From NCBI GenBank assembly GCA_013044035.1, contig JABEVE010000026.1:1-64000 (forward strand): a stretch of DNA of 64,000 bases, given 5' to 3'. Positions within the stretch are counted from its first letter, which is position 1. The number at the start of each line of letters is the position of its first letter. The notes below the pieces were generated by a model. It had not been told where the DNA came from. It made no database searches and saw only the letters and a program-made list of their open reading frames with translations. Shown here one piece after another: positions 1 to 64,000 of this stretch. The position numbers and the translations under genes are program-made. The stretch comes from Burkholderiales bacterium. Its GTDB lineage: Bacteria > Pseudomonadota > Gammaproteobacteria > Burkholderiales > Burkholderiaceae_C.

Positions 1-129
1 ATCGCCGAGGGCGTCGAAACCCCCAACCAACTCGACTGCGCCCGCTCCATCGGCATCCACTGGGCTCAGGGATACCTCTGGGGACGGGCACAAGGGTTGA
101 ATGCAAGCGGTATCAGTCTTGTGGGCTAA
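1..129 (+). CDS. EAL-domain protein, C-terminal fragment (cyclic-di-GMP phosphodiesterase family)
   Basis: Only the last 42 codons are in the window, in frame from base 1 to a TAA at 127-129. The fragment begins IAEGVET, followed by Q, then G and QGY about 20 residues later. This is the usual C-terminal signature of EAL domains, which hydrolyse cyclic-di-GMP to pGpG. The catalytic EAL motif and any GGDEF or sensor domain lie outside the window, so activity and full architecture cannot be judged. The short tail after QGY places this domain at the very C-terminus of the protein. Confidence 0.8.
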   Translation: MAEGVETPNQLDCARSIGIHWAQGYLWGRAQGLNASGISLVG

Positions 130-175
130 GGGTGGTATAAGTAGTCAGTAGCAGGATGTCCACAAAGAATAATTT

Positions 176-203
176 GGAATGGGTCGGCAAGCCGACCCAT
201 TCC
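176..203. promoter_or_regulatory. Perfect 13-bp inverted repeat (hairpin or operator)
   Basis: Arms 176-188 and 191-203 are exactly complementary around an AA spacer. It lies 47 bases after the EAL gene and 42 bases before the secreted-protein start at 246. No T-run follows on either strand, so a plain rho-independent terminator is doubtful. It could be an operator, a structured 5' leader for the next gene, or a factor-dependent terminator. I see no second copy in the window. Confidence 0.5.
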
Positions 204-245
204 GTGGGGGGTTGGAAAGATGAACGCAACCATTGGAGTCCAATC

Positions 246-563
246 ATGAAGCGCATGACCGTTTTGAAGAGCCTGTCAGCCGTCGCGCTGGCTGTTGTTT
301 TACTCCCCGCCGCGCAGGCGGATGACAATCCATTCTGGTCATTGGCCATCGGCGTGCCGGGGGTCGTGGCCAATCTGGGCAATGTCTACCCGGTTGCCCC
401 GCAGCCGGTGTACATGGCGCCGCCGGTGCAATACGCTCCGGCCCCCTCGTACTACATGGCACAGCCCTATGCACCGGTCCCGCAGTATCAGTACGAGAGG
501 CCACGACGCTGGCGTGGGGACCATCGTGGCGAAGGCGATCATGGCGATGGCGGTGATCGTTGA
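246..563 (+). CDS. Small secreted Tyr/Pro-rich protein, unknown function
   Basis: A 105-residue protein of no recognised family. Residues 1-24 form a signal peptide: basic start (MKRM), hydrophobic core, and an AQA-type cleavage site before DDNPFW. The mature part has a short hydrophobic stretch, then a segment of roughly 40 residues rich in Pro, Tyr, Ala and Gln. It ends in an Arg/His/Asp/Gly tail. An ATG at 156 in the same frame would add 30 residues, but that start lies before the hairpin at 176-203 and would bury the signal peptide. The composition suggests a small periplasmic or surface protein and resembles PXPV-repeat proteins only loosely. The next gene, a cytochrome b561, starts 58 bases downstream on the same strand, so co-transcription is likely. 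Confidence 0.6.
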   Translation: MKRMTVLKSLSAVALAVVLLPAAQADDNPFWSLAIGVPGVVANLGNVYPVAPQPVYMAPPVQYAPAPSYYMAQPYAPVPQYQYERPRRWRGDHRGEGDHGDGGDR

Positions 564-621
564 GCCGACGAACCAAGTCGAAAGTACCTTCTACAAAACT
601 GACGCGATAACGACCATCGAT

Positions 622-1170
622 ATGCAGCATTCATCGTCGCATTCCGCGGGGAACACAACTCGCTATGGGTCCGTTGCCCGTCTTTTGCACTGGACCGTTG
701 TGTTGCTTCTGGTCGGGGAATATGCCCTGGCGTGGCTGATGCCCGACATCCGCAAAGGCACACAACCGAATGGGTTGATTGCCTGGCATCTGTTCGTGGG
801 CCCGCTCATCCTGGCCGTGATGCTCCTGCGCCTGGGGTGGCGAAGCGCCGTGGGCGCCCCCGAGCCGCACCCCGGCGTTGCCTGGCAAGAACTGGCGAGC
901 AAGCTCACGCATGGCTTGCTCTATGCGCTGCTCCTGGTTTTGCCGCTTCTCGGGTGGATCAATGCCTCCACCCGGGGTTGGTCGATTCATCTCCTGGGCA
1001 TTCCGCTGCCCGCGTTGGCAAGCCAGGGTTCGACCGTCGGCCACGACCTGGGGGAATGGCACTCCACGCTGGCCTATGTCGTGCTCGGCCTCATTGGACT
1101 GCACGTGAGCGCGGCCCTCTACCACCACTGGGTGCGCAAGGACGGCCTGCTGGCCAGGATGTGGGGTTGA
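622..1170 (+). CDS. Cytochrome b561 family membrane protein
   Basis: A 182-residue four-helix integral membrane protein of the bacterial cytochrome b561 (YodB/YceJ) family, which binds two b-type hemes and moves electrons between quinol and periplasmic acceptors. Candidate heme histidines sit in RLLHW near the N-terminus, IAWHLF, GEWHST, and GLHVSAALYHHW near the C-terminus. The start at 622 leaves about 13 residues before the conserved RY..LHW segment, which is usual for the family. An in-frame ATG at 541 has a better ribosome-binding site but would overlap the previous gene and add an atypical extension. The physiological partner is unknown; the small secreted protein upstream is the only candidate nearby. 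Confidence 0.85.
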   Translation: MQHSSSHSAGNTTRYGSVARLLHWTVVLLLVGEYALAWLMPDIRKGTQPNGLIAWHLFVGPLILAVMLLRLGWRSAVGAPEPHPGVAWQELASKLTHGLLYALLLVLPLLGWINASTRGWSIHLLGIPLPALASQGSTVGHDLGEWHSTLAYVVLGLIGLHVSAALYHHWVRKDGLLARMWG

Positions 1171-1241
1171 ACATGGCGTCGGCCACGGATCAACGACGCG
1201 TCATGATCGTCACGAGGCAGCAAGCAGCCTGATCTGTCCGG

Positions 1242-1282
1242 CATGAACGTCAGGATGACGAAATCGTCACCTGACGTTCATG
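1242..1282. promoter_or_regulatory. Long hairpin containing copy A of a shared palindromic site
   Basis: Arms 1242-1254 and 1270-1282 are perfectly complementary. An inner pair, 1256-1261 with 1264-1269, extends the stem to about 19 pairs with one bulged A at 1255. The core 1253-1272 matches 3130-3149 at 18 of 20 positions, so I read it as a protein-binding site first and a terminator for the cytochrome b561 gene second. It ends 134 bases before the PAP2 start. No T-run follows. Confidence 0.55.
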
Positions 1283-1416
1283 TTCCTGTGCGAGTTCGAC
1301 GTCGAAAATATTGTCATGGTTTCTGCGCCACACGAACTTGGCGTGCTGGGCTCTTTGGGTCATTTTGTCCGACTGCGCCAGTCAATGCCTTTGTTCGTCG
1401 TCTCCGAGGCTTGCTG

Positions 1417-2244
1417 ATGATGCTGCCTGATGGTTTGAAATGTCTTGCTGGAGCGGTGGCGCTGGGCGCCTGCCTCTGCCAAGCCCAGGCCACGGCCGTG
1501 AAGCCCTCCTCTGCAGATCTCGTCGGCTTGCCCCCGTCAATCGCCTCGGCATCGGCCCCTGGTCGAGTGCTTGCCGCTGCGCCTGCGCCGCGTTCGAACT
1601 GGAGCCTTTATCCTGCAAGCCCGACGTTCGGCGTGGGCCTCGCGGACACCTACCTGATCGGTGCGGCGCTCGGGGTTCTGGACTACGCGGGGTTGCACCA
1701 CCTGGATCACCCTGTTCAGCAACAGACCTCCGGTATCTGGTCGATTGCCAAATCTCCCCAGTTTCCCGCTGAACTGATTGGCCTGACCCTGGCAGGCGCG
1801 ATCTGGGAAGGAGGAAACAGCCGTCTTGGCAAAACGCTCTGGCAGAGCGTGGACGCTGCTGCCATGGCCGGCATTTCGACACAGGCGCTGAAATGGACTT
1901 TTCAGCGGTCGCGCCCCTCGGCCACCAACAATCCCAACCAATGGTTTCAGGGCGTGCATCAGCAGAGTTTTCCCAGCGGCGATGTCTCGTCCATCACGGC
2001 CTTGGTCACGCCCATCATTTTGGAGTATCACCAAACCAACCCGGGGGTGGATGCGCTGGCGGCCATCCCGGTGTTCGACATGGCCGCACGCATCAAGGCG
2101 CATGGCCATTGGATGACCGATACCGTGGCCGGCGCCGTTGTTGGGGTTGCCAGTGGTTATTTTGCCCATCGGTTGAATTCGCCCTTCATACTCGGCTTGC
2201 TCCCGGGCGGCTTTTACATGGGTATGCGCGAAAGTTTCCGGTAG
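1417..2244 (+). CDS. PAP2-family lipid phosphatase with a variant PSGD motif
   Basis: A 275-residue envelope protein with an N-terminal signal or anchor (residues 1-25, ending CQAQA). All three PAP2 signature blocks are present in the second half. KWTFQRSRP fits K-x6-RP. SFPSGD replaces the usual PSGH. ARIKAHGHWMTD fits xR-x5-H-x3-D, with A in place of S. PAP2 enzymes remove phosphate from lipid substrates such as lipid A, undecaprenyl pyrophosphate or phosphatidate at the periplasmic face. The location near pagP suggests lipid A or another envelope lipid as substrate (inference). The His-to-Asp change in motif 2 removes the residue normally thought to protonate the leaving group, so activity is not assured. 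A longer in-frame start at 1243 lies inside the upstream hairpin and is unlikely. Confidence 0.8.
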   Translation: MMLPDGLKCLAGAVALGACLCQAQATAVKPSSADLVGLPPSIASASAPGRVLAAAPAPRSNWSLYPASPTFGVGLADTYLIGAALGVLDYAGLHHLDHPVQQQTSGIWSIAKSPQFPAELIGLTLAGAIWEGGNSRLGKTLWQSVDAAAMAGISTQALKWTFQRSRPSATNNPNQWFQGVHQQSFPSGDVSSITALVTPIILEYHQTNPGVDALAAIPVFDMAARIKAHGHWMTDTVAGAVVGVASGYFAHRLNSPFILGLLPGGFYMGMRESFR

Positions 2245-2339
2245 ACGCCTGGGCGACCGGCGCACAACACGTCATCATGAGCTTGGGAACACCCAGGCTG
2301 GCAGGGTGCAACTTGATGCAGAAATACAATCGATAACCA

Positions 2340-3095
2340 ATGCGCAGCGCACTCTTGACGAAAATCAACCATGCATTTCAAATATCGTCCAAAGTTCCAG
2401 AAATTACGCTGATTTTCTGGATTGCATGATTATTGACAACAGGGATGGGTGAGGCGACTTCGGATTATCTTGTGTCGCATTTCAACCCTTATGTTGCCGT
2501 TTGTCCTGGAGCGGTGTTTTTTTCTGGCGGCTTTGCCCTGCAGTTGGCCGTGCGGCGCTACATCGCCTGGGCCTACTGGCTGATGGTTGGCATAGCCAGT
2601 CTTTTCGGCAGGATGATGGCGGATGTGGTTCACATCGTTCTCGGCGTCCCCTATGTGTTGTCGACCCTGTTTTTCGCCATGACCCTGGCTTTTATTTTTA
2701 TTGCCTGGTGGCGCCCAGAAAAAAACCATTTCCATTCACAGCCTCCGTATTCAACGCCGAGAGTTGTTTTACAGGGCGGCCGTGATCGCCGCATTTGCTC
2801 TCGACACAGCCGCAGGTGATATGACCGCGAGCACGTTTCGTCTGGATATTCCGGATCGTCGATCTTGTTTATGGTGTTGTTTGCGTTGCCGATCATCGCT
2901 GGGGCGCGCTTGGGTTTGAACGAGATTTTGACATTCTGGTTTGCTGGTGTCATGGCGCGCCCGATGGGAGTTTCATGGGCCAACTGGCTAGACAAACCAT
3001 TGAGCATCGGCAGCCTGGGTTGGGGGGACGGTTCCATGGCCCCCGCCAACGGAGCAAGCCACGGAGTCCTGAGCCGCGCAATCCCGGGTCCGTGA
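2340..3095 (+). pseudogene. Decayed multi-pass membrane protein gene (COG4705-like)
   Basis: Three pieces in different frames together read like an uncharacterised membrane-anchored protein of the COG4705 type, recognised from memory. Translation starts at ATG 2340 (MRSALLTKIN) and reaches KVPEITLIFWIA before an in-frame TGA at 2427-2429. The same frame continues with LLTTGMGEATSDYLV to WWRPEK at about 2720. There a run of seven A's (2719-2725) appears to hold one extra base, and the reading continues in the next frame as TISIHSLRIQRRELFY through GDMTASTFRL. Near 2855-2860 a second shift restores the first frame, giving ILFMVLFALPII and GLNEILTFWF to GWGDG. After about 3040 the expected last helix is missing. 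A nonsense codon, two shifts and a lost C-terminus make this a pseudogene; only the homopolymer shift could be a sequencing error. Confidence 0.75.
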
Positions 3096-3129
3096 CACCG
3101 TCCTTGCTCGCGATCAACGGTCGCATCCT

Positions 3130-3149
3130 GGATGACGCAATCGTCATCT
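3130..3149. promoter_or_regulatory. Copy B of the shared palindromic site, upstream of the outer-membrane barrel gene
   Basis: The inverted repeat GATGACG / CGTCATC (3131-3137 and 3142-3148, spacer CAAT) lies 158 bases before the start at 3308. Its core TGACG-x-AATCGTCA is identical to 1256-1269 apart from one base. Both copies are followed within a few bases by GACGT and CATG. The similar distance to the next gene (about 145-160 bases) suggests one regulator acting on both envelope genes. Confidence 0.55.
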
Positions 3150-3307
3150 CGACGTCATGGAAATGAAGGGCATGCACACTTAATATCTTTCAAGCCGATT
3201 TCCATGGCATTTTGAAATCAATCCTTCGCACGAAACCGGCATGGACGCCAACGCTCGTCAGGTTGGCATGAATTAAATTTTTCCTTTATTTCAATTGGAA
3301 ACATCTG

Positions 3308-3793
3308 ATGAAATCGATTCAATTATTGAAGGTCTCATTATTGACAGCAGTGATCGTCGCGGTGCCGGCGGCTCATGCGAGCACCGGTTTCAACTTGGCT
3401 GCGAACATTGCTAAAACGACAACATCAGGCTATGGAAATTCATCGGATTTCGGGTTCACGGCTGGTTATGATTTGAATCCATCGCTCGGGCTGGAAGTGG
3501 GTTACGAGTCATTGATGGGCTATGAAATGACGATGTGGAGCGTGAGCGGGCTCGGTCGTTACCATCTTACTGACCATCTCAGCCTCCTTGGGCGATTGGG
3601 CTTGGCGCATTGGACCGAGAGCCCGACTGGCAGGCACAGCGCAACTGGAACCAGCCCCCTGCTTGGTTTGGGCCTGTCCTACGCTTTGACGCCGGCGATG
3701 AGCATTCGTACCGAATACCAATTCGTGCCCAATTCGGGCGCGCTCGGAACGAATCTGGATACACTTCTGGTTGGGCTGAATTATCGTTTTTGA
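3308..3793 (+). CDS. Small outer-membrane beta-barrel protein (OmpA-like/OmpW-like fold)
   Basis: A 161-residue protein with a clear signal peptide (about residues 1-24, MKSIQLLK...AAHA). Alternating amphipathic strands rich in Gly, Tyr, Leu and Thr follow, and the C-terminus is NYRF. A terminal aromatic residue is the usual recognition signal for BAM insertion. The segments SDFGFTAGYDL, LGLEVGYES, GLGRYHL, LGRLGLAHW, LGLGLSYAL and IRTEYQF read as successive strands, so an eight-stranded barrel is likely. A GGAAA ribosome-binding site precedes the ATG. The local sequence is noticeably richer in A/T than its neighbours, hinting at a different origin for 2.3-3.6 kb. Substrate or function cannot be inferred from sequence alone; the PAP2 and pagP neighbours suggest a role in outer-membrane stress. 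Confidence 0.75.
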   Translation: MKSIQLLKVSLLTAVIVAVPAAHASTGFNLAANIAKTTTSGYGNSSDFGFTAGYDLNPSLGLEVGYESLMGYEMTMWSVSGLGRYHLTDHLSLLGRLGLAHWTESPTGRHSATGTSPLLGLGLSYALTPAMSIRTEYQFVPNSGALGTNLDTLLVGLNYRF

Positions 3794-3838
3794 AGCCCGC
3801 TTCAAAAATTGAAATTTGGTTTTCCGGGTTGCTTTTTT
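3794..3838 (+). terminator. Possible rho-independent terminator after the barrel gene
   Basis: AGCCCG at 3794-3799 pairs with CGGGTT at 3825-3830 (one G-U pair). A second small stem, TTCAA-AAA-TTGAA, lies at 3801-3813 inside the loop. A T-run follows at 3833-3838. The outer stem is short and the loop long, so the call is tentative. The rest of 3839-4121 holds no gene I can support. Confidence 0.4.
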
Positions 3839-4121
3839 CAATCGTTGTGCGCCTCGACTCCTTGCGGGGCTTTCCCGCCCGTGATCGCCGAGTTCCCGTG
3901 CTGCCATGCCGCCTGTTCCGTTCACCTGAACGGGCGCCGGATGCACGGGTTCACGGCCCTGCGCTTCGAGGCCTGCGGCCCGGGCACCCGGTATGCACGC
4001 CTGCCCGACGCTCTGGGCAACGGCGCTGCCAAGATTTTTCACGCTCGTTGACGCGCCCATCGACCGGCACTGTCAACAGGCCCCGTCAACCGCCTTTCAG
4101 CTCTGCAGGATTCTGAAACCC

Positions 4122-4733
4122 ATGAAGACGCACACGCGCAAGATTGCAGAAACATCCCACGTCTATGGCGCGCCGATGCGCCCGATCGTTCTCGCCGCGT
4201 TTCTCGGCACGCTGATGCTGTTGCCACCCTCGAGCCAGGCGGGTGTGATGCATTGGGCCGATCGCGCCACGCAAAACCTCACCAACATCTACGACAACGG
4301 CACGCCCGATCTGTTCGTCACTGGCTACACCTGGCACGACCCGGCCACGTATACCGCAGCCAAGCGCGCCCAACTCAACAGCCATGCCTGGGGTCTGGGT
4401 TGGGGCAAGCACATCATCGATGCGAATGGCAACGACGAGATGATCTACGCCATGATGTTCTCCGACTCGCACCGCAACGCCGAGCCCGTGGTCGGCTACG
4501 CCAAGCAGTGGTTGTGGGACCCCGTCGGCGCCTTGCATTTCGGTGCCGGCTACACCGCGGGCATCACCTCGCGCGCCGATATATTCAAGAACATTCCATT
4601 CCCTATCGCCTTGCCGCTGGTCTCTGTGGGCTATGGCCGCTTTACCCTCTACGGGACTTTCCTGCCGAAAGTGACCAGCACGCTGAACAACGGCAATGTG
4701 GCGTTCTTCTTTGCGCGCTACGCCTTTCGCTGA
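4122..4733 (+). CDS. pagP: Lipid A palmitoyltransferase PagP
   Basis: PagP is an outer-membrane eight-stranded barrel enzyme. It moves palmitate from phospholipid to lipid A and so raises resistance to cationic peptides and membrane stress. The 203-residue product has the family signatures in order: a signal sequence ending SSQA (about residue 40), TWHDPATY with catalytic His72, AWGLGWG, MMFSDSH with Asp115 and Ser116 of the catalytic set, GYAKQWLWDP, HFGAGYTAG, LPLVSVGYG, and a C-terminal NNGNVAFFFARYAFR with terminal aromatics. The start at 4122 has a GCAGGA sequence about 11 bases upstream; an ATG at 4176 would leave a shorter, cleaner signal peptide but lacks a ribosome-binding site. A 7-bp hairpin at 4749-4766 follows without a T-run. 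Between it and 5050 I see no gene. Confidence 0.9.
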   Translation: MKTHTRKIAETSHVYGAPMRPIVLAAFLGTLMLLPPSSQAGVMHWADRATQNLTNIYDNGTPDLFVTGYTWHDPATYTAAKRAQLNSHAWGLGWGKHIIDANGNDEMIYAMMFSDSHRNAEPVVGYAKQWLWDPVGALHFGAGYTAGITSRADIFKNIPFPIALPLVSVGYGRFTLYGTFLPKVTSTLNNGNVAFFFARYAFR

Positions 4734-5049
4734 GGCCTCATTCGGCCAGCGCGGCTGTGGCCGCGCCTTGGTCCCGAGGCTCTTGAAACTTTTTCTTGCA
4801 GCCCTTGTGAAGCCATCAACCGTCCCGCGTGTCGCCGGGCTGATCATGATGGTGCTGACGAGCCGCGATTCGGTACTTAGGGCCTCGGTTTTTTGAGTGT
4901 TCCAGAATCGACCCCAGCCTCCAAGCAGCGCACAAAACTACCCCTCTCAGCCTTCCCCACATCGTGGAGGATGAGCCGGCCCCCTGCCTATGCGTGTCGA
5001 GTGATGCGAAGATGCTCGGACTGTCGCGTGCATGCCTGGGGATGAAGAC

Positions 5050-5070
5050 GCCGCGCCGATGTGGCGCGGC
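5050..5070 (-). terminator. Hairpin downstream of the 5079-5558 gene
   Basis: An 8-bp perfect GC stem (5050-5057 with 5063-5070, 5-base loop) begins 8 bases after the stop of the minus-strand gene. On that strand it is followed by GTCTTCATC, a weak T-rich stretch. It is a plausible terminator of intermediate strength. Confidence 0.45.
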
Positions 5071-5078
5071 AAACCTGC

Positions 5079-5558
5079 TCAAACTTTGAGTCTGGGCTTA
5101 TGCGCGCGGCTTGGCGCTGGCATTTGTGGCCCAGGTTTGGGTGTGCCCGTTTGCGGCTGAACGTCGATCACGGTCACCGGTAGCACCGGAGCCAGATTCC
5201 AGAGTGGTTGGGGCAGCAACACCGGCAGGTTGGGGGGCGTCACGTACAACGGTGCGCTCCATTGGGCCACGGTATTCTGCAAACTGGCCATTTGCCATTG
5301 CATGGCCTGCATTTGCTGCATGGCCCAGGCTGGCATGACGCCCCCGTCGCTGCGTTGGATCACGATGCGGGCGTTGCCCTGAGGGCTTTGCCAGGTCCAG
5401 GTCTTGACTTGCACGGGGCCTGCTTGGGTGTGCTCGACCTGCACGGTTTCATGCATAGGAATGGACTGGCCATCGAAATGCACGACGAGCGGTTGTGCGG
5501 CCAATGCCACGGCGGGTATGAACGCGGCGGCGGCCAGGAGTAAACGACGTCTACACAT
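5079..5558 (-). CDS. Secreted protein of unknown function
   Basis: A 159-residue protein with a signal peptide (MCRRRLLLAAAAFIPAVALAA, cleavage near residue 21). It is preceded by a very strong AAGGAGG ribosome-binding site 6 bases before the ATG, which supports real translation. The mature part begins QPLVVHFDG and contains the segment VQVKTWTWQSPQGNARIVIQ. A Met/Gln-rich stretch, WAMQQMQAMQWQM, follows near the middle, and then a Pro-rich tail of about 60 residues. The Met-rich segment could be a short amphipathic helix or a soft-metal-binding patch (inference only). No catalytic motif or family is recognised. It stands alone between pagP and sdaA. Confidence 0.6.
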   Translation of the reverse strand: MCRRRLLLAAAAFIPAVALAAQPLVVHFDGQSIPMHETVQVEHTQAGPVQVKTWTWQSPQGNARIVIQRSDGGVMPAWAMQQMQAMQWQMASLQNTVAQWSAPLYVTPPNLPVLLPQPLWNLAPVLPVTVIDVQPQTGTPKPGPQMPAPSRAHKPRLKV

Positions 5559-5718
5559 GGGAAACCTCCTTGATCAGTTTTGGACATCATGGCCTGACCC
5601 AGGCATCGATGGGCCAAGGCCGTGTGATTCGTTCACCAAACCCGGCGCAGGTTCCTGAAGCCAGGCTTAAGCCGAATCGACCAGGAGACGACGCCGGCAA
5701 CAAAGTGCCGGTCGGGGC

Positions 5719-7110
<1,392 letters not shown>

Positions 7111-7167
7111 GATCATTCCTTGGTGAGTGAGCAGGCACCCGGAGCCATGCGTGCCGGCTCAGGGGAT

Positions 7168-8241
7168 TCATGCAGCCTGGGCGCTTGCGGCGGCGAGGTC
7201 GGCGGCAAAGGCGTCCACGGTTTCGGGCTGGGTGTCCCAGGCGCACATCAAGCGGCAGCCACCGCCGGCGATGAATTCGTAGAACTTCCAGCCCGTGGCA
7301 TGCAAGCGCGCGATGCAGGCTGCGGGCAGTTGCGCAAACACCGCATTGGCTTGCGGCGGATGCATCACGCGCACTCCCGGCAAACCGTGGATGGCCTGGT
7401 ACAGGCGTTGCGCCATGGCGTTGGCGTGGCGCGCGTTGCGCAGCCAGGTGTTGTGCTCCAGCATGCCCACCCAGGGTGCGGAGATGAAGCGCATTTTCGA
7501 GGCGAGCTGCCCGGCCTGCTTCACACGCCAGGCGAAATCGGCGGACAGGTCGCGGTCGAAAAAGACCACAGCTTCGCCCACTGGCAGGCCGTTCTTGGTG
7601 CCGCCGAAGCACAGCACATCCACCCCGGCGCGCCAGGTGATCTCGGACGGATGCACGCCGAGCGTGGCCACGGCGTTGGCGAAGCGGGCGCCGTCCATGT
7701 GCAGCTTCAAGTGCCGGCGTTTGGCGATGGCGGCAATCGCCCGTACCTCTTCGACGGTGTACACCGTGCCGAGTTCGGTGGCCTGGGTGAGGGAGACGAC
7801 CTTGGGCTTGGGGTAGTGGATGTCATGGCGCTTGGTCACCAGATCGTCCACCGCGTCCGGCGTGAGTTTGCCCAGGAGCGCGGCGGCGCTGTCGCTTTCG
7901 CCCACCAGCAGTTTCGAGCCGTTGGAAAAAAATTCCGGGCCGCCGCATTCGTCGGTTTCGATATGCGCGACCGGCGAGCAAATGACGCTGTGGTAGCTCT
8001 GGCACATCGATGCCAGCGCCAGAGAATTGGCCGCGGTGCCATTGAACACGTAGTACACGTCGCAATCGGTCTGGAACAACTCGCGCAGCATGTCGGTGGA
8101 CTTTTGCGTCCAGATGTCGTCGCCATAGGCCGGTTGGTGGCCGCTGGCGTTGGCATCGAGCAGGGATTGCAGGGCTTCGGGACAGATGCCGGCGAGGTTG
8201 TCGCTGGCGAATTGCTGGCTTGGGGCTGTGGAGATGGTCAT
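7168..8241 (-). CDS. ltaE: Low-specificity L-threonine aldolase family protein
   Basis: A 357-residue PLP enzyme of the beta-eliminating lyase/threonine aldolase family, which splits L-threonine or beta-hydroxy amino acids into glycine and an aldehyde. The N-terminus has FASDNLAGICPEAL (the family's SDN). VFNGTAANSLAL forms the phosphate-binding part, HMDGARFANA carries the Asp that contacts the PLP ring, and FGGTKNGLP holds the Schiff-base Lys216. The length is normal. It is the upstream gene of the ltaE-sdaA pair, which together would channel threonine and serine carbon to glycine, acetaldehyde and pyruvate. The start is 108 bases from the divergent nsrR gene. Low specificity is a family inference; allo-threonine preference cannot be told from sequence. 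Confidence 0.88.
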   Translation of the reverse strand: MTISTAPSQQFASDNLAGICPEALQSLLDANASGHQPAYGDDIWTQKSTDMLRELFQTDCDVYYVFNGTAANSLALASMCQSYHSVICSPVAHIETDECGGPEFFSNGSKLLVGESDSAAALLGKLTPDAVDDLVTKRHDIHYPKPKVVSLTQATELGTVYTVEEVRAIAAIAKRRHLKLHMDGARFANAVATLGVHPSEITWRAGVDVLCFGGTKNGLPVGEAVVFFDRDLSADFAWRVKQAGQLASKMRFISAPWVGMLEHNTWLRNARHANAMAQRLYQAIHGLPGVRVMHPPQANAVFAQLPAACIARLHATGWKFYEFIAGGGCRLMCAWDTQPETVDAFAADLAAASAQAA

Positions 8242-8349
8242 GGGCGATGGGAGCGGGTGTAGGGCGCTGGCGCGGCGTTGTGCGCCGCCAGCGCTTCGAT
8301 GGACAATCCTGCATTCGACGCTCTTTCCGCTCCGCCTTCAAGCCACACC

Positions 8350-8829
8350 ATGCGCCTGACCCAGTTTTCCGACTACGCCTTGCGTGTGCTGATGTACGCG
8401 GCCGAGCACCCAGAGCGCCTCGTCACCATCACCGAACTGGCCGATTTCCATCGCATCTCGCGCAGCCATCTCACCAAGGTGGTGGTGCATCTGGCGGGCA
8501 ACGGTTATCTGCAATCCGTGCGCGGCCGTACCGGCGGTTTGCGCCTGGCGCGCGAGGCAGTGTCCATCCGTATCGGTGAGGTGTTGCGCGGCACCGAGGA
8601 AGATTTCCGTTTGGTGGAGTGCTTCGACCGTCGTACCGACGCCTGCGTGCTCACGCCGCATTGCCAGCTTGCTCGCGGCCTGCGCGCGGCGCTCGATGCT
8701 TTTTTTCAGGCGCTCGACAGCATGACTCTCGCGGATCTGGCCTCGGGGGGCGATGCACAAAACGCCACGCAGACGGTTGCGCTTCCAATGCCAAAGCGCA
8801 GGGCGCGGCGCACGGTACCGGTCGCATAG
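8350..8829 (+). CDS. nsrR: Rrf2-family nitric-oxide-sensing repressor NsrR
   Basis: A 159-residue winged-helix Rrf2 regulator. MRLTQFSDYALRVLMY is the classic start of NsrR proteins. The recognition helix lies around SRSHLTKVVVHL, and three cysteines (Cys91, Cys99, Cys105, in VECFDRRTDAC and VLTPHC) are placed to hold the NO-sensitive Fe-S cluster. Betaproteobacterial members often have this wider first spacing. NO destroys or nitrosylates the cluster and releases repression. Immediately downstream lie truncated hemoglobin, NnrS and a ferredoxin, which are typical NsrR targets. An in-frame ATG at 8302 would add an unconserved extension. The Ser/Thr/Lys/Arg tail after about residue 135 is not conserved in the family as far as I know. 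Confidence 0.88.
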   Translation: MRLTQFSDYALRVLMYAAEHPERLVTITELADFHRISRSHLTKVVVHLAGNGYLQSVRGRTGGLRLAREAVSIRIGEVLRGTEEDFRLVECFDRRTDACVLTPHCQLARGLRAALDAFFQALDSMTLADLASGGDAQNATQTVALPMPKRRARRTVPVA

Positions 8830-8881
8830 TTCCGATCCCGTGGCGGCACGCAGGGTTTGCCGAAGCGTGTCGTGGGATATA

Positions 8882-8902
8882 TGATTCATAAAAAATGAAT
8901 CA
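8882..8902. promoter_or_regulatory. Candidate NsrR operator
   Basis: TGATTCAT (8882-8889) and ATGAATCA (8895-8902) form a perfect inverted repeat with an AAAAA centre. It lies 39 bases upstream of the truncated hemoglobin ATG and 52 bases after nsrR. Size, A/T-rich centre and TG...CA edges resemble NsrR sites. FNR-type sites (TTGAT-N4-ATCAA) fit less well because the spacing is wrong. Confidence 0.5.
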
Positions 8903-8941
8903 ATAAATCCGCCCCCGCATGGTGGACCCAGGACACGACCC

Positions 8942-9361
8942 ATGAAACTCGACCCCGCACAGTGCAATGGTGATGTCATCACACGCATGGTGCACGCCTT
9001 CTACACCAGCGTGCGACAGGACGATCGGCTCGCCCCCGTCTTCGATGCCCACATCGCTGACTGGACTACGCATTTAGCCAGGATGGTGGATTTCTGGACT
9101 TCCATCCTGCTCGGCTCGGGACGCTACAGCGGTGCGCCGATGCAGGTCCACCAGGCCTTGCCGGAACTCGATCCCGCTTTGTTCGCGCGTTGGCTGCGGC
9201 TGTTCGAGGCCACCACCCAGGCGGTCTGCGAACCGGCGATGAAGGCCCGGGCTGACGAGTTGGCCAGGCGCATCGCGCAAAGCTTGTGGCTGGGCTGGCA
9301 AATGGCCAACCGCCCGCAGGTCCTGGCGCGTGATTTGGAGGAGACGCAACATGCCGGTTGA
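8942..9361 (+). CDS. Group III truncated hemoglobin
   Basis: A 139-residue globin of the short 2-over-2 class. The group III pattern is visible in VHAFYTSVRQDDRLAPVFDAHI and in WTTHLARMVDFWTSILLGSGRYSG. The proximal heme histidine is in PMQVHQALP, near residue 70. The C-terminal helix contains LAQSLW-like packing residues (RRIAQSLWLGWQMAN). Members bind O2 or NO tightly and are often induced by nitrosative stress. Position right after nsrR and its putative operator supports a role in NO detoxification or buffering. The stop overlaps the nnrS start by 11 bases, so the two are translationally coupled. Confidence 0.88.
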   Translation: MKLDPAQCNGDVITRMVHAFYTSVRQDDRLAPVFDAHIADWTTHLARMVDFWTSILLGSGRYSGAPMQVHQALPELDPALFARWLRLFEATTQAVCEPAMKARADELARRIAQSLWLGWQMANRPQVLARDLEETQHAG

Positions 9362-10589
9362 ACTCCTGCGCATTGAGGAACCTGCAAGGACTGCGCGTCC
9401 CGCGCCGTCCTTCGCCGCCACATTCGAACTGGGTTTTCGCCCGTTGTACGCTCTGGGCATGGCCTGGGCCGGCCTCGTCGTGATAATCTGGGTCTTTGCC
9501 CCCGACGTGACGCAGGGTCCTCTGGCGGGCGTGCTCTGGCACGCGCACGAGATGCTGTGGGGCTTCGTGGCGAGCATCGCAGTCGGCTTCCTCCTCACCG
9601 CCGTGCCCAACTGGACAGGCCGGCCGACGCTGCGCGGCTGGCCGCTCGCCGGCTTGTGCCTGGCCTGGCTGCTGGCGCGCGCAGGCCTGCTTGCGGGCGG
9701 CCCGTGGTTCAAGCCCGCGGCCGTGCTCGACGTGGCGTTTTTCGCCGCCGCCGCCGTGGCCTGCGCCAGGCCCATCCTCAAGACTCACAATCGGCGCAAC
9801 CTCGGCGTGCCCTTGCTGCTGCTTGGCCTGGGAGCGACCGACGCAGCCTTCCTGTGGGCCGCGCAGAGCGCGACGTTCCCCGAACTCTGGCGGGCTCTGC
9901 ATGCCGGTCTGCTGCTGATGGCCGTGGTCGCCGCGCTGATCGGCCGCCGCGTGATTCCGTTCTTCGCCACGCGCGCTGTGCCGGGGCTGCAATTGAACGC
10001 GGCCGCGGGCAGCGGCGTGGTCAACCTCGCGCTGCTGGTGCTGGCCGCGGGCTTGCAGATGCTGGGCCGCTGGCCCGTGGCCGAGGGCCTGGCGCTGCTC
10101 GGCGCGGCAGGCATCATGCTGACCCATCTGTTGCGCTGGAAACCCTGGCGCGTGCTGCGCCAGCCGCTGCTGTGGATTTTGTATCTCGGCTATGCGGGCC
10201 TGGCCGGCGGCCTGGTGGCGCGCGGGGCGCAGGCGCTCGGCGCGTCCGTCCCCGACTCGCTCTGGATCCACCTCCTCGCCGTCTGCGGCTTCGCGGTGCT
10301 GATCCTCGGCATGGTCACCCGCACCTCCCTGGGCCACCTGGGGCGGGCCTTGCGCCTGGACCGCTGGTCCCTGCTGAGCTATGGGCTGCTGCTGGCCGCT
10401 GCGGTGCTTCGCCTCGTGGCTTTCGTGCCATGGCCGGCGCAGGTCGCGGCCTTGCAGGCGTCCGCCGTGCTGTGGGCGCTGGCTTGCTGGGTGTTCGTGC
10501 TGCGCTATCTGCCCTGGCTGGTGCGTCCCCGCGCCGACCGCCCGCCGGCAGTCGGCATCGGGGTCAAGCGGGGCCCGGCCCGAGGTTGA
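9351..10589 (+). CDS. nnrS: NnrS family heme-copper membrane protein
   Basis: A 412-residue polytopic membrane protein, about 12 helices by eye. NnrS proteins carry heme and copper and protect cells against NO-dependent damage, for example to iron-sulfur metabolism. Family landmarks include the N-terminal [22 protein letters not shown] with paired histidines early in the chain, [23 protein letters not shown], and [25 protein letters not shown] split over two helices. ATG 9351 has a GGAGGAG ribosome-binding site at the right distance and overlaps the globin gene by 11 bases. A GTG- or ATG-type start further upstream would lie deep inside that gene. The ferredoxin gene follows after one base. 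Confidence 0.9.
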
Positions 10590-10590
10590 C

Positions 10591-10926
10591 ATGACATTCG
10601 TGGTCACCGAAGCTTGCATCAAATGCAAGTACACCGACTGCGTGGCCGTGTGCCCCGTGGACGCGTTCCGCGAGGGCGCGAACATGCTGGTGATCGACCC
10701 GCGCGACTGCATCGACTGCAATCTGTGCGTGCCAGAGTGCCCCGTGGACGCCATCTATCCCGAGCACGAGGTCCCAGCGGAGCAGCAGGCGTTCATCGCG
10801 CTCAACGCCGAACTGGCGCGCAGCTGGCCGGTCATCACGCAGGTCAAGGCCGCACCGACGGATGCCGACGCATGGGCCGAGGTGCAGCGCAAGCGGCAGT
10901 TGCTGGACCGGTCCCCGTCGCGCTGA
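10591..10926 (+). CDS. fdxA: Seven-iron ferredoxin FdxA
   Basis: A 111-residue soluble ferredoxin of the Azotobacter FdI type, expected to hold one [3Fe-4S] and one [4Fe-4S] cluster. The N-terminal motif [16 protein letters not shown] and the second motif [14 protein letters not shown] are intact. The remaining 60 residues form the usual C-terminal cap ([17 protein letters not shown]). It starts one base after nnrS ends, placing it in the NO-response transcript. It may supply electrons to the hemoglobin or to cluster repair, which is inference. The length and residues are normal for fdxA. Confidence 0.92.
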
Positions 10927-11005
10927 TCCCGCACATCTTGCGCTGCCCTGTAGACGCTGCAAAAGCCCGGGTGGATGCGTGTTTTCACCCTGTTCAGGAA
11001 CTGCC

Positions 11006-11458
11006 ATGCTGAAGGAATCCTTGCTGGTTTACGCCCACATCTCCGCCATCCTCTTGCTGGCGGTGTTCCTCACGAGCAAGACTGCATTGATGCGCTGTGA
11101 GTTGATCGACGGTCGCAAGCCCGTCGTCGATCGGCTCCTGCGCCTGGACATCTGGCTCTGGGGCAGCTTCTGCGCCGTGGGTGCAACCGGGATTGCAGCC
11201 ATGGTTTGGGGTGCCAAGGGATGGGACTGGACCGCGGCCAACCCGCTGCTCTGGATCAAGGTGGGGCTTTTCTTGCTGATGATGGGCATGTCGATTCGCG
11301 CAAGCCTGACGCTGCGCCAGTGGGCGCGGGAGTGCAGGCTGGGTGGGCATTTCCCGTCGGATGATGCGATCCGTCGTCAACGACGCTGGCTGATGTGGCA
11401 GTCGCATGTCATGGTTCTGCTCCCGTTATTCGGCGCCTTGTTGGCCTATGGGTTTTGA
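11006..11458 (+). CDS. DUF2214 family four-helix membrane protein
   Basis: A 150-residue protein with four predicted membrane segments: LLVYAHISAILLLAVFL, the GSFCAVGATGIAAMVWG region, LLWIKVGLFLLMMGMS, and a C-terminal HVMVLLPLFGALLAYGF. His-containing helices (YAHIS, QSHVMV) could bind heme, as in related small respiratory membrane proteins, but this is unproven. It follows fdxA by 79 bases on the same strand and precedes the ba3 oxidase operon by 257 bases. Its partner system is therefore uncertain: either the NO-response group or the oxidase. No catalytic motif is seen. Confidence 0.7.
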   Translation: MLKESLLVYAHISAILLLAVFLTSKTALMRCELIDGRKPVVDRLLRLDIWLWGSFCAVGATGIAAMVWGAKGWDWTAANPLLWIKVGLFLLMMGMSIRASLTLRQWARECRLGGHFPSDDAIRRQRRWLMWQSHVMVLLPLFGALLAYGF

Positions 11459-11634
11459 GCCCCCCACCGGCCCAACTCACCGACTGCCCCCTGTGACGGG
11501 CACGACAACCCGGGACGCTCCGGCGCCTGCCGAAGCGTCCCGGGCCCGCAGCAGAAGGCTCACGACACGAAATACATGGCGTAAAACAATTCACGAATAG
11601 TTACAAATGGATCTGATCTGGCGCAACAAGATGC

Positions 11635-11650
11635 ATAAGGTCTTCCTTAT
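11635..11650. promoter_or_regulatory. Short dyad upstream of the ba3 oxidase operon
   Basis: ATAAGG-TCTT-CCTTAT forms a perfect 6-bp inverted repeat, 65 bases before the first oxidase gene. It could be an operator or the start of a leader hairpin. Apart from it, I see no gene in 11459-11715; the 3' half is A/T-rich, as expected for a promoter region. Confidence 0.3.
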
Positions 11651-11715
11651 ATTCAAACCCTGCTGGGCATCCCGAGCCGAGCGCCCATCGCTGCCAAAAC
11701 TCAGAGGAGAAAACT

Positions 11716-11910
11716 GTGCCGGAAGAACACCCTTATGAACCCATGCCCGTGCTCGGATCCGATGGACGTCGCATCGCACGAGCCGATCTGCCCATGCCCG
11801 ACATGCATTTCGCCCGGCCCATGGGTGCCTGGGTGATCGTCGGCGCCTTGTTCATCGTCGTGGTCGGTCTTTGGGCTGCCGTGGCGACCTACTTTTCCAT
11901 CCATGCATGA
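11716..11910 (+). CDS. Small single-helix protein, likely ba3 oxidase accessory subunit
   Basis: A 64-residue protein starting at GTG with a good AGAGGAG ribosome-binding site 6 bases before it. A polar, Pro/Met/Asp-rich N-terminus of about 35 residues is followed by a single membrane helix (AWVIVGALFIVVVGLWAAVATYF). It lies 9 bases upstream of subunit II. Type B heme-copper oxidases commonly have a one-helix extra subunit (subunit IIa in Thermus), which this could represent, but the sequences are too short and divergent for a firm homology claim. Confidence 0.65.
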   Translation: MPEEHPYEPMPVLGSDGRRIARADLPMPDMHFARPMGAWVIVGALFIVVVGLWAAVATYFSIHA

Positions 11911-11919
11911 GGTGAACCC

Positions 11920-12456
11920 ATGACGACATCTGGCCCTGATGCATTCGAGAACAGATTCCACCATGTTGCATTACGACACGAGAGGGCGTGGATTTTCATC
12001 GCCGTCGCTTTGATCTCCGTGCTGTTCATCGTGGCGGTGTACTTTGTGGTGCACGACTACGGACTGGTGGCCAAGACCACGAAGTTCTACAGCAACCCTG
12101 ATACACCGGCGACATTGGCCGATTTTCAGGGTTCCGGCATCAAGCAGACCGGACCCAGGAGCTACAACGTCTATGAGATGGGCCGCGCATGGAGCTGGAC
12201 TCCGGGCACGGCGACGCCGATCACCTTGCCTGTCGGCTCGCATGTCACGTTTTACGTGACCAGCGGCGACGTGTTGCATGGCTTTGAGGTGCAGGGCACG
12301 AACATCAATCTCACCGCCATTCCTGGCGTGGTCGGTCATGTGAGCTACACCTTCGACAAGCCGGGCACCTACTACATCATCTGCAACGAGTATTGCGGCG
12401 CGGGCCATCAGGCCATGATCGGCAAGATCGTCATCACCGGAGCGACACAGTCATGA
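11920..12456 (+). CDS. cbaB: ba3-type cytochrome c oxidase subunit II (CuA)
   Basis: A 178-residue subunit II. One N-terminal membrane helix (WIFIAVALISVLFIVAVYFVV without the flanks) anchors a periplasmic cupredoxin domain. The CuA site is complete: His in VLHGFEVQG, then CNEYCGAGHQAM with both bridging cysteines, the second His and the Met ligand. It accepts electrons from a soluble cytochrome and passes them to subunit I. The one-helix topology and short length are typical of ba3 (type B) oxidases rather than aa3. The ATG of subunit I overlaps its stop by 4 bases. Confidence 0.9.
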   Translation: MTTSGPDAFENRFHHVALRHERAWIFIAVALISVLFIVAVYFVVHDYGLVAKTTKFYSNPDTPATLADFQGSGIKQTGPRSYNVYEMGRAWSWTPGTATPITLPVGSHVTFYVTSGDVLHGFEVQGTNINLTAIPGVVGHVSYTFDKPGTYYIICNEYCGAGHQAMIGKIVITGATQS

Positions 12457-14156
12457 GCGCAGTCCTGAGCCCCTTTGCCGCGCGCAATACTGCCGTGCCC
12501 AGCGCGAGCGACATTGCCAGTGAAAAGACCATGCTGCTGGCCTTTTGGGTCACAGGTTTTCTGGCGCTGATGGTTGGCATCGCCATCGGTGTGCTGCAAA
12601 GCACCAACTACGCCGGAGTTGACCTCTATCCCTATCTGCAACCCTTCCTCAAGTCCTACTACCAGGGCTTGACCATGCACGGTGTGCTCAACGCCTACGT
12701 GTTCACGTTTTTCACCATCTCGGGCTGGCTCATGTACCTGCCGGCGCGAGAGCTTAAGCTCAAACCCAACATGACGCTGGCCTGGCTCACCTACGGGCTG
12801 ATGCTGATGGGCACGCTGATGGCGGCTTACGCCATGTTCGACAACTCATCCAGCGTGCTCTACACCATGTATGCGCCACTGCAGGGCAGCGCGTGGTTTT
12901 ATCTCGGCATCACGCTGGTGGTGGTGGCGAGCATCCTGCCGCTGTTTGTCGTGCTCGGCATGCGTGCGCGCTGGAAAAAGGCCAACCCTGGTCAGCTCAC
13001 TCCGCTGGTCACCTACATGAGCGCGACCATCCTGCTGATGTGGCTGCTCGCCGCGCTGGGTGCAGGCTCAGAGGCCGTGCTGCTGCTCGATCCCTGGGCG
13101 CTGGGCCTGACGAAGACCATCGACCCGCTGCTGGCACGCACGCTGTTCTGGTGGACCGGCCACCCCATCGTGTACTACTGGCTGATGCCCGGCTACATCT
13201 CGATCTACGCCATGCTGCCGCGACAGGCCGGTGGCAAACTGGTCTCCGATCCGCTCACCCGACTGGCCTTTCTGTTGCTGCTCGTGTTCTCGGTGCCGGT
13301 GGGCACGCATCACCAGTTCACCGACCCCGGCATTTCCCCAGTGATGAAGGGCATCGTCACGGCGCTCACGCTGTCGGTGGCGATTCCCAGCCTCATCACC
13401 GCATTCACCGTGGCCTTGAGCCTGGAGTATGCCGGCCGGCGCCGTGGCGGCAAGGGGCTGATGGGCTGGTGGCCCGCGTTGCCATGGAAAGACGCGTCGG
13501 TGGCGGCGCAGGTGCTGGCACTGGTCACGTTCATCTTCGGCGGCGCGGGAGGCATCGTCAACGCCAGTTGGCAACTCGACAACGTGGTGCACAACACGCT
13601 GTGGATTCCCGCGCACTTCCACCTCACGGTGGGCACCATGACCACGCTGGTGTTCATGGGCGTGAGCTTCTGGCTGCTGCCCCACCTCACCGGGCGCAGG
13701 CTCTACAGCGCGAAGCTCGCGCTGTGGAGCGTGTGGCTGTGGTTCATCGGCCTGATGACCTGGGGTTTCGCCGGCCACTGGGCGGGCATGGACGGTGTGC
13801 CGCGCCGCTCCTGGGTCTCAGGCTTGCCGCATGACCAGTACATGCAGCTTTATGGAGCGGTGCATGCGGCACTCATCGTGGTGGGAATCGGTGGTGTGAT
13901 CGCCACGCTCGGCGCGGTCTGCTACTACATCGTGTTCTTCGGCACCTTGTTCGGCAGAAAAGACGACAAGGCGATGGTCGAGATTCCCTTCACCGAAGTC
14001 ATTGCCGGCCCCGAAGGCTCGCCGATGGCGCACATCGCCGAGCACCTCGGGTTCTGGACGGTTGCCACGCTGATCATCACCCTGGCCGTCTACATTCCCG
14101 TGCTGTGGCCCATGATCACCCATCCCATCCACGCACCCGGCTTTGTCTTGTGGTGA
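12453..14156 (+). CDS. cbaA: ba3-type cytochrome c oxidase subunit I
   Basis: The 567-residue catalytic core of a type B heme-copper oxidase: it reduces O2 to water at a heme a3-CuB centre and pumps protons. Visible ligands are TMHGVLNA (low-spin heme His), WWTGHPIVYYW (CuB His and the cross-linked Tyr), the His pair in THHQFTDPG, and PAHFHLTVG (heme histidines near the C-terminal half). Around 13 membrane helices are apparent. ATG 12453 overlaps the subunit II stop. The high-affinity type and the adjoining NO-response genes suggest use under low oxygen, where NO competes at the same site (inference). Confidence 0.93.
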   Translation: MSAVLSPFAARNTAVPSASDIASEKTMLLAFWVTGFLALMVGIAIGVLQSTNYAGVDLYPYLQPFLKSYYQGLTMHGVLNAYVFTFFTISGWLMYLPARELKLKPNMTLAWLTYGLMLMGTLMAAYAMFDNSSSVLYTMYAPLQGSAWFYLGITLVVVASILPLFVVLGMRARWKKANPGQLTPLVTYMSATILLMWLLAALGAGSEAVLLLDPWALGLTKTIDPLLARTLFWWTGHPIVYYWLMPGYISIYAMLPRQAGGKLVSDPLTRLAFLLLLVFSVPVGTHHQFTDPGISPVMKGIVTALTLSVAIPSLITAFTVALSLEYAGRRRGGKGLMGWWPALPWKDASVAAQVLALVTFIFGGAGGIVNASWQLDNVVHNTLWIPAHFHLTVGTMTTLVFMGVSFWLLPHLTGRRLYSAKLALWSVWLWFIGLMTWGFAGHWAGMDGVPRRSWVSGLPHDQYMQLYGAVHAALIVVGIGGVIATLGAVCYYIVFFGTLFGRKDDKAMVEIPFTEVIAGPEGSPMAHIAEHLGFWTVATLIITLAVYIPVLWPMITHPIHAPGFVLW

Positions 14157-14160
14157 CCCC

Positions 14161-14829
14161 ATGAGAGCCGCAAGCGCCGCGCCTCCACCAGCCCTCGGGA
14201 CGCTGCGGAGGCCCGCGAGCTGGAGGGCGTCGGTGCTGCGGGCCGTGCTTGTCTCGATGGCACTGATGGCGATGCTTTTCGCCGGGGCACGACTGCAGCA
14301 GCACGCGGTTGCGCTGCATGGCACACCGCTGGCGTCATCCCCGGCGCCGGCTTTTGCCGGATTCACCGACACGCAGGGTAGGGTGTTTTTCTGGGGCAAT
14401 GAGCGCGGGCGCGCGGTGCTGGTGTTTTTCGGCTACACCCATTGCCCCGACGTCTGCCCGCTCACGCTCGCGGCGCTGGCGCAATCGCTGTCGATGCTCG
14501 GCCCGCTGCGCCAACGCGTGCGCGTGGTCTTCGTCAGCCTTGACCCCGCGCGGGATACGCCGATTGTGCTGCGTGCCTACCTCGATGCGTTCATCCCCAA
14601 CGCCATCGGCCTGCGCGGTCCGCCCTCCGCAGTGGCCGCATCGGCGCGGCAATGGGACGTGACCTGGCGGCACGTGAAGGCGGCGGAGGGCGCCGACTGG
14701 ATCGATCACACCGCAGCCGTCACCCTGGTCGGGCCCGATGGTCGGCTGCTCGCCCGCTACGGCTATGGCCAACTCACCAATCCCGCATGGCTGGCAGCTG
14801 ATTTGCGCGCAGCGCTGGAGTCCAGGTGA
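14161..14829 (+). CDS. SCO1/SenC family copper chaperone
   Basis: A 222-residue membrane-anchored thioredoxin-fold protein. A signal anchor lies at about residues 24-45, followed by a periplasmic domain. The copper site is visible as CPDVCP (CxxxC) with a distal His in WIDHTAAV. Sco proteins deliver copper to, or reduce, the CuA site of subunit II. It starts 4 bases after subunit I and overlaps the next gene by 4 bases, so it belongs to the oxidase transcript. A TTG start at 14143 in frame is possible but would overlap subunit I with no ribosome-binding site. Confidence 0.9.
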   Translation: MRAASAAPPPALGTLRRPASWRASVLRAVLVSMALMAMLFAGARLQQHAVALHGTPLASSPAPAFAGFTDTQGRVFFWGNERGRAVLVFFGYTHCPDVCPLTLAALAQSLSMLGPLRQRVRVVFVSLDPARDTPIVLRAYLDAFIPNAIGLRGPPSAVAASARQWDVTWRHVKAAEGADWIDHTAAVTLVGPDGRLLARYGYGQLTNPAWLAADLRAALESR

Positions 14830-15587
14830 CAGCCACTGGATGGCCGCTTGCCGTTTGGGGCAGCTGGTTTGCAGGAGTCGCCACGGGCGCGGTGCTGTAT
14901 GCCATGGCGGCGTGGCGGGGGCGCTGGCCCCGGTGGCGCGTGGCGGTGTTTATCCTGGGAAGTGCGCTGACCCTGTTTGCGGCCTGGGGGCTGAACGATC
15001 CACTGGCGTCGATGACGGACTACACCGTGGCGCTGATGACGCTGGGCCAGGTGGCGTCCCCCTTCCTGCTGCTGGGCTTTACGCCTGTTGCGCGCATGCA
15101 ATGGCGCTCGCAGGGCAACCGCTGGTGGGCGGCGTGGCTGCTGGATCCCTGGGTCGCTGCGGCGGTGTTCGTGTTGCTGACCCTGGGCGTGAATCTGCCT
15201 GGCGTGTTCAAGACCGCCTTGGCCGATGCGCTGTTTTCGGCGCCCATCGGTCTGATGTTGCTGATCTCCGGGTTGATGCTCTGGGCGCAACTGCTGCCCG
15301 GCAGCACCGGCATCGGACAACGCTGGGTGGCTGGAATCTATGCGTGGCTGGTCGGCCTGCCGATGATGATCATCGCCGCGGTCTGGGTGTGGAGCGGGCA
15401 TGTGCTGTACACGCCTTATCTCGATGTGTTGTGCTTGTGGAACCTGAGCCCGCTGGCCGATCAGCATTACGCCGGTCTGGTGATGTTCGCCGCCGGCCTG
15501 CCGTTGCAGTTGCGCGCCGCGTGGTTGTTGATCATGCCGGCTGAAGCCGAACTGAAACGCCCGTACGGCATGCCCCGCGAGCCTTGA
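14826..15587 (+). CDS. ctaG: CtaG-type (caa3_CtaG) cytochrome oxidase assembly membrane protein
   Basis: A 253-residue protein with about seven membrane helices. It resembles the caa3_CtaG (DUF1404-like) family, which is needed for insertion of copper into oxidase subunit I. Landmarks include LTLFAAWGLNDPLASMTDYTV, the segment LMTLGQVASPFLLLGFTPVAR, and WVWSGHVLYTPYLDV. Translation starts at GTG 14826, overlapping the TGA of the Sco gene as GTGA. It is the last gene of the five-gene oxidase operon; 100 bases separate it from ftsH. Confidence 0.8.
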   Translation: MTATGWPLAVWGSWFAGVATGAVLYAMAAWRGRWPRWRVAVFILGSALTLFAAWGLNDPLASMTDYTVALMTLGQVASPFLLLGFTPVARMQWRSQGNRWWAAWLLDPWVAAAVFVLLTLGVNLPGVFKTALADALFSAPIGLMLLISGLMLWAQLLPGSTGIGQRWVAGIYAWLVGLPMMIIAAVWVWSGHVLYTPYLDVLCLWNLSPLADQHYAGLVMFAAGLPLQLRAAWLLIMPAEAELKRPYGMPREP

Positions 15588-15687
15588 AGATTGGCCAGTG
15601 GTGCATATCTTGGTGTTAGGTGTCGGGCAAGCCCGTCGAACGGCTTCAGGCGGCGCCAAATGCCACCCACACTCCAGGAACCACACC

Positions 15688-17658
15688 ATGGCCACCAACG
15701 ATCCACCGCAAGGCCAGGGGAATCCGGCCGGCAAAAAATTGCCCAGATTCGACCCCAAGACCCGCGTGCACCTCGGTTATTGGCTCATGGCCATCGTTGC
15801 CGTGTTCTGGCTGCAAAGCATCTGGTCGACATCCCAGGATGTGCAGACCGTGCCTTACAGCCAATTCCAGACCGAATTGCAGCAAGGCAAATTCAGCACG
15901 ATCGTGGTGGGTCATCAGACGATGACCGGCACCCTGAAATCGCCAGATGCCAGCGGTAAGAAAATCATGGTTGCCGTGCGGGTCGATCCCCAACTCGCCG
16001 ACCAGTTGCAGCGTCAAGGCGTGACCTACTCGCAGGCTTACGACAACACCTGGCTGAGCAACATCCTCTCGTGGGTCTTGCCGGCGCTGGTTTTTTTTGG
16101 TGTTTGGTATTTCATGGTGCGCAAATTTGCCGAGAAGCAGGGCGGCATGGGCATGGGCGGCTTCATGTCCATCGGCAAAAGCCGGGCCAAGGTCTACATG
16201 GAGAACCGCACCGGTGTGACCTTCGCCGACGTCGCTGGTGTCGATGAAGCCAAGGCCGAGCTCGAGGAAATCGTCGATTTCCTGAAAAACCCGGTGGATC
16301 ACAGCCGCTTGGGCGCGCGTGCGCCCAAAGGCGTGCTTCTGGTCGGTCCGCCGGGCGTGGGTAAAACCTTGCTGGCGCGAGCGGTGGCCGGCGAAGCCGG
16401 TGTGCCGTTCTACTCCATCAGCGGTTCGGAGTTCGTCGAGATGTTCGTGGGCGTCGGTGCCGCGCGGGTGCGTGACCTGTTCGAGCAGGCCAGAAAGCAG
16501 GCACCAGCCATCATCTTCATTGACGAACTCGACGCCATGGGCCGTGCGCGCGGTTCCAACCCCTTCGGCGGTGGCGGGCACGACGAAAAGGAGCAAACCC
16601 TGAACCAATTGCTGGTGGAGCTCGACGGGTTCGATGCGTCCACTGGCCTGATCATCCTGGCGGCGACGAATCGGCCGGAAATTCTCGATGCTGCCCTGCT
16701 GCGCGCTGGCCGCTTCGACCGTCAGGTGCTGGTCGACCGCCCTGACAAGACTGGCCGGGTCCAGGTGCTGCAAGTGCATGTGCGCAAGGTCCATCTCGAC
16801 CCGTCCGTGGACCTGGAGCAGGTGGCGGCGCTCACGCCCGGGTTTTCGGGAGCGGACCTTGCCAATCTGGTGAACGAGGCCGCGCTGGTGGCCACGCGCC
16901 ACAACGCCCGGACCGTCACCACCGAGCATTTCACGCTCGCAGTCGAGCGCATCGTCGCCGGTCTGGAGAAGAAGAACCGCCTGCTCAACCCCAAGGAACG
17001 CGAGATCGTCGCGCATCACGAAATGGGTCACGCCATCGTCTCCATGAGCCTGCCTGGGACCGACGTGGTGCACAAAGTGTCCATCATCCCGCGCGGCGTC
17101 GGCGCCCTGGGCTACACCATCCAACGCCCCACCGAGGACCGCTACCTCATGACCCGCCAGGAACTGGAGAACAAAATGGCAGTCTTGATGGGTGGGCGTG
17201 CCGCCGAGCACATCGTCTATGGCCACTGGTCCACTGGCGCCGCTGACGATCTGGCCAAGGTCACCGACATTGCCCGCAGCATGGTCACGCGCTACGCCAT
17301 GGTGGACAAGCTGGGATCGATGACACTGGAAAACGCGCCGCAGACCCTGCTGGGCGGACCGGTCATGCCGCAACAGCGTGAATACAGCGAACAGACCGCC
17401 CGGGAAGTGGACTGCGCCGTGCGCGAACTGGTGAACACCGCATTCAGCCGCGCCGAGGCCATCCTCCAGAGCAGACGCGCCGTGCTCGACGAAGGCGCAC
17501 GCCAGTTGCTGGACAAAGAAACACTGAGCGGCGCCGAACTCATAGCCTTGACGCAGCTTGCGATGCCTGCCGAGTCGGCCACCGCAGCGGCGAAGGCAGA
17601 GACCGAGACGAAACCAGCTGCAGCCAACGCCAGCTCACCATTGGCCCGACCCGTTTGA
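15688..17658 (+). CDS. ftsH: FtsH-family ATP-dependent zinc metalloprotease, likely a second copy
   Basis: A 656-residue membrane protease that unfolds and degrades membrane and cytosolic proteins. Two N-terminal helices (near residues 28-45 and 128-148) flank a periplasmic domain. The AAA module follows: Walker A GPPGVGKT near residue 219, Walker [12 protein letters not shown], and the second region of homology [22 protein letters not shown]. The protease site is HEMGH at residues 444-448, where HEAGH is usual. It sits beside a ba3 oxidase rather than next to rlmE (ftsJ), the usual context of the essential copy, which argues for a paralogue. The Ala/Glu/Thr-rich C-terminal tail is not conserved. 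It is convergent with the parvulin gene across a shared terminator. Confidence 0.92.
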
Positions 17659-17670
17659 GCGGCGCCCAAA

Positions 17671-17698
17671 AAAACGCCGGTCGATCGACCGGCGTTTT
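17671..17698. terminator. Bidirectional rho-independent terminator
   Basis: A perfect 28-base palindrome with 14-bp arms, flanked by AAAA on one side and TTTT on the other. It serves ftsH on the plus strand and the parvulin gene on the minus strand, whose stop codons lie 12 and 20 bases away. Confidence 0.9.
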
Positions 17699-17718
17699 CA
17701 AGGCAAGGATGCGCTGTC

Positions 17719-18513
17719 TTACTGCGTGACCTTGGCTTGCGCGAGCAATTCCTGCTGATATTTTTGCACTGCTTCACGCTGCAGTTCCTGCATGATCTGC
17801 GGCTTGAGTTGCTCCATGGTCGGCGGCTTGGCCGGGCGGGTCTTGTCCAGCTTGATGATGTGCCAGCCGAACTGGGTCTGCACCGGGGTGGTGGTGTACT
17901 CGCCCGGCTTGAGCTTGGTCAGCGCGGCGGCGAACGGCTCAACGTAGTTGCCGGGAGTGGACCAACCCAGGTCCCCGCCCTTGACGGCCGAGGCTGCATC
18001 CTTCGAGTATTTCTTGGCCATCGCGCTGAACTTGGCGCCCTTTTTCAACTGCGCGATGATGTCATCGGCTTCCTTCTCGGTCGGCACCAGGATGTGCTGG
18101 GCTTCGTACTCGGTGGTGCCGAAGCTCTTGGCGAACTGGTCGTACTTGGCCTTGACCTGCGCGTCGGTGATCGGATGTTTTTTCAGATAGTCCTGAAACA
18201 GCGTGCGAATCAGAATGTTCTGACGGCCGACCTGGATTTCTTCCTGCACGTCCTTCTGATTCTGCAGACCTTGTTTTTCTGCCTCCTGCACGACGACTTC
18301 ACGCAGGATCAGCTCTTTCTTGATCTGGTCCTTGAGTTGAGGCGTCACGGGCTGGCCGGACTGCTTGGCCATGTTCTCGGCAACGACGTTGACCATGCTC
18401 TCTGGGATGGCCTTGCCGTTGACGGTCGCCGCGGTCTGGGCGAAAGCTGCGGGGGACAGCAGCGCAAGTGCCAAAGCGGCTGGCAGAAGTTGTTTGATCA
18501 GGGGTTTTTGCAT
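17719..18513 (-). CDS. Periplasmic parvulin-type peptidyl-prolyl isomerase (PpiC/PrsA-like foldase)
   Basis: A 264-residue exported protein. The signal peptide is residues 1-25 (MQKPLIKQLL...AAFA). A helical SurA-like N-domain runs to about residue 125. The parvulin domain follows: YEAQHILVPTEKEADDIIAQL, GAKFSAMAKKYSKD, GGDLGWSTPGNYVEPF, and TPVQTQFGWHIIKLDKTR. These are the conserved elements of the rotamase active site. A Gln-rich helical tail closes the protein. It helps fold outer-membrane or periplasmic proteins (family inference). It is the last gene of the msrB-yciB-bolA run, 57 bases after bolA. Confidence 0.9.
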   Translation of the reverse strand: MQKPLIKQLLPAALALALLSPAAFAQTAATVNGKAIPESMVNVVAENMAKQSGQPVTPQLKDQIKKELILREVVVQEAEKQGLQNQKDVQEEIQVGRQNILIRTLFQDYLKKHPITDAQVKAKYDQFAKSFGTTEYEAQHILVPTEKEADDIIAQLKKGAKFSAMAKKYSKDAASAVKGGDLGWSTPGNYVEPFAAALTKLKPGEYTTTPVQTQFGWHIIKLDKTRPAKPPTMEQLKPQIMQELQREAVQKYQQELLAQAKVTQ

Positions 18514-18570
18514 GACTCAATGGGGATGGGTTCGAGAACGCAGGCCGTAAGGTCCACGAGGGCCTGCGAC

Positions 18571-18858
18571 CTAGGGTTGGGCCGGCTTGGGTAAGTCGCC
18601 CGGGGCGTGCAGGTCGAGCGCGAGGGCATGAATGTCGTGCGCCAGCATCGCAGCCAGGGCATCATACACGAGCCTATGGCGCGCAAGTCTTGACTTTCCG
18701 CTGAATGCGTGGCTGACCATGCGCACACGAAAATGGCTACCCCGGGCATCGAATCCGCCATGCCCTGCGTGGCTGGCGGATTCGTCGATGACCTGCAGTT
18801 GCTCGGGATCGAAGACCAGGCGCAAGGTCCGCTCGATAGACTCGGCACGGTGCGTCAT
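18571..18858 (-). CDS. bolA: BolA family protein
   Basis: A 95-residue BolA protein. The family core is visible in IERTLRLVFDPEQLQVIDES, SHFRVRMVSHAFSGKSRLARHRLVYDALA and HALALDLHAPGD. It includes the conserved His in the RHR.VY segment, which with a monothiol glutaredoxin can hold a [2Fe-2S] cluster. BolA proteins act in iron sensing and cell-shape control. I give ATG 18858 because it leaves the usual short N-terminus. ATG 18867 overlaps the yciB stop as TGATG and is an equally plausible coupled start. It lies directly downstream of yciB, a common arrangement in betaproteobacteria. Confidence 0.85.
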   Translation of the reverse strand: MTHRAESIERTLRLVFDPEQLQVIDESASHAGHGGFDARGSHFRVRMVSHAFSGKSRLARHRLVYDALAAMLAHDIHALALDLHAPGDLPKPAQP

Positions 18859-18866
18859 GCCTTGCA

Positions 18867-19403
18867 TCAGGCGTTTTTTTGCGGCAAGTAGCGGGCAATC
18901 ATCAAGGACTGGATGATGGCGAACACCAGCGTCAGGCCCAGGCTGCCGAAGAGCTTGAAATCCACCCAGATCGCCGTGGAATAGTGGTAGGCCACCCAGA
19001 TGTTGACGATGCCCATGACCGCGAAATAGGCCGCCCAGGACCAGTTCAGCCGCGTCCACGCCACGGCGGGCAAATCCATCTGCGTGCCCAGCAACTGGCG
19101 GATGAAGTTCCTGCGGAACAGCACCTGCCCTCCCAGCAGGACGACGGCGAACACCCAGTACAGCACCGTGGGCTTCCATTTGATGAAAGTATCGTTGTGC
19201 AGCAGCAGTGTGGCACCGCCGAACAGCACAACGATGACGAGGCTGACCCAGAGCATGGGCTCAACCTTGCGGCCCTTGAACCATACCCAGCCGATTTGAC
19301 CGAAGGTGGCGAGGATGGCCACGGCAGTGGCCACATAAATGCCGCCGAACTTGAAGGCGGCGAAAAACAGGATGATGGGAAAGAAGTCGAACAGGAGTTT
19401 CAT
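18867..19403 (-). CDS. yciB: Inner-membrane septation/envelope protein YciB (IspA/IspZ)
   Basis: A 178-residue polytopic membrane protein with five or six helices. It begins MKLLFDFFPIILFFAAFK, the diagnostic start of the family, followed by GIYVATAVAI, KPTVLYWVFA, NLSWAAYF-like WTRLNWSWAAYF, and a C-terminal FAIIQSLMIARYLPQ. YciB is linked to cell-envelope synthesis and division. An ATG at 19412 (MTGMKLL) overlaps the msrB stop as TAATG; I kept 19403 because it gives the conserved N-terminus. The gene is tightly packed between msrB and bolA. Confidence 0.9.
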   Translation of the reverse strand: MKLLFDFFPIILFFAAFKFGGIYVATAVAILATFGQIGWVWFKGRKVEPMLWVSLVIVVLFGGATLLLHNDTFIKWKPTVLYWVFAVVLLGGQVLFRRNFIRQLLGTQMDLPAVAWTRLNWSWAAYFAVMGIVNIWVAYHYSTAIWVDFKLFGSLGLTLVFAIIQSLMIARYLPQKNA

Positions 19404-19411
19404 GCCCGTCA

Positions 19412-19843
19412 TTATCCTTGTTCGCCCGCTCGTTCGGCTTGCTGGCCGGGAGCGAAATCGAGCGCAGCCGAGTTGATGCAGTAGCGCAGGCCGTTCAGCC
19501 CGGGGCCATCGTCGAACACATGGCCGAGGTGGGCATGGCACTGGGCGCAGCGCACTTCGGTGCGCACCATGCCATGGCTGTTGTCCATCACTTCCTCGAT
19601 GGACTGCCCCCAGGCTGGCTCTGTGAAGCTGGGCCACCCGGTACCGGAGTCAAATTTGGTGCTGGAGTCGAACAGTACCGCGCTGCAGCAGATGCAGCGG
19701 TAGCTTCCATCGGCATGGTGGTCCCAGTACTGCCCGGTGAACGGTGCTTCGGTGGCGCTGCAGCGGGTCACCCGGTATTGCTCGGGTGTGAGGCGCAGGA
19801 GGTATTCGGCGTCGGCTTTGTCGTCTGTTCGGGTGGGGGACAT
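19412..19843 (-). CDS. msrB: Peptide-methionine (R)-S-oxide reductase MsrB
   Basis: A 143-residue enzyme that repairs methionine-R-sulfoxide in proteins with thioredoxin as reductant. Zinc is held by two CxxC pairs (CICC and CAQC). The fingerprint [13 protein letters not shown] and the active-site Cys in RYCINSAAL are intact. The protein is of normal length with a C-terminal tail of about 15 extra residues. It is the first gene of the msrB-yciB-bolA-parvulin run and lies 86 bases downstream of selO on the same strand; both SelO and MsrB are linked to oxidative-stress defence. Confidence 0.93.
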
Positions 19844-19929
19844 GATGCAATCTCCGTGCATAAGAGAGGAGGTAGGGGCGAGGGGTTGAGGCTTGGCAGG
19901 GGCGATCTTGCCGTGGTGGCCGAGTCTGC

Positions 19930-21456
19930 TCAAGACGAGCACGACAGGGCCGGTGCTTCGGCATCCTGCGCCGGGGCGGCGGCGTATGCCGCATGCGCGG
20001 GCTGCTCCGCATAGGGGTGCCGCAGCACGGCCATCAGATCCCGAGCGGCGGAAAAATCGCCGGCCTCGGCTTGAGCAATGGCGTGTTGCGCCAGGTGGTG
20101 GCGCAACACGAAGCGTGGATTCACAAGATCCATCGCCAGCTTGCGTTCGGCGTCCGCATGGCCCTGCTGCCGCAAGCGTTGGCGGTAGTCGGCAACCCAG
20201 GCCTGGAACTGTTGCGGGCGGGTGGTGAACAAGCTTTGCAACGCTTCTGGAATCGGGCTGTCGGAGTTGGAGGACAGCGAACCGAGCCGGCGAAAACTCA
20301 GGGTCCAGTCGGATTGGTTCGCAGCCATGGTCGCAAGCCAGGTATCGACCAGGGCATCGTCACCATCTTGCAGCGCACCCAGGCCCAGCTTGTCCTGCAA
20401 CTGAGAACGCATGGCTTGCGAGAACTGGGGCTCGAAGGCTTCTACGGCGTCCATGGCGTCTTGGGGTTCGCCGAGCAGCGGCAGCATCGCCTGGGCCAGC
20501 GCCAGCAGATTCCAGCGCGCAATAGCCGGCTGCCGGCCCCAGGCATAGCGACCGGCGCGATCAGTGGTGTTGGGTGTGTGTGCCGGATCGAACCCGTCCA
20601 TGAAGGCGAACGGACCGTAGTCCAGCGTCCAGCCGAGCATGGACATGTTGTCGGTGTTCATGACGCCGTGGATGAAGCCGATGCATTGCCATTGCGCCAT
20701 GAGCTGCGCGGTGCGCGTCACGACGCCCTGCAGCAGGGCCAGTGCGGGGTTGGCGGCATCGGCGCAGGCGGGGTCGATGCGTGCGATGGTCCAGTCAGCC
20801 AGGCGGCGCAGTGCTGCATGTTGGCCGCTGTAGCTGAAATGCTCGAAGTGGCCGAAGCGAATGAAACTCGGCGCCAGGCGCGTGACAACCGCCGCGGTTT
20901 CCATGCGTTCGCGTGCCACCGCCAGGCTGGAGGTGACGAGACAGAGCGCGCGCGTAGTGGGAATGCCGAGATGCCACATGGCTTCGCTGCAGAGGAATTC
21001 CCGGATGGAGGAGCGCAACACCGCACGCCCATCGCCATGACGGGAGTATGGCGTGCGTCCCGCCCCCTTGAGTTGCACTTCCCAGCGCGCGTAGCCACAG
21101 TTTTGCGTGGCATCCGGCGCGTCGAGTTCGCCCAAAAGGTGGGCGCGGCCGTCACCGAGCTGCCCGGCCCAATTGCCGAACTGGTGGCCGGAGTAGACGG
21201 TGCTGATCGGTTCGCAACTGGCTGGCAATGTGGTACCGCTGAACAATTCCGCCCAGCGCTGCAGTGCTTCAGGGTCTGTCGATTCCAGATGCAGACCCAG
21301 CAGGCGCGAGGCATCTTCGCTCACCAAACTCAAGCGCGGCGCAGGCAGACCGAATGGCCGAACGGCACTGAAGAATTCGCTCCCCAGTCTGCTGTAGGGC
21401 TGGTCGAAGCCGAAATCGGCCCTGTTTGGCGTTGTCGCTGGCGAACAAGTCATCAT
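19930..21456 (-). CDS. selO: Protein adenylyltransferase SelO (YdiU)
   Basis: A 508-residue pseudokinase-fold enzyme that transfers AMP from ATP to hydroxyl groups of target proteins. Recognisable stretches are [69 protein letters not shown] (inverted metal-binding Asn/Asp) and [14 protein letters not shown]. The protein ends in CSS; in animal SelO the matching residue is selenocysteine (U-S-S), here a normal TGC cysteine codon. ATG 21456 has GAGGA about 10 bases upstream; the reading frame is open much further, but that part is not conserved. It is divergent from livG across 266 bases that hold no other gene I can support. Confidence 0.93.
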
Positions 21457-21722
21457 GACGAGATTGTCCTCGAGAGCGAAACCCCTGCCACGATTGTGTC
21501 TGCGTGCGCGCAGCATGGGCCGCGCAGGGCGCAGGGAACAGCGTCGCGCTCTACGGGCCCGATCAGGCCGAACGTGCCATGGAGTGGAGGCTGGCCGAAT
21601 GAGGCATTTTGAAGCATCGACAACAGGCCGTCGACGAAACACAGGGTTTTCCCGTGGGGAAAGCGCTTGAGCCGCCTGCGTGCATGGCGGCAGAATGACG
21701 GGTGTCCAACCAACAAACTTCA

Positions 21723-22490
21723 ATGTCGAACACACCGATATTGCGGGCCCAGGGGCTCAGCAAACAATTTTCCGGTTTCGCCGCGGTACAGAATGTCGAT
21801 CTGAACATCGAAGAGGGCTCGATTCATGCACTGGTCGGTCCAAACGGTGCCGGGAAAACGACCTGCTTCAATTTGCTTAGCAAATTTCTCCAGCCCAGTG
21901 CAGGTGACATTTATTTCCGCGAGCAGAACATCACAAAAATGTCTCCGGCGAATATATCAAGACTGGGTATGGTGCGTTCGTTTCAAATCAGCGCCACATT
22001 TGCGCACATGAGTTTATTGGAGAATGTGCGCGTCGGTCTGCAGCGCAGTTCTGGGCTGGCGCATCAGTTCTGGTTACCCAAGCACACGTTGCGCAAACTG
22101 GACGACCAGGCCATGAGCTTTCTGGACCTTGTCGGTCTCTCCGGAGCAGCCGAACAACTGGCCACCAACCTGCCTTATGGCCACAAGCGCGCGCTGGAGT
22201 TGGCCACCACGCTGGCGATGAACCCGCAACTGCTTTTGCTCGACGAGCCCACCCAGGGCCTGGGCCACGAGGACGTGGAACAGGTCACCGATCTCATTCG
22301 CCGCGTCGCCAAAGGGCGCACCGTGCTGATGGTTGAGCACAACATGTCGGTCATCTCCCGAATCTGTGATCGAGTCACGGTGATGCAGCGAGGCCAGATT
22401 CTGGCCGAGGGCAGTTATGCCGAGGTTTCTCGCAAACCCGAGGTGATTGCCGCCTACATGGGGGATGAAGCCGAGGAGATGCAGACATGA
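21723..22490 (+). CDS. livG: LivG-type ABC transporter ATP-binding protein
   Basis: A 255-residue ATPase of the branched-chain-amino-acid (HAAT) uptake family. Walker A GPNGAGKTT, the LivG-specific long insertion after it (RLGMVRSFQISATFAHMSLLENV), the signature region LPYGHKRALELATTLAMNPQ and Walker B LLLLDEPTQGLGHEDV with the H-loop VLMVEHNM are intact. The signature is YGHKR rather than SGGQ, which is normal for this clade. No strong ribosome-binding site precedes ATG 21723; a GTG at 21702 in frame is the alternative. Its stop overlaps livF by 4 bases. Confidence 0.88.
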   Translation: MSNTPILRAQGLSKQFSGFAAVQNVDLNIEEGSIHALVGPNGAGKTTCFNLLSKFLQPSAGDIYFREQNITKMSPANISRLGMVRSFQISATFAHMSLLENVRVGLQRSSGLAHQFWLPKHTLRKLDDQAMSFLDLVGLSGAAEQLATNLPYGHKRALELATTLAMNPQLLLLDEPTQGLGHEDVEQVTDLIRRVAKGRTVLMVEHNMSVISRICDRVTVMQRGQILAEGSYAEVSRKPEVIAAYMGDEAEEMQT

Positions 22491-23248
22491 CGGTGCCCGA
22501 GGTGCTGCAGGCGCCGCCGGGCTTGGCAGACATACCGGATTTGGATGCGGCGCTGCTGATCGACAACTTGCACGCCTGGTATGGCGAATCGCATGTGCTG
22601 CATGGCGTGAACCTGCACGTCGAGCCTGGCGAGACCGTCTGCCTGCTGGGCCGAAACGGGGCCGGGCGGACCACCACGCTGCGCGCAGTCATGGGGCTGA
22701 CGAGTGCGCGCACCGGCAGCATTCGCGTGTCTGGACGTGAAGTCATCGGCATACCGCGCCATCGCGTCGCACCACTCGGCGTGGGCTACTGCCCGGAAGA
22801 GCGCGGTATTTTTGCGAGTCTCAGCGCGCAAGAAAATTTTTTACTTCCCCCGGAATTGAAAACCGGTTTTCCCGGGCTCGGCGAAGAGGAGATCTATGCT
22901 TTGTTTCCGAATTTGCGGGATCGGGCTAAAAGCCCCGGAACACGTTTATCCGGTGGCGAGCAACAAATGCTCGCGGTGGCGCGCATTTTGCGCACGGGCG
23001 CGCGCCTGCTTTTGTTGGATGAAATTTCCGAAGGCCTTGCTCCTGTTATCGTACAGGCCCTTGGCCGAGCGATGAATATACTGAAAAACAAAGGTTTTTC
23101 AATTTTGCTCGTCGAGCAAAATTTCAGATTTTCTGCGAATTTGGCCGACCGATTTTATGTCATGGAAGGCGGCCGAATCGTTCTGGAAATGGCGCGAGCC
23201 GACTTAGAAAAAAATCGCGCGACACTCAAGGGTTTACTCGGTATCTGA
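22487..23248 (+). CDS. livF: LivF-type ABC transporter ATP-binding protein with Arg in Walker A
   Basis: A 253-residue second ATPase of the importer. Walker A reads GRNGAGRTT: the invariant ATP-binding Lys is Arg61. Other motifs are normal: signature LSGGEQQMLAVARIL, Walker B LLLLDEISEGLAP and H-loop ILLVEQNF. Some LivF-like proteins share this Lys-to-Arg change (from memory), so it is probably inherited rather than a sequencing fault. LivG keeps its Lys, so at least one ATP site of the heterodimer should be canonical. An N-terminal extension of about 20 residues precedes the ATPase core. ATG overlaps the livG stop. Confidence 0.88.
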   Translation: MTVPEVLQAPPGLADIPDLDAALLIDNLHAWYGESHVLHGVNLHVEPGETVCLLGRNGAGRTTTLRAVMGLTSARTGSIRVSGREVIGIPRHRVAPLGVGYCPEERGIFASLSAQENFLLPPELKTGFPGLGEEEIYALFPNLRDRAKSPGTRLSGGEQQMLAVARILRTGARLLLLDEISEGLAPVIVQALGRAMNILKNKGFSILLVEQNFRFSANLADRFYVMEGGRIVLEMARADLEKNRATLKGLLGI

Positions 23249-23283
23249 ATCGCGTCAAACCATCCATCCACGAGGAGACTTGC

Positions 23284-24477
23284 ATGAAACTGAACAAACT
23301 GACTTTGGCTCTCGCCCTGGCTCTGGGCGCAGCTTCGATGGCCCAGGCGGAACCCCCGGTGAAAATCGGCTTCATCACCGACTTGTCCGGCGTCTATTCC
23401 GCCGTCGACGGCCCAGGTGGCGTTGCTGCGATCAAGATGGCCATCCAGGACTTTGGCGGTTCGGTTCTCGGCCGCAAGATCGAACTGACCAGCTTCGATC
23501 ACCAGAACAAGGCCGACCTGGCCGCTGGCAAGGCCAAGGAGTACTTGTCGCAGGACGGCGTCGATATGTTGATCGGTGGCACCAACAGCGCGACCGCGCT
23601 GGCCATGGAACCCATCGCCGCGCAGTACAAAAAGCCGTTCTTCGTGGTGGGCGCAGGCGCGTCCACCATCGTCGGCAAGCAATGCACTCCTTACACGGTG
23701 ATGTATGCCTACAACACCACGGCTCTGGCACGCGGCACGGCCAGCGCCGTGATCAGGCATGGTGGCAAGAACTGGTATTTCCTCACGGCTGATTACGCCT
23801 TCGGCAAGTCGCTCGAGAGCGAGGCGGCCAAGGTGGTCGAGGCCGATGGCGGCAAGGTCGTGGGCCAAGTCTATGCCCCGCTGGGCGCATCCGACTTTTC
23901 CTCCTATCTGCTGCAGGCGCAGGCTTCCAAGGCGCAGGTGCTCGGCTTGGCCAATGCGGGTGGAGACGCCGACAACTCGATCAAACAGGCCAACCAGTTC
24001 GGCGTGACCAAGACCATGAAGCTGGCTGGCCTGCTGCTGTTCATCACCGACATCCACGCCGTCGGTCTGCCGGCCGCACAAGGCCTCTACCTCACCACGC
24101 CGTGGTACTGGAACCAGAACGCCCAGTCGCGGGCTTGGGCCGAGCGCTACTTCAAGGAGATGAAGGCGATGCCCACCTTCATTCAGGCTGGCGATTATTC
24201 CGCCACGCTCACCTACCTGAAGGCGGTCAAGGCGGCTGGAACCACGGACGGCACCAAGGTCATGGACGAAATGCACAAGATGAAGGTCAACGACATGTTC
24301 ATGCATGACGGCTTCATGCGCCCCAGCGGCCTGATGATCCATGACATGTATCTGGAGCAGGTCAAGACTCCGGCCGAATCCAAAGAACCCTGGGATTACT
24401 ACAAGCTGGTGCAGACCATCCCTGGCAACGACGCCTTCGGCCCGGCTGCCGCCTACGGCTGTCCGCTCGACAAGTAG
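23284..24477 (+). CDS. Periplasmic substrate-binding protein of a Liv-type ABC importer
   Basis: A 397-residue type I periplasmic binding protein. The signal peptide is MKLNKLTLALALALGAASMAQA, preceded by a GAGGAG ribosome-binding site. The mature chain begins PPVKIGFITDLSGVYS, the usual first strand, and continues with GGTNSATALAM and the fold's second lobe. A single disulfide is possible between Cys in GKQCTPY and Cys in YGCPLDK (inference). The ligand is not evident: members of this group bind branched-chain amino acids, amides, aromatic acids or other small organics. It is embedded between the ATPase and permease genes. Confidence 0.85.
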   Translation: MKLNKLTLALALALGAASMAQAEPPVKIGFITDLSGVYSAVDGPGGVAAIKMAIQDFGGSVLGRKIELTSFDHQNKADLAAGKAKEYLSQDGVDMLIGGTNSATALAMEPIAAQYKKPFFVVGAGASTIVGKQCTPYTVMYAYNTTALARGTASAVIRHGGKNWYFLTADYAFGKSLESEAAKVVEADGGKVVGQVYAPLGASDFSSYLLQAQASKAQVLGLANAGGDADNSIKQANQFGVTKTMKLAGLLLFITDIHAVGLPAAQGLYLTTPWYWNQNAQSRAWAERYFKEMKAMPTFIQAGDYSATLTYLKAVKAAGTTDGTKVMDEMHKMKVNDMFMHDGFMRPSGLMIHDMYLEQVKTPAESKEPWDYYKLVQTIPGNDAFGPAAAYGCPLDK

Positions 24478-24645
24478 GGCGCATGACGTGTTGAGGTGCC
24501 AGCCTTGCGCAGTCGAACGGCGTGTGGCTGGCCTTCACGAAACCAGTTTGACGCTCGAGCGCCTCCAAGGTCGGCTCGTCGACCCACCCCTGCGCATCGG
24601 GCAAGAACACTTGGGGTGGCCCTGCGTTTGCCTGAGAGGTGCAGT

Positions 24646-25533
24646 TTGACTGAATTCTTTGGTTTTCCCTTGCCCCTGCTGCTGGGGCAACTCATGCTCG
24701 GCCTGGTCAACGGTGCGTTCTACGCCATGTTGTCCCTGGGCCTCGCTGTGATTTTCGGCTTGATGGATGTGGTCAATTTCGCCCACGGTGCCTTCTTCAT
24801 GATGGGTGCGATGTTCACCTGGATGGGCGGGCAATACTTCCATCTCGGTTTCTGGTGGATGCTCCTGATCGCCCCTGTACTGGTGGGCCTGTTCGGCGTG
24901 TTGGTCGAGCGCCTGATGTTGCGCCGCCTGCGCGGCATCGACCCCATTTACGGCCTGCTCCTGACCTTCGGGCTTACCCTCCTGATCGAAGGCGTCTTCC
25001 GCTCCTTCTTCGGCGTGGCGGGCTCACCCTACAACCCGCCTACCTTGCTGAGCGGTACGCTCGACCTGGGCTTCATGTACCTGCCCGTCTACTACGCCTT
25101 CGCCGTGGTCGCCAGCCTGGTGGCCTGCTTCGGCACCTGGCTGCTGATCGAGCGCACCAAGCTTGGCGCCTATCTACGCGCTGGCACTGAAAACCCGGCG
25201 CTGATCCAGGCCTTCGGCATCAACTTCCCGCTGCTGGTCATGCTCACATTCGCCTTCGGTTCGGCGCTCGCCGGCCTCGCCGGGGTGCTTGCGGCTCCCG
25301 TCATCCAGGTGTCGCCGCTGATGGGTTCCAACCTCATCATCGTGGTCTTCGCCATCGTCGTCATCGGTGGCATGGGCTCGGTCATGGGCGCCATCGTCTC
25401 GGGCCTAGCGCTGGGCATCATCGAGGGCTTGGCCAAGGTCATCTACGCCCCCATCTCGACCACCGTGGTGTTTGTCTTCATGGCCCTGGTCCTCACCGTG
25501 CGGCCCGCCGGCCTTTTCGGCAAGGAAAAATGA
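24646..25533 (+). CDS. livH: LivH-type ABC transporter permease
   Basis: A 295-residue permease with about eight membrane helices. Family landmarks are LGLVNGAFYAMLSLGLAVIFGLMDVVNFAHG split near the N-terminus, LRRLRGIDPIYGLLLTFGL, and the C-terminal EAA-like loop VIGGMGSVMGAIVSGLALGIIEG. I place the start at TTG 24646 because GAGAGG lies 6 bases before it and the protein then begins, as expected, MTEFFGFPLP. No ATG suits the conserved N-terminus. The 168 bases between the binding-protein gene and this start contain no gene or hairpin I can support. Confidence 0.87.
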   Translation: MTEFFGFPLPLLLGQLMLGLVNGAFYAMLSLGLAVIFGLMDVVNFAHGAFFMMGAMFTWMGGQYFHLGFWWMLLIAPVLVGLFGVLVERLMLRRLRGIDPIYGLLLTFGLTLLIEGVFRSFFGVAGSPYNPPTLLSGTLDLGFMYLPVYYAFAVVASLVACFGTWLLIERTKLGAYLRAGTENPALIQAFGINFPLLVMLTFAFGSALAGLAGVLAAPVIQVSPLMGSNLIIVVFAIVVIGGMGSVMGAIVSGLALGIIEGLAKVIYAPISTTVVFVFMALVLTVRPAGLFGKEK

Positions 25534-26525
25534 ACATGCTCTGGCGCACGCGTTTACCTGCTCATGTGACCTGGGTCTTGCTGCTGCTGGCCCTGGCAGC
25601 CCCCTGGCTGGGGCTCTACCCGGTGTTGGGCATGCGCATGATGTGCTTCGCCCTTTTCGCCTGCGCCTTCAACCTTTTGGCGGGCTATGCCGGGCTCATT
25701 TCCTTCGGCCATGCCGCCTTGTTCGGTGGGGCGGGTTACCTCACCGGACTCGCCCTCACCACCTGGGGAATGCCCACCCCGGTGGGCATTCTCATCGGTG
25801 TACTCGCCGCGTTGGGTATTGGCCTGGTGATGGGTTTGCTGGCGGTGCGGCGGCAGGGCATCTACTTTTCCATGATCACCCTGGCGCTGGCGCAGATCGT
25901 TTATTTCTACGCCCTGCAGGCGAACTTCACCGGCGGCGAGGACGGCCTTCAGGGCATTCCACGCGGCAGCTTGTTCGGCTTGCCCTTGCAGTCGGACCGG
26001 GTGATGTACTACGTCGTGCTGGTGGTCTTCGTCGCCAGTTGGTGGTTCATGCGCCGGGTGGTGAACTCCCCGTTCGGCCAGGTGCTGCAGGCGGTACGCG
26101 AGAACGAGCCGCGCGCCATCTCGCTGGGTTACCGTGCGAACCGCTACAAGCTCGGTGTATTCCTGCTGTCCGCCGGATTCGCGGGCCTGGCCGGGGCGAT
26201 GAAGGCGGTGGTGATGGGTTTCGAGACCCTGACCGACGTGCACTGGAGCACTTCGGGCCTGGTCATTCTCATGACCCTCGTGGGCGGCCTCGGCACCGAT
26301 CTGGGGCCCATCCTCGGCGCGGTCATCATCACCGTGCTGGAGGAAAAAATGGGCACCATCGCGCGCTTTCTGGTCGACCTCACCGGCATCCACTGGCTCA
26401 ACAACCTCAACGACTCGGTGAGCATGGTGATTGGCGCCATTTTCGTGCTCTGCGTATTGCTATTCCGGCGCGGCATCGTGGGCGAACTGCGCGAACGTTT
26501 GCGCCGCATCCAGCCGTCGGGATGA
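25530..26525 (+). CDS. livM: LivM-type ABC transporter permease
   Basis: A 331-residue second permease, about ten membrane helices. Landmarks are FALFACAFNLLAGYAGLISFGHAALFGGAGYL (in two halves), VRRQGIYFSMITLALAQIVYF, GGEDGLQGIPRG, and the coupling loop TLVGGLGTDLGPILGAVII. Its ATG overlaps the livH stop as ATGA, so the pair is translationally coupled. It is the last gene of the livG-livF-binding protein-livH-livM cluster and faces the CNNM gene on the other strand across 52 bases. Confidence 0.9.
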   Translation: MNMLWRTRLPAHVTWVLLLLALAAPWLGLYPVLGMRMMCFALFACAFNLLAGYAGLISFGHAALFGGAGYLTGLALTTWGMPTPVGILIGVLAALGIGLVMGLLAVRRQGIYFSMITLALAQIVYFYALQANFTGGEDGLQGIPRGSLFGLPLQSDRVMYYVVLVVFVASWWFMRRVVNSPFGQVLQAVRENEPRAISLGYRANRYKLGVFLLSAGFAGLAGAMKAVVMGFETLTDVHWSTSGLVILMTLVGGLGTDLGPILGAVIITVLEEKMGTIARFLVDLTGIHWLNNLNDSVSMVIGAIFVLCVLLFRRGIVGELRERLRRIQPSG

Positions 26526-26529
26526 CGAT

Positions 26530-26555
26530 CTCGGGGAAAGCAGAGCCTTTCCGAG
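26530..26555. terminator. Possible terminator between livM and the convergent CNNM gene
   Basis: A stem pairs CTC...GGAAAG (26530-26540) with CTTTCCGAG (26547-26555), with two bulged G's and a 6-base loop. TTTGCTT follows on the plus strand. It is moderate as a terminator for livM. Confidence 0.4.
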
Positions 26556-26577
26556 TTTGCTTGATCCCGACAAGGTC

Positions 26578-27918
26578 TCAATCCGCATCCGGCGGCAGCG
26601 AGTTTTCGATCTGTGCCAAGGTGGGACGCGATACCAGCACCTTGTCGATGCGCTTGCCGTCCATGTCCACGATCTCGAACCGCCAGTCGTCCCAGTCGAT
26701 GTGATCGCCGGTGTGCGGCAGTCGCGCCAGCAGCAGCATGAGCATGCCGGCCAGGGTGTTGTAGCGTCCCTTCTCCTCTTCCGGCACGGATTTGAGCGCG
26801 AGCTTGTCCTTGAGGTCGCCCACGGGAATCAACCCGTCCAGCAACCAGGAGCCGTCATCGCGCTGGATCGCCCAGGGTTCTTCGGATGGGTGGCTCTTGA
26901 ACTCGCCGGCGATAGCCTCCAGAATGTCCTGCACCGTGACGATGCCCAGTGTCTGGCCGTATTCGCCGAGCACCAGCGCGGTGTGATCCGAGCTTTGCTT
27001 GAAGGTCTGCAGCAGTTCCAGCCCGGTGAGGCTTTCGGGCACGAAGATGGCGTGGCTGGAGGCCTTGCTCAAGTCCTCGATGCCCTCGCGCCGGATGAAG
27101 CGGCCCAGCAGCTCCTTGGCCGATACCAAACCCAGCACGTCGTCCAGATCGCCACGCACCAAGGGAAAACGCGAGTGGGGTGACTGCGCAATCTTGGCAA
27201 GGTTGTCGGTCAGAGGGTCTTCCACGTCGAGAAACTCGATCTCATTGCGCGGCGTCATCAGCGAGGCAATCTGACGGTCATCGAGGCGGAACACGTTGCG
27301 CACCATCTCGTGCTCCTGCACCTCGATGACGCCGGCGTCCGAGCCTTCCTCCAGCACGACGTTGATCTCCTCCTCCGTCACATGCGTGGGTGCATCGGTG
27401 CGAACACGCAGCAGGCGCAGCAGCAGGTCGGTGGAAAACGACAGCAGCTTGACGAATATCGCCACGCTGCGCGACAGCAGCAGCATGGGCTGCGCCACGA
27501 ACAGGGCGATTCGTTCCGGGGCCAGCTGTCCCAGCCGTTTGGGAACCAGCTCACCAATGACGATGGACAGGTAGGTGATGACGATGACTACCAGCGCCGT
27601 GCCCGCAATGTTCGCTGCCTGCGGCAGCAACCCTTGGCTCTGCAGCCAGAGACTGATGGGGGCGGAGAACGCGGCCTCACCGATGATGCCGTTGAGCACG
27701 CTGATGGAGGTGATGCCGATCTGCACGGTGGACAGCAGACGGTTGGGCTGCTCGGTCAGTTGCACCGCGGCCTTGGCTGGAATGCTGCCGGATTCGGCCA
27801 TCGCCGTGAGGCGCGCGCGCCGCGCCGTGACCAGGGCAATTTCGGACATGGCGAACAGTCCGTTGAGCAGGATCAGGGCGAAAAGAATCAGGACTTCCGT
27901 CATCATGTTCAGGCTCAT
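26578..27918 (-). CDS. CNNM/CBS/CorC_HlyC-domain membrane protein (hemolysin-related, ion efflux family)
   Basis: A 446-residue three-part protein. Residues 1-200 are a CNNM (DUF21) membrane domain (FALILLNGLFAMSEIALVTAR, GITSISVLNGIIGEAAFS, LSIVIGELVPKRLGQ). Residues about 215-345 are a CBS pair (MTPRNEIEFLDVEDPL, RFPLVRGDLDDVLGLV, ALVLGEYGQTLGIVTVQDIL). The C-terminal about 85 residues are a CorC_HlyC domain (DGSWLLDGLIPVGDL, YNTLAGMLMLLLARLP). Relatives handle magnesium or cobalt or influence ion homeostasis; hemolytic activity is a historical label. The start is not backed by a clear ribosome-binding site, so a start a few codons later (MMTEVLILF) is possible. Confidence 0.88.
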   Translation of the reverse strand: MSLNMMTEVLILFALILLNGLFAMSEIALVTARRARLTAMAESGSIPAKAAVQLTEQPNRLLSTVQIGITSISVLNGIIGEAAFSAPISLWLQSQGLLPQAANIAGTALVVIVITYLSIVIGELVPKRLGQLAPERIALFVAQPMLLLSRSVAIFVKLLSFSTDLLLRLLRVRTDAPTHVTEEEINVVLEEGSDAGVIEVQEHEMVRNVFRLDDRQIASLMTPRNEIEFLDVEDPLTDNLAKIAQSPHSRFPLVRGDLDDVLGLVSAKELLGRFIRREGIEDLSKASSHAIFVPESLTGLELLQTFKQSSDHTALVLGEYGQTLGIVTVQDILEAIAGEFKSHPSEEPWAIQRDDGSWLLDGLIPVGDLKDKLALKSVPEEEKGRYNTLAGMLMLLLARLPHTGDHIDWDDWRFEIVDMDGKRIDKVLVSRPTLAQIENSLPPDAD

Positions 27919-28339
27919 CAGTCAAACACGGGGGCGTCCCCAAGCCAACTTGCGGTCTCGGGGGGCACAGACAACAGACGGCGTCGATGGGACATTCTGG
28001 AGAGGAAAACGGCCGAATCCAACGCTCGGCGGGCGTATGCCAGGGTGAGCGTGACAGCGTGCTGGGCGACCTGTGCCAGGGTTGTGCGGACTGCGCGCAA
28101 GCGTCGACCTATACACGCGTCTGCTGATGATGCCGTACTGCAGTCCTCGCAAGGGGAGGGCGGGGTGGCCACACATCCGGGGGCTTCTGCTGCGCGGGCA
28201 GGAAGCAAGTGGGGCGAAGGTTCAGGCGAAGGGTCCAATGCGGTGGGCAGAGTCTGTGCGGTCCCTGAACTGGCTATGCTTGGAAGCAAAACCCGAACCC
28301 CAGCGAGGCCGTGGCAGCCCATCAGGAGAACCTTGACTC
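27919..28339. other. 421-bp intergenic region between divergent genes, no gene identified
   Basis: This gap separates the CNNM gene (minus) from the cystathionine beta-lyase gene (plus). Open frames cross it on both strands, but their translations are Arg/Ser/Pro-rich and look like chance frames of GC-rich DNA. I find no tRNA, no strong hairpin with a T-run and no riboswitch that I can recognise. AGGAGAACC at 28324-28332 is the ribosome-binding site for the downstream gene. Confidence 0.5.
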
Positions 28340-29617
28340 ATGTCCAGTGAAGAACATGGCGATCAATTAGACCAGAACCTTGCAACAAATCGTGAACTGC
28401 ACGTTGCGGAACACACCGTGATGGGTGCTGAGCCCGGCGCGATGCATCCTTCACCGCGGGCCGCCACGCTGTTGCAACACTCGCCCTACCAGCCACCGCC
28501 TGGCTTCGACGCCGTGCAACCTGCCACGCACCGCGCTTCCACCGTGCTGTTCGCCAACGTGGCCGCCATGCGCGCACGCGACTGGCGTCGCAAGACCGGC
28601 TACACCTACGGCCTGCACGGCACGCCCACCACATTCACGCTGGAGGCGCGTCTGGCCGAGATCGAAGGAGCCAAGCATGCGTTGTTGTGCCCATCGGGGC
28701 TTTCGGCCATCGCGTTGGTGAATCTCGCCCTTCTGCAACAGGGCGACGCCGTCATGCTGCCTACCAACGTCTACAACCCCAGTCGCGATATGGCAGAAAA
28801 GTTGCTCTCCGGCTGGGGGATCGCGCTGCAGGTCTACGACCCCATGGACCTTGCCGCGACCCATGCCGCGATCACACCGCGAACGAGGTTGTTGTGGCTT
28901 GAAGCGCCCGGTTCGGTCACCATGGAGATGCCTGACCTGCGCGCACTCGTCGCCATGGCGCGGCAGCATGGATTGGTCACCGCACTTGACAACACCTGGG
29001 GCGCAGGGCTGGCGATCAAGCCCTTTGCGCTGGACGTCGACATCTCCATGCAGGCGCTGACCAAATACCAGTCCGGCGGAGCCGACATGCTCATGGGCGC
29101 CGTGCTGACGCGTGACGATGCCTTGCACGACAAACTGCTCGACGCCCACATGCGCCTGGGCTTCGGCGTGAGCGGTGACGACGCATCCCTGGTGCTGCGC
29201 GGCCTGCACAGCCTGCACCTGCGCTATCACGCGCACGACCAGGCCGCGCGTTGCGTGGCCACCTGGTTGCAGAGCCGGCCCGAAGTGCAGGCTCTGCTGC
29301 ATCCGGCCTTTCCCGGCAGTCCTGGCCACGCCCATTGGGTGCGCGACTGCAGTGCCGCCGCCGGACTGTTCAGCTTCACGTTCCAGCCGCAGATCACCGC
29401 GGCCAGGGTGGAGGCATGCGTCGACGCCCTGCGCCTGTTCAAGATCGGCTACTCCTGGGGTGGGCCGGTCAGCCTGGCCGTGCCTTACGACGTCGCCGCC
29501 ATGCGCGGCGCATCCTGGGCATACGCCAGCCCGCTGGTGCGCTTGAGTATCGGCCTCGAAGACCCGCTGGATCTCATCGCCGATCTCGACCATGCCATGC
29601 AGGTGCTGCTCGACTGA
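28340..29617 (+). CDS. metC: Cystathionine beta-lyase (PLP-dependent Cys/Met metabolism enzyme)
   Basis: A 425-residue PLP enzyme of the trans-sulfuration family, expected to split cystathionine to homocysteine, pyruvate and ammonia in methionine synthesis. The family start VQPATHRASTVLF, substrate loop KTGYTYGLHGTPTT, PLP-phosphate site LLCPSGLSAIAL, LDNTWGAG with the ring-contacting Asp, and the Schiff-base Lys242 in ALTKYQSGGAD are all visible. VRLSIGLEDPLDLIADL is the conserved C-terminal anchor. About 45 extra residues at the N-terminus precede the family core. The start is supported by AGGAGAACC 7 bases upstream; an internal ATG (MGAEPG or MHPSPR) would also be reasonable. MetC rather than MetB is assigned by overall resemblance, not by a decisive residue. 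Confidence 0.85.
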   Translation: MSSEEHGDQLDQNLATNRELHVAEHTVMGAEPGAMHPSPRAATLLQHSPYQPPPGFDAVQPATHRASTVLFANVAAMRARDWRRKTGYTYGLHGTPTTFTLEARLAEIEGAKHALLCPSGLSAIALVNLALLQQGDAVMLPTNVYNPSRDMAEKLLSGWGIALQVYDPMDLAATHAAITPRTRLLWLEAPGSVTMEMPDLRALVAMARQHGLVTALDNTWGAGLAIKPFALDVDISMQALTKYQSGGADMLMGAVLTRDDALHDKLLDAHMRLGFGVSGDDASLVLRGLHSLHLRYHAHDQAARCVATWLQSRPEVQALLHPAFPGSPGHAHWVRDCSAAAGLFSFTFQPQITAARVEACVDALRLFKIGYSWGGPVSLAVPYDVAAMRGASWAYASPLVRLSIGLEDPLDLIADLDHAMQVLLD

Positions 29618-29696
29618 GCACCAGGCGCGATCGGGAACACAGGAGCGACCGATGGCCAGACCGCTTTCTTCACACATCACCACACAGGAGAAGATC

Positions 29697-30170
29697 ATGG
29701 GTTTCCGCTCCATTCTGCTCATCGTGTTGCTCGCTCTGGTCGCCGGTTTTGCCGCGCTGAACTGGGCAGCCTTCACCTCGAGCACCACGCTATCACTCGG
29801 TTTCACCTCTCTGCATGCTCCACTCGGGCTGGTGATGCTGGGCTTGAGCGCCCTGCTCGCGCTGGTCTTTTTCGGCTTTGCGCTTTATGTGCAAACCACA
29901 TCCCTGATCGAGAGCCGCAAGCAGATGAAAGCCCTGCAAGCCCAGCGCGAACTGGCCGACAAGGCGGAAAGCTCGCGTATCACCCAGTTGCAGCAAAGTC
30001 TGGAAGCAGGCTTCAACCGCCAGGCCGCGCAACTCGAGGCGCACAAGACTGAACTCACCGCACGCATCGACCGTCTGGAGCAAACCCACGCACAGCACCT
30101 CACCGAGACCGGCAACGGCCTCTCGGCAGCACTGGCGGAACTGGACGACCGCATCGCCCGCAAGGGTTGA
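29697..30170 (+). CDS. LapA-domain (DUF1049) membrane protein with a C-terminal coiled coil
   Basis: A 157-residue inner-membrane protein. Two helices, LLIVLLALVAGFAALNWA and LGLVMLGLSALLALVFFGFAL, form the LapA/DUF1049 domain. The remaining 90 residues are charged and helical (IESRKQMKALQAQRELADKAESS and onwards), with heptad-like spacing suggesting a coiled coil in the cytosol. LapA proteins act with LapB in controlling lipopolysaccharide synthesis, but here there is no lapB neighbour and the long coiled coil is not part of canonical LapA. ATG 29697 has AGGAG 6 bases upstream. Confidence 0.72.
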   Translation: MGFRSILLIVLLALVAGFAALNWAAFTSSTTLSLGFTSLHAPLGLVMLGLSALLALVFFGFALYVQTTSLIESRKQMKALQAQRELADKAESSRITQLQQSLEAGFNRQAAQLEAHKTELTARIDRLEQTHAQHLTETGNGLSAALAELDDRIARKG

Positions 30171-30273
30171 TGGCGGCTGCGGTCAGGCCGTGCTCGGTCT
30201 CGCGGGTTGGCTCATCGCTGCACATGCGCCGTGAGGCGATTCGCAGCGTGTGATCGCCCATCGCCCCGCAGGG

Positions 30274-31155
30274 TCAGGCTTCGAACAGGCACCGCACCGC
30301 GTCCAAGCCGCAAACATTCAGCGCCGTGCTGGCCGCATCCTGCACGGTGGGTTTGGCGTGGTAGGCCACGCTGAGGCCAGCGGCCTTCATCATCGCGAGG
30401 TCGTTGGCCCCGTCGCCGATGGCGATGGCTTGTTGTGGCGTGCAGCCGATGCGGGAGCAGGTGTCGAGCAGGGCTTGGCGTTTGCCCTGGGCGTCGACGA
30501 TGGGGCCAAGGGCGTGCCCGGTGAGCTTGCTTTCGCGCCATTCCAGGGTGTTGGCGGCGACGAAATCCAGGCTCAGGCGCTGTTGCAGGCGTTCGGTGAA
30601 CCAGGTGAAACCGCCGGTGGCCAGCAGCACCTTGAGGCCGGCAGCCTTGGCTGCAGCAATCAGCGCCTCGGCACCGGGGTTGAGGTGCAACCGGGCGTAC
30701 ACCTCCTCCAGCACGCTCTCGGGCGTGCCGGCGAGCAGGGCGAGGCGGCGGCGCAGGCTTTCGGCGTAGTCCGCGATCTCGCCGCGCATCGCAGCTTCGG
30801 TGATGGCGGCGATCTGCGCTTTCTTGCCGCTGGCGGCGCCGAGTTCATCGATGGTTTCCATGGCCACCAGCGTGGAGTCCATGTCCAGCACCAGCAGCTT
30901 GAAGTCGGCCAGCCGCAGGCCGGCGGGGACGACGGCCCAGTCGAGGCCGTGCTCGCGGGCGATCGCTGGCAGGTCGCTGCGCGCCACCTGCGGATCGACG
31001 CCGATGTTGCGCAGGCGCATGGCCTGGGCTCCCCAGTCTGACTGCAGGTTCGGGAGTTTTTCCAGGCCGCTCGGCTGGGTGAACTCGGCGATGTGCGCAA
31101 CGAGGTCGGCATTCAGTGTGTTGGGTGCGGCAACTTGCAGGACGAGGTGGTGCAT
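30274..31155 (-). CDS. serB: Phosphoserine phosphatase SerB
   Basis: A 293-residue HAD-superfamily enzyme performing the last step of serine synthesis. The nucleophile motif is DMDSTLV at residues 91-97. Motif II is LATGGFTWF, the Lys region is WRESKLTGH, and motif III is IGDGANDLAMM. The N-terminal 85 residues form a divergent ACT-like regulatory part, shorter than in E. coli. ATG 31155 gives MHHLVLQV, the expected first strand; the open frame upstream is not conserved. It follows mfd on the same strand after 79 bases and faces the LapA-like gene. Confidence 0.93.
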   Translation of the reverse strand: MHHLVLQVAAPNTLNADLVAHIAEFTQPSGLEKLPNLQSDWGAQAMRLRNIGVDPQVARSDLPAIAREHGLDWAVVPAGLRLADFKLLVLDMDSTLVAMETIDELGAASGKKAQIAAITEAAMRGEIADYAESLRRRLALLAGTPESVLEEVYARLHLNPGAEALIAAAKAAGLKVLLATGGFTWFTERLQQRLSLDFVAANTLEWRESKLTGHALGPIVDAQGKRQALLDTCSRIGCTPQQAIAIGDGANDLAMMKAAGLSVAYHAKPTVQDAASTALNVCGLDAVRCLFEA

Positions 31156-31234
31156 GGCTCGGGTCGTGGTGTCAGATCGTGGCGGCTGGGAAAAACTGGG
31201 CTGGAGACTGAACGGAGCGTTGGGCCGTGCGGCT

Positions 31235-34200
31235 TCAGGCTGCCAGGGCTTCGTCGCGCGGTTCACCGAGCAGGCGTAGGGTGTCGCGCACCAAACGGAC
31301 GCGAGCGGATGCATCCTTGGCATCGCGCTCGATGCGCAACCGGTCGTTGCCGGCGAGTCGCACATGGCGGTGGTTCTGCACCAGCCAGATGATCCGGGCG
31401 CCGTCGATGGGCGGATTGGGGCGGAACTGGATCAGGGTTTGCCGATCGGCAGCATCCACTTTTTGCACTCCGTAGCGCGCGGCCAGCAGTCGCAGGCGGT
31501 GGGTTTCCAGCAGGTTGAGCGCGGCACTGGGCATACGGCCGAAGCGGTCGACGATTTCCTCGGCGACGTCTTGCAGCCTGGCCTCGCTGCCGGAACTCGC
31601 TAGGCGCTTGTAGAGGCTGAGACGGGCGTGCACATCGGGGCAGTAGTCTGCCGGCAACAGCGCGGGCTCGTGCAGATTGATTTCGGTGGTCACGCCCAGC
31701 GGGTGCAGCAGGTCGGGCTCACGCCCGGCCTTGAGCGCCTTCACCGCTTCGCCCAGCATGTCGATGTACATCTGGTAGCCGACCTCCTGCACATTGCCGG
31801 ATTGCGACTCGCCCAGCGCCTCGCCGGCGCCACGAATTTCCAGATCGTGCATGGCAAGGTAAAAGCCGGAACCCAGTTCTTCCATCTGCGTGATGGCGTC
31901 CAGCCGCTGCAGCGCGGTTTTGGACAGCGACTGCACTTCCGGCACCAGCAGATAGGCATAGGCTTGGTGGTGCGAGCGCCCGACGCGACCACGCAACTGG
32001 TGCAACTGCGCCAGCCCGAATTTATCGGCCCGACTCATGACGATGGTGTTGGCGGTGGGCACGTCGATGCCGGTTTCGATGATGGTGGAGCACAGCAGCA
32101 GGTTGAAGCGCTGGGCGTGGAAGTCGCGCATCACGCGCTCCAGATCACGCTCGTGCATCTGGCCGTGGGCGATGGCGATGCGCGCCTCGGGTATGAGTTC
32201 GGCCAGCATCTCGCGTCGCCGCTCGATGCTCTCCACCTCGTTGTGCAGGAAATACACCTGTCCGCCGCGCTTGATTTCACGCAGCACCGCTTCGCGAATC
32301 ACCGCTTTGCTTTCATTGCGCACGAAAGTCTTGATCGCCAGGCGCTTTTGCGGCGCTGTGGCAATCACGCTCAAGTCACGCAAGCCCTCCATCGCCATGC
32401 CCAGCGTGCGCGGAATCGGCGTGGCGGTGAGGGTCAGCATGTCGACCTCGGCGCGCAGGGCTTTGAGTGCCTCCTTGTGGCGCACGCCAAAGCGGTGCTC
32501 CTCGTCGACGATGACCAGGCCGAGACGCTGGAACTTGATGTCGCCGGACAGCAGTTTGTGGGTGCCGATGACCACGTCCACCGTGCCCGCCGCCATGCCC
32601 TCCAACGCCGTTTTCACTTCCTTCGGCGAACGAAACCGCGACAGCTCGGCAATCCTCACCGGCCAGTCGGCAAAGCGGTTGCGGAAGGTTTCCACATGCT
32701 GTTCGGCCAGCAGCGTGGTGGGCGCGAGCACGGCCACCTGCTTGCCGCCCATGATGGCGATGAAGGCGGCGCGCAGGGCCACCTCGGTCTTGCCGAAGCC
32801 GACGTCGCCGCACACCAGGCGGTCCATCGGCCGGGGCGAGATCATGTCCTGCACCACGGCGTGAATGGCTGCGCGCTGGTCGGGGGTTTCCTCGAAGCCG
32901 AAGCCTGCGGCGAAGGCTTCGTAGTCTTGCGCGGCATAGCGAAAGGCATGGCCGGCACGTGTGGCGCGACGGGCGTAGATGTTGAGCAGCTCGGCCGCGG
33001 TGTCGCGCACCTGCTCGGCCGCCTTGCGCCGCGCCTTGTCCCACTGGCCCGAGCCCAGGGTGTGCAGCGGCGCGTTGTCGGGGTCCACCCCGCTGTAGCG
33101 GGCGATGAGATGAAGCTGCGCCACGGGGACATACAGCGAAGCCTCTTGCGCATAGCGCAGGTGCAGGAACTCGGCCGGACCGTCACCCAGGTCAAGCGAG
33201 GTCAGGCCCTGATAACGACCGATGCCGTGCTGCTGGTGCACCACCGGGTCGCCGGTTTTGAGTTCGGAGAGATCGCGGATCAGGTTCTCGACATCGCTGG
33301 CGCGCTCTTGTACGCGGTGCCGGCGCTGGCTGGGGCTGAGGGCGAACAACTCGGTTTCGGTCAGCAGGGCGATGCCGGCATCCGACAGGGCGAAGCCGGC
33401 AGCAAGCGGGGCGACGACGAGGCCGAAGGCCGTATCGGCGGCGGTGAAAGCGGCCCAGGACTCGGTGACGCGCGCGTCGAGCCTGGACTCGCGAAGCAAG
33501 TCCAGCAGGGTTTCACGCCGTCCCGCGGACTCGGCGCAGAGCAGGACGCGCAGCGGATGCCGGGCATCGCGTTGCCCCGCGTCGAGCCAGGCCTGCAGGC
33601 GGCGCAGGGGTTGCTCGCTGCGCCGCTCGATGGACAGGTCGGGCAGGGCGCACGCGGGCAGGCCCGGCATGGGTTTGACTGGCAGAGCCGCAAAGCTCGG
33701 AGATGCCGAGGAGGGTGCGTCCGAAGCTATGTTGGAAGCTGAACCGGGCGAGATTTCGGCACTTGCCGCCGGTTGAACGGCGCCCGACGCTTTGACGTCG
33801 TCTGCGTCGCCAGCGGCCGACTTCGCCGCGAAGGTTTGCGCTCCGCTGCGCAGGCCGAGTTGCGCCAGAGGCTTGATGCGCAGAAAGAATTCTTCTTCGG
33901 TCAGGTACAACTCGCCCGGTGCCAGCGCCGGGCGTTCCGGGTCGTGTTGAAGCAGGCGCCAGCGGTCGGTGGTGTCGGCCCAGAACTGGCGCATGGCGCC
34001 GGGCACATCGCCCAGCAGCACCACGCCGGCGTGCGGGCCGGCGTAGTCGAGCAGTGTGGCGGTGTGGTCGAAAAACAGCGGCAGGTAGTACTCGATGCCA
34101 GGACCGGCCACGCCCTGGGCCATGTCCTTGTACAGCGGGCTGCGGCTGGGGTCGCCTTCGATGCGTTCGCGCCACTGGGCACGAAAACGCTGTCGCGCGG

Positions 34201-34909
34201 CTTCGTCCAACGGAAACTCGTGGCCCGGCAGCATGCGCACCGTGTCCACCGGGTAGAGGCTGCGCTGGCTATCGGGGTCGAAGGTGTGGATGGACTCCAC
34301 GGTGTCGCCGAATAGGTCCACCCGCAGGGGCAGGGCACTGCCCATGGGATGCAGGTCGAGCAGGCCGCCGCGCACGGCGTACTCGCCTGGCGCCACCACC
34401 TGGGTGACATGGGTATAGCCAGCCAGCACGAGCTGGGCGCGCAGGGCGGCTTCGTCGATGGCTTGACCTTTCTGGAAACTGAAGGTGGTGGACGCGAGAA
34501 AGGCCGCAGGCGGCAGGTACTGCAGCGCGGTGGTGGCTGGCACCAGCACGACGTCCAGCGCGGCGTGGTGCAGGGTCCAGAGCGTGGCCAGGCGCTCGGA
34601 GACCAGGTCTTGATGCGGCGAGAAGGCGTCGTAGGGCAGGGTTTCCCAATCGGGTAGGACGCCGCAGCGCAGATCGGGTGCGAACCACAGCATTTCGGCT
34701 AACAGGCGCTGGGCGTCGGCTGGATCGGCAGTGACGATCACCCACGGCCCGCGCCCGGAGCTTGAGGGGCTGCGCGTCTGCGCCAACTCGGCCAACAGCA
34801 AAGCATCGGCGCTGCCGGCGGGTTTGGGCAGGGCATGGCGGTTACCGGGCTTCAGCGCGGGCAGGGCAGGCGCGAGAAACAGAGTTTGCGGGGGGGAGGT
34901 TCGAGACAT
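31235..34909 (-). CDS. mfd: Transcription-repair coupling factor Mfd
   Basis: A 1224-residue translocase that removes RNA polymerase stalled at lesions and recruits UvrA. In order: the UvrB-like N-terminal module (VLPDWETLPYDAFSPHQDLVSERL), the RNA-polymerase-interacting domain (GDPVVHQQHGIGRYQGL), and the RecG-like helicase motor (VCGDVGFGKTEVALRAAF, LAPTTLLAEQH, DEEHRFGVRHKE, TLTATPIPRTL, IIETGIDVPTANT, QLRGRVGRS). A C-terminal TRCF domain ends it. It is about 75 residues longer than the E. coli protein. Most of the excess is an Ala/Ser/Pro-rich stretch at about residues 350-415, probably a flexible linker. ATG 34909 is 49 bases from the divergent ispD start. Confidence 0.95.
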   Translation of the reverse strand: MSRTSPPQTLFLAPALPALKPGNRHALPKPAGSADALLLAELAQTRSPSSSGRGPWVIVTADPADAQRLLAEMLWFAPDLRCGVLPDWETLPYDAFSPHQDLVSERLATLWTLHHAALDVVLVPATTALQYLPPAAFLASTTFSFQKGQAIDEAALRAQLVLAGYTHVTQVVAPGEYAVRGGLLDLHPMGSALPLRVDLFGDTVESIHTFDPDSQRSLYPVDTVRMLPGHEFPLDEAARQRFRAQWRERIEGDPSRSPLYKDMAQGVAGPGIEYYLPLFFDHTATLLDYAGPHAGVVLLGDVPGAMRQFWADTTDRWRLLQHDPERPALAPGELYLTEEEFFLRIKPLAQLGLRSGAQTFAAKSAAGDADDVKASGAVQPAASAEISPGSASNIASDAPSSASPSFAALPVKPMPGLPACALPDLSIERRSEQPLRRLQAWLDAGQRDARHPLRVLLCAESAGRRETLLDLLRESRLDARVTESWAAFTAADTAFGLVVAPLAAGFALSDAGIALLTETELFALSPSQRRHRVQERASDVENLIRDLSELKTGDPVVHQQHGIGRYQGLTSLDLGDGPAEFLHLRYAQEASLYVPVAQLHLIARYSGVDPDNAPLHTLGSGQWDKARRKAAEQVRDTAAELLNIYARRATRAGHAFRYAAQDYEAFAAGFGFEETPDQRAAIHAVVQDMISPRPMDRLVCGDVGFGKTEVALRAAFIAIMGGKQVAVLAPTTLLAEQHVETFRNRFADWPVRIAELSRFRSPKEVKTALEGMAAGTVDVVIGTHKLLSGDIKFQRLGLVIVDEEHRFGVRHKEALKALRAEVDMLTLTATPIPRTLGMAMEGLRDLSVIATAPQKRLAIKTFVRNESKAVIREAVLREIKRGGQVYFLHNEVESIERRREMLAELIPEARIAIAHGQMHERDLERVMRDFHAQRFNLLLCSTIIETGIDVPTANTIVMSRADKFGLAQLHQLRGRVGRSHHQAYAYLLVPEVQSLSKTALQRLDAITQMEELGSGFYLAMHDLEIRGAGEALGESQSGNVQEVGYQMYIDMLGEAVKALKAGREPDLLHPLGVTTEINLHEPALLPADYCPDVHARLSLYKRLASSGSEARLQDVAEEIVDRFGRMPSAALNLLETHRLRLLAARYGVQKVDAADRQTLIQFRPNPPIDGARIIWLVQNHRHVRLAGNDRLRIERDAKDASARVRLVRDTLRLLGEPRDEALAA

Positions 34910-34958
34910 CCCTAGAATTTTCGCAGGTGCGGCCGTCCGCCGTGCGCAAAGCGAAGCG

Positions 34959-35696
34959 ATGTCCATGCATGCCCTCATTCCTTGCGCCGGTTCAGGCGCG
35001 CGCCTGCCGGGCGATGTGCCGAAGCAATACCGCCAGCTGGCCGGCGCCGCGGTTGTCGCCCACACGGTGCGGGCATTTCTCGCTTGCCAGCAAGTGACCT
35101 CTGTGCATGTGTTGGTGCAGGCGGGAGATGTGCAAGCGCGGGCGGTGCTGCCGAACCACCCACGCTTGCGCATCCACGAAGCCGGTGGCGCCACCCGCTC
35201 ACTGACGGTGTTGCAGGGGTTGCGGGGTTTGCAGTCGCAGGGTGCTGGTGAGCAGGATTGGGTGCTGGTGCACGACGCTGCGCGCTGCTGCATCACGCCC
35301 CAGGCCATCGTCGTATTGATCGAAGCCTGCCGCCACGACGCTGTGGGCGGTCTGCTGGCGCTGCCGCTGCCGGATACGCTGAAGCAGGCCGCCGCTGACG
35401 CGCATGCGCCGCAAACCATGCGTGTGGCCACAACGATCCCCCGCGACGGCCTTTGGCTGGCGCAGACGCCGCAGATGTTCCGTCTCGGCACGCTGCTGAC
35501 GGCCTTGGAGCAGAGAGCTCAGGCCGGGATCACGGATGAAGCCTCGGCGGTGGAGCGCATCGGGCTGCGGCCCAAACTCGTGCTCGGCAGCAGCAGCAAC
35601 ATCAAGGTGACGTTCGCCGACGACCTGATGCTTGCTGAATCCCTGATCACCATGCACGCCTGTGGTGTCACAACCCCCGGAGCCGACCATGCATGA
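34959..35696 (+). CDS. ispD: 2-C-methyl-D-erythritol 4-phosphate cytidylyltransferase IspD
   Basis: A 245-residue enzyme of the MEP isoprenoid pathway; it joins CTP to methylerythritol phosphate. The nucleotide-binding start [20 protein letters not shown], the segment [13 protein letters not shown], and [12 protein letters not shown] near the C-terminus are family hallmarks. The usual G-x-G-x-R-M reads GSGARLP here, a mild variant. Start ATG 34959 (MSMHALI) or 34965 cannot be distinguished. The stop overlaps ispF, as commonly seen for this pair. Confidence 0.93.
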
Positions 35697-36195
35697 GCCG
35701 AAACTGGAATGGCGTGTGGGGCAGGGTGAGGACATCCACGCCCTGGTTCCCGGCCGTAAGCTGGTGCTCGGAGGCATTGAAATTGCGCACCACAGCGGCC
35801 TGCTCGGGCACTCCGATGCCGACGCGCTGCTGCATGCCATCACCGATGCGCTACTGGGAGCAGCTGGGCTGGGCGACATCGGTCTGCTATTTCCGGACAC
35901 CGACCCGCGCTACAAGGGAATCGACTCGGGCGCCTTGCTGCAGGCGGCCATGGCAGAGCTTGCCGCGCATGGCTGGCAGGTGGTGAATGTGGACAGCACG
36001 GTGTGCGCCCAGGCCCCGAGGCTGGCGCCGTACCGCGACGCCATGCGTCAGTCCATCGCCCGGTTGCTGGCCGTTGCGCCGGAGCAGGTGAACGTCAAGG
36101 CGAAGACCGCCGAGCGCCTTGGCTTCGTGGGCCGACAAGAAGGCATTGCCACCAACGCAGTGTGCTTGTTGCAGCGCGAAACACCCAGGCGCTGA
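35689..36195 (+). CDS. ispF: 2-C-methyl-D-erythritol 2,4-cyclodiphosphate synthase IspF
   Basis: A 168-residue trimeric enzyme that cyclises the CDP-ME phosphate intermediate in the MEP pathway with zinc. Conserved residues are visible in [11 protein letters not shown] (Asp/His zinc ligands), [24 protein letters not shown] taken as two halves, [15 protein letters not shown], and [16 protein letters not shown]. It overlaps ispD by 8 bases. GQGEDIH in place of the frequent G.G.D.H is normal variation. Length is slightly above the family norm because of a short C-terminal tail. Confidence 0.95.
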
Positions 36196-36264
36196 AACTC
36201 GCGTGCGCGGTGCTTGGCGCTGCCTGGTCGCCTGTCCGCGCGGCTGTCCGGACGACTGTCGACC

Positions 36265-36293
36265 TTGTCCGTGATGCGCCGCCGCATTACACT
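36265..36293 (+). promoter_or_regulatory. Predicted sigma-70 promoter for ilvB
   Basis: TTGTCC at 36265-36270 and TACACT at 36288-36293 are separated by 17 bases. The predicted transcript would begin near 36300, leaving a leader of about 160 bases before ilvB. I find no leader peptide rich in branched-chain codons and no clear attenuator there. Confidence 0.45.
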
Positions 36294-36463
36294 CGCGCTT
36301 TCGCCAGTCATCCACTTGCTGCGCGCGGCCCGCTTGTGTTGTTGGGCCCGCGCTTAAACCTAGCAAACCCACAAGCTGCGCGATCAAGCTTCAAGAGCAG
36401 GCCACAAGCCTGGCTGGAGAGGCGCCAACGGGTCTTTCGTCAGAGAAATTCATCGAGGTGATC

Positions 36464-38263
36464 ATGGACATGTCCAGAACTGAAATTCAATCGGCCGCAA
36501 CGGCCGTTGCACAACACCCCCACAAATCGTCGTCCGGAACCACGGCCATCACGGGTTCGGAGATCCTGGTGCGCTGCCTTCAGCAGGAGGGCGTCAAGTA
36601 CATCTGGGGCTATCCCGGCGGCGCGGTGCTCTACATCTACGACGAGCTGTACAAGCAGAACACCATCCAGCATGTGCTGGTGCGCCACGAGCAAGGCGCG
36701 GTCCACGCGGCCGACGGCTACGCGCGTGCCAGCGGCGAAGTGGGCGTGGCGCTGGTGACCTCGGGACCGGGTGCGACCAATGCCGTCACCGGCATCGCCA
36801 CCGCCTACATGGACTCGATTCCGATGGTCATCATCACCGGCCAGGTGCCCACCTTCGCCATCGGACTCGACGCCTTCCAGGAATGTGACACAGTGGGCAT
36901 CACCCGCCCTATCGTCAAACACAATTTCCTGGTGAAGGACGTGAAGGATCTGGCGCTGACCATGAAGAAAGCCTTCCATCTCGCCCGCAGTGGTCGTCCC
37001 GGCCCGGTGGTGGTGGACGTGCCCAAGGATGTGTCGCGCGACACCGCGCCTTTTCATTACCCCGAGCATGTCGACATGCGCTCTTACAACCCGGTGCGCA
37101 AGGGCCATGGCGGGCAGATTCGCAAGGCCGTGCAGTTGCTGATGCATGCCAAGCGGCCTTACCTCTACAGCGGTGGCGGCGTGGTGCTGGCGAATGCGTC
37201 GGACAAGCTGCGCGAACTGGCCACGCTGCTGGGTCTGCCCTGCACCAACACGCTCATGGGGCTGGGCGCCATTGCCGCCTCCGACCCGAAGTTCCTGGGC
37301 ATGCTGGGCATGCACGGCACCTTCGAAGCCAATATGGCCATGCAGCACAGCGATGTGGTGCTGGCGGTGGGGGCGCGTTTCGACGACCGCGTCATCGGCA
37401 ATCCCAAGGACTTTGCCCAGGTCGAGCGCAAGATCGTTCACATCGATATCGACCCCTCGTCCATTTCCAAGCGCGTGAAGGTGGACGTGCCCATCGTCGG
37501 CGATGTCGGCGAGGTGCTGACGGAACTCATCGAGCAGATCGAGCAATTGAAGGCGGTCGGCCAGCGCCAGGACATGGCAGCCTTGGCCACCTGGTGGGGA
37601 CAGATCGAGGAGTGGCGCAAGCGTGATTGTCTGAAATACGAGAAGTCCGACCTCGTGATCAAGCCGCAATACGTCATCGAGACGCTGTACGAGCTGACGA
37701 AGGAGCGCGAAACCTATGTCTGTTCCGACGTCGGCCAGCACCAGATGTGGGCGGCGCAGCACTACCGCTTCGACCATCCGCGGCGCTGGATCAACTCCGG
37801 CGGTCTGGGCACCATGGGCGTGGGCCTGCCCTACGCCATGGGCATCAAGCTGGCCAAGCCTGATGCCGAATGCGTGGTGATCACTGGCGACGGCTCGATC
37901 CAGATGAACATCCAGGAACTGGCCACCTGTCTGCAGTATGGCACTGCGGTGAAAGTGCTGCTGCTCAATAACGGCTACCTCGGCATGGTGCGGCAGTGGC
38001 AGGAAATCGAATACTCCGGCCGCTACTCGCATTCGTACATGGATTCGCTGCCCGACTTCGTCAAGCTGGCCGAGGCTTACGGCCATGTGGGCATGCGAGT
38101 GGTGAAGCCCGAGGACGTACGCCCGGCGCTGGAGAAGGCCTTCGCCATGAAAGACCGCACCGTGTTCATCGACTTTGCCGTGGATCCGACAGAAAACGTC
38201 TGGCCCATGGTTCAAGCAGGCAAGGGCATCACGCACATGCTGCTGGGGTCGGAAGATCTCTGA
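36464..38263 (+). CDS. ilvB: Acetolactate synthase large subunit
   Basis: A 599-residue thiamine-diphosphate and FAD enzyme that condenses pyruvate into acetolactate, the first step of valine and isoleucine synthesis. Landmarks are WGYPGGAVLYIYDELY, the catalytic Glu in VRHEQGAVHAADGYAR, SGPGATNAVTGIATAYMDS, the FAD-binding GARFDDRVIG, and the thiamine-diphosphate motif GDGSIQMNIQEL with LLNNGYLGMVRQWQ. About 25 unconserved residues precede the first domain. ATG 36464 sits close after a GAGGTG sequence; GTG 36458 is the alternative. It heads ilvB-ilvH-ilvC. Confidence 0.95.
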   Translation: MDMSRTEIQSAATAVAQHPHKSSSGTTAITGSEILVRCLQQEGVKYIWGYPGGAVLYIYDELYKQNTIQHVLVRHEQGAVHAADGYARASGEVGVALVTSGPGATNAVTGIATAYMDSIPMVIITGQVPTFAIGLDAFQECDTVGITRPIVKHNFLVKDVKDLALTMKKAFHLARSGRPGPVVVDVPKDVSRDTAPFHYPEHVDMRSYNPVRKGHGGQIRKAVQLLMHAKRPYLYSGGGVVLANASDKLRELATLLGLPCTNTLMGLGAIAASDPKFLGMLGMHGTFEANMAMQHSDVVLAVGARFDDRVIGNPKDFAQVERKIVHIDIDPSSISKRVKVDVPIVGDVGEVLTELIEQIEQLKAVGQRQDMAALATWWGQIEEWRKRDCLKYEKSDLVIKPQYVIETLYELTKERETYVCSDVGQHQMWAAQHYRFDHPRRWINSGGLGTMGVGLPYAMGIKLAKPDAECVVITGDGSIQMNIQELATCLQYGTAVKVLLLNNGYLGMVRQWQEIEYSGRYSHSYMDSLPDFVKLAEAYGHVGMRVVKPEDVRPALEKAFAMKDRTVFIDFAVDPTENVWPMVQAGKGITHMLLGSEDL

Positions 38264-38432
38264 ACGATGCGCTGGCCGCGCCCGTGCAGCGGGTTCACCC
38301 GACCGCGCAGCGCGACGGCCGCCAGCCACCTGTGCAGCCGACCCGTTTCCAACCATTTCCATCCACCATCACGCCTCAAGAGCCAGGCCCCGCTTACCGG
38401 CGGCGCACGAAGCCTGAGGTGGGAGATTGCAC

Positions 38433-38924
38433 ATGAAACACATCATCGCCGTCCTGCTTGAAAACGAACCCGGTGCCTTGTCGCGCGTGGTCGACCTGTT
38501 CGCCGCGCGCGGCTACAACATTGAGTCGTTGTCGGTAGCGCCGACTGAAGATGATTCGCTCTCACGCATGACCATCGTCACCAGCGGCTCGGACGAAGTC
38601 ATTGAGCAAATCACCAAGCATCTGAACCGACTGATCGACGTGGTGAAAGTGGTGGACCTCACCGAGGCCAACTACATCGAGCGCGAGCTGATGATCATCA
38701 AACTGCGCGCCGTCGGCAAGGAGCGCGAGGAGATGAAGCGCATGGCGGATATTTTCCGTGGCCGCATCATCGATGTCACCGACAAGACCTACACCATCGA
38801 GCTGACAGGTGACGAGGCCAAGCTCGATGCCTTCATCCAGGCGGTTGAGCGCACCGCCATTCTGGAAACCGTGCGCACCGGCGCCAGCGGTATCAGCCGC
38901 GGCGAGCGCGTGCTGCGCGTCTGA
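38433..38924 (+). CDS. ilvH: Acetolactate synthase small (regulatory) subunit
   Basis: A 163-residue regulatory subunit with an N-terminal ACT domain (HIIAVLLENEPGALSRVVDLF, RGYNIESLSVAPTED) that confers valine feedback inhibition, and a C-terminal domain (ELMIIKLRAVGKEREEMKRM, RTAILETVRTGASGISRG). It lies 169 bases after ilvB, an unusually wide gap for this pair; the gap contains no separate gene. A GGGAG ribosome-binding site precedes ATG 38433. Confidence 0.95.
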   Translation: MKHIIAVLLENEPGALSRVVDLFAARGYNIESLSVAPTEDDSLSRMTIVTSGSDEVIEQITKHLNRLIDVVKVVDLTEANYIERELMIIKLRAVGKEREEMKRMADIFRGRIIDVTDKTYTIELTGDEAKLDAFIQAVERTAILETVRTGASGISRGERVLRV

Positions 38925-39974
<1,050 letters not shown>

Positions 39975-40017
39975 TTGGCCTTGAAAGGCAGCGCTGCACT
40001 TGCAGACGCGCTTCATG

Positions 40018-40049
40018 CCGGCCCTGTGCGACGCGTCGCACAGGGCCGG
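40018..40049. terminator. Perfect 32-base palindrome after ilvC
   Basis: The two 16-base arms are exactly complementary with no spacer, so the folded RNA would have a stem of about 14 pairs and a 4-base loop. Only TTG follows, so efficient rho-independent termination is uncertain. It lies 43 bases after the ilvC stop and 74 bases before psd. Confidence 0.55.
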
Positions 40050-40123
40050 TTGTGCATCGAAAGACCCGGAGATGATTCGAATGTCGCGGCCCGGCAGGCC
40101 AACCCCGCGACTACACTGCCGCT

Positions 40124-40777
40124 ATGGACTACCCCCATCCCATTCTTGCACGCGAAGGCTGGCCGTTCATCGGCGGCATCGTTCTGATTTCGATTCTGGC
40201 CTGGCTATTCGCCGGTTTCTGGTGGTCATTGCCGTTCTGGCTCGTCAGCATCTTCGTCATTCAGTTTTTTCGCGATCCGCCGCGTGCCGTGCCGCAAGAA
40301 CCCTTGGCCGTGCTGGCGCCGGCCGATGGCCGCATCGTTGCCATCGAGCGTGCCCACGACCCCTACGCCAAGCGCGATGCGCTCAAGATCAGCGTGTTCA
40401 TGAATGTGTTCAACGTGCATTCCAACCGTGCACCGGTCACGGGCATGGTCCAGACCGTGAGCTACTTTCCCGGAAAGTTTCTCAACGCCGATCTCGACAA
40501 GGCATCCCTGGAAAACGAACGCAACGCCGTGGTCATTCAGCACAACGCCCGCATCGTGACAGCGGTGCAGGTGGCTGGGCTGATTGCGCGCCGCGTGCTG
40601 TGCTATACCAAACCGGGCGATCAACTGCAGCGGGGGCAGCGTTTTGGTTTCATCCGCTTCGGCTCGCGCGTCGATCTCTACTTGCCACTCGACACCATGC
40701 CCCGGGTGTCCATCGGCGACAAGGTCTACGCCACCAGCACGGTGCTGGCGGCATTCCCTGCTGACATGTCAGCCTGA
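40124..40777 (+). CDS. psd: Phosphatidylserine decarboxylase, short (type II-like) form
   Basis: A 217-residue membrane-associated proenzyme that makes phosphatidylethanolamine. A hydrophobic N-terminus ([21 protein letters not shown]) is followed by [41 protein letters not shown], and the self-cleavage site in [13 protein letters not shown], where the Gly-Ser bond yields the pyruvoyl group. The short length matches PSD-related enzymes of many betaproteobacteria. It is paired with pssA 18 bases downstream, giving the two consecutive steps of phosphatidylethanolamine synthesis. Confidence 0.93.
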
Positions 40778-40795
40778 ATCCAGGGGGAACTCACC

Positions 40796-41692
40796 ATGCC
40801 ACGCAACGTCACACGATTTCCAGAGTCCGCCCAGCGGTCGAGTGGCAGCAGCAAGCGTGCGCCCGACGAGGACGAAGGCCTGGACCCTGGCCTGCCCGAT
40901 CCGGGGGAAGACTTGCATCATCTGCCGCAGCGCCACCGGCGCGGCATTTACCTGCTGCCCAACTCATTCACGGCTGCGGCTTTGTTCGCCGGGTTCTACG
41001 CCATTGTCATGGCCATGGCGCAGCGCTACGACCTGGCCGCCACGGCCATTTTCGCGGCGATGGTGCTCGACAGTCTGGATGGCCGGGTTGCACGCCTGAC
41101 CCATACCCAGAGTGAGTTCGGCGCGCAATTCGACTCGCTGGCCGACATGGTGTCGTTCGGTGCGGCACCGGCTCTCATCATGTACCAGTGGTCCCTTCAC
41201 GGTCTGGGCAAACTGGGCTGGCTCGCGGCTTTCGTTTACTGCGCCGGAGCGGCGCTGCGCCTGGCGCGGTTCAACACCAATATCGGCGTGGTCGACAAGA
41301 ACTATTTTCAGGGCTTGCCCAGCCCGGCTGCTGCGGCGCTGGTGGCGGGGTTCATCTGGATCATGTCCGATGCCAGCGTTCTCGGCACCCATGTGCCCTG
41401 GGTCGCCTTCGCCATTACCGCGTTTGCGGGTGTCACCATGGTGACAAATGTGCCGTTCTACAGCTTCAAGGCCGTGAGCCTGCGGCGCAGTGTGCCATTC
41501 ATCACGATGTTCCTGATCGTGTTGCTCATCGGCCTGATCGCTTACCGCCCGCCGCTGGTGTTGTTCGGGTTGTTCGTGCTGTACGCGCTGTCGGGCTACG
41601 TGCTGTATGCCTGGCGCCGCTTTCACGGCAAAACCGCCAGCGTGATCTCCACGTCCACGGATGAGCCCGACGAGCGCGGGCTCCATGGCTGA
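40796..41692 (+). CDS. pssA: CDP-diacylglycerol-serine O-phosphatidyltransferase
   Basis: A 298-residue polytopic enzyme that makes phosphatidylserine from CDP-diacylglycerol and serine. A charged N-terminal extension of about 50 residues precedes the membrane core. The CDP-alcohol phosphotransferase signature is complete: D-S-L-D-G-R-V-A-R, then G about nine residues later and D-S-L-A-D. GIYLLPNSFTAAALFAGFYA and NTNIGVVDKNYFQGLPSPAA are also family typical. With psd it forms a two-gene phospholipid unit following the ilv genes, a common betaproteobacterial order. Confidence 0.95.
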   Translation: MPRNVTRFPESAQRSSGSSKRAPDEDEGLDPGLPDPGEDLHHLPQRHRRGIYLLPNSFTAAALFAGFYAIVMAMAQRYDLAATAIFAAMVLDSLDGRVARLTHTQSEFGAQFDSLADMVSFGAAPALIMYQWSLHGLGKLGWLAAFVYCAGAALRLARFNTNIGVVDKNYFQGLPSPAAAALVAGFIWIMSDASVLGTHVPWVAFAITAFAGVTMVTNVPFYSFKAVSLRRSVPFITMFLIVLLIGLIAYRPPLVLFGLFVLYALSGYVLYAWRRFHGKTASVISTSTDEPDERGLHG

Positions 41693-41825
41693 ACATCGAT
41701 GTCGTCGCCAAGCGGCGTGAAAAGGCAGGCTGGCGGCTGATGTTCATGCTTGGCGCTCCAGTCAGGGCGCCAAGCGGCGTGTTGAGGAAGGACGCAGCGG
41801 TTCAGCCCTTCACGAGGCGCCGGCC

Positions 41826-42428
41826 TTAGCCGAAAAGTTTCTTGGTGATGCCCGCGACATGCGCGCCCTGGAACTTGGCAATGGCAAGTTCATTGGCACT
41901 GGGCATGCGACTGCCGTCGCCTTTGCTCAAGGTGGTCGCACCATAGGGCGTGCCGCCGGAGATCGCGTCCATATTGGTGAGTTCGGGGCAGGCGTAGGGC
42001 ACGCCCACCACGATCATGCCTTGGTGAAACAGGGTCGTGTGAAACGAGGTGATGGTGGTTTCCTGGCCGCCATGTTGGGTCGCCGTGCTAGCGAACACAC
42101 TGCCCACCTTGCCGACCAGCTTGCCCTGCTGCCAGAGGCCGCCGGTCTGGTCGAGGAAGTTGCGCATCTGACCGCACATATTGCCGAAGCGGGTCGGGGT
42201 GCCGAAGATGACGGCGTCGTACTCGGCCAGCTCTTCGGGCTTGGCGATCGGAGCAACTTGTTCGGTCTTGGCGTGGATCGCGGCCACAGTCTCCGGGGGC
42301 ATGGTTTCGGGTACACGCTTGATCGTCACGTCGACGCCGGGCACTGAACGTACGCCTTCGGCCACTTCCTGCGCCATGCGTTCGATATGCCCCCAGGTGC
42401 TGTAGTACAGAACGAGAACTTTGGCCAT
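41826..42428 (-). CDS. wrbA: NAD(P)H:quinone oxidoreductase WrbA
   Basis: A 200-residue flavodoxin-like FMN enzyme that performs two-electron reduction of quinones, avoiding semiquinone radicals. The FMN phosphate loop [33 protein letters not shown] (two halves), [14 protein letters not shown] and [11 protein letters not shown] are classic WrbA motifs. AAGGAG lies 7 bases before the ATG. It is divergent from an HxlR-type regulator; such pairs commonly form a quinone- or electrophile-responsive switch. Confidence 0.95.
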
Positions 42429-42484
42429 GAAAAACTCCTTGTAGGGTAACGGTTTGAGACCTTATGATGCCTTCATTGGTTGTA

Positions 42485-42520
42485 AAAATGAAGTAGATAC
42501 ATTTTAGTAACCACATGGTT
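42485..42520. promoter_or_regulatory. Dyad symmetry between wrbA and the HxlR regulator
   Basis: The 188-bp divergent region is A/T-rich and contains AAAATG-N9-CATTTT (42485-42490 with 42500-42505) and AACCA-CA-TGGTT (42509-42520). Either could be the binding site of the adjacent regulator. Which one, if any, cannot be decided from sequence. Confidence 0.35.
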
Positions 42521-42616
42521 TTACATCGCATTACATGCCAAGCCTGTGACAAGTCGGTCGTCAAAGCCGGGATGCAAGGTGAGGCCGCCACACAGGCGCG
42601 TTCATGAGGGCCAGTC

Positions 42617-43015
42617 ATGTCCAGCGAAACCACGGTTGAATGTCCCATGAATGCGCTGCTGCGGATGCTGATGGGCCCTTGGACCAGTTACATCCTCTGG
42701 ACTTTGCGACAGCAGGGTCCGCAGCGCTTCGGTGCGCTCAAACGCATGATTCCGGGAATCTCTTCCCGGGTCTTGACCGAACGGCTCAAAATGCTGGGCG
42801 ATGCGGGCGTGGTCCACCGCGAACCACTGATGACCATTCCGCCGCAAGTGACCTACAGTCTGACCCAGCGCGGTGCTGAGCTATCGCCCGTGCTTGATGC
42901 GCTCGACGCGCTTGCGCGCAAGTGGAGTCAAGAAAACGCACATGCAGGGCAGGCCATTGCCCAGCAGGCCTCAGTCGCTGATCAGGAGGCCAACATGCTG
43001 TCGACAATCGACTAG
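42617..43015 (+). CDS. HxlR-family transcriptional regulator
   Basis: A 132-residue winged-helix regulator: MNALLRMLMGPWTSYILWTL, GPQRFGALKRMIPGISSRVLTERLKMLGDAG (in two halves) and PPQVTYSLTQRG form the HxlR domain. A cysteine just before it (VECPM, Cys9) occupies the position of the redox-sensing Cys in YodB/QorR-type members, so sensing of quinones or diamide-like stress is plausible (inference). It is divergent from wrbA, its probable target. GAGGG lies 7 bases before the ATG. Its stop overlaps the convergent SGNH gene by 4 bases. Confidence 0.87.
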   Translation: MSSETTVECPMNALLRMLMGPWTSYILWTLRQQGPQRFGALKRMIPGISSRVLTERLKMLGDAGVVHREPLMTIPPQVTYSLTQRGAELSPVLDALDALARKWSQENAHAGQAIAQQASVADQEANMLSTID

Positions 43016-44313
43016 GGCGCGGTGCGCAGAGTCGACCTTGCTGGGGCCGCGAGACTTAAAAATCGAATCGGTACGGCTGCCGCCATGGCAGAGTAGCCGG
43101 CATCGTTGGGATGCACATGGTCGCCGCTGTCGAAGCGTGGCAGCAAGCGGATTGGATGCGCAGGGTCTTGCAAGGCAGCATCAAAGTCGACGACCCCATC
43201 AAATGCGCCACTGTGACGTATCCAGGCATTGACCGCCTGACGGATGGCTTCGCGACTGGGAGGCAGACTCGCGGGTGTGATGGTGCCGCCATAGATGGCC
43301 ACACCCTTGGCATGTGCTTGACCAATCAGGTTTTTGTAGCCTGCGATCAGTTCAGCCGCTGTCACTTTGACATGCGGCACATCGCAGTCCAGGCCGGAAT
43401 GGGGTGGCACAAACCCGAAATTGATGTCATTGATGCCAACCAGCAGGATGACGTCGCGAACGCCCGCCTGCCCGAGCGCATCACGCGAGAACCGCTGCAA
43501 CAGGCTGGGGCCGTAGCAGGGCGAGTCATGAAGCAGACGGTTGCCGCTGATGCCGGCATTGAGCACGGCCACATGATGCATGCCGGCCGCGCGCAAGCGT
43601 CTTACAAAATCATCCGGCCAGCGTCGGTTGGCGTTGAGAGTCGAGCGCATGCCGTCGGTGATCGAGTCACCGATGGTCACCAGCGCCGCGTTGTCTTCGC
43701 TCGGGCCGACTTCGACGTCCATGCCGTCGAGCCAGAGGTAGGCCGTGAAGCGCCGCTGAAATGGCGCACCATTCACGTTCTTGCTGAAATCGCCTTGGTC
43801 GGCAATGAAATTGACTTGATTGGCCATCTTGTGCCAGGTCCTGGGCACGATCCGATCCGGAACCCACAGGCTGACGGCCATGGCCCTGCCCGCCACCACC
43901 GGCAACGCCACCGTGTCACTCAGCAAGGTCTGCCCAGCAGGTATCGACACTGTGTCTTTGCCATGGAAAGTCACCTCGCGCAGCGTGCCTTGTTGCACAG
44001 CGGCGCCTAGCGCGGATGCAGCCACGGTCACCCCGCCGAGGCGTAAGGCCTGTGTGCCGAAACGATTGCTGATGCGCAGCCGCAAAGCGCTGCCTGAAAG
44101 CGTGGGCATCACAATCTGGCGCAGTGTCATACGGTCCAGAGTCGGGGCGCGGTTGAAGCTCGGCGCAGCCGGGTTCAGCGACACAGCCTGAGGCGCCACC
44201 ATCCACGTACCAACCCAGTGAGCGGCCGACTTGTCGGCGAGGCGCTCAGCGCCAAAAACCAGCGGGATGCCGCTGGCAAGCAGTACAACCAGCACGAGGC
44301 GATGGAAATTCAT
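43012..44313 (-). CDS. Secreted SGNH/GDSL-family hydrolase
   Basis: A 433-residue exported esterase-like protein. The signal peptide is residues 1-22 (MNFHRLVLVVLLASGIPLVFGA). About 190 residues of beta-rich domain precede the SGNH core. The core has the nucleophile block TIGDSITDG, Gly in NAGISGNRLL, Asn in VGINDINFG, and the Asp/His pair in GDHVHPNDAGY. Relatives act on esters of carbohydrates or lipids; the substrate here is unknown. The ATG uses the final A of the tRNA-Leu CCA sequence, there is no ribosome-binding site, and no later Met exists before the signal peptide core. Expression must therefore depend on the tRNA transcript or on an unrecognised start. Confidence 0.83.
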   Translation of the reverse strand: MNFHRLVLVVLLASGIPLVFGAERLADKSAAHWVGTWMVAPQAVSLNPAAPSFNRAPTLDRMTLRQIVMPTLSGSALRLRISNRFGTQALRLGGVTVAASALGAAVQQGTLREVTFHGKDTVSIPAGQTLLSDTVALPVVAGRAMAVSLWVPDRIVPRTWHKMANQVNFIADQGDFSKNVNGAPFQRRFTAYLWLDGMDVEVGPSEDNAALVTIGDSITDGMRSTLNANRRWPDDFVRRLRAAGMHHVAVLNAGISGNRLLHDSPCYGPSLLQRFSRDALGQAGVRDVILLVGINDINFGFVPPHSGLDCDVPHVKVTAAELIAGYKNLIGQAHAKGVAIYGGTITPASLPPSREAIRQAVNAWIRHSGAFDGVVDFDAALQDPAHPIRLLPRFDSGDHVHPNDAGYSAMAAAVPIRFLSLAAPARSTLRTAP

Positions 44314-44405
44314 GGTGCCCGGAGCCGGGATCGAACCGGCACGCCCCTTTTCAGGATAGCGGCGGATTTTAAGTCCGCTGCGTCTACCAATTTCGCCACC
44401 CGGGC
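44313..44405 (-). tRNA. tRNA-Leu (anticodon TAA)
   Basis: On the minus strand the acceptor stem GCCCGGG pairs with TCCGGGC, the anticodon stem GCGGA/TCCGC frames loop CTTAAAA (anticodon TAA), a long variable arm marks a class II tRNA, and GGTTCGATCC is the T-loop region. Discriminator A and an encoded CCA are present. The last A at 44313 is also the first base of the SGNH hydrolase ATG. Confidence 0.96.
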
Positions 44406-44449
44406 ATGTCGTATCGACGTAAGGCTAGCAAGAGCTGCTGCGTGGATGC

Positions 44450-44523
44450 TGGAGGCGGGGGTCGGAATCGAACCGGCATAGACGGCTTTGCAGGCCGCTG
44501 CATAACCACTCTGCCACCCCGCC
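44450..44523 (-). tRNA. tRNA-Cys (anticodon GCA)
   Basis: Acceptor GGCGGGG pairs with CCCCGCC; the anticodon loop CTGCAAA gives GCA. The discriminator base is U, the identity element of tRNA-Cys, and CCA is encoded (44450-44452). It lies 44 bases upstream of tRNA-Leu in the same direction. Confidence 0.96.
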
Positions 44524-44707
44524 AAGGGTAGGCTGCTTCACATACTGTTGGAGTCAATGCACAGGCCGCGAGACACGCCAGCTCAAGCATGTGCGTTGCT
44601 GTCCCCGGGGCCTTGCTGGTGCTGCGAGCTGATCCAAATTCTCGCCGAAAAAAAAGGGAAGTGCAGGGCTTCCCTTGTTTGGAACAACATCAAACGCGTT
44701 CAATATT

Positions 44708-44783
44708 TGGAGCGGGAAACGAGGCTCGAACTCGCGACCTCAACCTTGGCAAGGTTGCGCTCTACCAACTGAGCTATTCCCGC
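44708..44783 (-). tRNA. tRNA-Gly (anticodon GCC)
   Basis: Acceptor GCGGGAA pairs with TTCCCGC; D-arm TAGCTCAGTTGGTAGAGC, anticodon loop with GCC inside CTTGCCAAG, and T-loop GTTCGAGCC are canonical. CCA is encoded at 44708-44710. It is the first of three tRNAs read on the minus strand; 184 bases separate it from tRNA-Cys. Confidence 0.97.
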
Positions 44784-44836
44784 GAAGCCAGAAATGATAC
44801 CGCAAAAAGGTGCACTGTCAACCGAAAGCGCAAGCC

Positions 44837-45643
44837 TCAGATCTGCGCTGCCAAGCCGCCGACGACGGCATGCATGCCGGCGTCGACATGCAAGATTTCG
44901 GCGGTGACACCGCTGGCTAGATCCGACAACAAGAAGGCGCTTGCGTTGCCAACCTGTTCGATGGTGACGTTGCGCCGCAAGGGGGTGCTGGCTTCATTGA
45001 ACTTGAGCATCTTGCCAAAATCGGCGATGCCCGAGGCCGCAAGCGTCTTGATCGGACCGGCGCTCACACCATTCACGCGCATGCCGCGCGGGCCGAGCGA
45101 TTCGGCCATGTAACGCACGGTGGCTTCGAGCGCGGCCTTGGCCACGCCCATGGTGTTGTAGTTGGGGACGACGCGCTCGGCGCCGAGGTAGGTCATGGTG
45201 ATGAGCGAAGGTGAGTTGCCGTTGGCTGCGCTGGCTTGGAGCAAGGGCAGCGCAGCTTTTGCCAGCGCCGGAAATGAGTAGGCGGAGATGTCGTGCGCGA
45301 CGCGAAAGCCTTCGCGGGTCAGGCCGTCGATGAAGTCGCCGGCAATGGCTTCGCGCGGCGCGAAGCCGATGGAATGAACCAGGCCGTCGAGTTGTGGCCA
45401 TTGCACGCCAAGGTCGTGGAAGAGGGCGTCGATCTGGGCATCGTCGGCCACGTCGCAGGGGAAAATGAGTTGGCTGCCGAATTCCGCAGCGAAACCCTTG
45501 GTGCGATCCTGGAAGCGTTCCCCGACGTAGGTGAAAGCGAGTTCGGCGCCCTCGCGGTGGCACGCTTGCGCAATGCCGTAAGCGATGGAACGGTTGGAGA
45601 GCAAGCCCGTGATCAGGATGCGTTTGCCAGCGAGAAAGCCCAT
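44837..45643 (-). CDS. fabI: Enoyl-[acyl-carrier-protein] reductase FabI
   Basis: A 268-residue NADH-dependent SDR enzyme that completes each fatty-acid elongation cycle. [17 protein letters not shown] carries the nucleotide-binding region, [11 protein letters not shown] the adenine contact, and the catalytic Tyr-x6-Lys is [23 protein letters not shown], in which the second Tyr and the Lys are the active pair. [17 protein letters not shown] follows. The length is normal. Upstream of the tRNA-Gly gene on the same strand, it may feed transcription into the tRNA cluster; it is divergent from the peptide-binding protein gene across 131 bases. Confidence 0.95.
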
Positions 45644-45774
45644 GAGATGTCCTGTGGATGCGGGTCGAGGAAGGAAGTCGCTGCGGGGCGCGCAAGCACG
45701 CTCGGATCGGCGCTCGAATGCGCGTGAAAGTCTTCGATCTGTGCTGCGATCCGCCGATGCGGCAGAATTCTCGC

Positions 45775-47637
45775 ATGGCCCACGCTCTCAGCCTCAACCG
45801 GCGCACGCTCTTGCAAGCCCTTGGGCTTGCACTTGCGCCCTGGTCAGTGGATGCCAATGCTGCAACGCCAGTCGTCGCAGCCCTGGCCTTGTACGACAAA
45901 CCCAAATACCCCCCAGGATTTACGCATTTCGACTATGTGAACCCGAATGCGCCCCTTGGGGGAACCCTCTGGTTGACTCCGCCATCGCGCGCTGGCAGCT
46001 TTGACAAGCTCAATCCATTCACTCTGCGCGGTACGGCGCCACCCGGGATCAACACCCTGGTGTTTGAATCGCTGATGACGGCGAGTTGGGACGAACCCAA
46101 CAGCGTCTATGGTTTACTGGCCGAAGACGTGGAACTGGCCGCGGATCGCCGTTCTGTGCTCTTTCGCTTGAACACGGCGGCGCGTTTCGTGAATGGTGAC
46201 CCCGTAACTGCGGACGATGTGCGCCACAGCTTCGAAACGCTCGTCGGCCCCTACGCAGCACCCAGCATCAAAGTGCAGTTTGCCGATGTGGCGCGGGTTG
46301 TGGTGGAAGACATACGGCATGTGCGATTCGACTTCAAGCGGCCCAACCATGAACTGCCCTTGATCGTCGCTGGCCTGCCCGTGTTCTCGCGCCAATGGGG
46401 TGCCGGCAAGCACTTCGACGAGGTGGTGAACGAGCCTCCCATCGCCTCCGGCCCCTACAGCATCGAGCGCATGTCCCAGAACCGGGACATCGTCTACGCC
46501 AGGCGCACGAACTACTGGGGCTGGAGCCTGCCGGTGCGTCGTGGTCAGTACAACTTCGCGCACATCGGCTTCAAGCTTTACCGTGACGAAACCGCGCGGC
46601 TGGAGGCCTTCAAGGCTGGGGACTTCGACCTGATCCAGGAGTTCATCGCCAAGAACTGGGTGCGGCAATACACCGGGCCGGCATTCGCCAGCGGCGAACT
46701 CGTCAAGCGCGAACTTCCCAACCACAATCCGGCGGGTTTCCAGGGCATGGTGTTGAACCTGCGCCGTCCGCTGTTCAAGGACATTCGCGTGCGTCATGCG
46801 CTCGCTTTGGCACTCGATTTCCAGTGGCTCAACGGGATGTTTTTTTACGGCCAGTACAAACGCATCCATGGCTATTTCGCCAACAGCCCATTCGAGGCCA
46901 GGCATGCCCCCGGGCAGGACGAACTGACCCTGCTCGAGCCGTTGCGCCCGCAGCTGGCGCCCGAGGTTTTCGGTGTCCTGCCCACTTTGCCGAGCACGGA
47001 TCCTCCGGGCGGTCTGCGCGCCAATCTGCTGGCAGCGCGCGGCTTGTTGCGCGAAGCCGGCTGGCACTACCGCGACGGGGCCTTGCGCAACGTCCGTGGC
47101 GAGGTCTTCACGTTCGAGTATCTCGACAGCCAGGGCTCGATGGCACGGGTGATCACTCCTTACGGTCAAGCGCTTGCAAGGCTGGGCATTCGCTTGGAGT
47201 ACCGTCAGGTCGACTACGCCCTGTACCAGCGGCGTATGGATGGCTTCGACTACGACATGACCACGGTACGTTATCTCGGCAGCCCCAGTCCCGGCAATGA
47301 ATTGCGTGATCGCTTTGGCTCGGCCGCTGCGGCCATCGAGGGGTCCGACAACGTCTGGGGGATTCGCAGTCCAGTGGTGGACGCGCTCATCAGCTACGTC
47401 GTACAGGCCCGCACCTGGGCGGAGTTAGTGGCGGCCTGCAAGGCGCTGGACCGGGTGCTGGTGTGTGGCTGGTACTCGGTGCCGCAGTGGTATGCAGCAA
47501 GCCACCGCGTGGCCTATCGCTCCGGCTTGTTCGGCATGCCGAGCACCTTGCCGCTGTACTACGAGCCCGAGGCCTGGTCCATGGCTTGCTGGTGGTCGCG
47601 GCCAGGGGCAAAACCTGCGGTGGAGAAACAAGCATGA
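45775..47637 (+). CDS. yejA: Periplasmic peptide-binding protein of a YejABEF-type importer
   Basis: A 620-residue family 5 extracellular solute-binding protein. The N-terminus [17 protein letters not shown] resembles a twin-arginine signal, with cleavage after VDANA. Family landmarks are [59 protein letters not shown] and [10 protein letters not shown]. YejA binds oligopeptides, including the antibiotic microcin C in E. coli. An ATG at 45757 is possible but lengthens the signal. The four genes overlap or nearly touch, so they form one operon. Confidence 0.88.
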
Positions 47638-48683
47638 ATCTCGGCTGGTATGTTGCCAAGCGCCTGTTGTTGATGGTTCCAACCCTGTTCGGTGTGCTCT
47701 TGCTGACCTTTGCGGTCATTCAGTTTGTGCCGGGCGGTCCGGTCGAACAGATGGTGGCGCAACTGCGCGGCAAGGCACAAACCGGCGAGGCCGCAGGAGG
47801 TCTGGCCTATAGGGGACAACAAGGCATCAACCCCAAGCAACTGGCCGAGATCAAAAAACTCTACGGCTTCGACAAGCCGCCGGCGGAGCGCTTTGTGCGC
47901 ATGATGGGCCAGTTCCTGCGCTTCGATCTGGGGCGCAGTTACTTCTATCACGAGAGCGTCTGGCAACTCATCAAGGAACGCATGCCGGTGTCCATCAGCC
48001 TCGGCCTCTGGACCTTCCTGCTGACCTACCTGATCTCCATCCCACTGGGCATCGCCAAGGCGGTGCGACATGGCAGCCGCTTCGATCTCGCCTCCAGTGT
48101 GGCCGTCCTGGTGGGTTACGCCATCCCCGGCTTCGTCCTGGGCGTGGTGTTGCTGGTCTTGTTCGCCGGAGGCAGCTTCTGGCAATGGTTTCCGCTGCGC
48201 GGCCTGACGTCCGACGGTTGGTCCAGTTTCACGCCTTGGCACAAGATCACGGACTACTTCTGGCACATCACCCTGCCGGTTGTGGCCATGGTGGCGGGAA
48301 GCTTCGCCGTCATCACCATGCTCACCAAGAACGCCTTTCTGGAGGAAATCCGTAAGCAATACGTTCTGACCGCGCGTGCCAAGGGCGCCAGCGAACGCCG
48401 CGTGCTGTGGCGCCATGTTCTGCGCAACGCCCTCATCCCGCTGGTGACGGGTTTTCCGGCTGCATTCATCGGCGCGTTCTTTGCCAGCTCCTTGCTGATC
48501 GAGACGCTGTTTTCCCTGCCCGGACTTGGCTTGCTGTCCTACGAATCGGTGATGCGGCGCGACTATCCGGTCGTCATGGGCACGCTTTACCTGTTCACGC
48601 TCATTGGTCTGGTGACCAAGCTCGTGTCCGACCTTTGTTATGTGTGGGTCGATCCACGGGTGCAATTCGAAAGCCTTCAATGA
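47634..48683 (+). CDS. yejB: Peptide ABC importer permease YejB
   Basis: A 349-residue DppB-type permease with six helices. The N-terminus YVAKRLLLMVPTLFGVLLLTF is typical, followed by the YejB-specific long loop (QLRGKAQTGEAAGGLAYRG). The coupling segment is RAKGASERRVLWRHVLRNALIPL. ATG 47634 overlaps the binding-protein stop as ATGA. It forms the membrane channel together with the next gene product. Confidence 0.92.
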   Translation: MNLGWYVAKRLLLMVPTLFGVLLLTFAVIQFVPGGPVEQMVAQLRGKAQTGEAAGGLAYRGQQGINPKQLAEIKKLYGFDKPPAERFVRMMGQFLRFDLGRSYFYHESVWQLIKERMPVSISLGLWTFLLTYLISIPLGIAKAVRHGSRFDLASSVAVLVGYAIPGFVLGVVLLVLFAGGSFWQWFPLRGLTSDGWSSFTPWHKITDYFWHITLPVVAMVAGSFAVITMLTKNAFLEEIRKQYVLTARAKGASERRVLWRHVLRNALIPLVTGFPAAFIGAFFASSLLIETLFSLPGLGLLSYESVMRRDYPVVMGTLYLFTLIGLVTKLVSDLCYVWVDPRVQFESLQ

Positions 48684-49753
48684 GCACTGCGCCCATAGCC
48701 TCTGCCTCGCGCTATGACGCACCTGCTCTTGCGCGCTCGCCCGCACAACTCGCCTGGGCCCGCTTCAAATCCCAACGTCTGGGTTATATGAGCCTATGGA
48801 TTTTTGGCTTCCTGTTCGGCTTGAGCCTGCTGGTTCCGGTGTTGTGCAACGACAAGCCGCTGCTGGTGCGGTATGAAGGGCGCTGGTACATGCCGCTGCT
48901 GCACACCTACCCCGAGACGACTTTCGGCGGCGACTTCCACACTCCCACGGATTACCTCGACCCGCTGATCCGCAAGCACCTCAGTGAGGGTGACAACTTC
49001 GCTCTCTTTCCACCCGTGCCGTATCGCTACGACACCATCAATTACTACGCCATCCAGCCCAACCCGGCGCCCCCTTCGGCACAGAACTGGCTGGGGACTG
49101 ACGATGGTGGGCGTGACGTGCTCTCGCGCCTGGTCTATGGCTTTCGTGTCTCGGTGCTGTTCGCGCTGGCGCTCACGCTGAGCGGAACCCTGCTGGGGGT
49201 CGTGATGGGTGCCATCCAAGGCTATTTCGCTGGGCGCGTGGACCTCACCTTGCAACGCGTGACCGAGGTGTGGGGGGCGATGCCGGAGTTGTACCTGCTC
49301 ATCATCTTCGCGTCCATCTTCGCTCCCAGCTTCCTGCTCCTGCTGGTGCTGCTGTCGCTGTTTGGCTGGCTCGGCTTGTCCGACTATGTGCGTGCCGAAT
49401 TCCTGCGCAACCGCCAGATGGACTACGTGCGCGCCGCCAGGGCGCTGGGTGCAAGCCATTGGCAAATCGTCACGCGCCACATCCTGCCCAACAGCCTCAC
49501 GCCGGTCCTGACATTCCTGCCTTTTCGCATGAGTGGCGCCATCCTGGCGCTGACGAGCCTGGATTTTCTCGGACTCGGCGTTCCCCCTCCCACCCCCAGC
49601 CTGGGTGAGATGCTGGCGCAGGCCAAAGGCAATCTGGACGCCTGGTGGTTGTCGATCTCCGTGTTCATCACCCTGGTGTTGACGCTCTTGCTCCTCACCT
49701 TCATCGGCGAGGCGCTGCGCACGGCGCTGGATCCGCGCCGGGACTTGCGATGA
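48680..49753 (+). CDS. yejE: Peptide ABC importer permease YejE
   Basis: A 357-residue DppC-type permease. A long periplasmic insert after the first helix (residues about 60-135, with YPETTFGGDFHTPTDYLDP) is characteristic of YejE. NWLGTDDGGRDVLSRLVYGFRVS and the coupling loop RAARALGASHWQIVTRHILPN are conserved. It overlaps yejB by 4 bases and ends 10 bases before the ATPase gene. Confidence 0.92.
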   Translation: MSTAPIASASRYDAPALARSPAQLAWARFKSQRLGYMSLWIFGFLFGLSLLVPVLCNDKPLLVRYEGRWYMPLLHTYPETTFGGDFHTPTDYLDPLIRKHLSEGDNFALFPPVPYRYDTINYYAIQPNPAPPSAQNWLGTDDGGRDVLSRLVYGFRVSVLFALALTLSGTLLGVVMGAIQGYFAGRVDLTLQRVTEVWGAMPELYLLIIFASIFAPSFLLLLVLLSLFGWLGLSDYVRAEFLRNRQMDYVRAARALGASHWQIVTRHILPNSLTPVLTFLPFRMSGAILALTSLDFLGLGVPPPTPSLGEMLAQAKGNLDAWWLSISVFITLVLTLLLLTFIGEALRTALDPRRDLR

Positions 49754-49763
49754 GGTCACGTCC

Positions 49764-51383
49764 ATGAGCGCCATTCGCCGCGCGACGTGTGAAGCGTCGT
49801 CGCAAACCGATGCGGCCTTGCTGCGCATCGAGGCGCTGAACGTGGACTTCGGCCCGCAGCGGGTGGTCCACGACTTGAGCATGGAGTTGCATACCGGTGA
49901 AAAATTTGCCCTGGTCGGGGAGTCCGGCTCGGGCAAGACCGTCACTGCACTTGCCATCCTGCGCTTGCTGCAGGGCGCAACCGTCAGGGGGCGGGTGCTG
50001 TTCCAGGGGCAGGACCTGGCCTGCATGCCGGAGCGCCGTCTGCGTGGCGTTCGCGGCCGTGACATCGCGATGATTTTTCAGGAGCCGATGAGCGCGCTCA
50101 ACCCGCTACAGACCGTCGGCCAGCAAATCGCAGAGTCGCTCGAACTGCACGAGGCTTTGTCACGCAAAGCGGCATGGGCGCGAGCCGTGGCCTTGCTCGA
50201 ACGCATGGGCATCGCGGACTCGGCGCGCCGTGTGCAGAGCTATCCGCATCAGCTTTCCGGTGGCCAGCGTCAGCGCGCCATGATCGCCATGGCCCTGGCG
50301 TGCAAGCCCCGGCTGTTGCTGGCGGACGAACCCACCACGGCACTGGACATGAGTGTGCGGGCGCAAATCCTGGCGCTGCTGGACGAGTTGCAACGCGAAG
50401 AGGGGCTGGCCGTCATGCTCATCAGTCACGATCTGCACTTGGTTCGCGGCTTCGCCCAGCGTGTAGCCGTCATGCAGCAGGGGCGCCTGGTGGAGCAGGG
50501 TGCCACGGCCGAAGTCTTCGCGCACGCGCAACATCCCTACACCCAGGCCTTGCTGGGCAGCTTGCCGCAACGCGACGTTGAACCGCTATCGCCGCAGGCA
50601 CCGATTGTTTTGCACGCCGAGCGGGTCAGTGTGGCTTATGCCCAGCGCGGCTCGTGGCTGCGACGGCGCCTGCACAAGGTGGTGGATCAGGTATCGCTTG
50701 AGCTTCGCGCCGGCGAAACCCTCGGGCTCGTGGGCGAATCGGGCTGCGGCAAGACCAGCCTCGCCATGGCCCTGCTTGGCCTGCAGCCCATGGGGGAAGG
50801 GCGTGTCAGCCTCGCCGGGGTGGAACTTGCCGGTCTGGACAGCCATGGTTGGCGTGCCGCCCGGCGCAGGATTCAGGTGGTGTTCCAGGATCCGTTTTCT
50901 TCATTGTCACCGCGGCGCAATGTCGAGCAAATCGTCGCCGAGGGCCTCAACATCCATGAGCCTGGACTCGATCAGGCAGCCTGTCGCGTGCGTGTGGTGG
51001 ACACACTCCGCGACATGGGCCTGGATGCGAGCATCCTGCCCCGGTTTCCCCACGAGTTCTCCGGCGGACAGCGGCAGCGCATTGCCCTGGCGCGGGCGCT
51101 GGTTCTGCACCCCAGCGTTTTGGTGCTCGACGAGCCGACCAGCGCACTGGATATTTCCGTGCAACAACAAATCCTGCGCCTGCTCGTCAGGCTGCAACGC
51201 GAACAGGGCCTGGCATATCTGTTCATCACGCACGATATGGCTGTGATCGGCGCCATGGCCCATCGCATTGCGGTCATGCGCGAGGGCAAAATTCTCGAAA
51301 CGGGCGAGGCCCTGGCCTTGTTGCACCACCCGCAGCAGCCCTACACCCGGCAACTGATCCATGCCGCCGGCGTTGCCGGCTGA
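49764..51383 (+). CDS. yejF: Peptide ABC importer double ATPase YejF
   Basis: A 539-residue protein with two fused ATPase domains. Domain 1: Walker A GESGSGKT, signature LSGGQRQRAMIAMAL, Walker B LLLADEPTTALD. Domain 2: Walker A GESGCGKTS, signature FSGGQRQRIALARAL, Walker B VLVLDEPTSALD. Both are complete, so both sites should bind ATP. Each domain ends in the oligopeptide/dipeptide transporter C-terminal motif (HPYTQALLGSLP and QPYTRQLIHA). It closes the operon. Confidence 0.93.
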   Translation: MSAIRRATCEASSQTDAALLRIEALNVDFGPQRVVHDLSMELHTGEKFALVGESGSGKTVTALAILRLLQGATVRGRVLFQGQDLACMPERRLRGVRGRDIAMIFQEPMSALNPLQTVGQQIAESLELHEALSRKAAWARAVALLERMGIADSARRVQSYPHQLSGGQRQRAMIAMALACKPRLLLADEPTTALDMSVRAQILALLDELQREEGLAVMLISHDLHLVRGFAQRVAVMQQGRLVEQGATAEVFAHAQHPYTQALLGSLPQRDVEPLSPQAPIVLHAERVSVAYAQRGSWLRRRLHKVVDQVSLELRAGETLGLVGESGCGKTSLAMALLGLQPMGEGRVSLAGVELAGLDSHGWRAARRRIQVVFQDPFSSLSPRRNVEQIVAEGLNIHEPGLDQAACRVRVVDTLRDMGLDASILPRFPHEFSGGQRQRIALARALVLHPSVLVLDEPTSALDISVQQQILRLLVRLQREQGLAYLFITHDMAVIGAMAHRIAVMREGKILETGEALALLHHPQQPYTRQLIHAAGVAG

Positions 51384-51463
51384 CAGCGCCCAGACTCCGA
51401 CTCGAGGCGGGCGGAATCCGGCCCCTAGCAACTGCCCCCAAGACCGTCATAAGTCCGCGCAAC

Positions 51464-51492
51464 TTGCCAAAATTCGCATTTTCCCTTATTAT
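51464..51492 (+). promoter_or_regulatory. Strong predicted sigma-70 promoter for the rimP-nusA-infB operon
   Basis: TTGCCA at 51464-51469 and TATTAT at 51487-51492 with a 17-base spacer. This lies in the only A/T-rich stretch of the 340-bp gap after yejF. A transcript starting near 51499 would have a leader of about 225 bases before rimP. Confidence 0.6.
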
Positions 51493-51532
51493 TTCAAGGC
51501 TGTAATCCATTTCTGCATGTGCGTTTGTTCGA

Positions 51533-51623
51533 CGAGGCCTGAGCCTCGGCAGGGTGGATGTGTAAGAGCCGGGTTGGCCAGATGGGCGACACAAATGGGC
51601 GACACCAATCGCCCTTTTTTTTT
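51533..51623 (+). terminator. Leader hairpin and rho-independent terminator upstream of rimP (attenuator or sRNA end)
   Basis: A first stem, CGAGGC-CTGA-GCCTCG, lies at 51533-51548. A terminator stem, GGGCGA (51597-51602) with TCGCCC (51609-51614), is followed by nine T's (51615-51623). Tandem near-repeats at 51582-51594 and 51595-51608 supply a second GGGCGA (51584-51589) that could compete for the same TCGCCC. The elements lie downstream of the promoter at 51464-51492, so they would terminate the operon's own leader. They could also simply end the yej operon. Confidence 0.6.
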
Positions 51624-51723
51624 GTCGGTACCTGGTGACAAGCCGGGCAGCGAGTTCGGTAGCGAGTCGGGCAGTGGGTCTTTCAAAGCGGATGGTGGCT
51701 TCAGGGTGCAAGGCAGTCGCGGT

Positions 51724-52353
51724 ATGCAGAAGACAGAGATCATCGAGACGACCGTCCGAGGGATGGGCTACGCCTGCGTCGAGATCGCCTGGGCTTCGGC
51801 AGGCCTGCTGCGCATCACGATCGACCGTCTCGACGGCGAGTTTGTCACAGTCGATGATTGCGAGCGCGTCACGCGCCAGTTGCAGTACGCGCTGGAAGTC
51901 GAAGGTCTGGACTACAGGCGCCTTGAGGTGTCATCTCCCGGGCTTGATCGCCTGGTGAGGCTGCCGGACGACTGGCAGCGTTTTGCGGGTTTGGAAGTGG
52001 AAGTGACCTTGCGTGCGCCGTACAGGGGCCGCAAGAAATACCGCGGTGTGTTGCAGGCCCCGACAGCGGCAGCCGTAGGCGGGAGCGCTGAAGCGCCTGC
52101 CCAGGCTGATGGCTATGTCGTCGTCTGGGACGATGCTTTGCTGGCGGCTGCTGCGGCGGCGAAACCGGGTGGGAAAAAATTGAAGGCTGTCAAACCGGCT
52201 GCGGCGAAGAAGGCCAAGCCCACTGGCACGGATGGTGGTGCCCCGGGGGCGAACGGCGTCACGGGGGATGTGCATGAATTGCGTTTTTCCATGGCCGAGG
52301 CGCGCGAAGTCCGCCTCGTGCCCGTGCTTGACTTTAGGGGTCGAAAATTATGA
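51724..52353 (+). CDS. rimP: Ribosome maturation factor RimP with a low-complexity insert
   Basis: RimP assists late assembly of the 30S subunit. The 209-residue product has the N-terminal domain ([50 protein letters not shown]) and a C-terminal SH3-like domain (RKKYRGVLQ). This domain is interrupted by about 55 residues rich in Ala, Lys, Gly and Pro, between YVVVWDD and HELRFSM. E. coli RimP has about 150 residues. ATG 51724 is taken because it begins the conserved N-terminus; the frame is open upstream through the leader, but that part overlaps the terminator. It overlaps nusA by 4 bases. Confidence 0.87.
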
Positions 52354-53828
52354 ATCGTGAGCTGCTGATGCTGGTCGATGCGCTGGCGCACGAAAAGAAT
52401 GTGGAGCGGGATGTGGTGTTCGGTGCGGTCGAGGCCGCGCTGGCTTCGGCCACGAAGAAGCGCTATCCCGGCGAGGTCGACATTCGTGTCGCCATCGACC
52501 GCGATACGGGTGCTTATGAAAGCTTTCGCCGCTGGCTCGTGGTGCCGGACGAGGCCGGGCTGCAGCAGCCTGATGCGGAAATCCTGCATTTCGAGGCGCT
52601 CGAGCAGATCCCCGACATCGAGGTCGGGGATTACATCGAAGAGCCGGTGGAGAGCGTGGAATTCGGCCGTATCGGCGCCCAGGCGGCGAAGCAGGTGATC
52701 CTGCAAAAAATTCGTGACGCCGAACGTGAGCAGATTCTGAATGATTTTCTCGAGCGCAACGACAAGATTTTCGTCGGTACGGTCAAGCGCATGGACAAGG
52801 GCGACGCCATTGTCGAGTCCGGTAAGGTCGATGCGCGACTGCGCCGCGGCGACATGATCCAGAAGGAGAATGTCCGCGCCGGCGACCGCGTGCGTGCCGT
52901 CATCTCGAAGATCGACCGCCAGGCCCGAGGCCCGCAAATCGAGCTGTCGCGGACTTCGCCCGAATTCATGAAGGAACTGTTCCGCCTCGAGGTTCCCGAA
53001 ATGGAGCAGGGCATGCTGGAGATCAAGTCTTGCGCCCGCGATCCTGGTGTGCGCGCCAAGATTGCCGTGTTGTCGCACGATCGCCGCATCGACCCGATCG
53101 GCACGTGCATCGGTGTCCGCGGCTCGCGCGTGAATGCCGTGAGCAATGAACTGGGCGGCGAACGCGTCGATATCGTGCTCTGGTCCGAAGATCCGGCGCA
53201 ATTCGTCATCGGTGCTTTGGCGCCCGCCAATGTGCAGTCCATCGTTGTCGACGAGGACAAGCATGCCATGGAAGTGGCCGTGGACGAGGAAAACCTGGCC
53301 CTGGCCATCGGGCGTGCCGGACAGAATGTGCGCCTCGCGTCGGAGCTGACCGGCTGGGCCATCAACCTGATGTCGGCCGAGGAGTCACAAAACCGGCATA
53401 CGGCTGAAACCGAAACCATGCGCGAGCTGTTCCGCAATAAGCTCGATGTGGATCAGGAAGTCGCCGACATCCTCATCCAGGAAGGCTTTACCAGCCTGGA
53501 GGAGGTGGCTTATGTGCCACTGCCGGAAATGCTGGAGATCGAATCGTTCGACGAGGACACAGTGCATGAACTGCGCAACCGTGCCCGCGACGCCTTGCTG
53601 ACGCAGGAACTGGCCAGCGAGCAAAAGCTCGAGGAAGTGTCGCAAGACCTCAAGAGTCTCGAGGGTCTGTCCAGCGACGATATCGCGAAGCTGATCGATG
53701 CCGGCATTCAAACCCGTGACGACCTGGCCGATCTGGCCGTGGACGAACTCACGGCCATTACCGGGGCTGAGGAAACTCAGGCCAGCGCGCTCATTCTCCA
53801 GGCTCGCGAACATTGGTTCAACGCCTGA
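52350..53828 (+). CDS. nusA: Transcription termination/antitermination factor NusA
   Basis: A 492-residue RNA-polymerase-binding factor controlling pausing, termination and antitermination. The N-terminal polymerase-binding domain ([23 protein letters not shown] in part) is followed by S1 ([15 protein letters not shown]), two KH domains ([22 protein letters not shown] and [18 protein letters not shown]), and two C-terminal acidic repeats ([13 protein letters not shown] and [13 protein letters not shown]). In other bacteria NusA limits its own operon through leader terminators; the terminator at 51597-51623 fits that pattern (inference). Confidence 0.95.
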
Positions 53829-53852
53829 GAATTGCGAAGCAAGGAACCACCC

Positions 53853-56699
53853 ATGGCACAAACAACCGTCGCGCAACTCGCCACAGAGCTGCACATTCCC
53901 GCCACCCAATTGCTGGAGCAATTGGCTGCTGCCAGTGTGCACAAACAAACGCCCGACGACTCGATCAGCGATGTCGACAAGGCGCGTCTGCTTGACCATC
54001 TGCGTGTGGCTCATGGCGTAGTGGGCGCGGATCGTAAAAAAATCACGCTGACGCGCAAGCAGACCACGGAAATCAAGCAGGCCGATTCGACCGGCAAGGC
54101 ACGCACCATCCAGGTCGAGGTTCGCAAGAAGCGCGTGTTTGTCAAGCGCGACGAGACGACCCCTGCAGAGCCTGCGGCTCGCGTGGTCACGCAACCTGTG
54201 GTCGACGAAGCCGAGCTTCGTCGACGCGAGGACGACGCGAAGCGTCAGTCCGAGTTATTGGCGCGCCAGGCCGAGGAGATCGGCAAGCGCCAGCGCGAGG
54301 AAGAGGAGGCCGCACGAGTTCGTGCTGCCGCGCAACAACGACAAGATGAAGAGCGCCGCTTGCAAGCCGAGGCCAAGTCTGCCATCGCGGCACAGCAGCC
54401 GCCCGAGCAGGACGATGACAAAGTGCGCAAGGCTGCCGAGGTGCAAGAGCATGCTGCTGCTGCGTTGAAGCTGGATTCCAAGCGGGCTGCGGAGGCTGCA
54501 GCATCCGCAGCCCGCGCGGCTGAACTCGAGTCTGTGCAAGTGCGACGCAAAGCTGCCGAAAACGAAGCTGCGGCCATTCGCGACATGCTCTCTCGCCCTC
54601 GCGCGGTGCTGCACTCTCCCAAGCCTGAAGTCACCAAAACGGCTGAGGTTGCCGCCAAGGCGGGGGCCACGATCAAGGGCACCATCCACAAACCTGCTGC
54701 TGGCACAGCCAAGCCCGCGGGCGTGGCAGCCACCACCACGACGGCAGGCGCGAAGGATAAGAAGCAGGTCAAATCCGAGCAGTTGTCATCGTCCTGGGCT
54801 GACGAGGCGGCAAAGCGCCGCGCCATCAAGACACGTGGTGACGCTACGGGCGGTACGGCTGCCTGGCGCGGCGCCAAGGGCGGCTCACGTCGCGATTCGC
54901 GTGAAAAAGAAGCGCCACGTTTTGTGGCGCCAGTCGAGCCGCAAGTGCGTGAGGTGCATGTACCCGAAACGATCTCTGTTGGCGATCTAGCCCACAAGAT
55001 GGCGGTGAAGGCGTCCGAGGTCATCAAGGTGCTGATGAAGCTGGGCCAGATGGTGACCATCAACCAGGTGTTGGACCAGGAAACCGCGATGATCATCGTG
55101 CAGGAAATGGGCCATACCGCCATAGCGGCCAAACTTGACGATCCGGAAACCTTCCTCGAGGAGGATGGCCAGCTTCCGCAAGAACTGACCTTGCTCCCAC
55201 GCGCGCCGGTGGTCACCGTGATGGGGCACGTCGACCACGGGAAGACGTCCTTGCTGGACTACATCCGCCGTGCCAAGGTAGCCTCAGGCGAGGCAGGCGG
55301 CATTACCCAGCACATCGGCGCCTATCACGTCACCACGCCGCGCGGCATGATCACCTTTCTCGACACTCCCGGCCACGAGGCCTTCACCGCCATGCGGGCG
55401 CGGGGCGCGAAAGCCACCGATATCGTCATTCTGGTGGTCGCTGCAGACGATGGCGTGATGCCACAGACGAAAGAGGCGATCGCCCACGCCAAAGCGGCGG
55501 GCGTGCCCATCGTCGTGGCGATGAACAAGATCGACAAGCCTGATGCGAACCCCGAGCGCGTGAAGCAGGAACTGGTGGCTGAGCAGGTCGTGCCCGAAGA
55601 GTACGGCGGCGAATCACCGTTCGTGTCGGTATCGGCCAAAACCGGTCAAGGCATCGACGAGTTGTTGGAACAAGTGCTGTTGCAGGCCGAGGTGCTGGAA
55701 CTCAAGGCGCCGGAAGACGCGCCGGCCAAAGGGCTGGTGATTGAGGCCAGGCTCGACAAGGGCCGCGGTCCGGTGGCCACGGTGCTGGTCCTCTCTGGCA
55801 CGCTCAGGCGCGGTGACGCGGTACTGGCAGGCTCCAGTTATGGTCGCGTGCGCGCCATGCTGGACGAGGTTGGCAAGCTGGTGCCCAGTGCCGGACCCTC
55901 GATACCGGTGGAGATCCAGGGCTTGACGGAAGTTCCCGTCGCCGGCGAGGAAATCATCGTTCTTCAGGACGACCGCAAGGCCCGCGAGATCGCTCTGTTC
56001 CGCCAGGGCAAGTTCCGCGATGTCAAGCTGGCGCGCCAGCAGGCCGCGAAACTGGAAAACATGTTCGACCAGATGGTCGAGGGCATGCAAACCCTCAATC
56101 TCATCATCAAGTCTGACGTGCAGGGTTCGCAGGAAGCGCTGGTGCATGCGCTCACCAGGCTGTCGACTGAGGAGATCAAGGTCCAGGTGGTGCATGCGGC
56201 GGTTGGCGGCATCACCGAGAGCGATGTGAATCTGGCGATCGCCTCTCGGGCCGTGATCATCGGCTTCAACACCCGCGCCGACGCGGGTTCGCGCAAACTG
56301 GCCGAGCAGAATGGCATCGACATTCGCTACTACAACATCATCTACGAAGCCGTCGACGAGATCAAAGCTGCCATGTCTGGCATGCTCACGCCGGAGAAGA
56401 AAGAAGAGACCCTGGGCTTGGTCGAGGTGCGCGAGGTCTATCGCATCACCAAGGTCGGCACCGTGGCGGGCTGCATGGTTCTGTCCGGCCTTGTCAAGCG
56501 TTCGGCCCAGGTGCGGGTGCTGCGCGACAACGTGGTCATCCATACGGGCGAGCTCGACTCTCTCAAACGCTTCAAGGACGATGCGCGTGAGGTCAAGGAA
56601 GGTTTCGAGTGCGGCTTGTCGCTGAAGAATTACCAAGACCTGGAAAAAGGCGATCAACTCGAAGTGTTCGAAGTCAAGGAAGTCGCGCGCACGCTTTGA
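53853..56699 (+). CDS. infB: Translation initiation factor IF-2
   Basis: A 948-residue GTPase that places initiator tRNA on the 30S subunit. The N-terminal IF2 domain ([24 protein letters not shown], in part) is followed by about 250 residues of highly charged Glu/Arg/Ala coiled coil, a second small domain ([21 protein letters not shown]), and the GTPase module: [26 protein letters not shown]. Domains II-IV follow to the C-terminus. AAGGAA lies 8 bases before ATG 53853. Size and order are typical of proteobacteria. Confidence 0.96.
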
Positions 56700-56816
56700 C
56701 GCAACAGCCGCCGCGCCGTCACCACCCGGACGTGGTTGCGGCGCGGGCTTTGCGTTGTTGCAGCCGCTGTCGCGTCAGCGATTCCACATCAGTCTCCACC
56801 GCGATTCACCCAGTTC

Positions 56817-57185
56817 ATGCCACGTCAGGCCAGCAGTCCACACCGCGTTCACCGTATCGCCGACCAGATCCAGCGCGACCTGTCGGCGTTGATCCCGCGT
56901 GAGCTGCGTGATCCGCGCATCGGCCTGGTGACCATTGCTGATGTCCAACTCACGCCCGATTACGCGCACGCACGCGTCTTTTTTACCGTGCTGGGCGGCG
57001 AACCCGACTATGTGGCTGCGGCGCTCAACGAGCGCGCCGGCTATTTGCACAGCCTGTTGTTCAAGCGCTTGCGTATCCATACCGTGCCGACGCTGCATTT
57101 CGTGTTCGATCAATCCACCAGCAAAGCCAGCGATATGAATGCGCTCATCGCCCAGGCGGTCGCCACGACGGTCAAGGACGATTGA
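56817..57185 (+). CDS. rbfA: Ribosome-binding factor A
   Basis: A 122-residue KH-fold protein for 16S rRNA 5'-end maturation and cold adaptation. [46 protein letters not shown] (in halves) and [15 protein letters not shown] are the family blocks. The start at 56817 gives the usual short N-terminus; longer in-frame starts are Arg/Ser-rich and unconserved. It lies 117 bases after infB. Confidence 0.93.
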
Positions 57186-57211
57186 GCGCCTTGCGCTCGG
57201 TCGGATGTTTC

Positions 57212-58156
57212 ATGGTTGCAAGCCAACGGCAGCGTTCCAATTGGCAGTCGGTGCATGGCGTCATGCTGCTTGATAAGCCACGTGGCTGCACCTCGCAGAC
57301 CGCGCTGCAGCAGGTGCGTCGCGCGTTGCGCGCCGAGAAGGCTGGGCACACCGGCACACTCGACCCCCTGGCCGACGGCTTGCTGCCACTGTGCTTTGGC
57401 GCGGCCACCAAGTTCGCCCAGATGCACCTGGACGCGGACAAGGCCTACCGGGCGGTACTGCAACTCGGCGTCACCACCACGACGGACGATGGTGAGGGTG
57501 AGGTGATCGAGCGCAAGGCCTTGCCCGACTGGACGAGTGTGGAACTGCGGCGAGTGCTGCAAGGCTTCGTCGGCACGATCGCACAGACTCCGCCGATCTA
57601 CAGTGCCCTCAAGCGCGCCGGCAAGCCGTTGTATGCGTATGCGCGCAGTGGCCAGGAAATCGACGTTGCTCCGCGTCGGGTGCGTATCGACGCCATCGAT
57701 CTCGTGGCGTTGCAAGACGACGTGCTCACCCTCGACGTGCGCTGCGGCAAGGGCACCTACATCCGAGCGCTGGCGCGCGACATTGGCCACCAGCTCGGCT
57801 GCGGCGCTCATCTTGCCGCCTTGCGCCGCACCGCAAGCGGCGGATTCGAGATCGGCCAGGCGTGTACGCTGGATGCCGTATGCGGGCTCGATGCTGGCGC
57901 CGCGCAGGCCCATTTGCTGCCGGTCGATTCCCTGGTGCAGGGATTGCCGCGCGTCGATCTGGATGCATCGCTATCCGCTCGCTTGCTTCACGGCCAGACC
58001 GTTGTGCCTGAACTGGGGCCAAGCATGCCGCACGGCCAGGTGCGTGTGCATGGAGGAATCTCCCCCCATCTTTCATTTCTCGGCGTTGCGCAATGGGACG
58101 GGCATGTGCTCTCCCCGCAACGCCTGCTGAGCAACGAGGAACTGCAAGCGCAGTGA
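57212..58156 (+). CDS. truB: tRNA pseudouridine(55) synthase TruB
   Basis: A 314-residue enzyme that forms pseudouridine 55 in the T-loop of tRNAs. GVMLLDKPRGCTSQTALQQV, KAGHTGTLDPLADGLLPLCFG with the catalytic Asp, YRAVLQLGVTTTTDDGEG, and CGKGTYIRALARDIG are family signatures. ATG 57212 follows a CGGA sequence; a TTG at 57182 overlapping the rbfA stop is the alternative and would add ten residues. The C-terminal PUA-like part is present. Confidence 0.93.
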   Translation: MVASQRQRSNWQSVHGVMLLDKPRGCTSQTALQQVRRALRAEKAGHTGTLDPLADGLLPLCFGAATKFAQMHLDADKAYRAVLQLGVTTTTDDGEGEVIERKALPDWTSVELRRVLQGFVGTIAQTPPIYSALKRAGKPLYAYARSGQEIDVAPRRVRIDAIDLVALQDDVLTLDVRCGKGTYIRALARDIGHQLGCGAHLAALRRTASGGFEIGQACTLDAVCGLDAGAAQAHLLPVDSLVQGLPRVDLDASLSARLLHGQTVVPELGPSMPHGQVRVHGGISPHLSFLGVAQWDGHVLSPQRLLSNEELQAQ

Positions 58157-58163
58157 ACACACC

Positions 58164-59990
58164 ATGACACGATCCATTCGCAACATCGCCATCATCGCTC
58201 ACGTCGACCACGGTAAGACCACCATGGTCGACCAACTGCTGCGTCAGTCCGGTACCTTTCGCCAGAACCAGCAGATCGCTGAACGGGTGATGGACTCCAA
58301 CGATCTCGAAAAAGAGCGCGGCATCACCATTCTTTCGAAGAACTGCGCGGTCGAATGGAAAGGCACGCACATCAACATCGTCGACACCCCCGGCCACGCC
58401 GACTTTGGTGGCGAGGTCGAACGCGTGCTGTCGATGGTGGACAGCGTGCTGCTGCTGGTCGATGCTGTCGAAGGCCCGATGCCGCAGACCCGCTTCGTCA
58501 CCAAGAAGGCACTGGCGCTGGGCCTCAAGCCGATCGTCGTCGTCAACAAGGTGGATCGTCCCGGCGCGCGCGCCGACTACGTCATCAACGCCACCTTCGA
58601 ACTGTTCGACAGACTCGGCGCCACCGAAGAACAACTCGACTTCCCGGTCATCTACGCCTCCGGCCTGAACGGCTGGGCGAGTCTGACGCCAGGCGAGGCC
58701 GGCACCGATCTGGCGCCGCTGTTCGACGCCGTGCTGCAGCATGTGCCCGCTCACGCGGGGCTGGCGACCGATCCGTTGCAGCTCCAAATCTGCTCACTCG
58801 ACTACTCCACCTTCGTGGGCCGCATCGGCATTGGTCGCATCAACAGCGGCACGCTCAAGCCGATGCAGGATGTGGCGGTGTACAACGGCCCCGATTCCAC
58901 CCCGTTCAAGGCGCGAGTCAACCAGGTGCTCAAGTTCGAGGGCCTGGAGCGCAAGCAGGCTGACAGCGCGGGGCCAGGCGATATCGTGCTGATCAACGGC
59001 ATCGAGGATGTCGGCGTCGGCGTGACCCTCACCAGCATTGACAATCCACGCCCCCTGCCCATGTTGCTGGTCGATGAGCCGACACTGAACATGAACTTCT
59101 GCGTCAACACCAGCCCGCTGGCCGGTCGTGAAGGCAAGTTCGTCACCAGTCGCCAGATTCGCGATCGCCTCGACCGAGAGTTGCAAAGCAACGTCGCCCT
59201 GCGCGTGAAAGACACCGACGAAGATGGCATCTTCGAAGTCTCCGGGCGCGGTGAATTGCACCTCACCATCCTGCTGGAAAACATGCGCCGCGAAGGTTTT
59301 GAATTGGCCGTGAGCAAACCACGGGTGGTGTTCCATGATGTCGGCGGCCAGCGTCATGAGCCGATCGAGTTGGTGACTGCCGACGTGGAAGAGCAACACC
59401 AGGGCGGCGTCATGCAAGCCCTCGGCGAGCGCCGTGGTGAACTCGTGAACATGGAGCCTGACGGCATGGGACGCGTGCGCCTGGAGTACCGCATTCCGGC
59501 GCGCGGCCTGATCGGCTTCCAGAACGAATTCATGAACCTGACGCGCGGCACCGGGCTCATCAGCAACATCTTCGACGGCTACGGGGCCTATCGCGGCGAA
59601 ATCTCCGGGCGCAAGAATGGCGTGCTCATCAGCCAGGATCAAGGCGAGATCGTCACCTACGCCCTGGGCAAGCTCGATGACCGCGGTCGCATGTTCGTGA
59701 AACCCGGCGACCCGGTGTACGAAGGCATGATCGTGGGTATTCACAGCCGCGACAACGATCTCATCGTCAATGCTGTGCGAGCCAAGCAGCTCACCAATTT
59801 TCGTGTCTCGGGCAAGGAAGACGCCATCAAGATCACACCGCCGATCGAACTCACGCTTGAGTACGCGGTGGAGTTCATCGAGGACGACGAACTGGTCGAA
59901 ATCACGCCCAAGTCCATCCGCTTGCGCAAGCGTTATCTCACCGAGCACGAGCGCAAGCGCGCTGGCCGCTCGGATGCACAGGCTGCCTGA
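58164..59990 (+). CDS. typA: Ribosome-associated GTPase TypA/BipA
   Basis: A 608-residue EF-G-like translational GTPase involved in 50S assembly and stress adaptation. [19 protein letters not shown] (P-loop), [12 protein letters not shown] (switch I), [25 protein letters not shown], and the C-terminal BipA domain ([18 protein letters not shown]) are complete. It starts 7 bases after truB, so it is probably on the same transcript as the rimP operon. Confidence 0.96.
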
Positions 59991-60031
59991 GGCGGCCGGT
60001 TCACCCTCGCGTCAGCGTTGACGGAGTTGTC

Positions 60032-60964
60032 GTGTCAAACGACGTCCAACCTGAGCACACCAAGTCTGTACTCGCCATGGTGGCGGCCACGCTGCTGTGG
60101 AGCGTGGCCGGTGTCGTCACGCGCCAATTGCATCAACACAATGGTCTGATTCTGGTGTTCTGGCGCAGCAGCTTCACGGTGCTGGCCGTGCTGGCGTGGC
60201 TGGCCTGGAGCCAGGGCCTGCGCCGCGCCTGGGTCGATGTGCGTGGCGCATCGCGCCTGCTCTGGTATTCCGCCTGCTTCTGGGCGGTGATGTTCACCGC
60301 CTTCATGGTCGCGCTCACGCTCACCAGCGTGGCCCAAACCCTGCTGACCGACAGCCTGAGTCCTCTCATCGCCGCCGTGCTTGGCTGGCTGCTGTTGCAC
60401 CACCGCCTGCCCGGTCGCACTTGGGCGTCGGTCGCGCTGGCCACGATCGGCATGGGCTGGATGGTTTGGCACGATCTGCAATCGCCCGCGGCGAGTGCGC
60501 AGTTACTCGGCATGCTCATCGCCCTGGCCGTGCCCATCGCTGCCGCCTCGAACTGGGTCAGCCTGCGCCGTGCCGGCAGCGCGGTGCCGATGCAGGCCGC
60601 CGTCCTGATTGGCGCACTGTTTTCTGCACTTGCAGTGACACTGCCGGCCTGGCCTGTCAGTGTCGATCTTCACGACCTGCTTTGGCTGGGCTTTCTAGGT
60701 GTGTTCCAACTTGCGGTTCCAGGTTTGCTGGCGGTGTGGGCTGCACAGCGCCTGGCACCTGCCGAGGTTGGCTTGCTCGGTTTGCTTGAGACCGTGTTCG
60801 GCACACTCTGGGCCTGGCTCGGCGCTGGCGAACAGCCCAACAGGCACACACTTCTCGGCGGGGCATTGGTGTTGAGTGCCCTGGCCGCAAACGAGCTACT
60901 CGGTTGGCGTCAAGCCCGCCGACGCACCATGCAAAAAACCTGGCTTGATACGCAGACGCAATGA
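60032..60964 (+). CDS. DMT-superfamily (EamA) transporter
   Basis: A 310-residue protein with ten predicted membrane helices and two EamA repeats: AMVAATLLWSVAGVVTRQL begins the first and LLGMLIALAVPIAAASNWVSL the second. Members export or import metabolites such as amino acids; the substrate is unknown. It begins at GTG 60032 with GGAG 7 bases upstream. ATG of dusA overlaps its last codons by 4 bases, so the two are co-translated although functionally unrelated. Confidence 0.83.
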   Translation: MSNDVQPEHTKSVLAMVAATLLWSVAGVVTRQLHQHNGLILVFWRSSFTVLAVLAWLAWSQGLRRAWVDVRGASRLLWYSACFWAVMFTAFMVALTLTSVAQTLLTDSLSPLIAAVLGWLLLHHRLPGRTWASVALATIGMGWMVWHDLQSPAASAQLLGMLIALAVPIAAASNWVSLRRAGSAVPMQAAVLIGALFSALAVTLPAWPVSVDLHDLLWLGFLGVFQLAVPGLLAVWAAQRLAPAEVGLLGLLETVFGTLWAWLGAGEQPNRHTLLGGALVLSALAANELLGWRQARRRTMQKTWLDTQTQ

Positions 60965-61971
60965 ACGCCTCAGCGTCATACAACCCATGGCGCTTGGCGG
61001 TTGCGCCAATGCTCGACTGGACCGACCGCCACTGTCGCTACTTCCACCGCCAACTCAGCCGCCGTGCGCGCCTGTATACCGAGATGGTGACCACGGGTGC
61101 CGTGATCCATGGCAATCAGTCACGCCATCTGGACTTCTGTGCCGAGGAGCATCCCGTCGCCCTGCAACTCGGTGGCAGTGAACTGGCCGACCTGGCGGCG
61201 AGTGCGAAACTGGCGCAGCGCTGGGGTTACGCCGAAATCAATCTGAACTGCGGCTGCCCGAGTGAACGGGTGCAGCGCGGAGCCTTCGGAGCCTGCCTGA
61301 TGGCCGAAGCAGCACTGGTTCGTGACGGTGTGGCCGCCATGCGCGATGCCGTCGGCGATGCGCTGCCGGTGACGGTGAAGCACCGTATCGGCATTGACCG
61401 GACCGAGAGCTATGCCTTCGTGCGTGACTTTGTCGGGACCGTGGCCGCTGGAGGGTGCTCAGTCTTCATCGTGCATGCGCGCAATGCGTGGTTGCAGGGC
61501 TTGAGCCCGAAGGACAACCGGGAGATCCCACCCTTGCGCTACGAACTGGTGTATCAACTCAAGCGTGAATTTCCGGGACTCACCATCGTGCTCAACGGTG
61601 GTGTGAAGTCCGATGCCGATGTACGCCGACATCTGGACCATGTCGACGGTGTGATGATCGGGCGCGAGGCTTATCAACGGCCCTGGTGGCTAAGCAGTTG
61701 GGATGTCGAGTATTTCGGTTCCGAGCCGATGCATGGCACGCCACAGAGCGTGGAAGATCGCATGCTCGACTACGCCCGACGCATGGCGACGCAAGGCACA
61801 CCGACATTCGCCATCACCCGTCATATGCTCAATTTGTGGAAGGGCGAACCCGGCGCACGTCTGTGGCGGCAGGTGCTGAGCAACCCTGCTCTGCGTCAGC
61901 TGGAACCCGAGGATTTATTCCGTCGGGCCGCACATGTGCGTCAGGCCGCGTCGTTGGCGTTGGCGGACTGA
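60961..61971 (+). CDS. dusA: tRNA-dihydrouridine synthase DusA
   Basis: A 336-residue FMN enzyme reducing uridines 20/20a in the tRNA D-loop. The FMN-binding start RLAVAPMLDWTDRHCRYFHR, LQLGGSELADLA, NLNCGCPSERVQRGAFGACLM with the catalytic Cys, and the DusA-specific HARNAWLQGLSPKDNREIPPL are all seen. GVMIGREAYQRPW follows. The DusA-type motif distinguishes it from DusB and DusC. It is convergent with selU across about 60 bases without a clear terminator. Confidence 0.95.
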   Translation: MNASASYNPWRLAVAPMLDWTDRHCRYFHRQLSRRARLYTEMVTTGAVIHGNQSRHLDFCAEEHPVALQLGGSELADLAASAKLAQRWGYAEINLNCGCPSERVQRGAFGACLMAEAALVRDGVAAMRDAVGDALPVTVKHRIGIDRTESYAFVRDFVGTVAAGGCSVFIVHARNAWLQGLSPKDNREIPPLRYELVYQLKREFPGLTIVLNGGVKSDADVRRHLDHVDGVMIGREAYQRPWWLSSWDVEYFGSEPMHGTPQSVEDRMLDYARRMATQGTPTFAITRHMLNLWKGEPGARLWRQVLSNPALRQLEPEDLFRRAAHVRQAASLALAD

Positions 61972-62032
61972 AATCACTGGTGCGGCGTCACGTCGCAGGT
62001 CCATGCCGCGGACTGGCTGCGATGGTCGGAGT

Positions 62033-63091
62033 TCAAACCTGCGCGATGATCTGCGTCGCCAGGCGATCGAAAGCGGTTGGGCTCGCCTCGTTCACCAACC
62101 ACGACGGACTTGCCATCAGACCCTGGTAGTTGCGCGCCATGGATTTGCCATAACTCGGGTCGTAGTGCTGTGCCAGAAGGTCATCCACCAACGAGGGAAA
62201 ATCACCCACCTCCACCAGTTGGCGCCAACGGGCCACGGTCTGCTTGCCGCGCAGTTCCGTCAGCGATTCAAGCCGAAACAGCAGCTCGGCTCGATCTCGC
62301 GTGAGGGCCTCGTAGTCGTCCAGAAGCATGCGAACCCGGGTTGACGCCGTGGCTTCGAGGCGCAAGCAGGGGCTGGCATGCATGCGCGCCAGCAGCGCGC
62401 TGGGCACCTGCAGTTTGCCAATGCGCTTGCTTTCGCTTTCGATGAATACCGGCAGCCCAGGATCGAGTTCGCGCAACTTCGCCCAGATGCGTGTCTCGAA
62501 ATGCTTCTGGCTGGGTTGGGGTTCGCCCGGCAGAGCGCCGAGCACGGAACCTCGATGCGCAGCCAGCATCTCCAGATCGAGAACTTGCGCGCCTCGCATT
62601 TGCAGCGCACTCAGCAGCCGGCTTTTGCCGCTGCCCGTGGGGCCGCAGATGACGCGGAAGTTCAAGGGCGTCACCAGGGCATCGAGTTGTCGCACCAGTG
62701 CGGCGCGCAAGGCTTTGTAGCCGCCACGCGCCAGATGGACACGAAAACCGATTTGGGCCAGCACATGCGCCATCGATCCCGAGCGGTTGCCGCCACGCCA
62801 GCAATACACCAGCGGCGCAAACTCTTTCGGCCACCCTTCGGCATGCCGCTCGACATGCGTTGCGATGTTGCGCGCCACCAGCGCGGCGCCCATGCGCCTG
62901 GCCTCGAACGCGCCGGTCTGCACATGCAATGTGCCCACTCGCGCGCGTTCGGCGTCGTTCAGGACGGGCCAGTTCAGGGCGCCTGGCATATGGTCGAGGG
63001 CAAACTCGCCGGGGCTGCGCACATCCAGCACGGCATCGAACTCGGACAGCCGCATCAAGGCCTCGTCCGCGGTCACATCATGCAAGCTCAT
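62033..63091 (-). CDS. selU: tRNA 2-selenouridine synthase SelU (MnmH/YbbB)
   Basis: A 352-residue two-domain enzyme that replaces sulfur by selenium in 2-thiouridine of certain tRNA wobble positions, using selenophosphate from SelD. The rhodanese domain carries the catalytic Cys97 in VYCWRGGNRS. The P-loop domain begins VICGPTGSGKSRLL and includes LAAHRGSVLG and IWAKLRELDPGLPVFIESES. Both active parts are intact, so the cell should make selenophosphate; no selD is in the window. tesA ends 6 bases upstream on the same strand, so they are probably co-transcribed. Confidence 0.95.
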   Translation of the reverse strand: MSLHDVTADEALMRLSEFDAVLDVRSPGEFALDHMPGALNWPVLNDAERARVGTLHVQTGAFEARRMGAALVARNIATHVERHAEGWPKEFAPLVYCWRGGNRSGSMAHVLAQIGFRVHLARGGYKALRAALVRQLDALVTPLNFRVICGPTGSGKSRLLSALQMRGAQVLDLEMLAAHRGSVLGALPGEPQPSQKHFETRIWAKLRELDPGLPVFIESESKRIGKLQVPSALLARMHASPCLRLEATASTRVRMLLDDYEALTRDRAELLFRLESLTELRGKQTVARWRQLVEVGDFPSLVDDLLAQHYDPSYGKSMARNYQGLMASPSWLVNEASPTAFDRLATQIIAQV

Positions 63092-63097
63092 CAGGGC

Positions 63098-63790
63098 TCA
63101 CTTCACGGCATGCAGCGGCACGGCGCGCAGCAAGGGCAGCAACTTGGGCCACACCGTGTTCAGCATCACGGGCTGGGCGACGGCGGTGGGATGGATGTTG
63201 TCGGCCTGGAACCAATTCGGGTGGTTGACGACGCCAGCCAGAAAAAACGGGACCAGCGCCACCCGTTCCGATGCGGCCACGGCGGGAAAAATCGCCGCAA
63301 AACGCTGGGTGTAGGCTGGCCCGTAGTTGGGTGGGATTTGCATGCCGATCAAGAGCACGCGCGCGCCCTTGATGGTCGACTGCTTCACCATCGCCGTGAG
63401 GTTGGCTTGGGTCGTGCTCAAGGGCAAACCACGCAGTGCATCGTTGCCACCCAACTCGACAATGACTACCGCGGGGTGATCGCGTTCGAGCAAGGCTGGC
63501 AAACGGCTCAGGCCACCGGCAGTGGTGTCGCCGCTGACGCTGGCGTTCACGACACGCCATGCCGGGAACTGTCGTGCCATGCGCGCCGCCAACAAGCTGA
63601 CCCAGCCCTTGCCTGTTTCCAGACCATAGCCTGCCGACAAACTGTCGCCCACGACGAGGACGACCGGATGGAAGGCTTGCCGTGCGGCCGGCGTCTTCGT
63701 CGACGCCATCGCAACCTGGGAGATACCCATCCCGGCCAGCCAGATCAGCGCAGTTCCTAAAATGAGCCATCCATTGCGCGCACGCTTCAT
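63098..63790 (-). CDS. tesA: Periplasmic GDSL esterase/lysophospholipase TesA
   Basis: A 230-residue exported SGNH hydrolase like E. coli TesA, which acts on thioesters, lysophospholipids and small esters. A signal peptide occupies about residues 1-29 (ending QVAMA). The catalytic blocks are GDSLSAGYG (Ser), NASVSGDTTAGG, VELGGNDALRG (Asn) and NIHPT (His). GGTGGA lies about 8 bases before the ATG, inside the divergent ATPase gene. The two divergent start codons abut as CATATG. The tesA-ybbA divergent pair is common in proteobacteria. Confidence 0.92.
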   Translation of the reverse strand: MKRARNGWLILGTALIWLAGMGISQVAMASTKTPAARQAFHPVVLVVGDSLSAGYGLETGKGWVSLLAARMARQFPAWRVVNASVSGDTTAGGLSRLPALLERDHPAVVIVELGGNDALRGLPLSTTQANLTAMVKQSTIKGARVLLIGMQIPPNYGPAYTQRFAAIFPAVAASERVALVPFFLAGVVNHPNWFQADNIHPTAVAQPVMLNTVWPKLLPLLRAVPLHAVK

Positions 63791-64000
63791 ATGACATCCA
63801 CCGATTCGCGAACCACCGTTGCACAAGCTGCCATTGTCGCGCAGCACTTGAGCAAGGTCGTGGACGATGCCCACAGCCCACTGACCTTGCTCGACAACGT
63901 GAATCTGCGGGTCGGGAGTGCCACCAGCCTGGCCATCGTCGGCCCGTCCGGTTCGGGCAAATCGACCCTGCTCGGACTCCTGGCCGGGCTAGATCTGCCT
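63791..64000 (+). CDS. ABC transporter ATP-binding protein (LolD/YbbA type), N-terminal fragment
   Basis: The first 70 codons of an ATPase that continues beyond the window. LLDNVNLRVGSATSLAIVGPSGSGKSTLLGLLAGLDLP contains a complete Walker A (GPSGSGKST) and the LolD/MacB-family spacing from the start. The position divergent from tesA matches ybbA, whose partner is a FtsX-like permease. The remaining motifs are outside the window. ATG 63791 has no clear ribosome-binding site in the preceding tesA sequence, so a later GTG/TTG start is conceivable. Confidence 0.82.
   Translation, partial: MTSTDSRTTVAQAAIVAQHLSKVVDDAHSPLTLLDNVNLRVGSATSLAIVGPSGSGKSTLLGLLAGLDLP

Follow-up and report, generated by a model that had tools for sequence, protein, structure and literature searches.

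Two near-identical palindromic sites, each upstream of an envelope gene, raise the question of which regulator would act on them and in response to what signal. The sites lie in the window analyzed here, a stretch of 64,000 nucleotides that begins at a contig end of a Burkholderiales genome; the genome searched comprises 3.70 Mb in 108 contigs. A sequence-only reading of the window had taken them for binding sites of one regulator encoded elsewhere, possibly of the envelope-stress kind that answers to polymyxin or low magnesium. Direct reading confirmed the pair, site A at 1253–1272 (GGATGACGAAATCGTCACCT) and site B at 3130–3149 (GGATGACGCAATCGTCATCT), which are identical at 18 of 20 bases. 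GACGT and CATG are present downstream of both copies, as had been described (A, CTGACGTTCATG; B, CTCGACGTCATG), and the approximate distances to the genes also hold: site A is 145 bases before the PAP2 gene (ATG at 1417) and site B is 159 bases before the barrel gene (ATG at 3308). Copy A does sit inside a longer stem, at 1242–1282 (RNA fold −34 kcal/mol, z −5.2), and the RNA fold of copy B barely beats those of shuffled sequences (z −1.0). The locus is flanked by a cytochrome b561 gene upstream and by pagP downstream. Its features are as follows.

1242–1282, no strand assigned: palindrome extending beyond site A, in which imperfect half-sites flank the site to either side; recognized by its fold and by conservation in three genomes.
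1255–1270, forward strand: putative core operator of site A, ATGACG-AAAT-CGTCAC; 15/16 positions invariant in three genomes.
1277–1281, forward strand: promoter-proximal third half-site of A, TTCAT, matching GTCAT at 4/5 positions; spaced 11 bp from the right-hand box half-site.
1304–1309, forward strand: −10-like hexamer of A, GAAAAT; 44.0 bp from the box center.
1417–2244, forward strand: PAP2-superfamily phosphatase gene, putative target of site A; Pfam PF01569, E 1.1e-14.
2316–3032, forward strand: remnant of a DUF347 membrane-protein gene; three in-frame stops, open in the relative L083.
3132–3147, forward strand: putative core operator of site B, ATGACG-CAAT-CGTCAT; block 3131–3160 conserved in three genomes.
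3153–3158, forward strand: promoter-proximal third half-site of B, CGTCAT, 5/5; exactly 11 bp from 3142–3147.
3181–3186, forward strand: −10-like hexamer of B, TAATAT; 44.0 bp from the box center.
3308–3793, forward strand: OmpA-type beta-barrel gene, putative target of site B; Pfam OmpA_membrane, E 1.9e-15.

Both sites consist of a 6-4-6 inverted repeat, ATGACG-N4-CGTCAY, and a further half-site downstream; the box reads ATGACGCAATCGTCAT at B and ATGACGAAATCGTCAC at A. Site A has the weaker parts, namely the third half-site and the −10 hexamer, and its longer stem resembles the flanking half-sites around CopR boxes. The 18-base form GATGACGNAATCGTCAYC has exact matches only at A and B in this genome, with no places at one mismatch and seven at two mismatches. 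The bare core TGACGN4CGTCA was rejected as a regulon marker, since it occurs at 12 places in this genome versus 6 for the reversed control; four of the 12 were viewed in context and are A, B, and two places on contig C71, one of them within an ORF. With two mismatches allowed, the bare core is found 60 times in the window against a shuffle mean of 40, a number reached by 1 of 100 shuffles. Random scatter of the motif, which the sequence-only reading had named as an outcome that would count against it, partly holds for the bare core.

A second perfect palindrome, TGACGTATACGTCA, occurs twice in this genome (G000:C71:10274 and G000:C66:57426). The copy on C71 lies 30 bp upstream of a large ORF, and the palindrome may be the operator of another regulator.

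The informative unit is about 55 bp long and is formed by the 16-bp box, the half-site 11 bp on, and the −10-like hexamer 44 bp from the box center. Its spacing was assessed in 29 boxes hand-picked on the core, six of them A/B sites from three genomes and 23 of copper type, all oriented with the extra half-site rightward; boxes from related genomes are mutually non-independent. The set leaves out the boxes of L098, L169, and L202 and the copR box of L092, all matched by the composite pattern given below, as well as the box near the G207 regulator (L097), which is also absent from the composite matches. With a half-site defined as ≥4/5 identity to ATGAC (left side) or GTCAT (right side), 29/29 boxes have one at exactly 11 bp (23/23 copper-type boxes when the A/B sites are removed), and at most 2/29 have one at any other spacing from 7 to 16 bp. 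An NANNNT hexamer is centered exactly 44 bp from the box center in 27/29 boxes and at 43 bp in the remaining two; without the A/B sites, the hexamer is at exactly 44 bp in 21/23 copper-type boxes and at 43 in the other two. No other offset from 34 to 65 bp exceeds 6/29. Both the 11-bp and the 44-bp rule hold for every A/B site, those of this genome and those of two others (6/6).

Written as the composite pattern ATKAC-N6-GTMAY-N6-KTCA-N24-ANNNT, the unit has 100 matches in 24 of the 28 genus genomes, with 0 for the reversed control, and matches 24 of 200 family genomes, again with a control of 0; the reversed control had 0 matches over the 225 distinct genomes. There are five matches in this genome: A, B, copR/copA in both directions (contig C86), and an RND-pump promoter (C55). 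In the window, with two mismatches allowed, the composite unit is found only at A and B, both exact, where a mean of 0.15 is expected and 1 of 100 shuffles had two. A and B are among the sources of the pattern and so match it necessarily; independent support comes from the 11-bp rule in 23/23 and the 44-bp rule in 21/23 other boxes, and both rules in 6/6 A/B sites. For the full unit, random scatter is refuted by the 100 matches against a control of 0.

The downstream genes, whose listing in this genome and its relatives had been proposed, were examined for 21 of the 100 genus matches, with identities assigned by Pfam for representatives and by likeness for the rest. Fifteen of the 21 precede copper-oxidase, Cu-ATPase, YHS, SHOCT, DsbA, LTXXQ (which we take to be CpxP/Spy-type), or copR genes, the YHS match of L255 being below its cut-off; one is before a cytochrome c gene, four are before an unassigned ORF, and one is at a contig end. 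Sites A and B are also exact to the looser box ATKACRNNNNYGTMAY, a 6-4-6 repeat of ATKAC-type half-sites. A search of five genomes with this box gave 69 matches, falling on 42 places, against 7 for the reversed control. Among the 35 of 42 places examined, 14 are within called ORFs, which we take for chance, and 21 are outside: the six A/B sites, 14 places beside copper, dsb, SHOCT, or TIGR01387 genes, and one beside an unrelated ORF (the place on L197 meets the boundary of a called ORF with a doubtful start). This genome has three such places outside ORFs (A, B, and copR/copA) and five inside. Near matches in relatives are found upstream of a multicopper oxidase gene in G218 and, in G032, between a response regulator gene and a divergently oriented gene that resembles those for the outer-membrane component of RND pumps and whose G224 counterpart has Pfam OEP. 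The G032 box beside the RND-linked regulator is identical to the 16-bp core of site A of G224.

The same kind of operator is present at dsbA-type genes in G201, G214, and G205 (L200:3994, L091:1014, and L096:4360), and dsbA-type genes have a composite match in two further genomes, G202 and G223; these operators suggest that thiol-disulfide repair belongs to the copper regulon. In a genome of another genus, 55 bases (G049:C1:1638433-1638487) agree with the RND-pump promoter match of G201 at every position and with the G224 match at all but one. This identity between genera suggests that the pump locus was transferred horizontally.

A profile search for TIGR01387 (E 1e-60) detected 37 genes in 23/28 genus genomes. 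Of the 21 genes examined, 17 carry within 1500 bp upstream a 6-4-6 box scoring ≥11/12 positions, and four, one of them at a contig end, lack such a box. This genome encodes two TIGR01387 genes, both over the family cut-off, a CopR (G000:C86:12034) and an RND-linked regulator (G000:C55:8226); they are outside the window, on contigs C86 and C55, which supports the expectation of a regulator encoded elsewhere. We consider it highly probable, from the sequence comparisons, that A and B are operators of a heavy-metal response regulator of the TIGR01387 class (CopR/CusR type), each in a positively controlled promoter. The features of the class are present: the extra half-site is in phase at 11 bp (5/5 at B, 4/5 at A), the promoter layout, with a −10-like hexamer at 44.0 bp, is that of the copA, copR, and pump promoters of the genus, and regulators of the family are encoded in the same genome. 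The pair can be regarded as real, functional-looking predicted operators, and the idea that they are binding sites of one regulator is supported by the shared box, the promoter spacing, and the copper-gene company genus-wide. Our confidence in the exact acting regulator, and in the role of the target genes, is much lower than that in the operator class.

What survives of the sequence-only reading is one regulator class, encoded elsewhere; its envelope-stress kind finds no support in that form: the boxes fit the TIGR01387 class and accompany copper-gene promoters. The stress in question is more plausibly one of copper or silver, the metal being taken from the genes that accompany the boxes. That A and B serve a PhoP-, PmrA-, or CpxR-like regulator, responding to polymyxin, low magnesium, or misfolded protein, would suit the envelope nature of the putative targets and the presence of pagP downstream, but it is improbable: the boxes and the promoter spacing are those of the copper-gene promoters of the genus, and no composite match lies before pagP in the window even with two mismatches allowed. 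PhoP, PmrA, and CpxR boxes are moreover direct repeats of other sequence, unlike the inverted repeats at A and B.

On the heavy-metal reading, we infer binding, activation, the metal, and the acting regulator at A and B along the following lines, with the arrangement of dimer, half-site, and polymerase taken by analogy from the AgrR and CH34 copper studies. A membrane sensor would detect periplasmic copper (or silver), and a symmetric dimer of the regulator would sit on the 6-4-6 repeat. One more subunit would occupy the half-site 11 bp, one turn, downstream, in place of a −35 element, and RNA polymerase would be brought to the −10 hexamer, which lies 44 bp from the box center, giving predicted start sites near 1316 (A) and 3193 (B). 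From site A this would activate PAP2, along with DUF347 in genomes with an intact copy, and from site B the OmpA-like barrel, so that PAP2 and the barrel would be switched on together with the cop genes and the RND pump. The regulator might instead bind A and B and repress, in which case copper would lower PAP2 and barrel expression. There are precedents: in the available text of the sources, CzcR represses the oprD porin gene in Pseudomonas, and CopR can hinder CusR at one promoter (PMC7380067, PMC11195947). We regard repression as improbable too, as copA, Cu-ATPase, and dsbA genes are preceded by box, half-site, and −10 at the same spacing, the −10 always lying downstream of the box.

The box, the phased half-site, the fixed −10 spacing, and the copper-gene company are joined by conservation in three genomes. 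Among the 28 genus genomes, G217 holds both sites exactly, in the same order and with the same neighbor genes (L083). G224 holds both at loci about 270 kb apart (L085 and L086), where site A adjoins b561-PAP2-DUF347 (L085) and site B precedes the barrel gene next to copC and copD (L086; Pfam). Across the three genomes, block 1242–1282 is invariant at 38/41 positions versus 129/205 in the rest of the intergenic stretch (Fisher p 5.6e-5), and block 3131–3160 at 27/30 versus 98/205 around it (p 5.9e-6). By eye, the G224 sequence upstream of B is little like that of the other two genomes, and the likeness starts at the box. The spacing is kept in all three, with site A at −162 from the aligned PAP2 start and site B at −173 to −176 of the barrel. 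In the genus, 8/11 PAP2 homologs and 7/10 full-length barrel homologs are without a box at ≥11/12 positions within 400 bp upstream (the barrel count omits one fragment whose upstream part is missing); the homologs that have a box, 3/11 and 3/10, are all in close relatives, and those without are all more divergent, which is most simply explained by lineage-specific wiring. The condition that relatives keeping both genes should also keep the sites is thus borne out in the two nearest genomes and fails in more distant ones, e.g., G158. The least probable alternative, in which copy A resembles B incidentally and is an extragenic hairpin or terminator that follows the cytochrome b561 gene, can point to the 18-bp stem that A forms between two genes (z −5.2) but is very hard to sustain, given that no T run follows 1282, that A is absent from the six terminator-like sites found by scanning (6.3 expected), that B is without such a stem (z −1.0), that conservation extends to the flanking half-sites, and that copR boxes likewise lie within long palindromes.

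For the putative heavy-metal operators at A and B, the candidate regulators are CopR (C86) and the RND-linked regulator (C55). When 28 bases are compared, B shares most with the RND-type boxes (a mean of 23.0 identical bases) and less with the copR/copA divergent boxes (18.2); A has 22.5 identical bases with multicopper-oxidase boxes, 21.0 with RND-type boxes, and 16.7 with the copR/copA divergent boxes. A G-type box also precedes the G218 oxidase gene, and the two TIGR01387 genes of that genome have CopR-like scores (345–347 bits, against 322–332 for the RND-linked genes). G217 keeps both sites, yet at the E limit used its 89% complete genome is without the RND-linked regulator. Pseudomonas CopR, CusR, and CzcR cross-recognize one palindrome, according to the available text of PMC11195947.

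The barrel has OmpA as its best solved relatives (best E 7.6e-11), and the single match of PAP2 to a solved protein, LpxE, is weak (E 0.0076). The DUF347 remnant, between PAP2 and site B, has 56% identity to its open relative (L083:6628-7560). The standard PAP2 motif is PSGH. In the PAP2 protein encoded here (1417–2244; homologs L043-L048, L084, and L215-L223), the motif reads PSGD, as it does in 9/12 genus rows; of the other three, two caught another stretch and the split G224 gene gave none. Homologs from other genera of the family have PSGE in 5/5. An acidic residue thus stands in place of the usual catalytic histidine, which makes the PAP2 activity uncertain. G224 has its PAP2 gene (L085:3304-4126) divided between two frames, with the operator intact. 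A plasmid origin of 1100–4800 was considered and rejected: blastn against 72,556 plasmid records returned four short matches of 66–75% identity, the best over the DUF347 part.

Metal-induced genes of related types have been described, as far as the available text of the sources goes, as lead-upregulated UppP and DUF347 operons in Frankia metal homeostasis (PMC4531530) and as cadmium-induced PAP2 phosphatases in Pseudomonas (PMC2121137), both read as phosphate-precipitation systems. By analogy, it is possible, though doubtful, that in one lineage the copper regulon recruited a periplasmic metal-mineralization cassette of copper-induced PAP2, DUF347, and barrel. The copper-induced PAP2 would release phosphate from membrane lipids, DUF347 would export metal where intact, the metal would precipitate as phosphate outside the inner membrane, and the OmpA-type barrel, induced alongside, would remodel the outer membrane. 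Such a cassette would differ from the parallels, as described in the text available, in being under a copper two-component regulator. The broken DUF347 gene makes this reading more speculative here.

Open-licence PMC papers did not yield a link of COG4705 with copper, the open-licence PMC matches for CopR with a PAP2 copper regulon concern antibiotic resistance only, and none of the open-licence PMC matches listed treats a copper regulon of this genus. The operator class is already known; PAP2 and the barrel are likely new target genes. A box that the sequence-only reading could not match to a name is now given a class, that of a copper-type heavy-metal operator. The 55-bp promoter signature can list likely copper-regulated genes from sequence in the genus and in part of the family. 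With it, a lipid phosphatase and an OmpA-type barrel join the likely copper regulon, and envelope remodeling or phosphate precipitation under copper becomes directly testable.

Three known systems can be compared with A and B, and one of them, AgrR, presumably falls in TIGR01387. The E. coli CusR box, AAAATGACAANNTTGTCATTTT in the available text of PMC11195947, has the same TGAC-to-GTCA distance, TGACA-N4-TGTCA against TGACG-N4-CGTCA here, and differs in its A/T-rich outer bases. According to the text available of that source, the E. coli chromosome did not yield a further CusR site, unlike here, where several promoters share the box. In C. metallidurans CH34, the available text describes a conserved 37-bp putative CopR1 motif about 50 bp upstream of the start sites of the cop cluster (PMC7563307); the likeness, of description rather than of letters, is that one motif is common to many promoters. 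The experimental parallel is AgrR, an OmpR/PhoP-family metal-resistance regulator of Cupriavidus that, in the text available, binds ATKACANNNNTGTMAT, needs the inverted repeat and a promoter-proximal direct repeat for activation, and acts from just upstream of promoters in which the −35 is poor or absent, with a porin gene among its targets (PMC7380067). The AgrR box of Cupriavidus metallidurans, as described there, shares with A and B the 6-4-6 repeat, the variable 4-bp spacer, and the in-phase direct half-site. The half-sites differ, ATGACG/CGTCAT here and ATKACA/TGTMAT for AgrR, so that A and B depart from ATKACANNNNTGTMAT at the inner half-site base, and A also at the last base. Boxes with G or C at this position occur upstream of multicopper-oxidase and dsbA genes, and the change is therefore probably tolerated. 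The putative targets of A and B, PAP2 and the OmpA-type barrel, are other than those of AgrR. Both regulons would include an outer-membrane gene, a porin gene in the AgrR regulon as described and the candidate OmpA-type barrel gene here.
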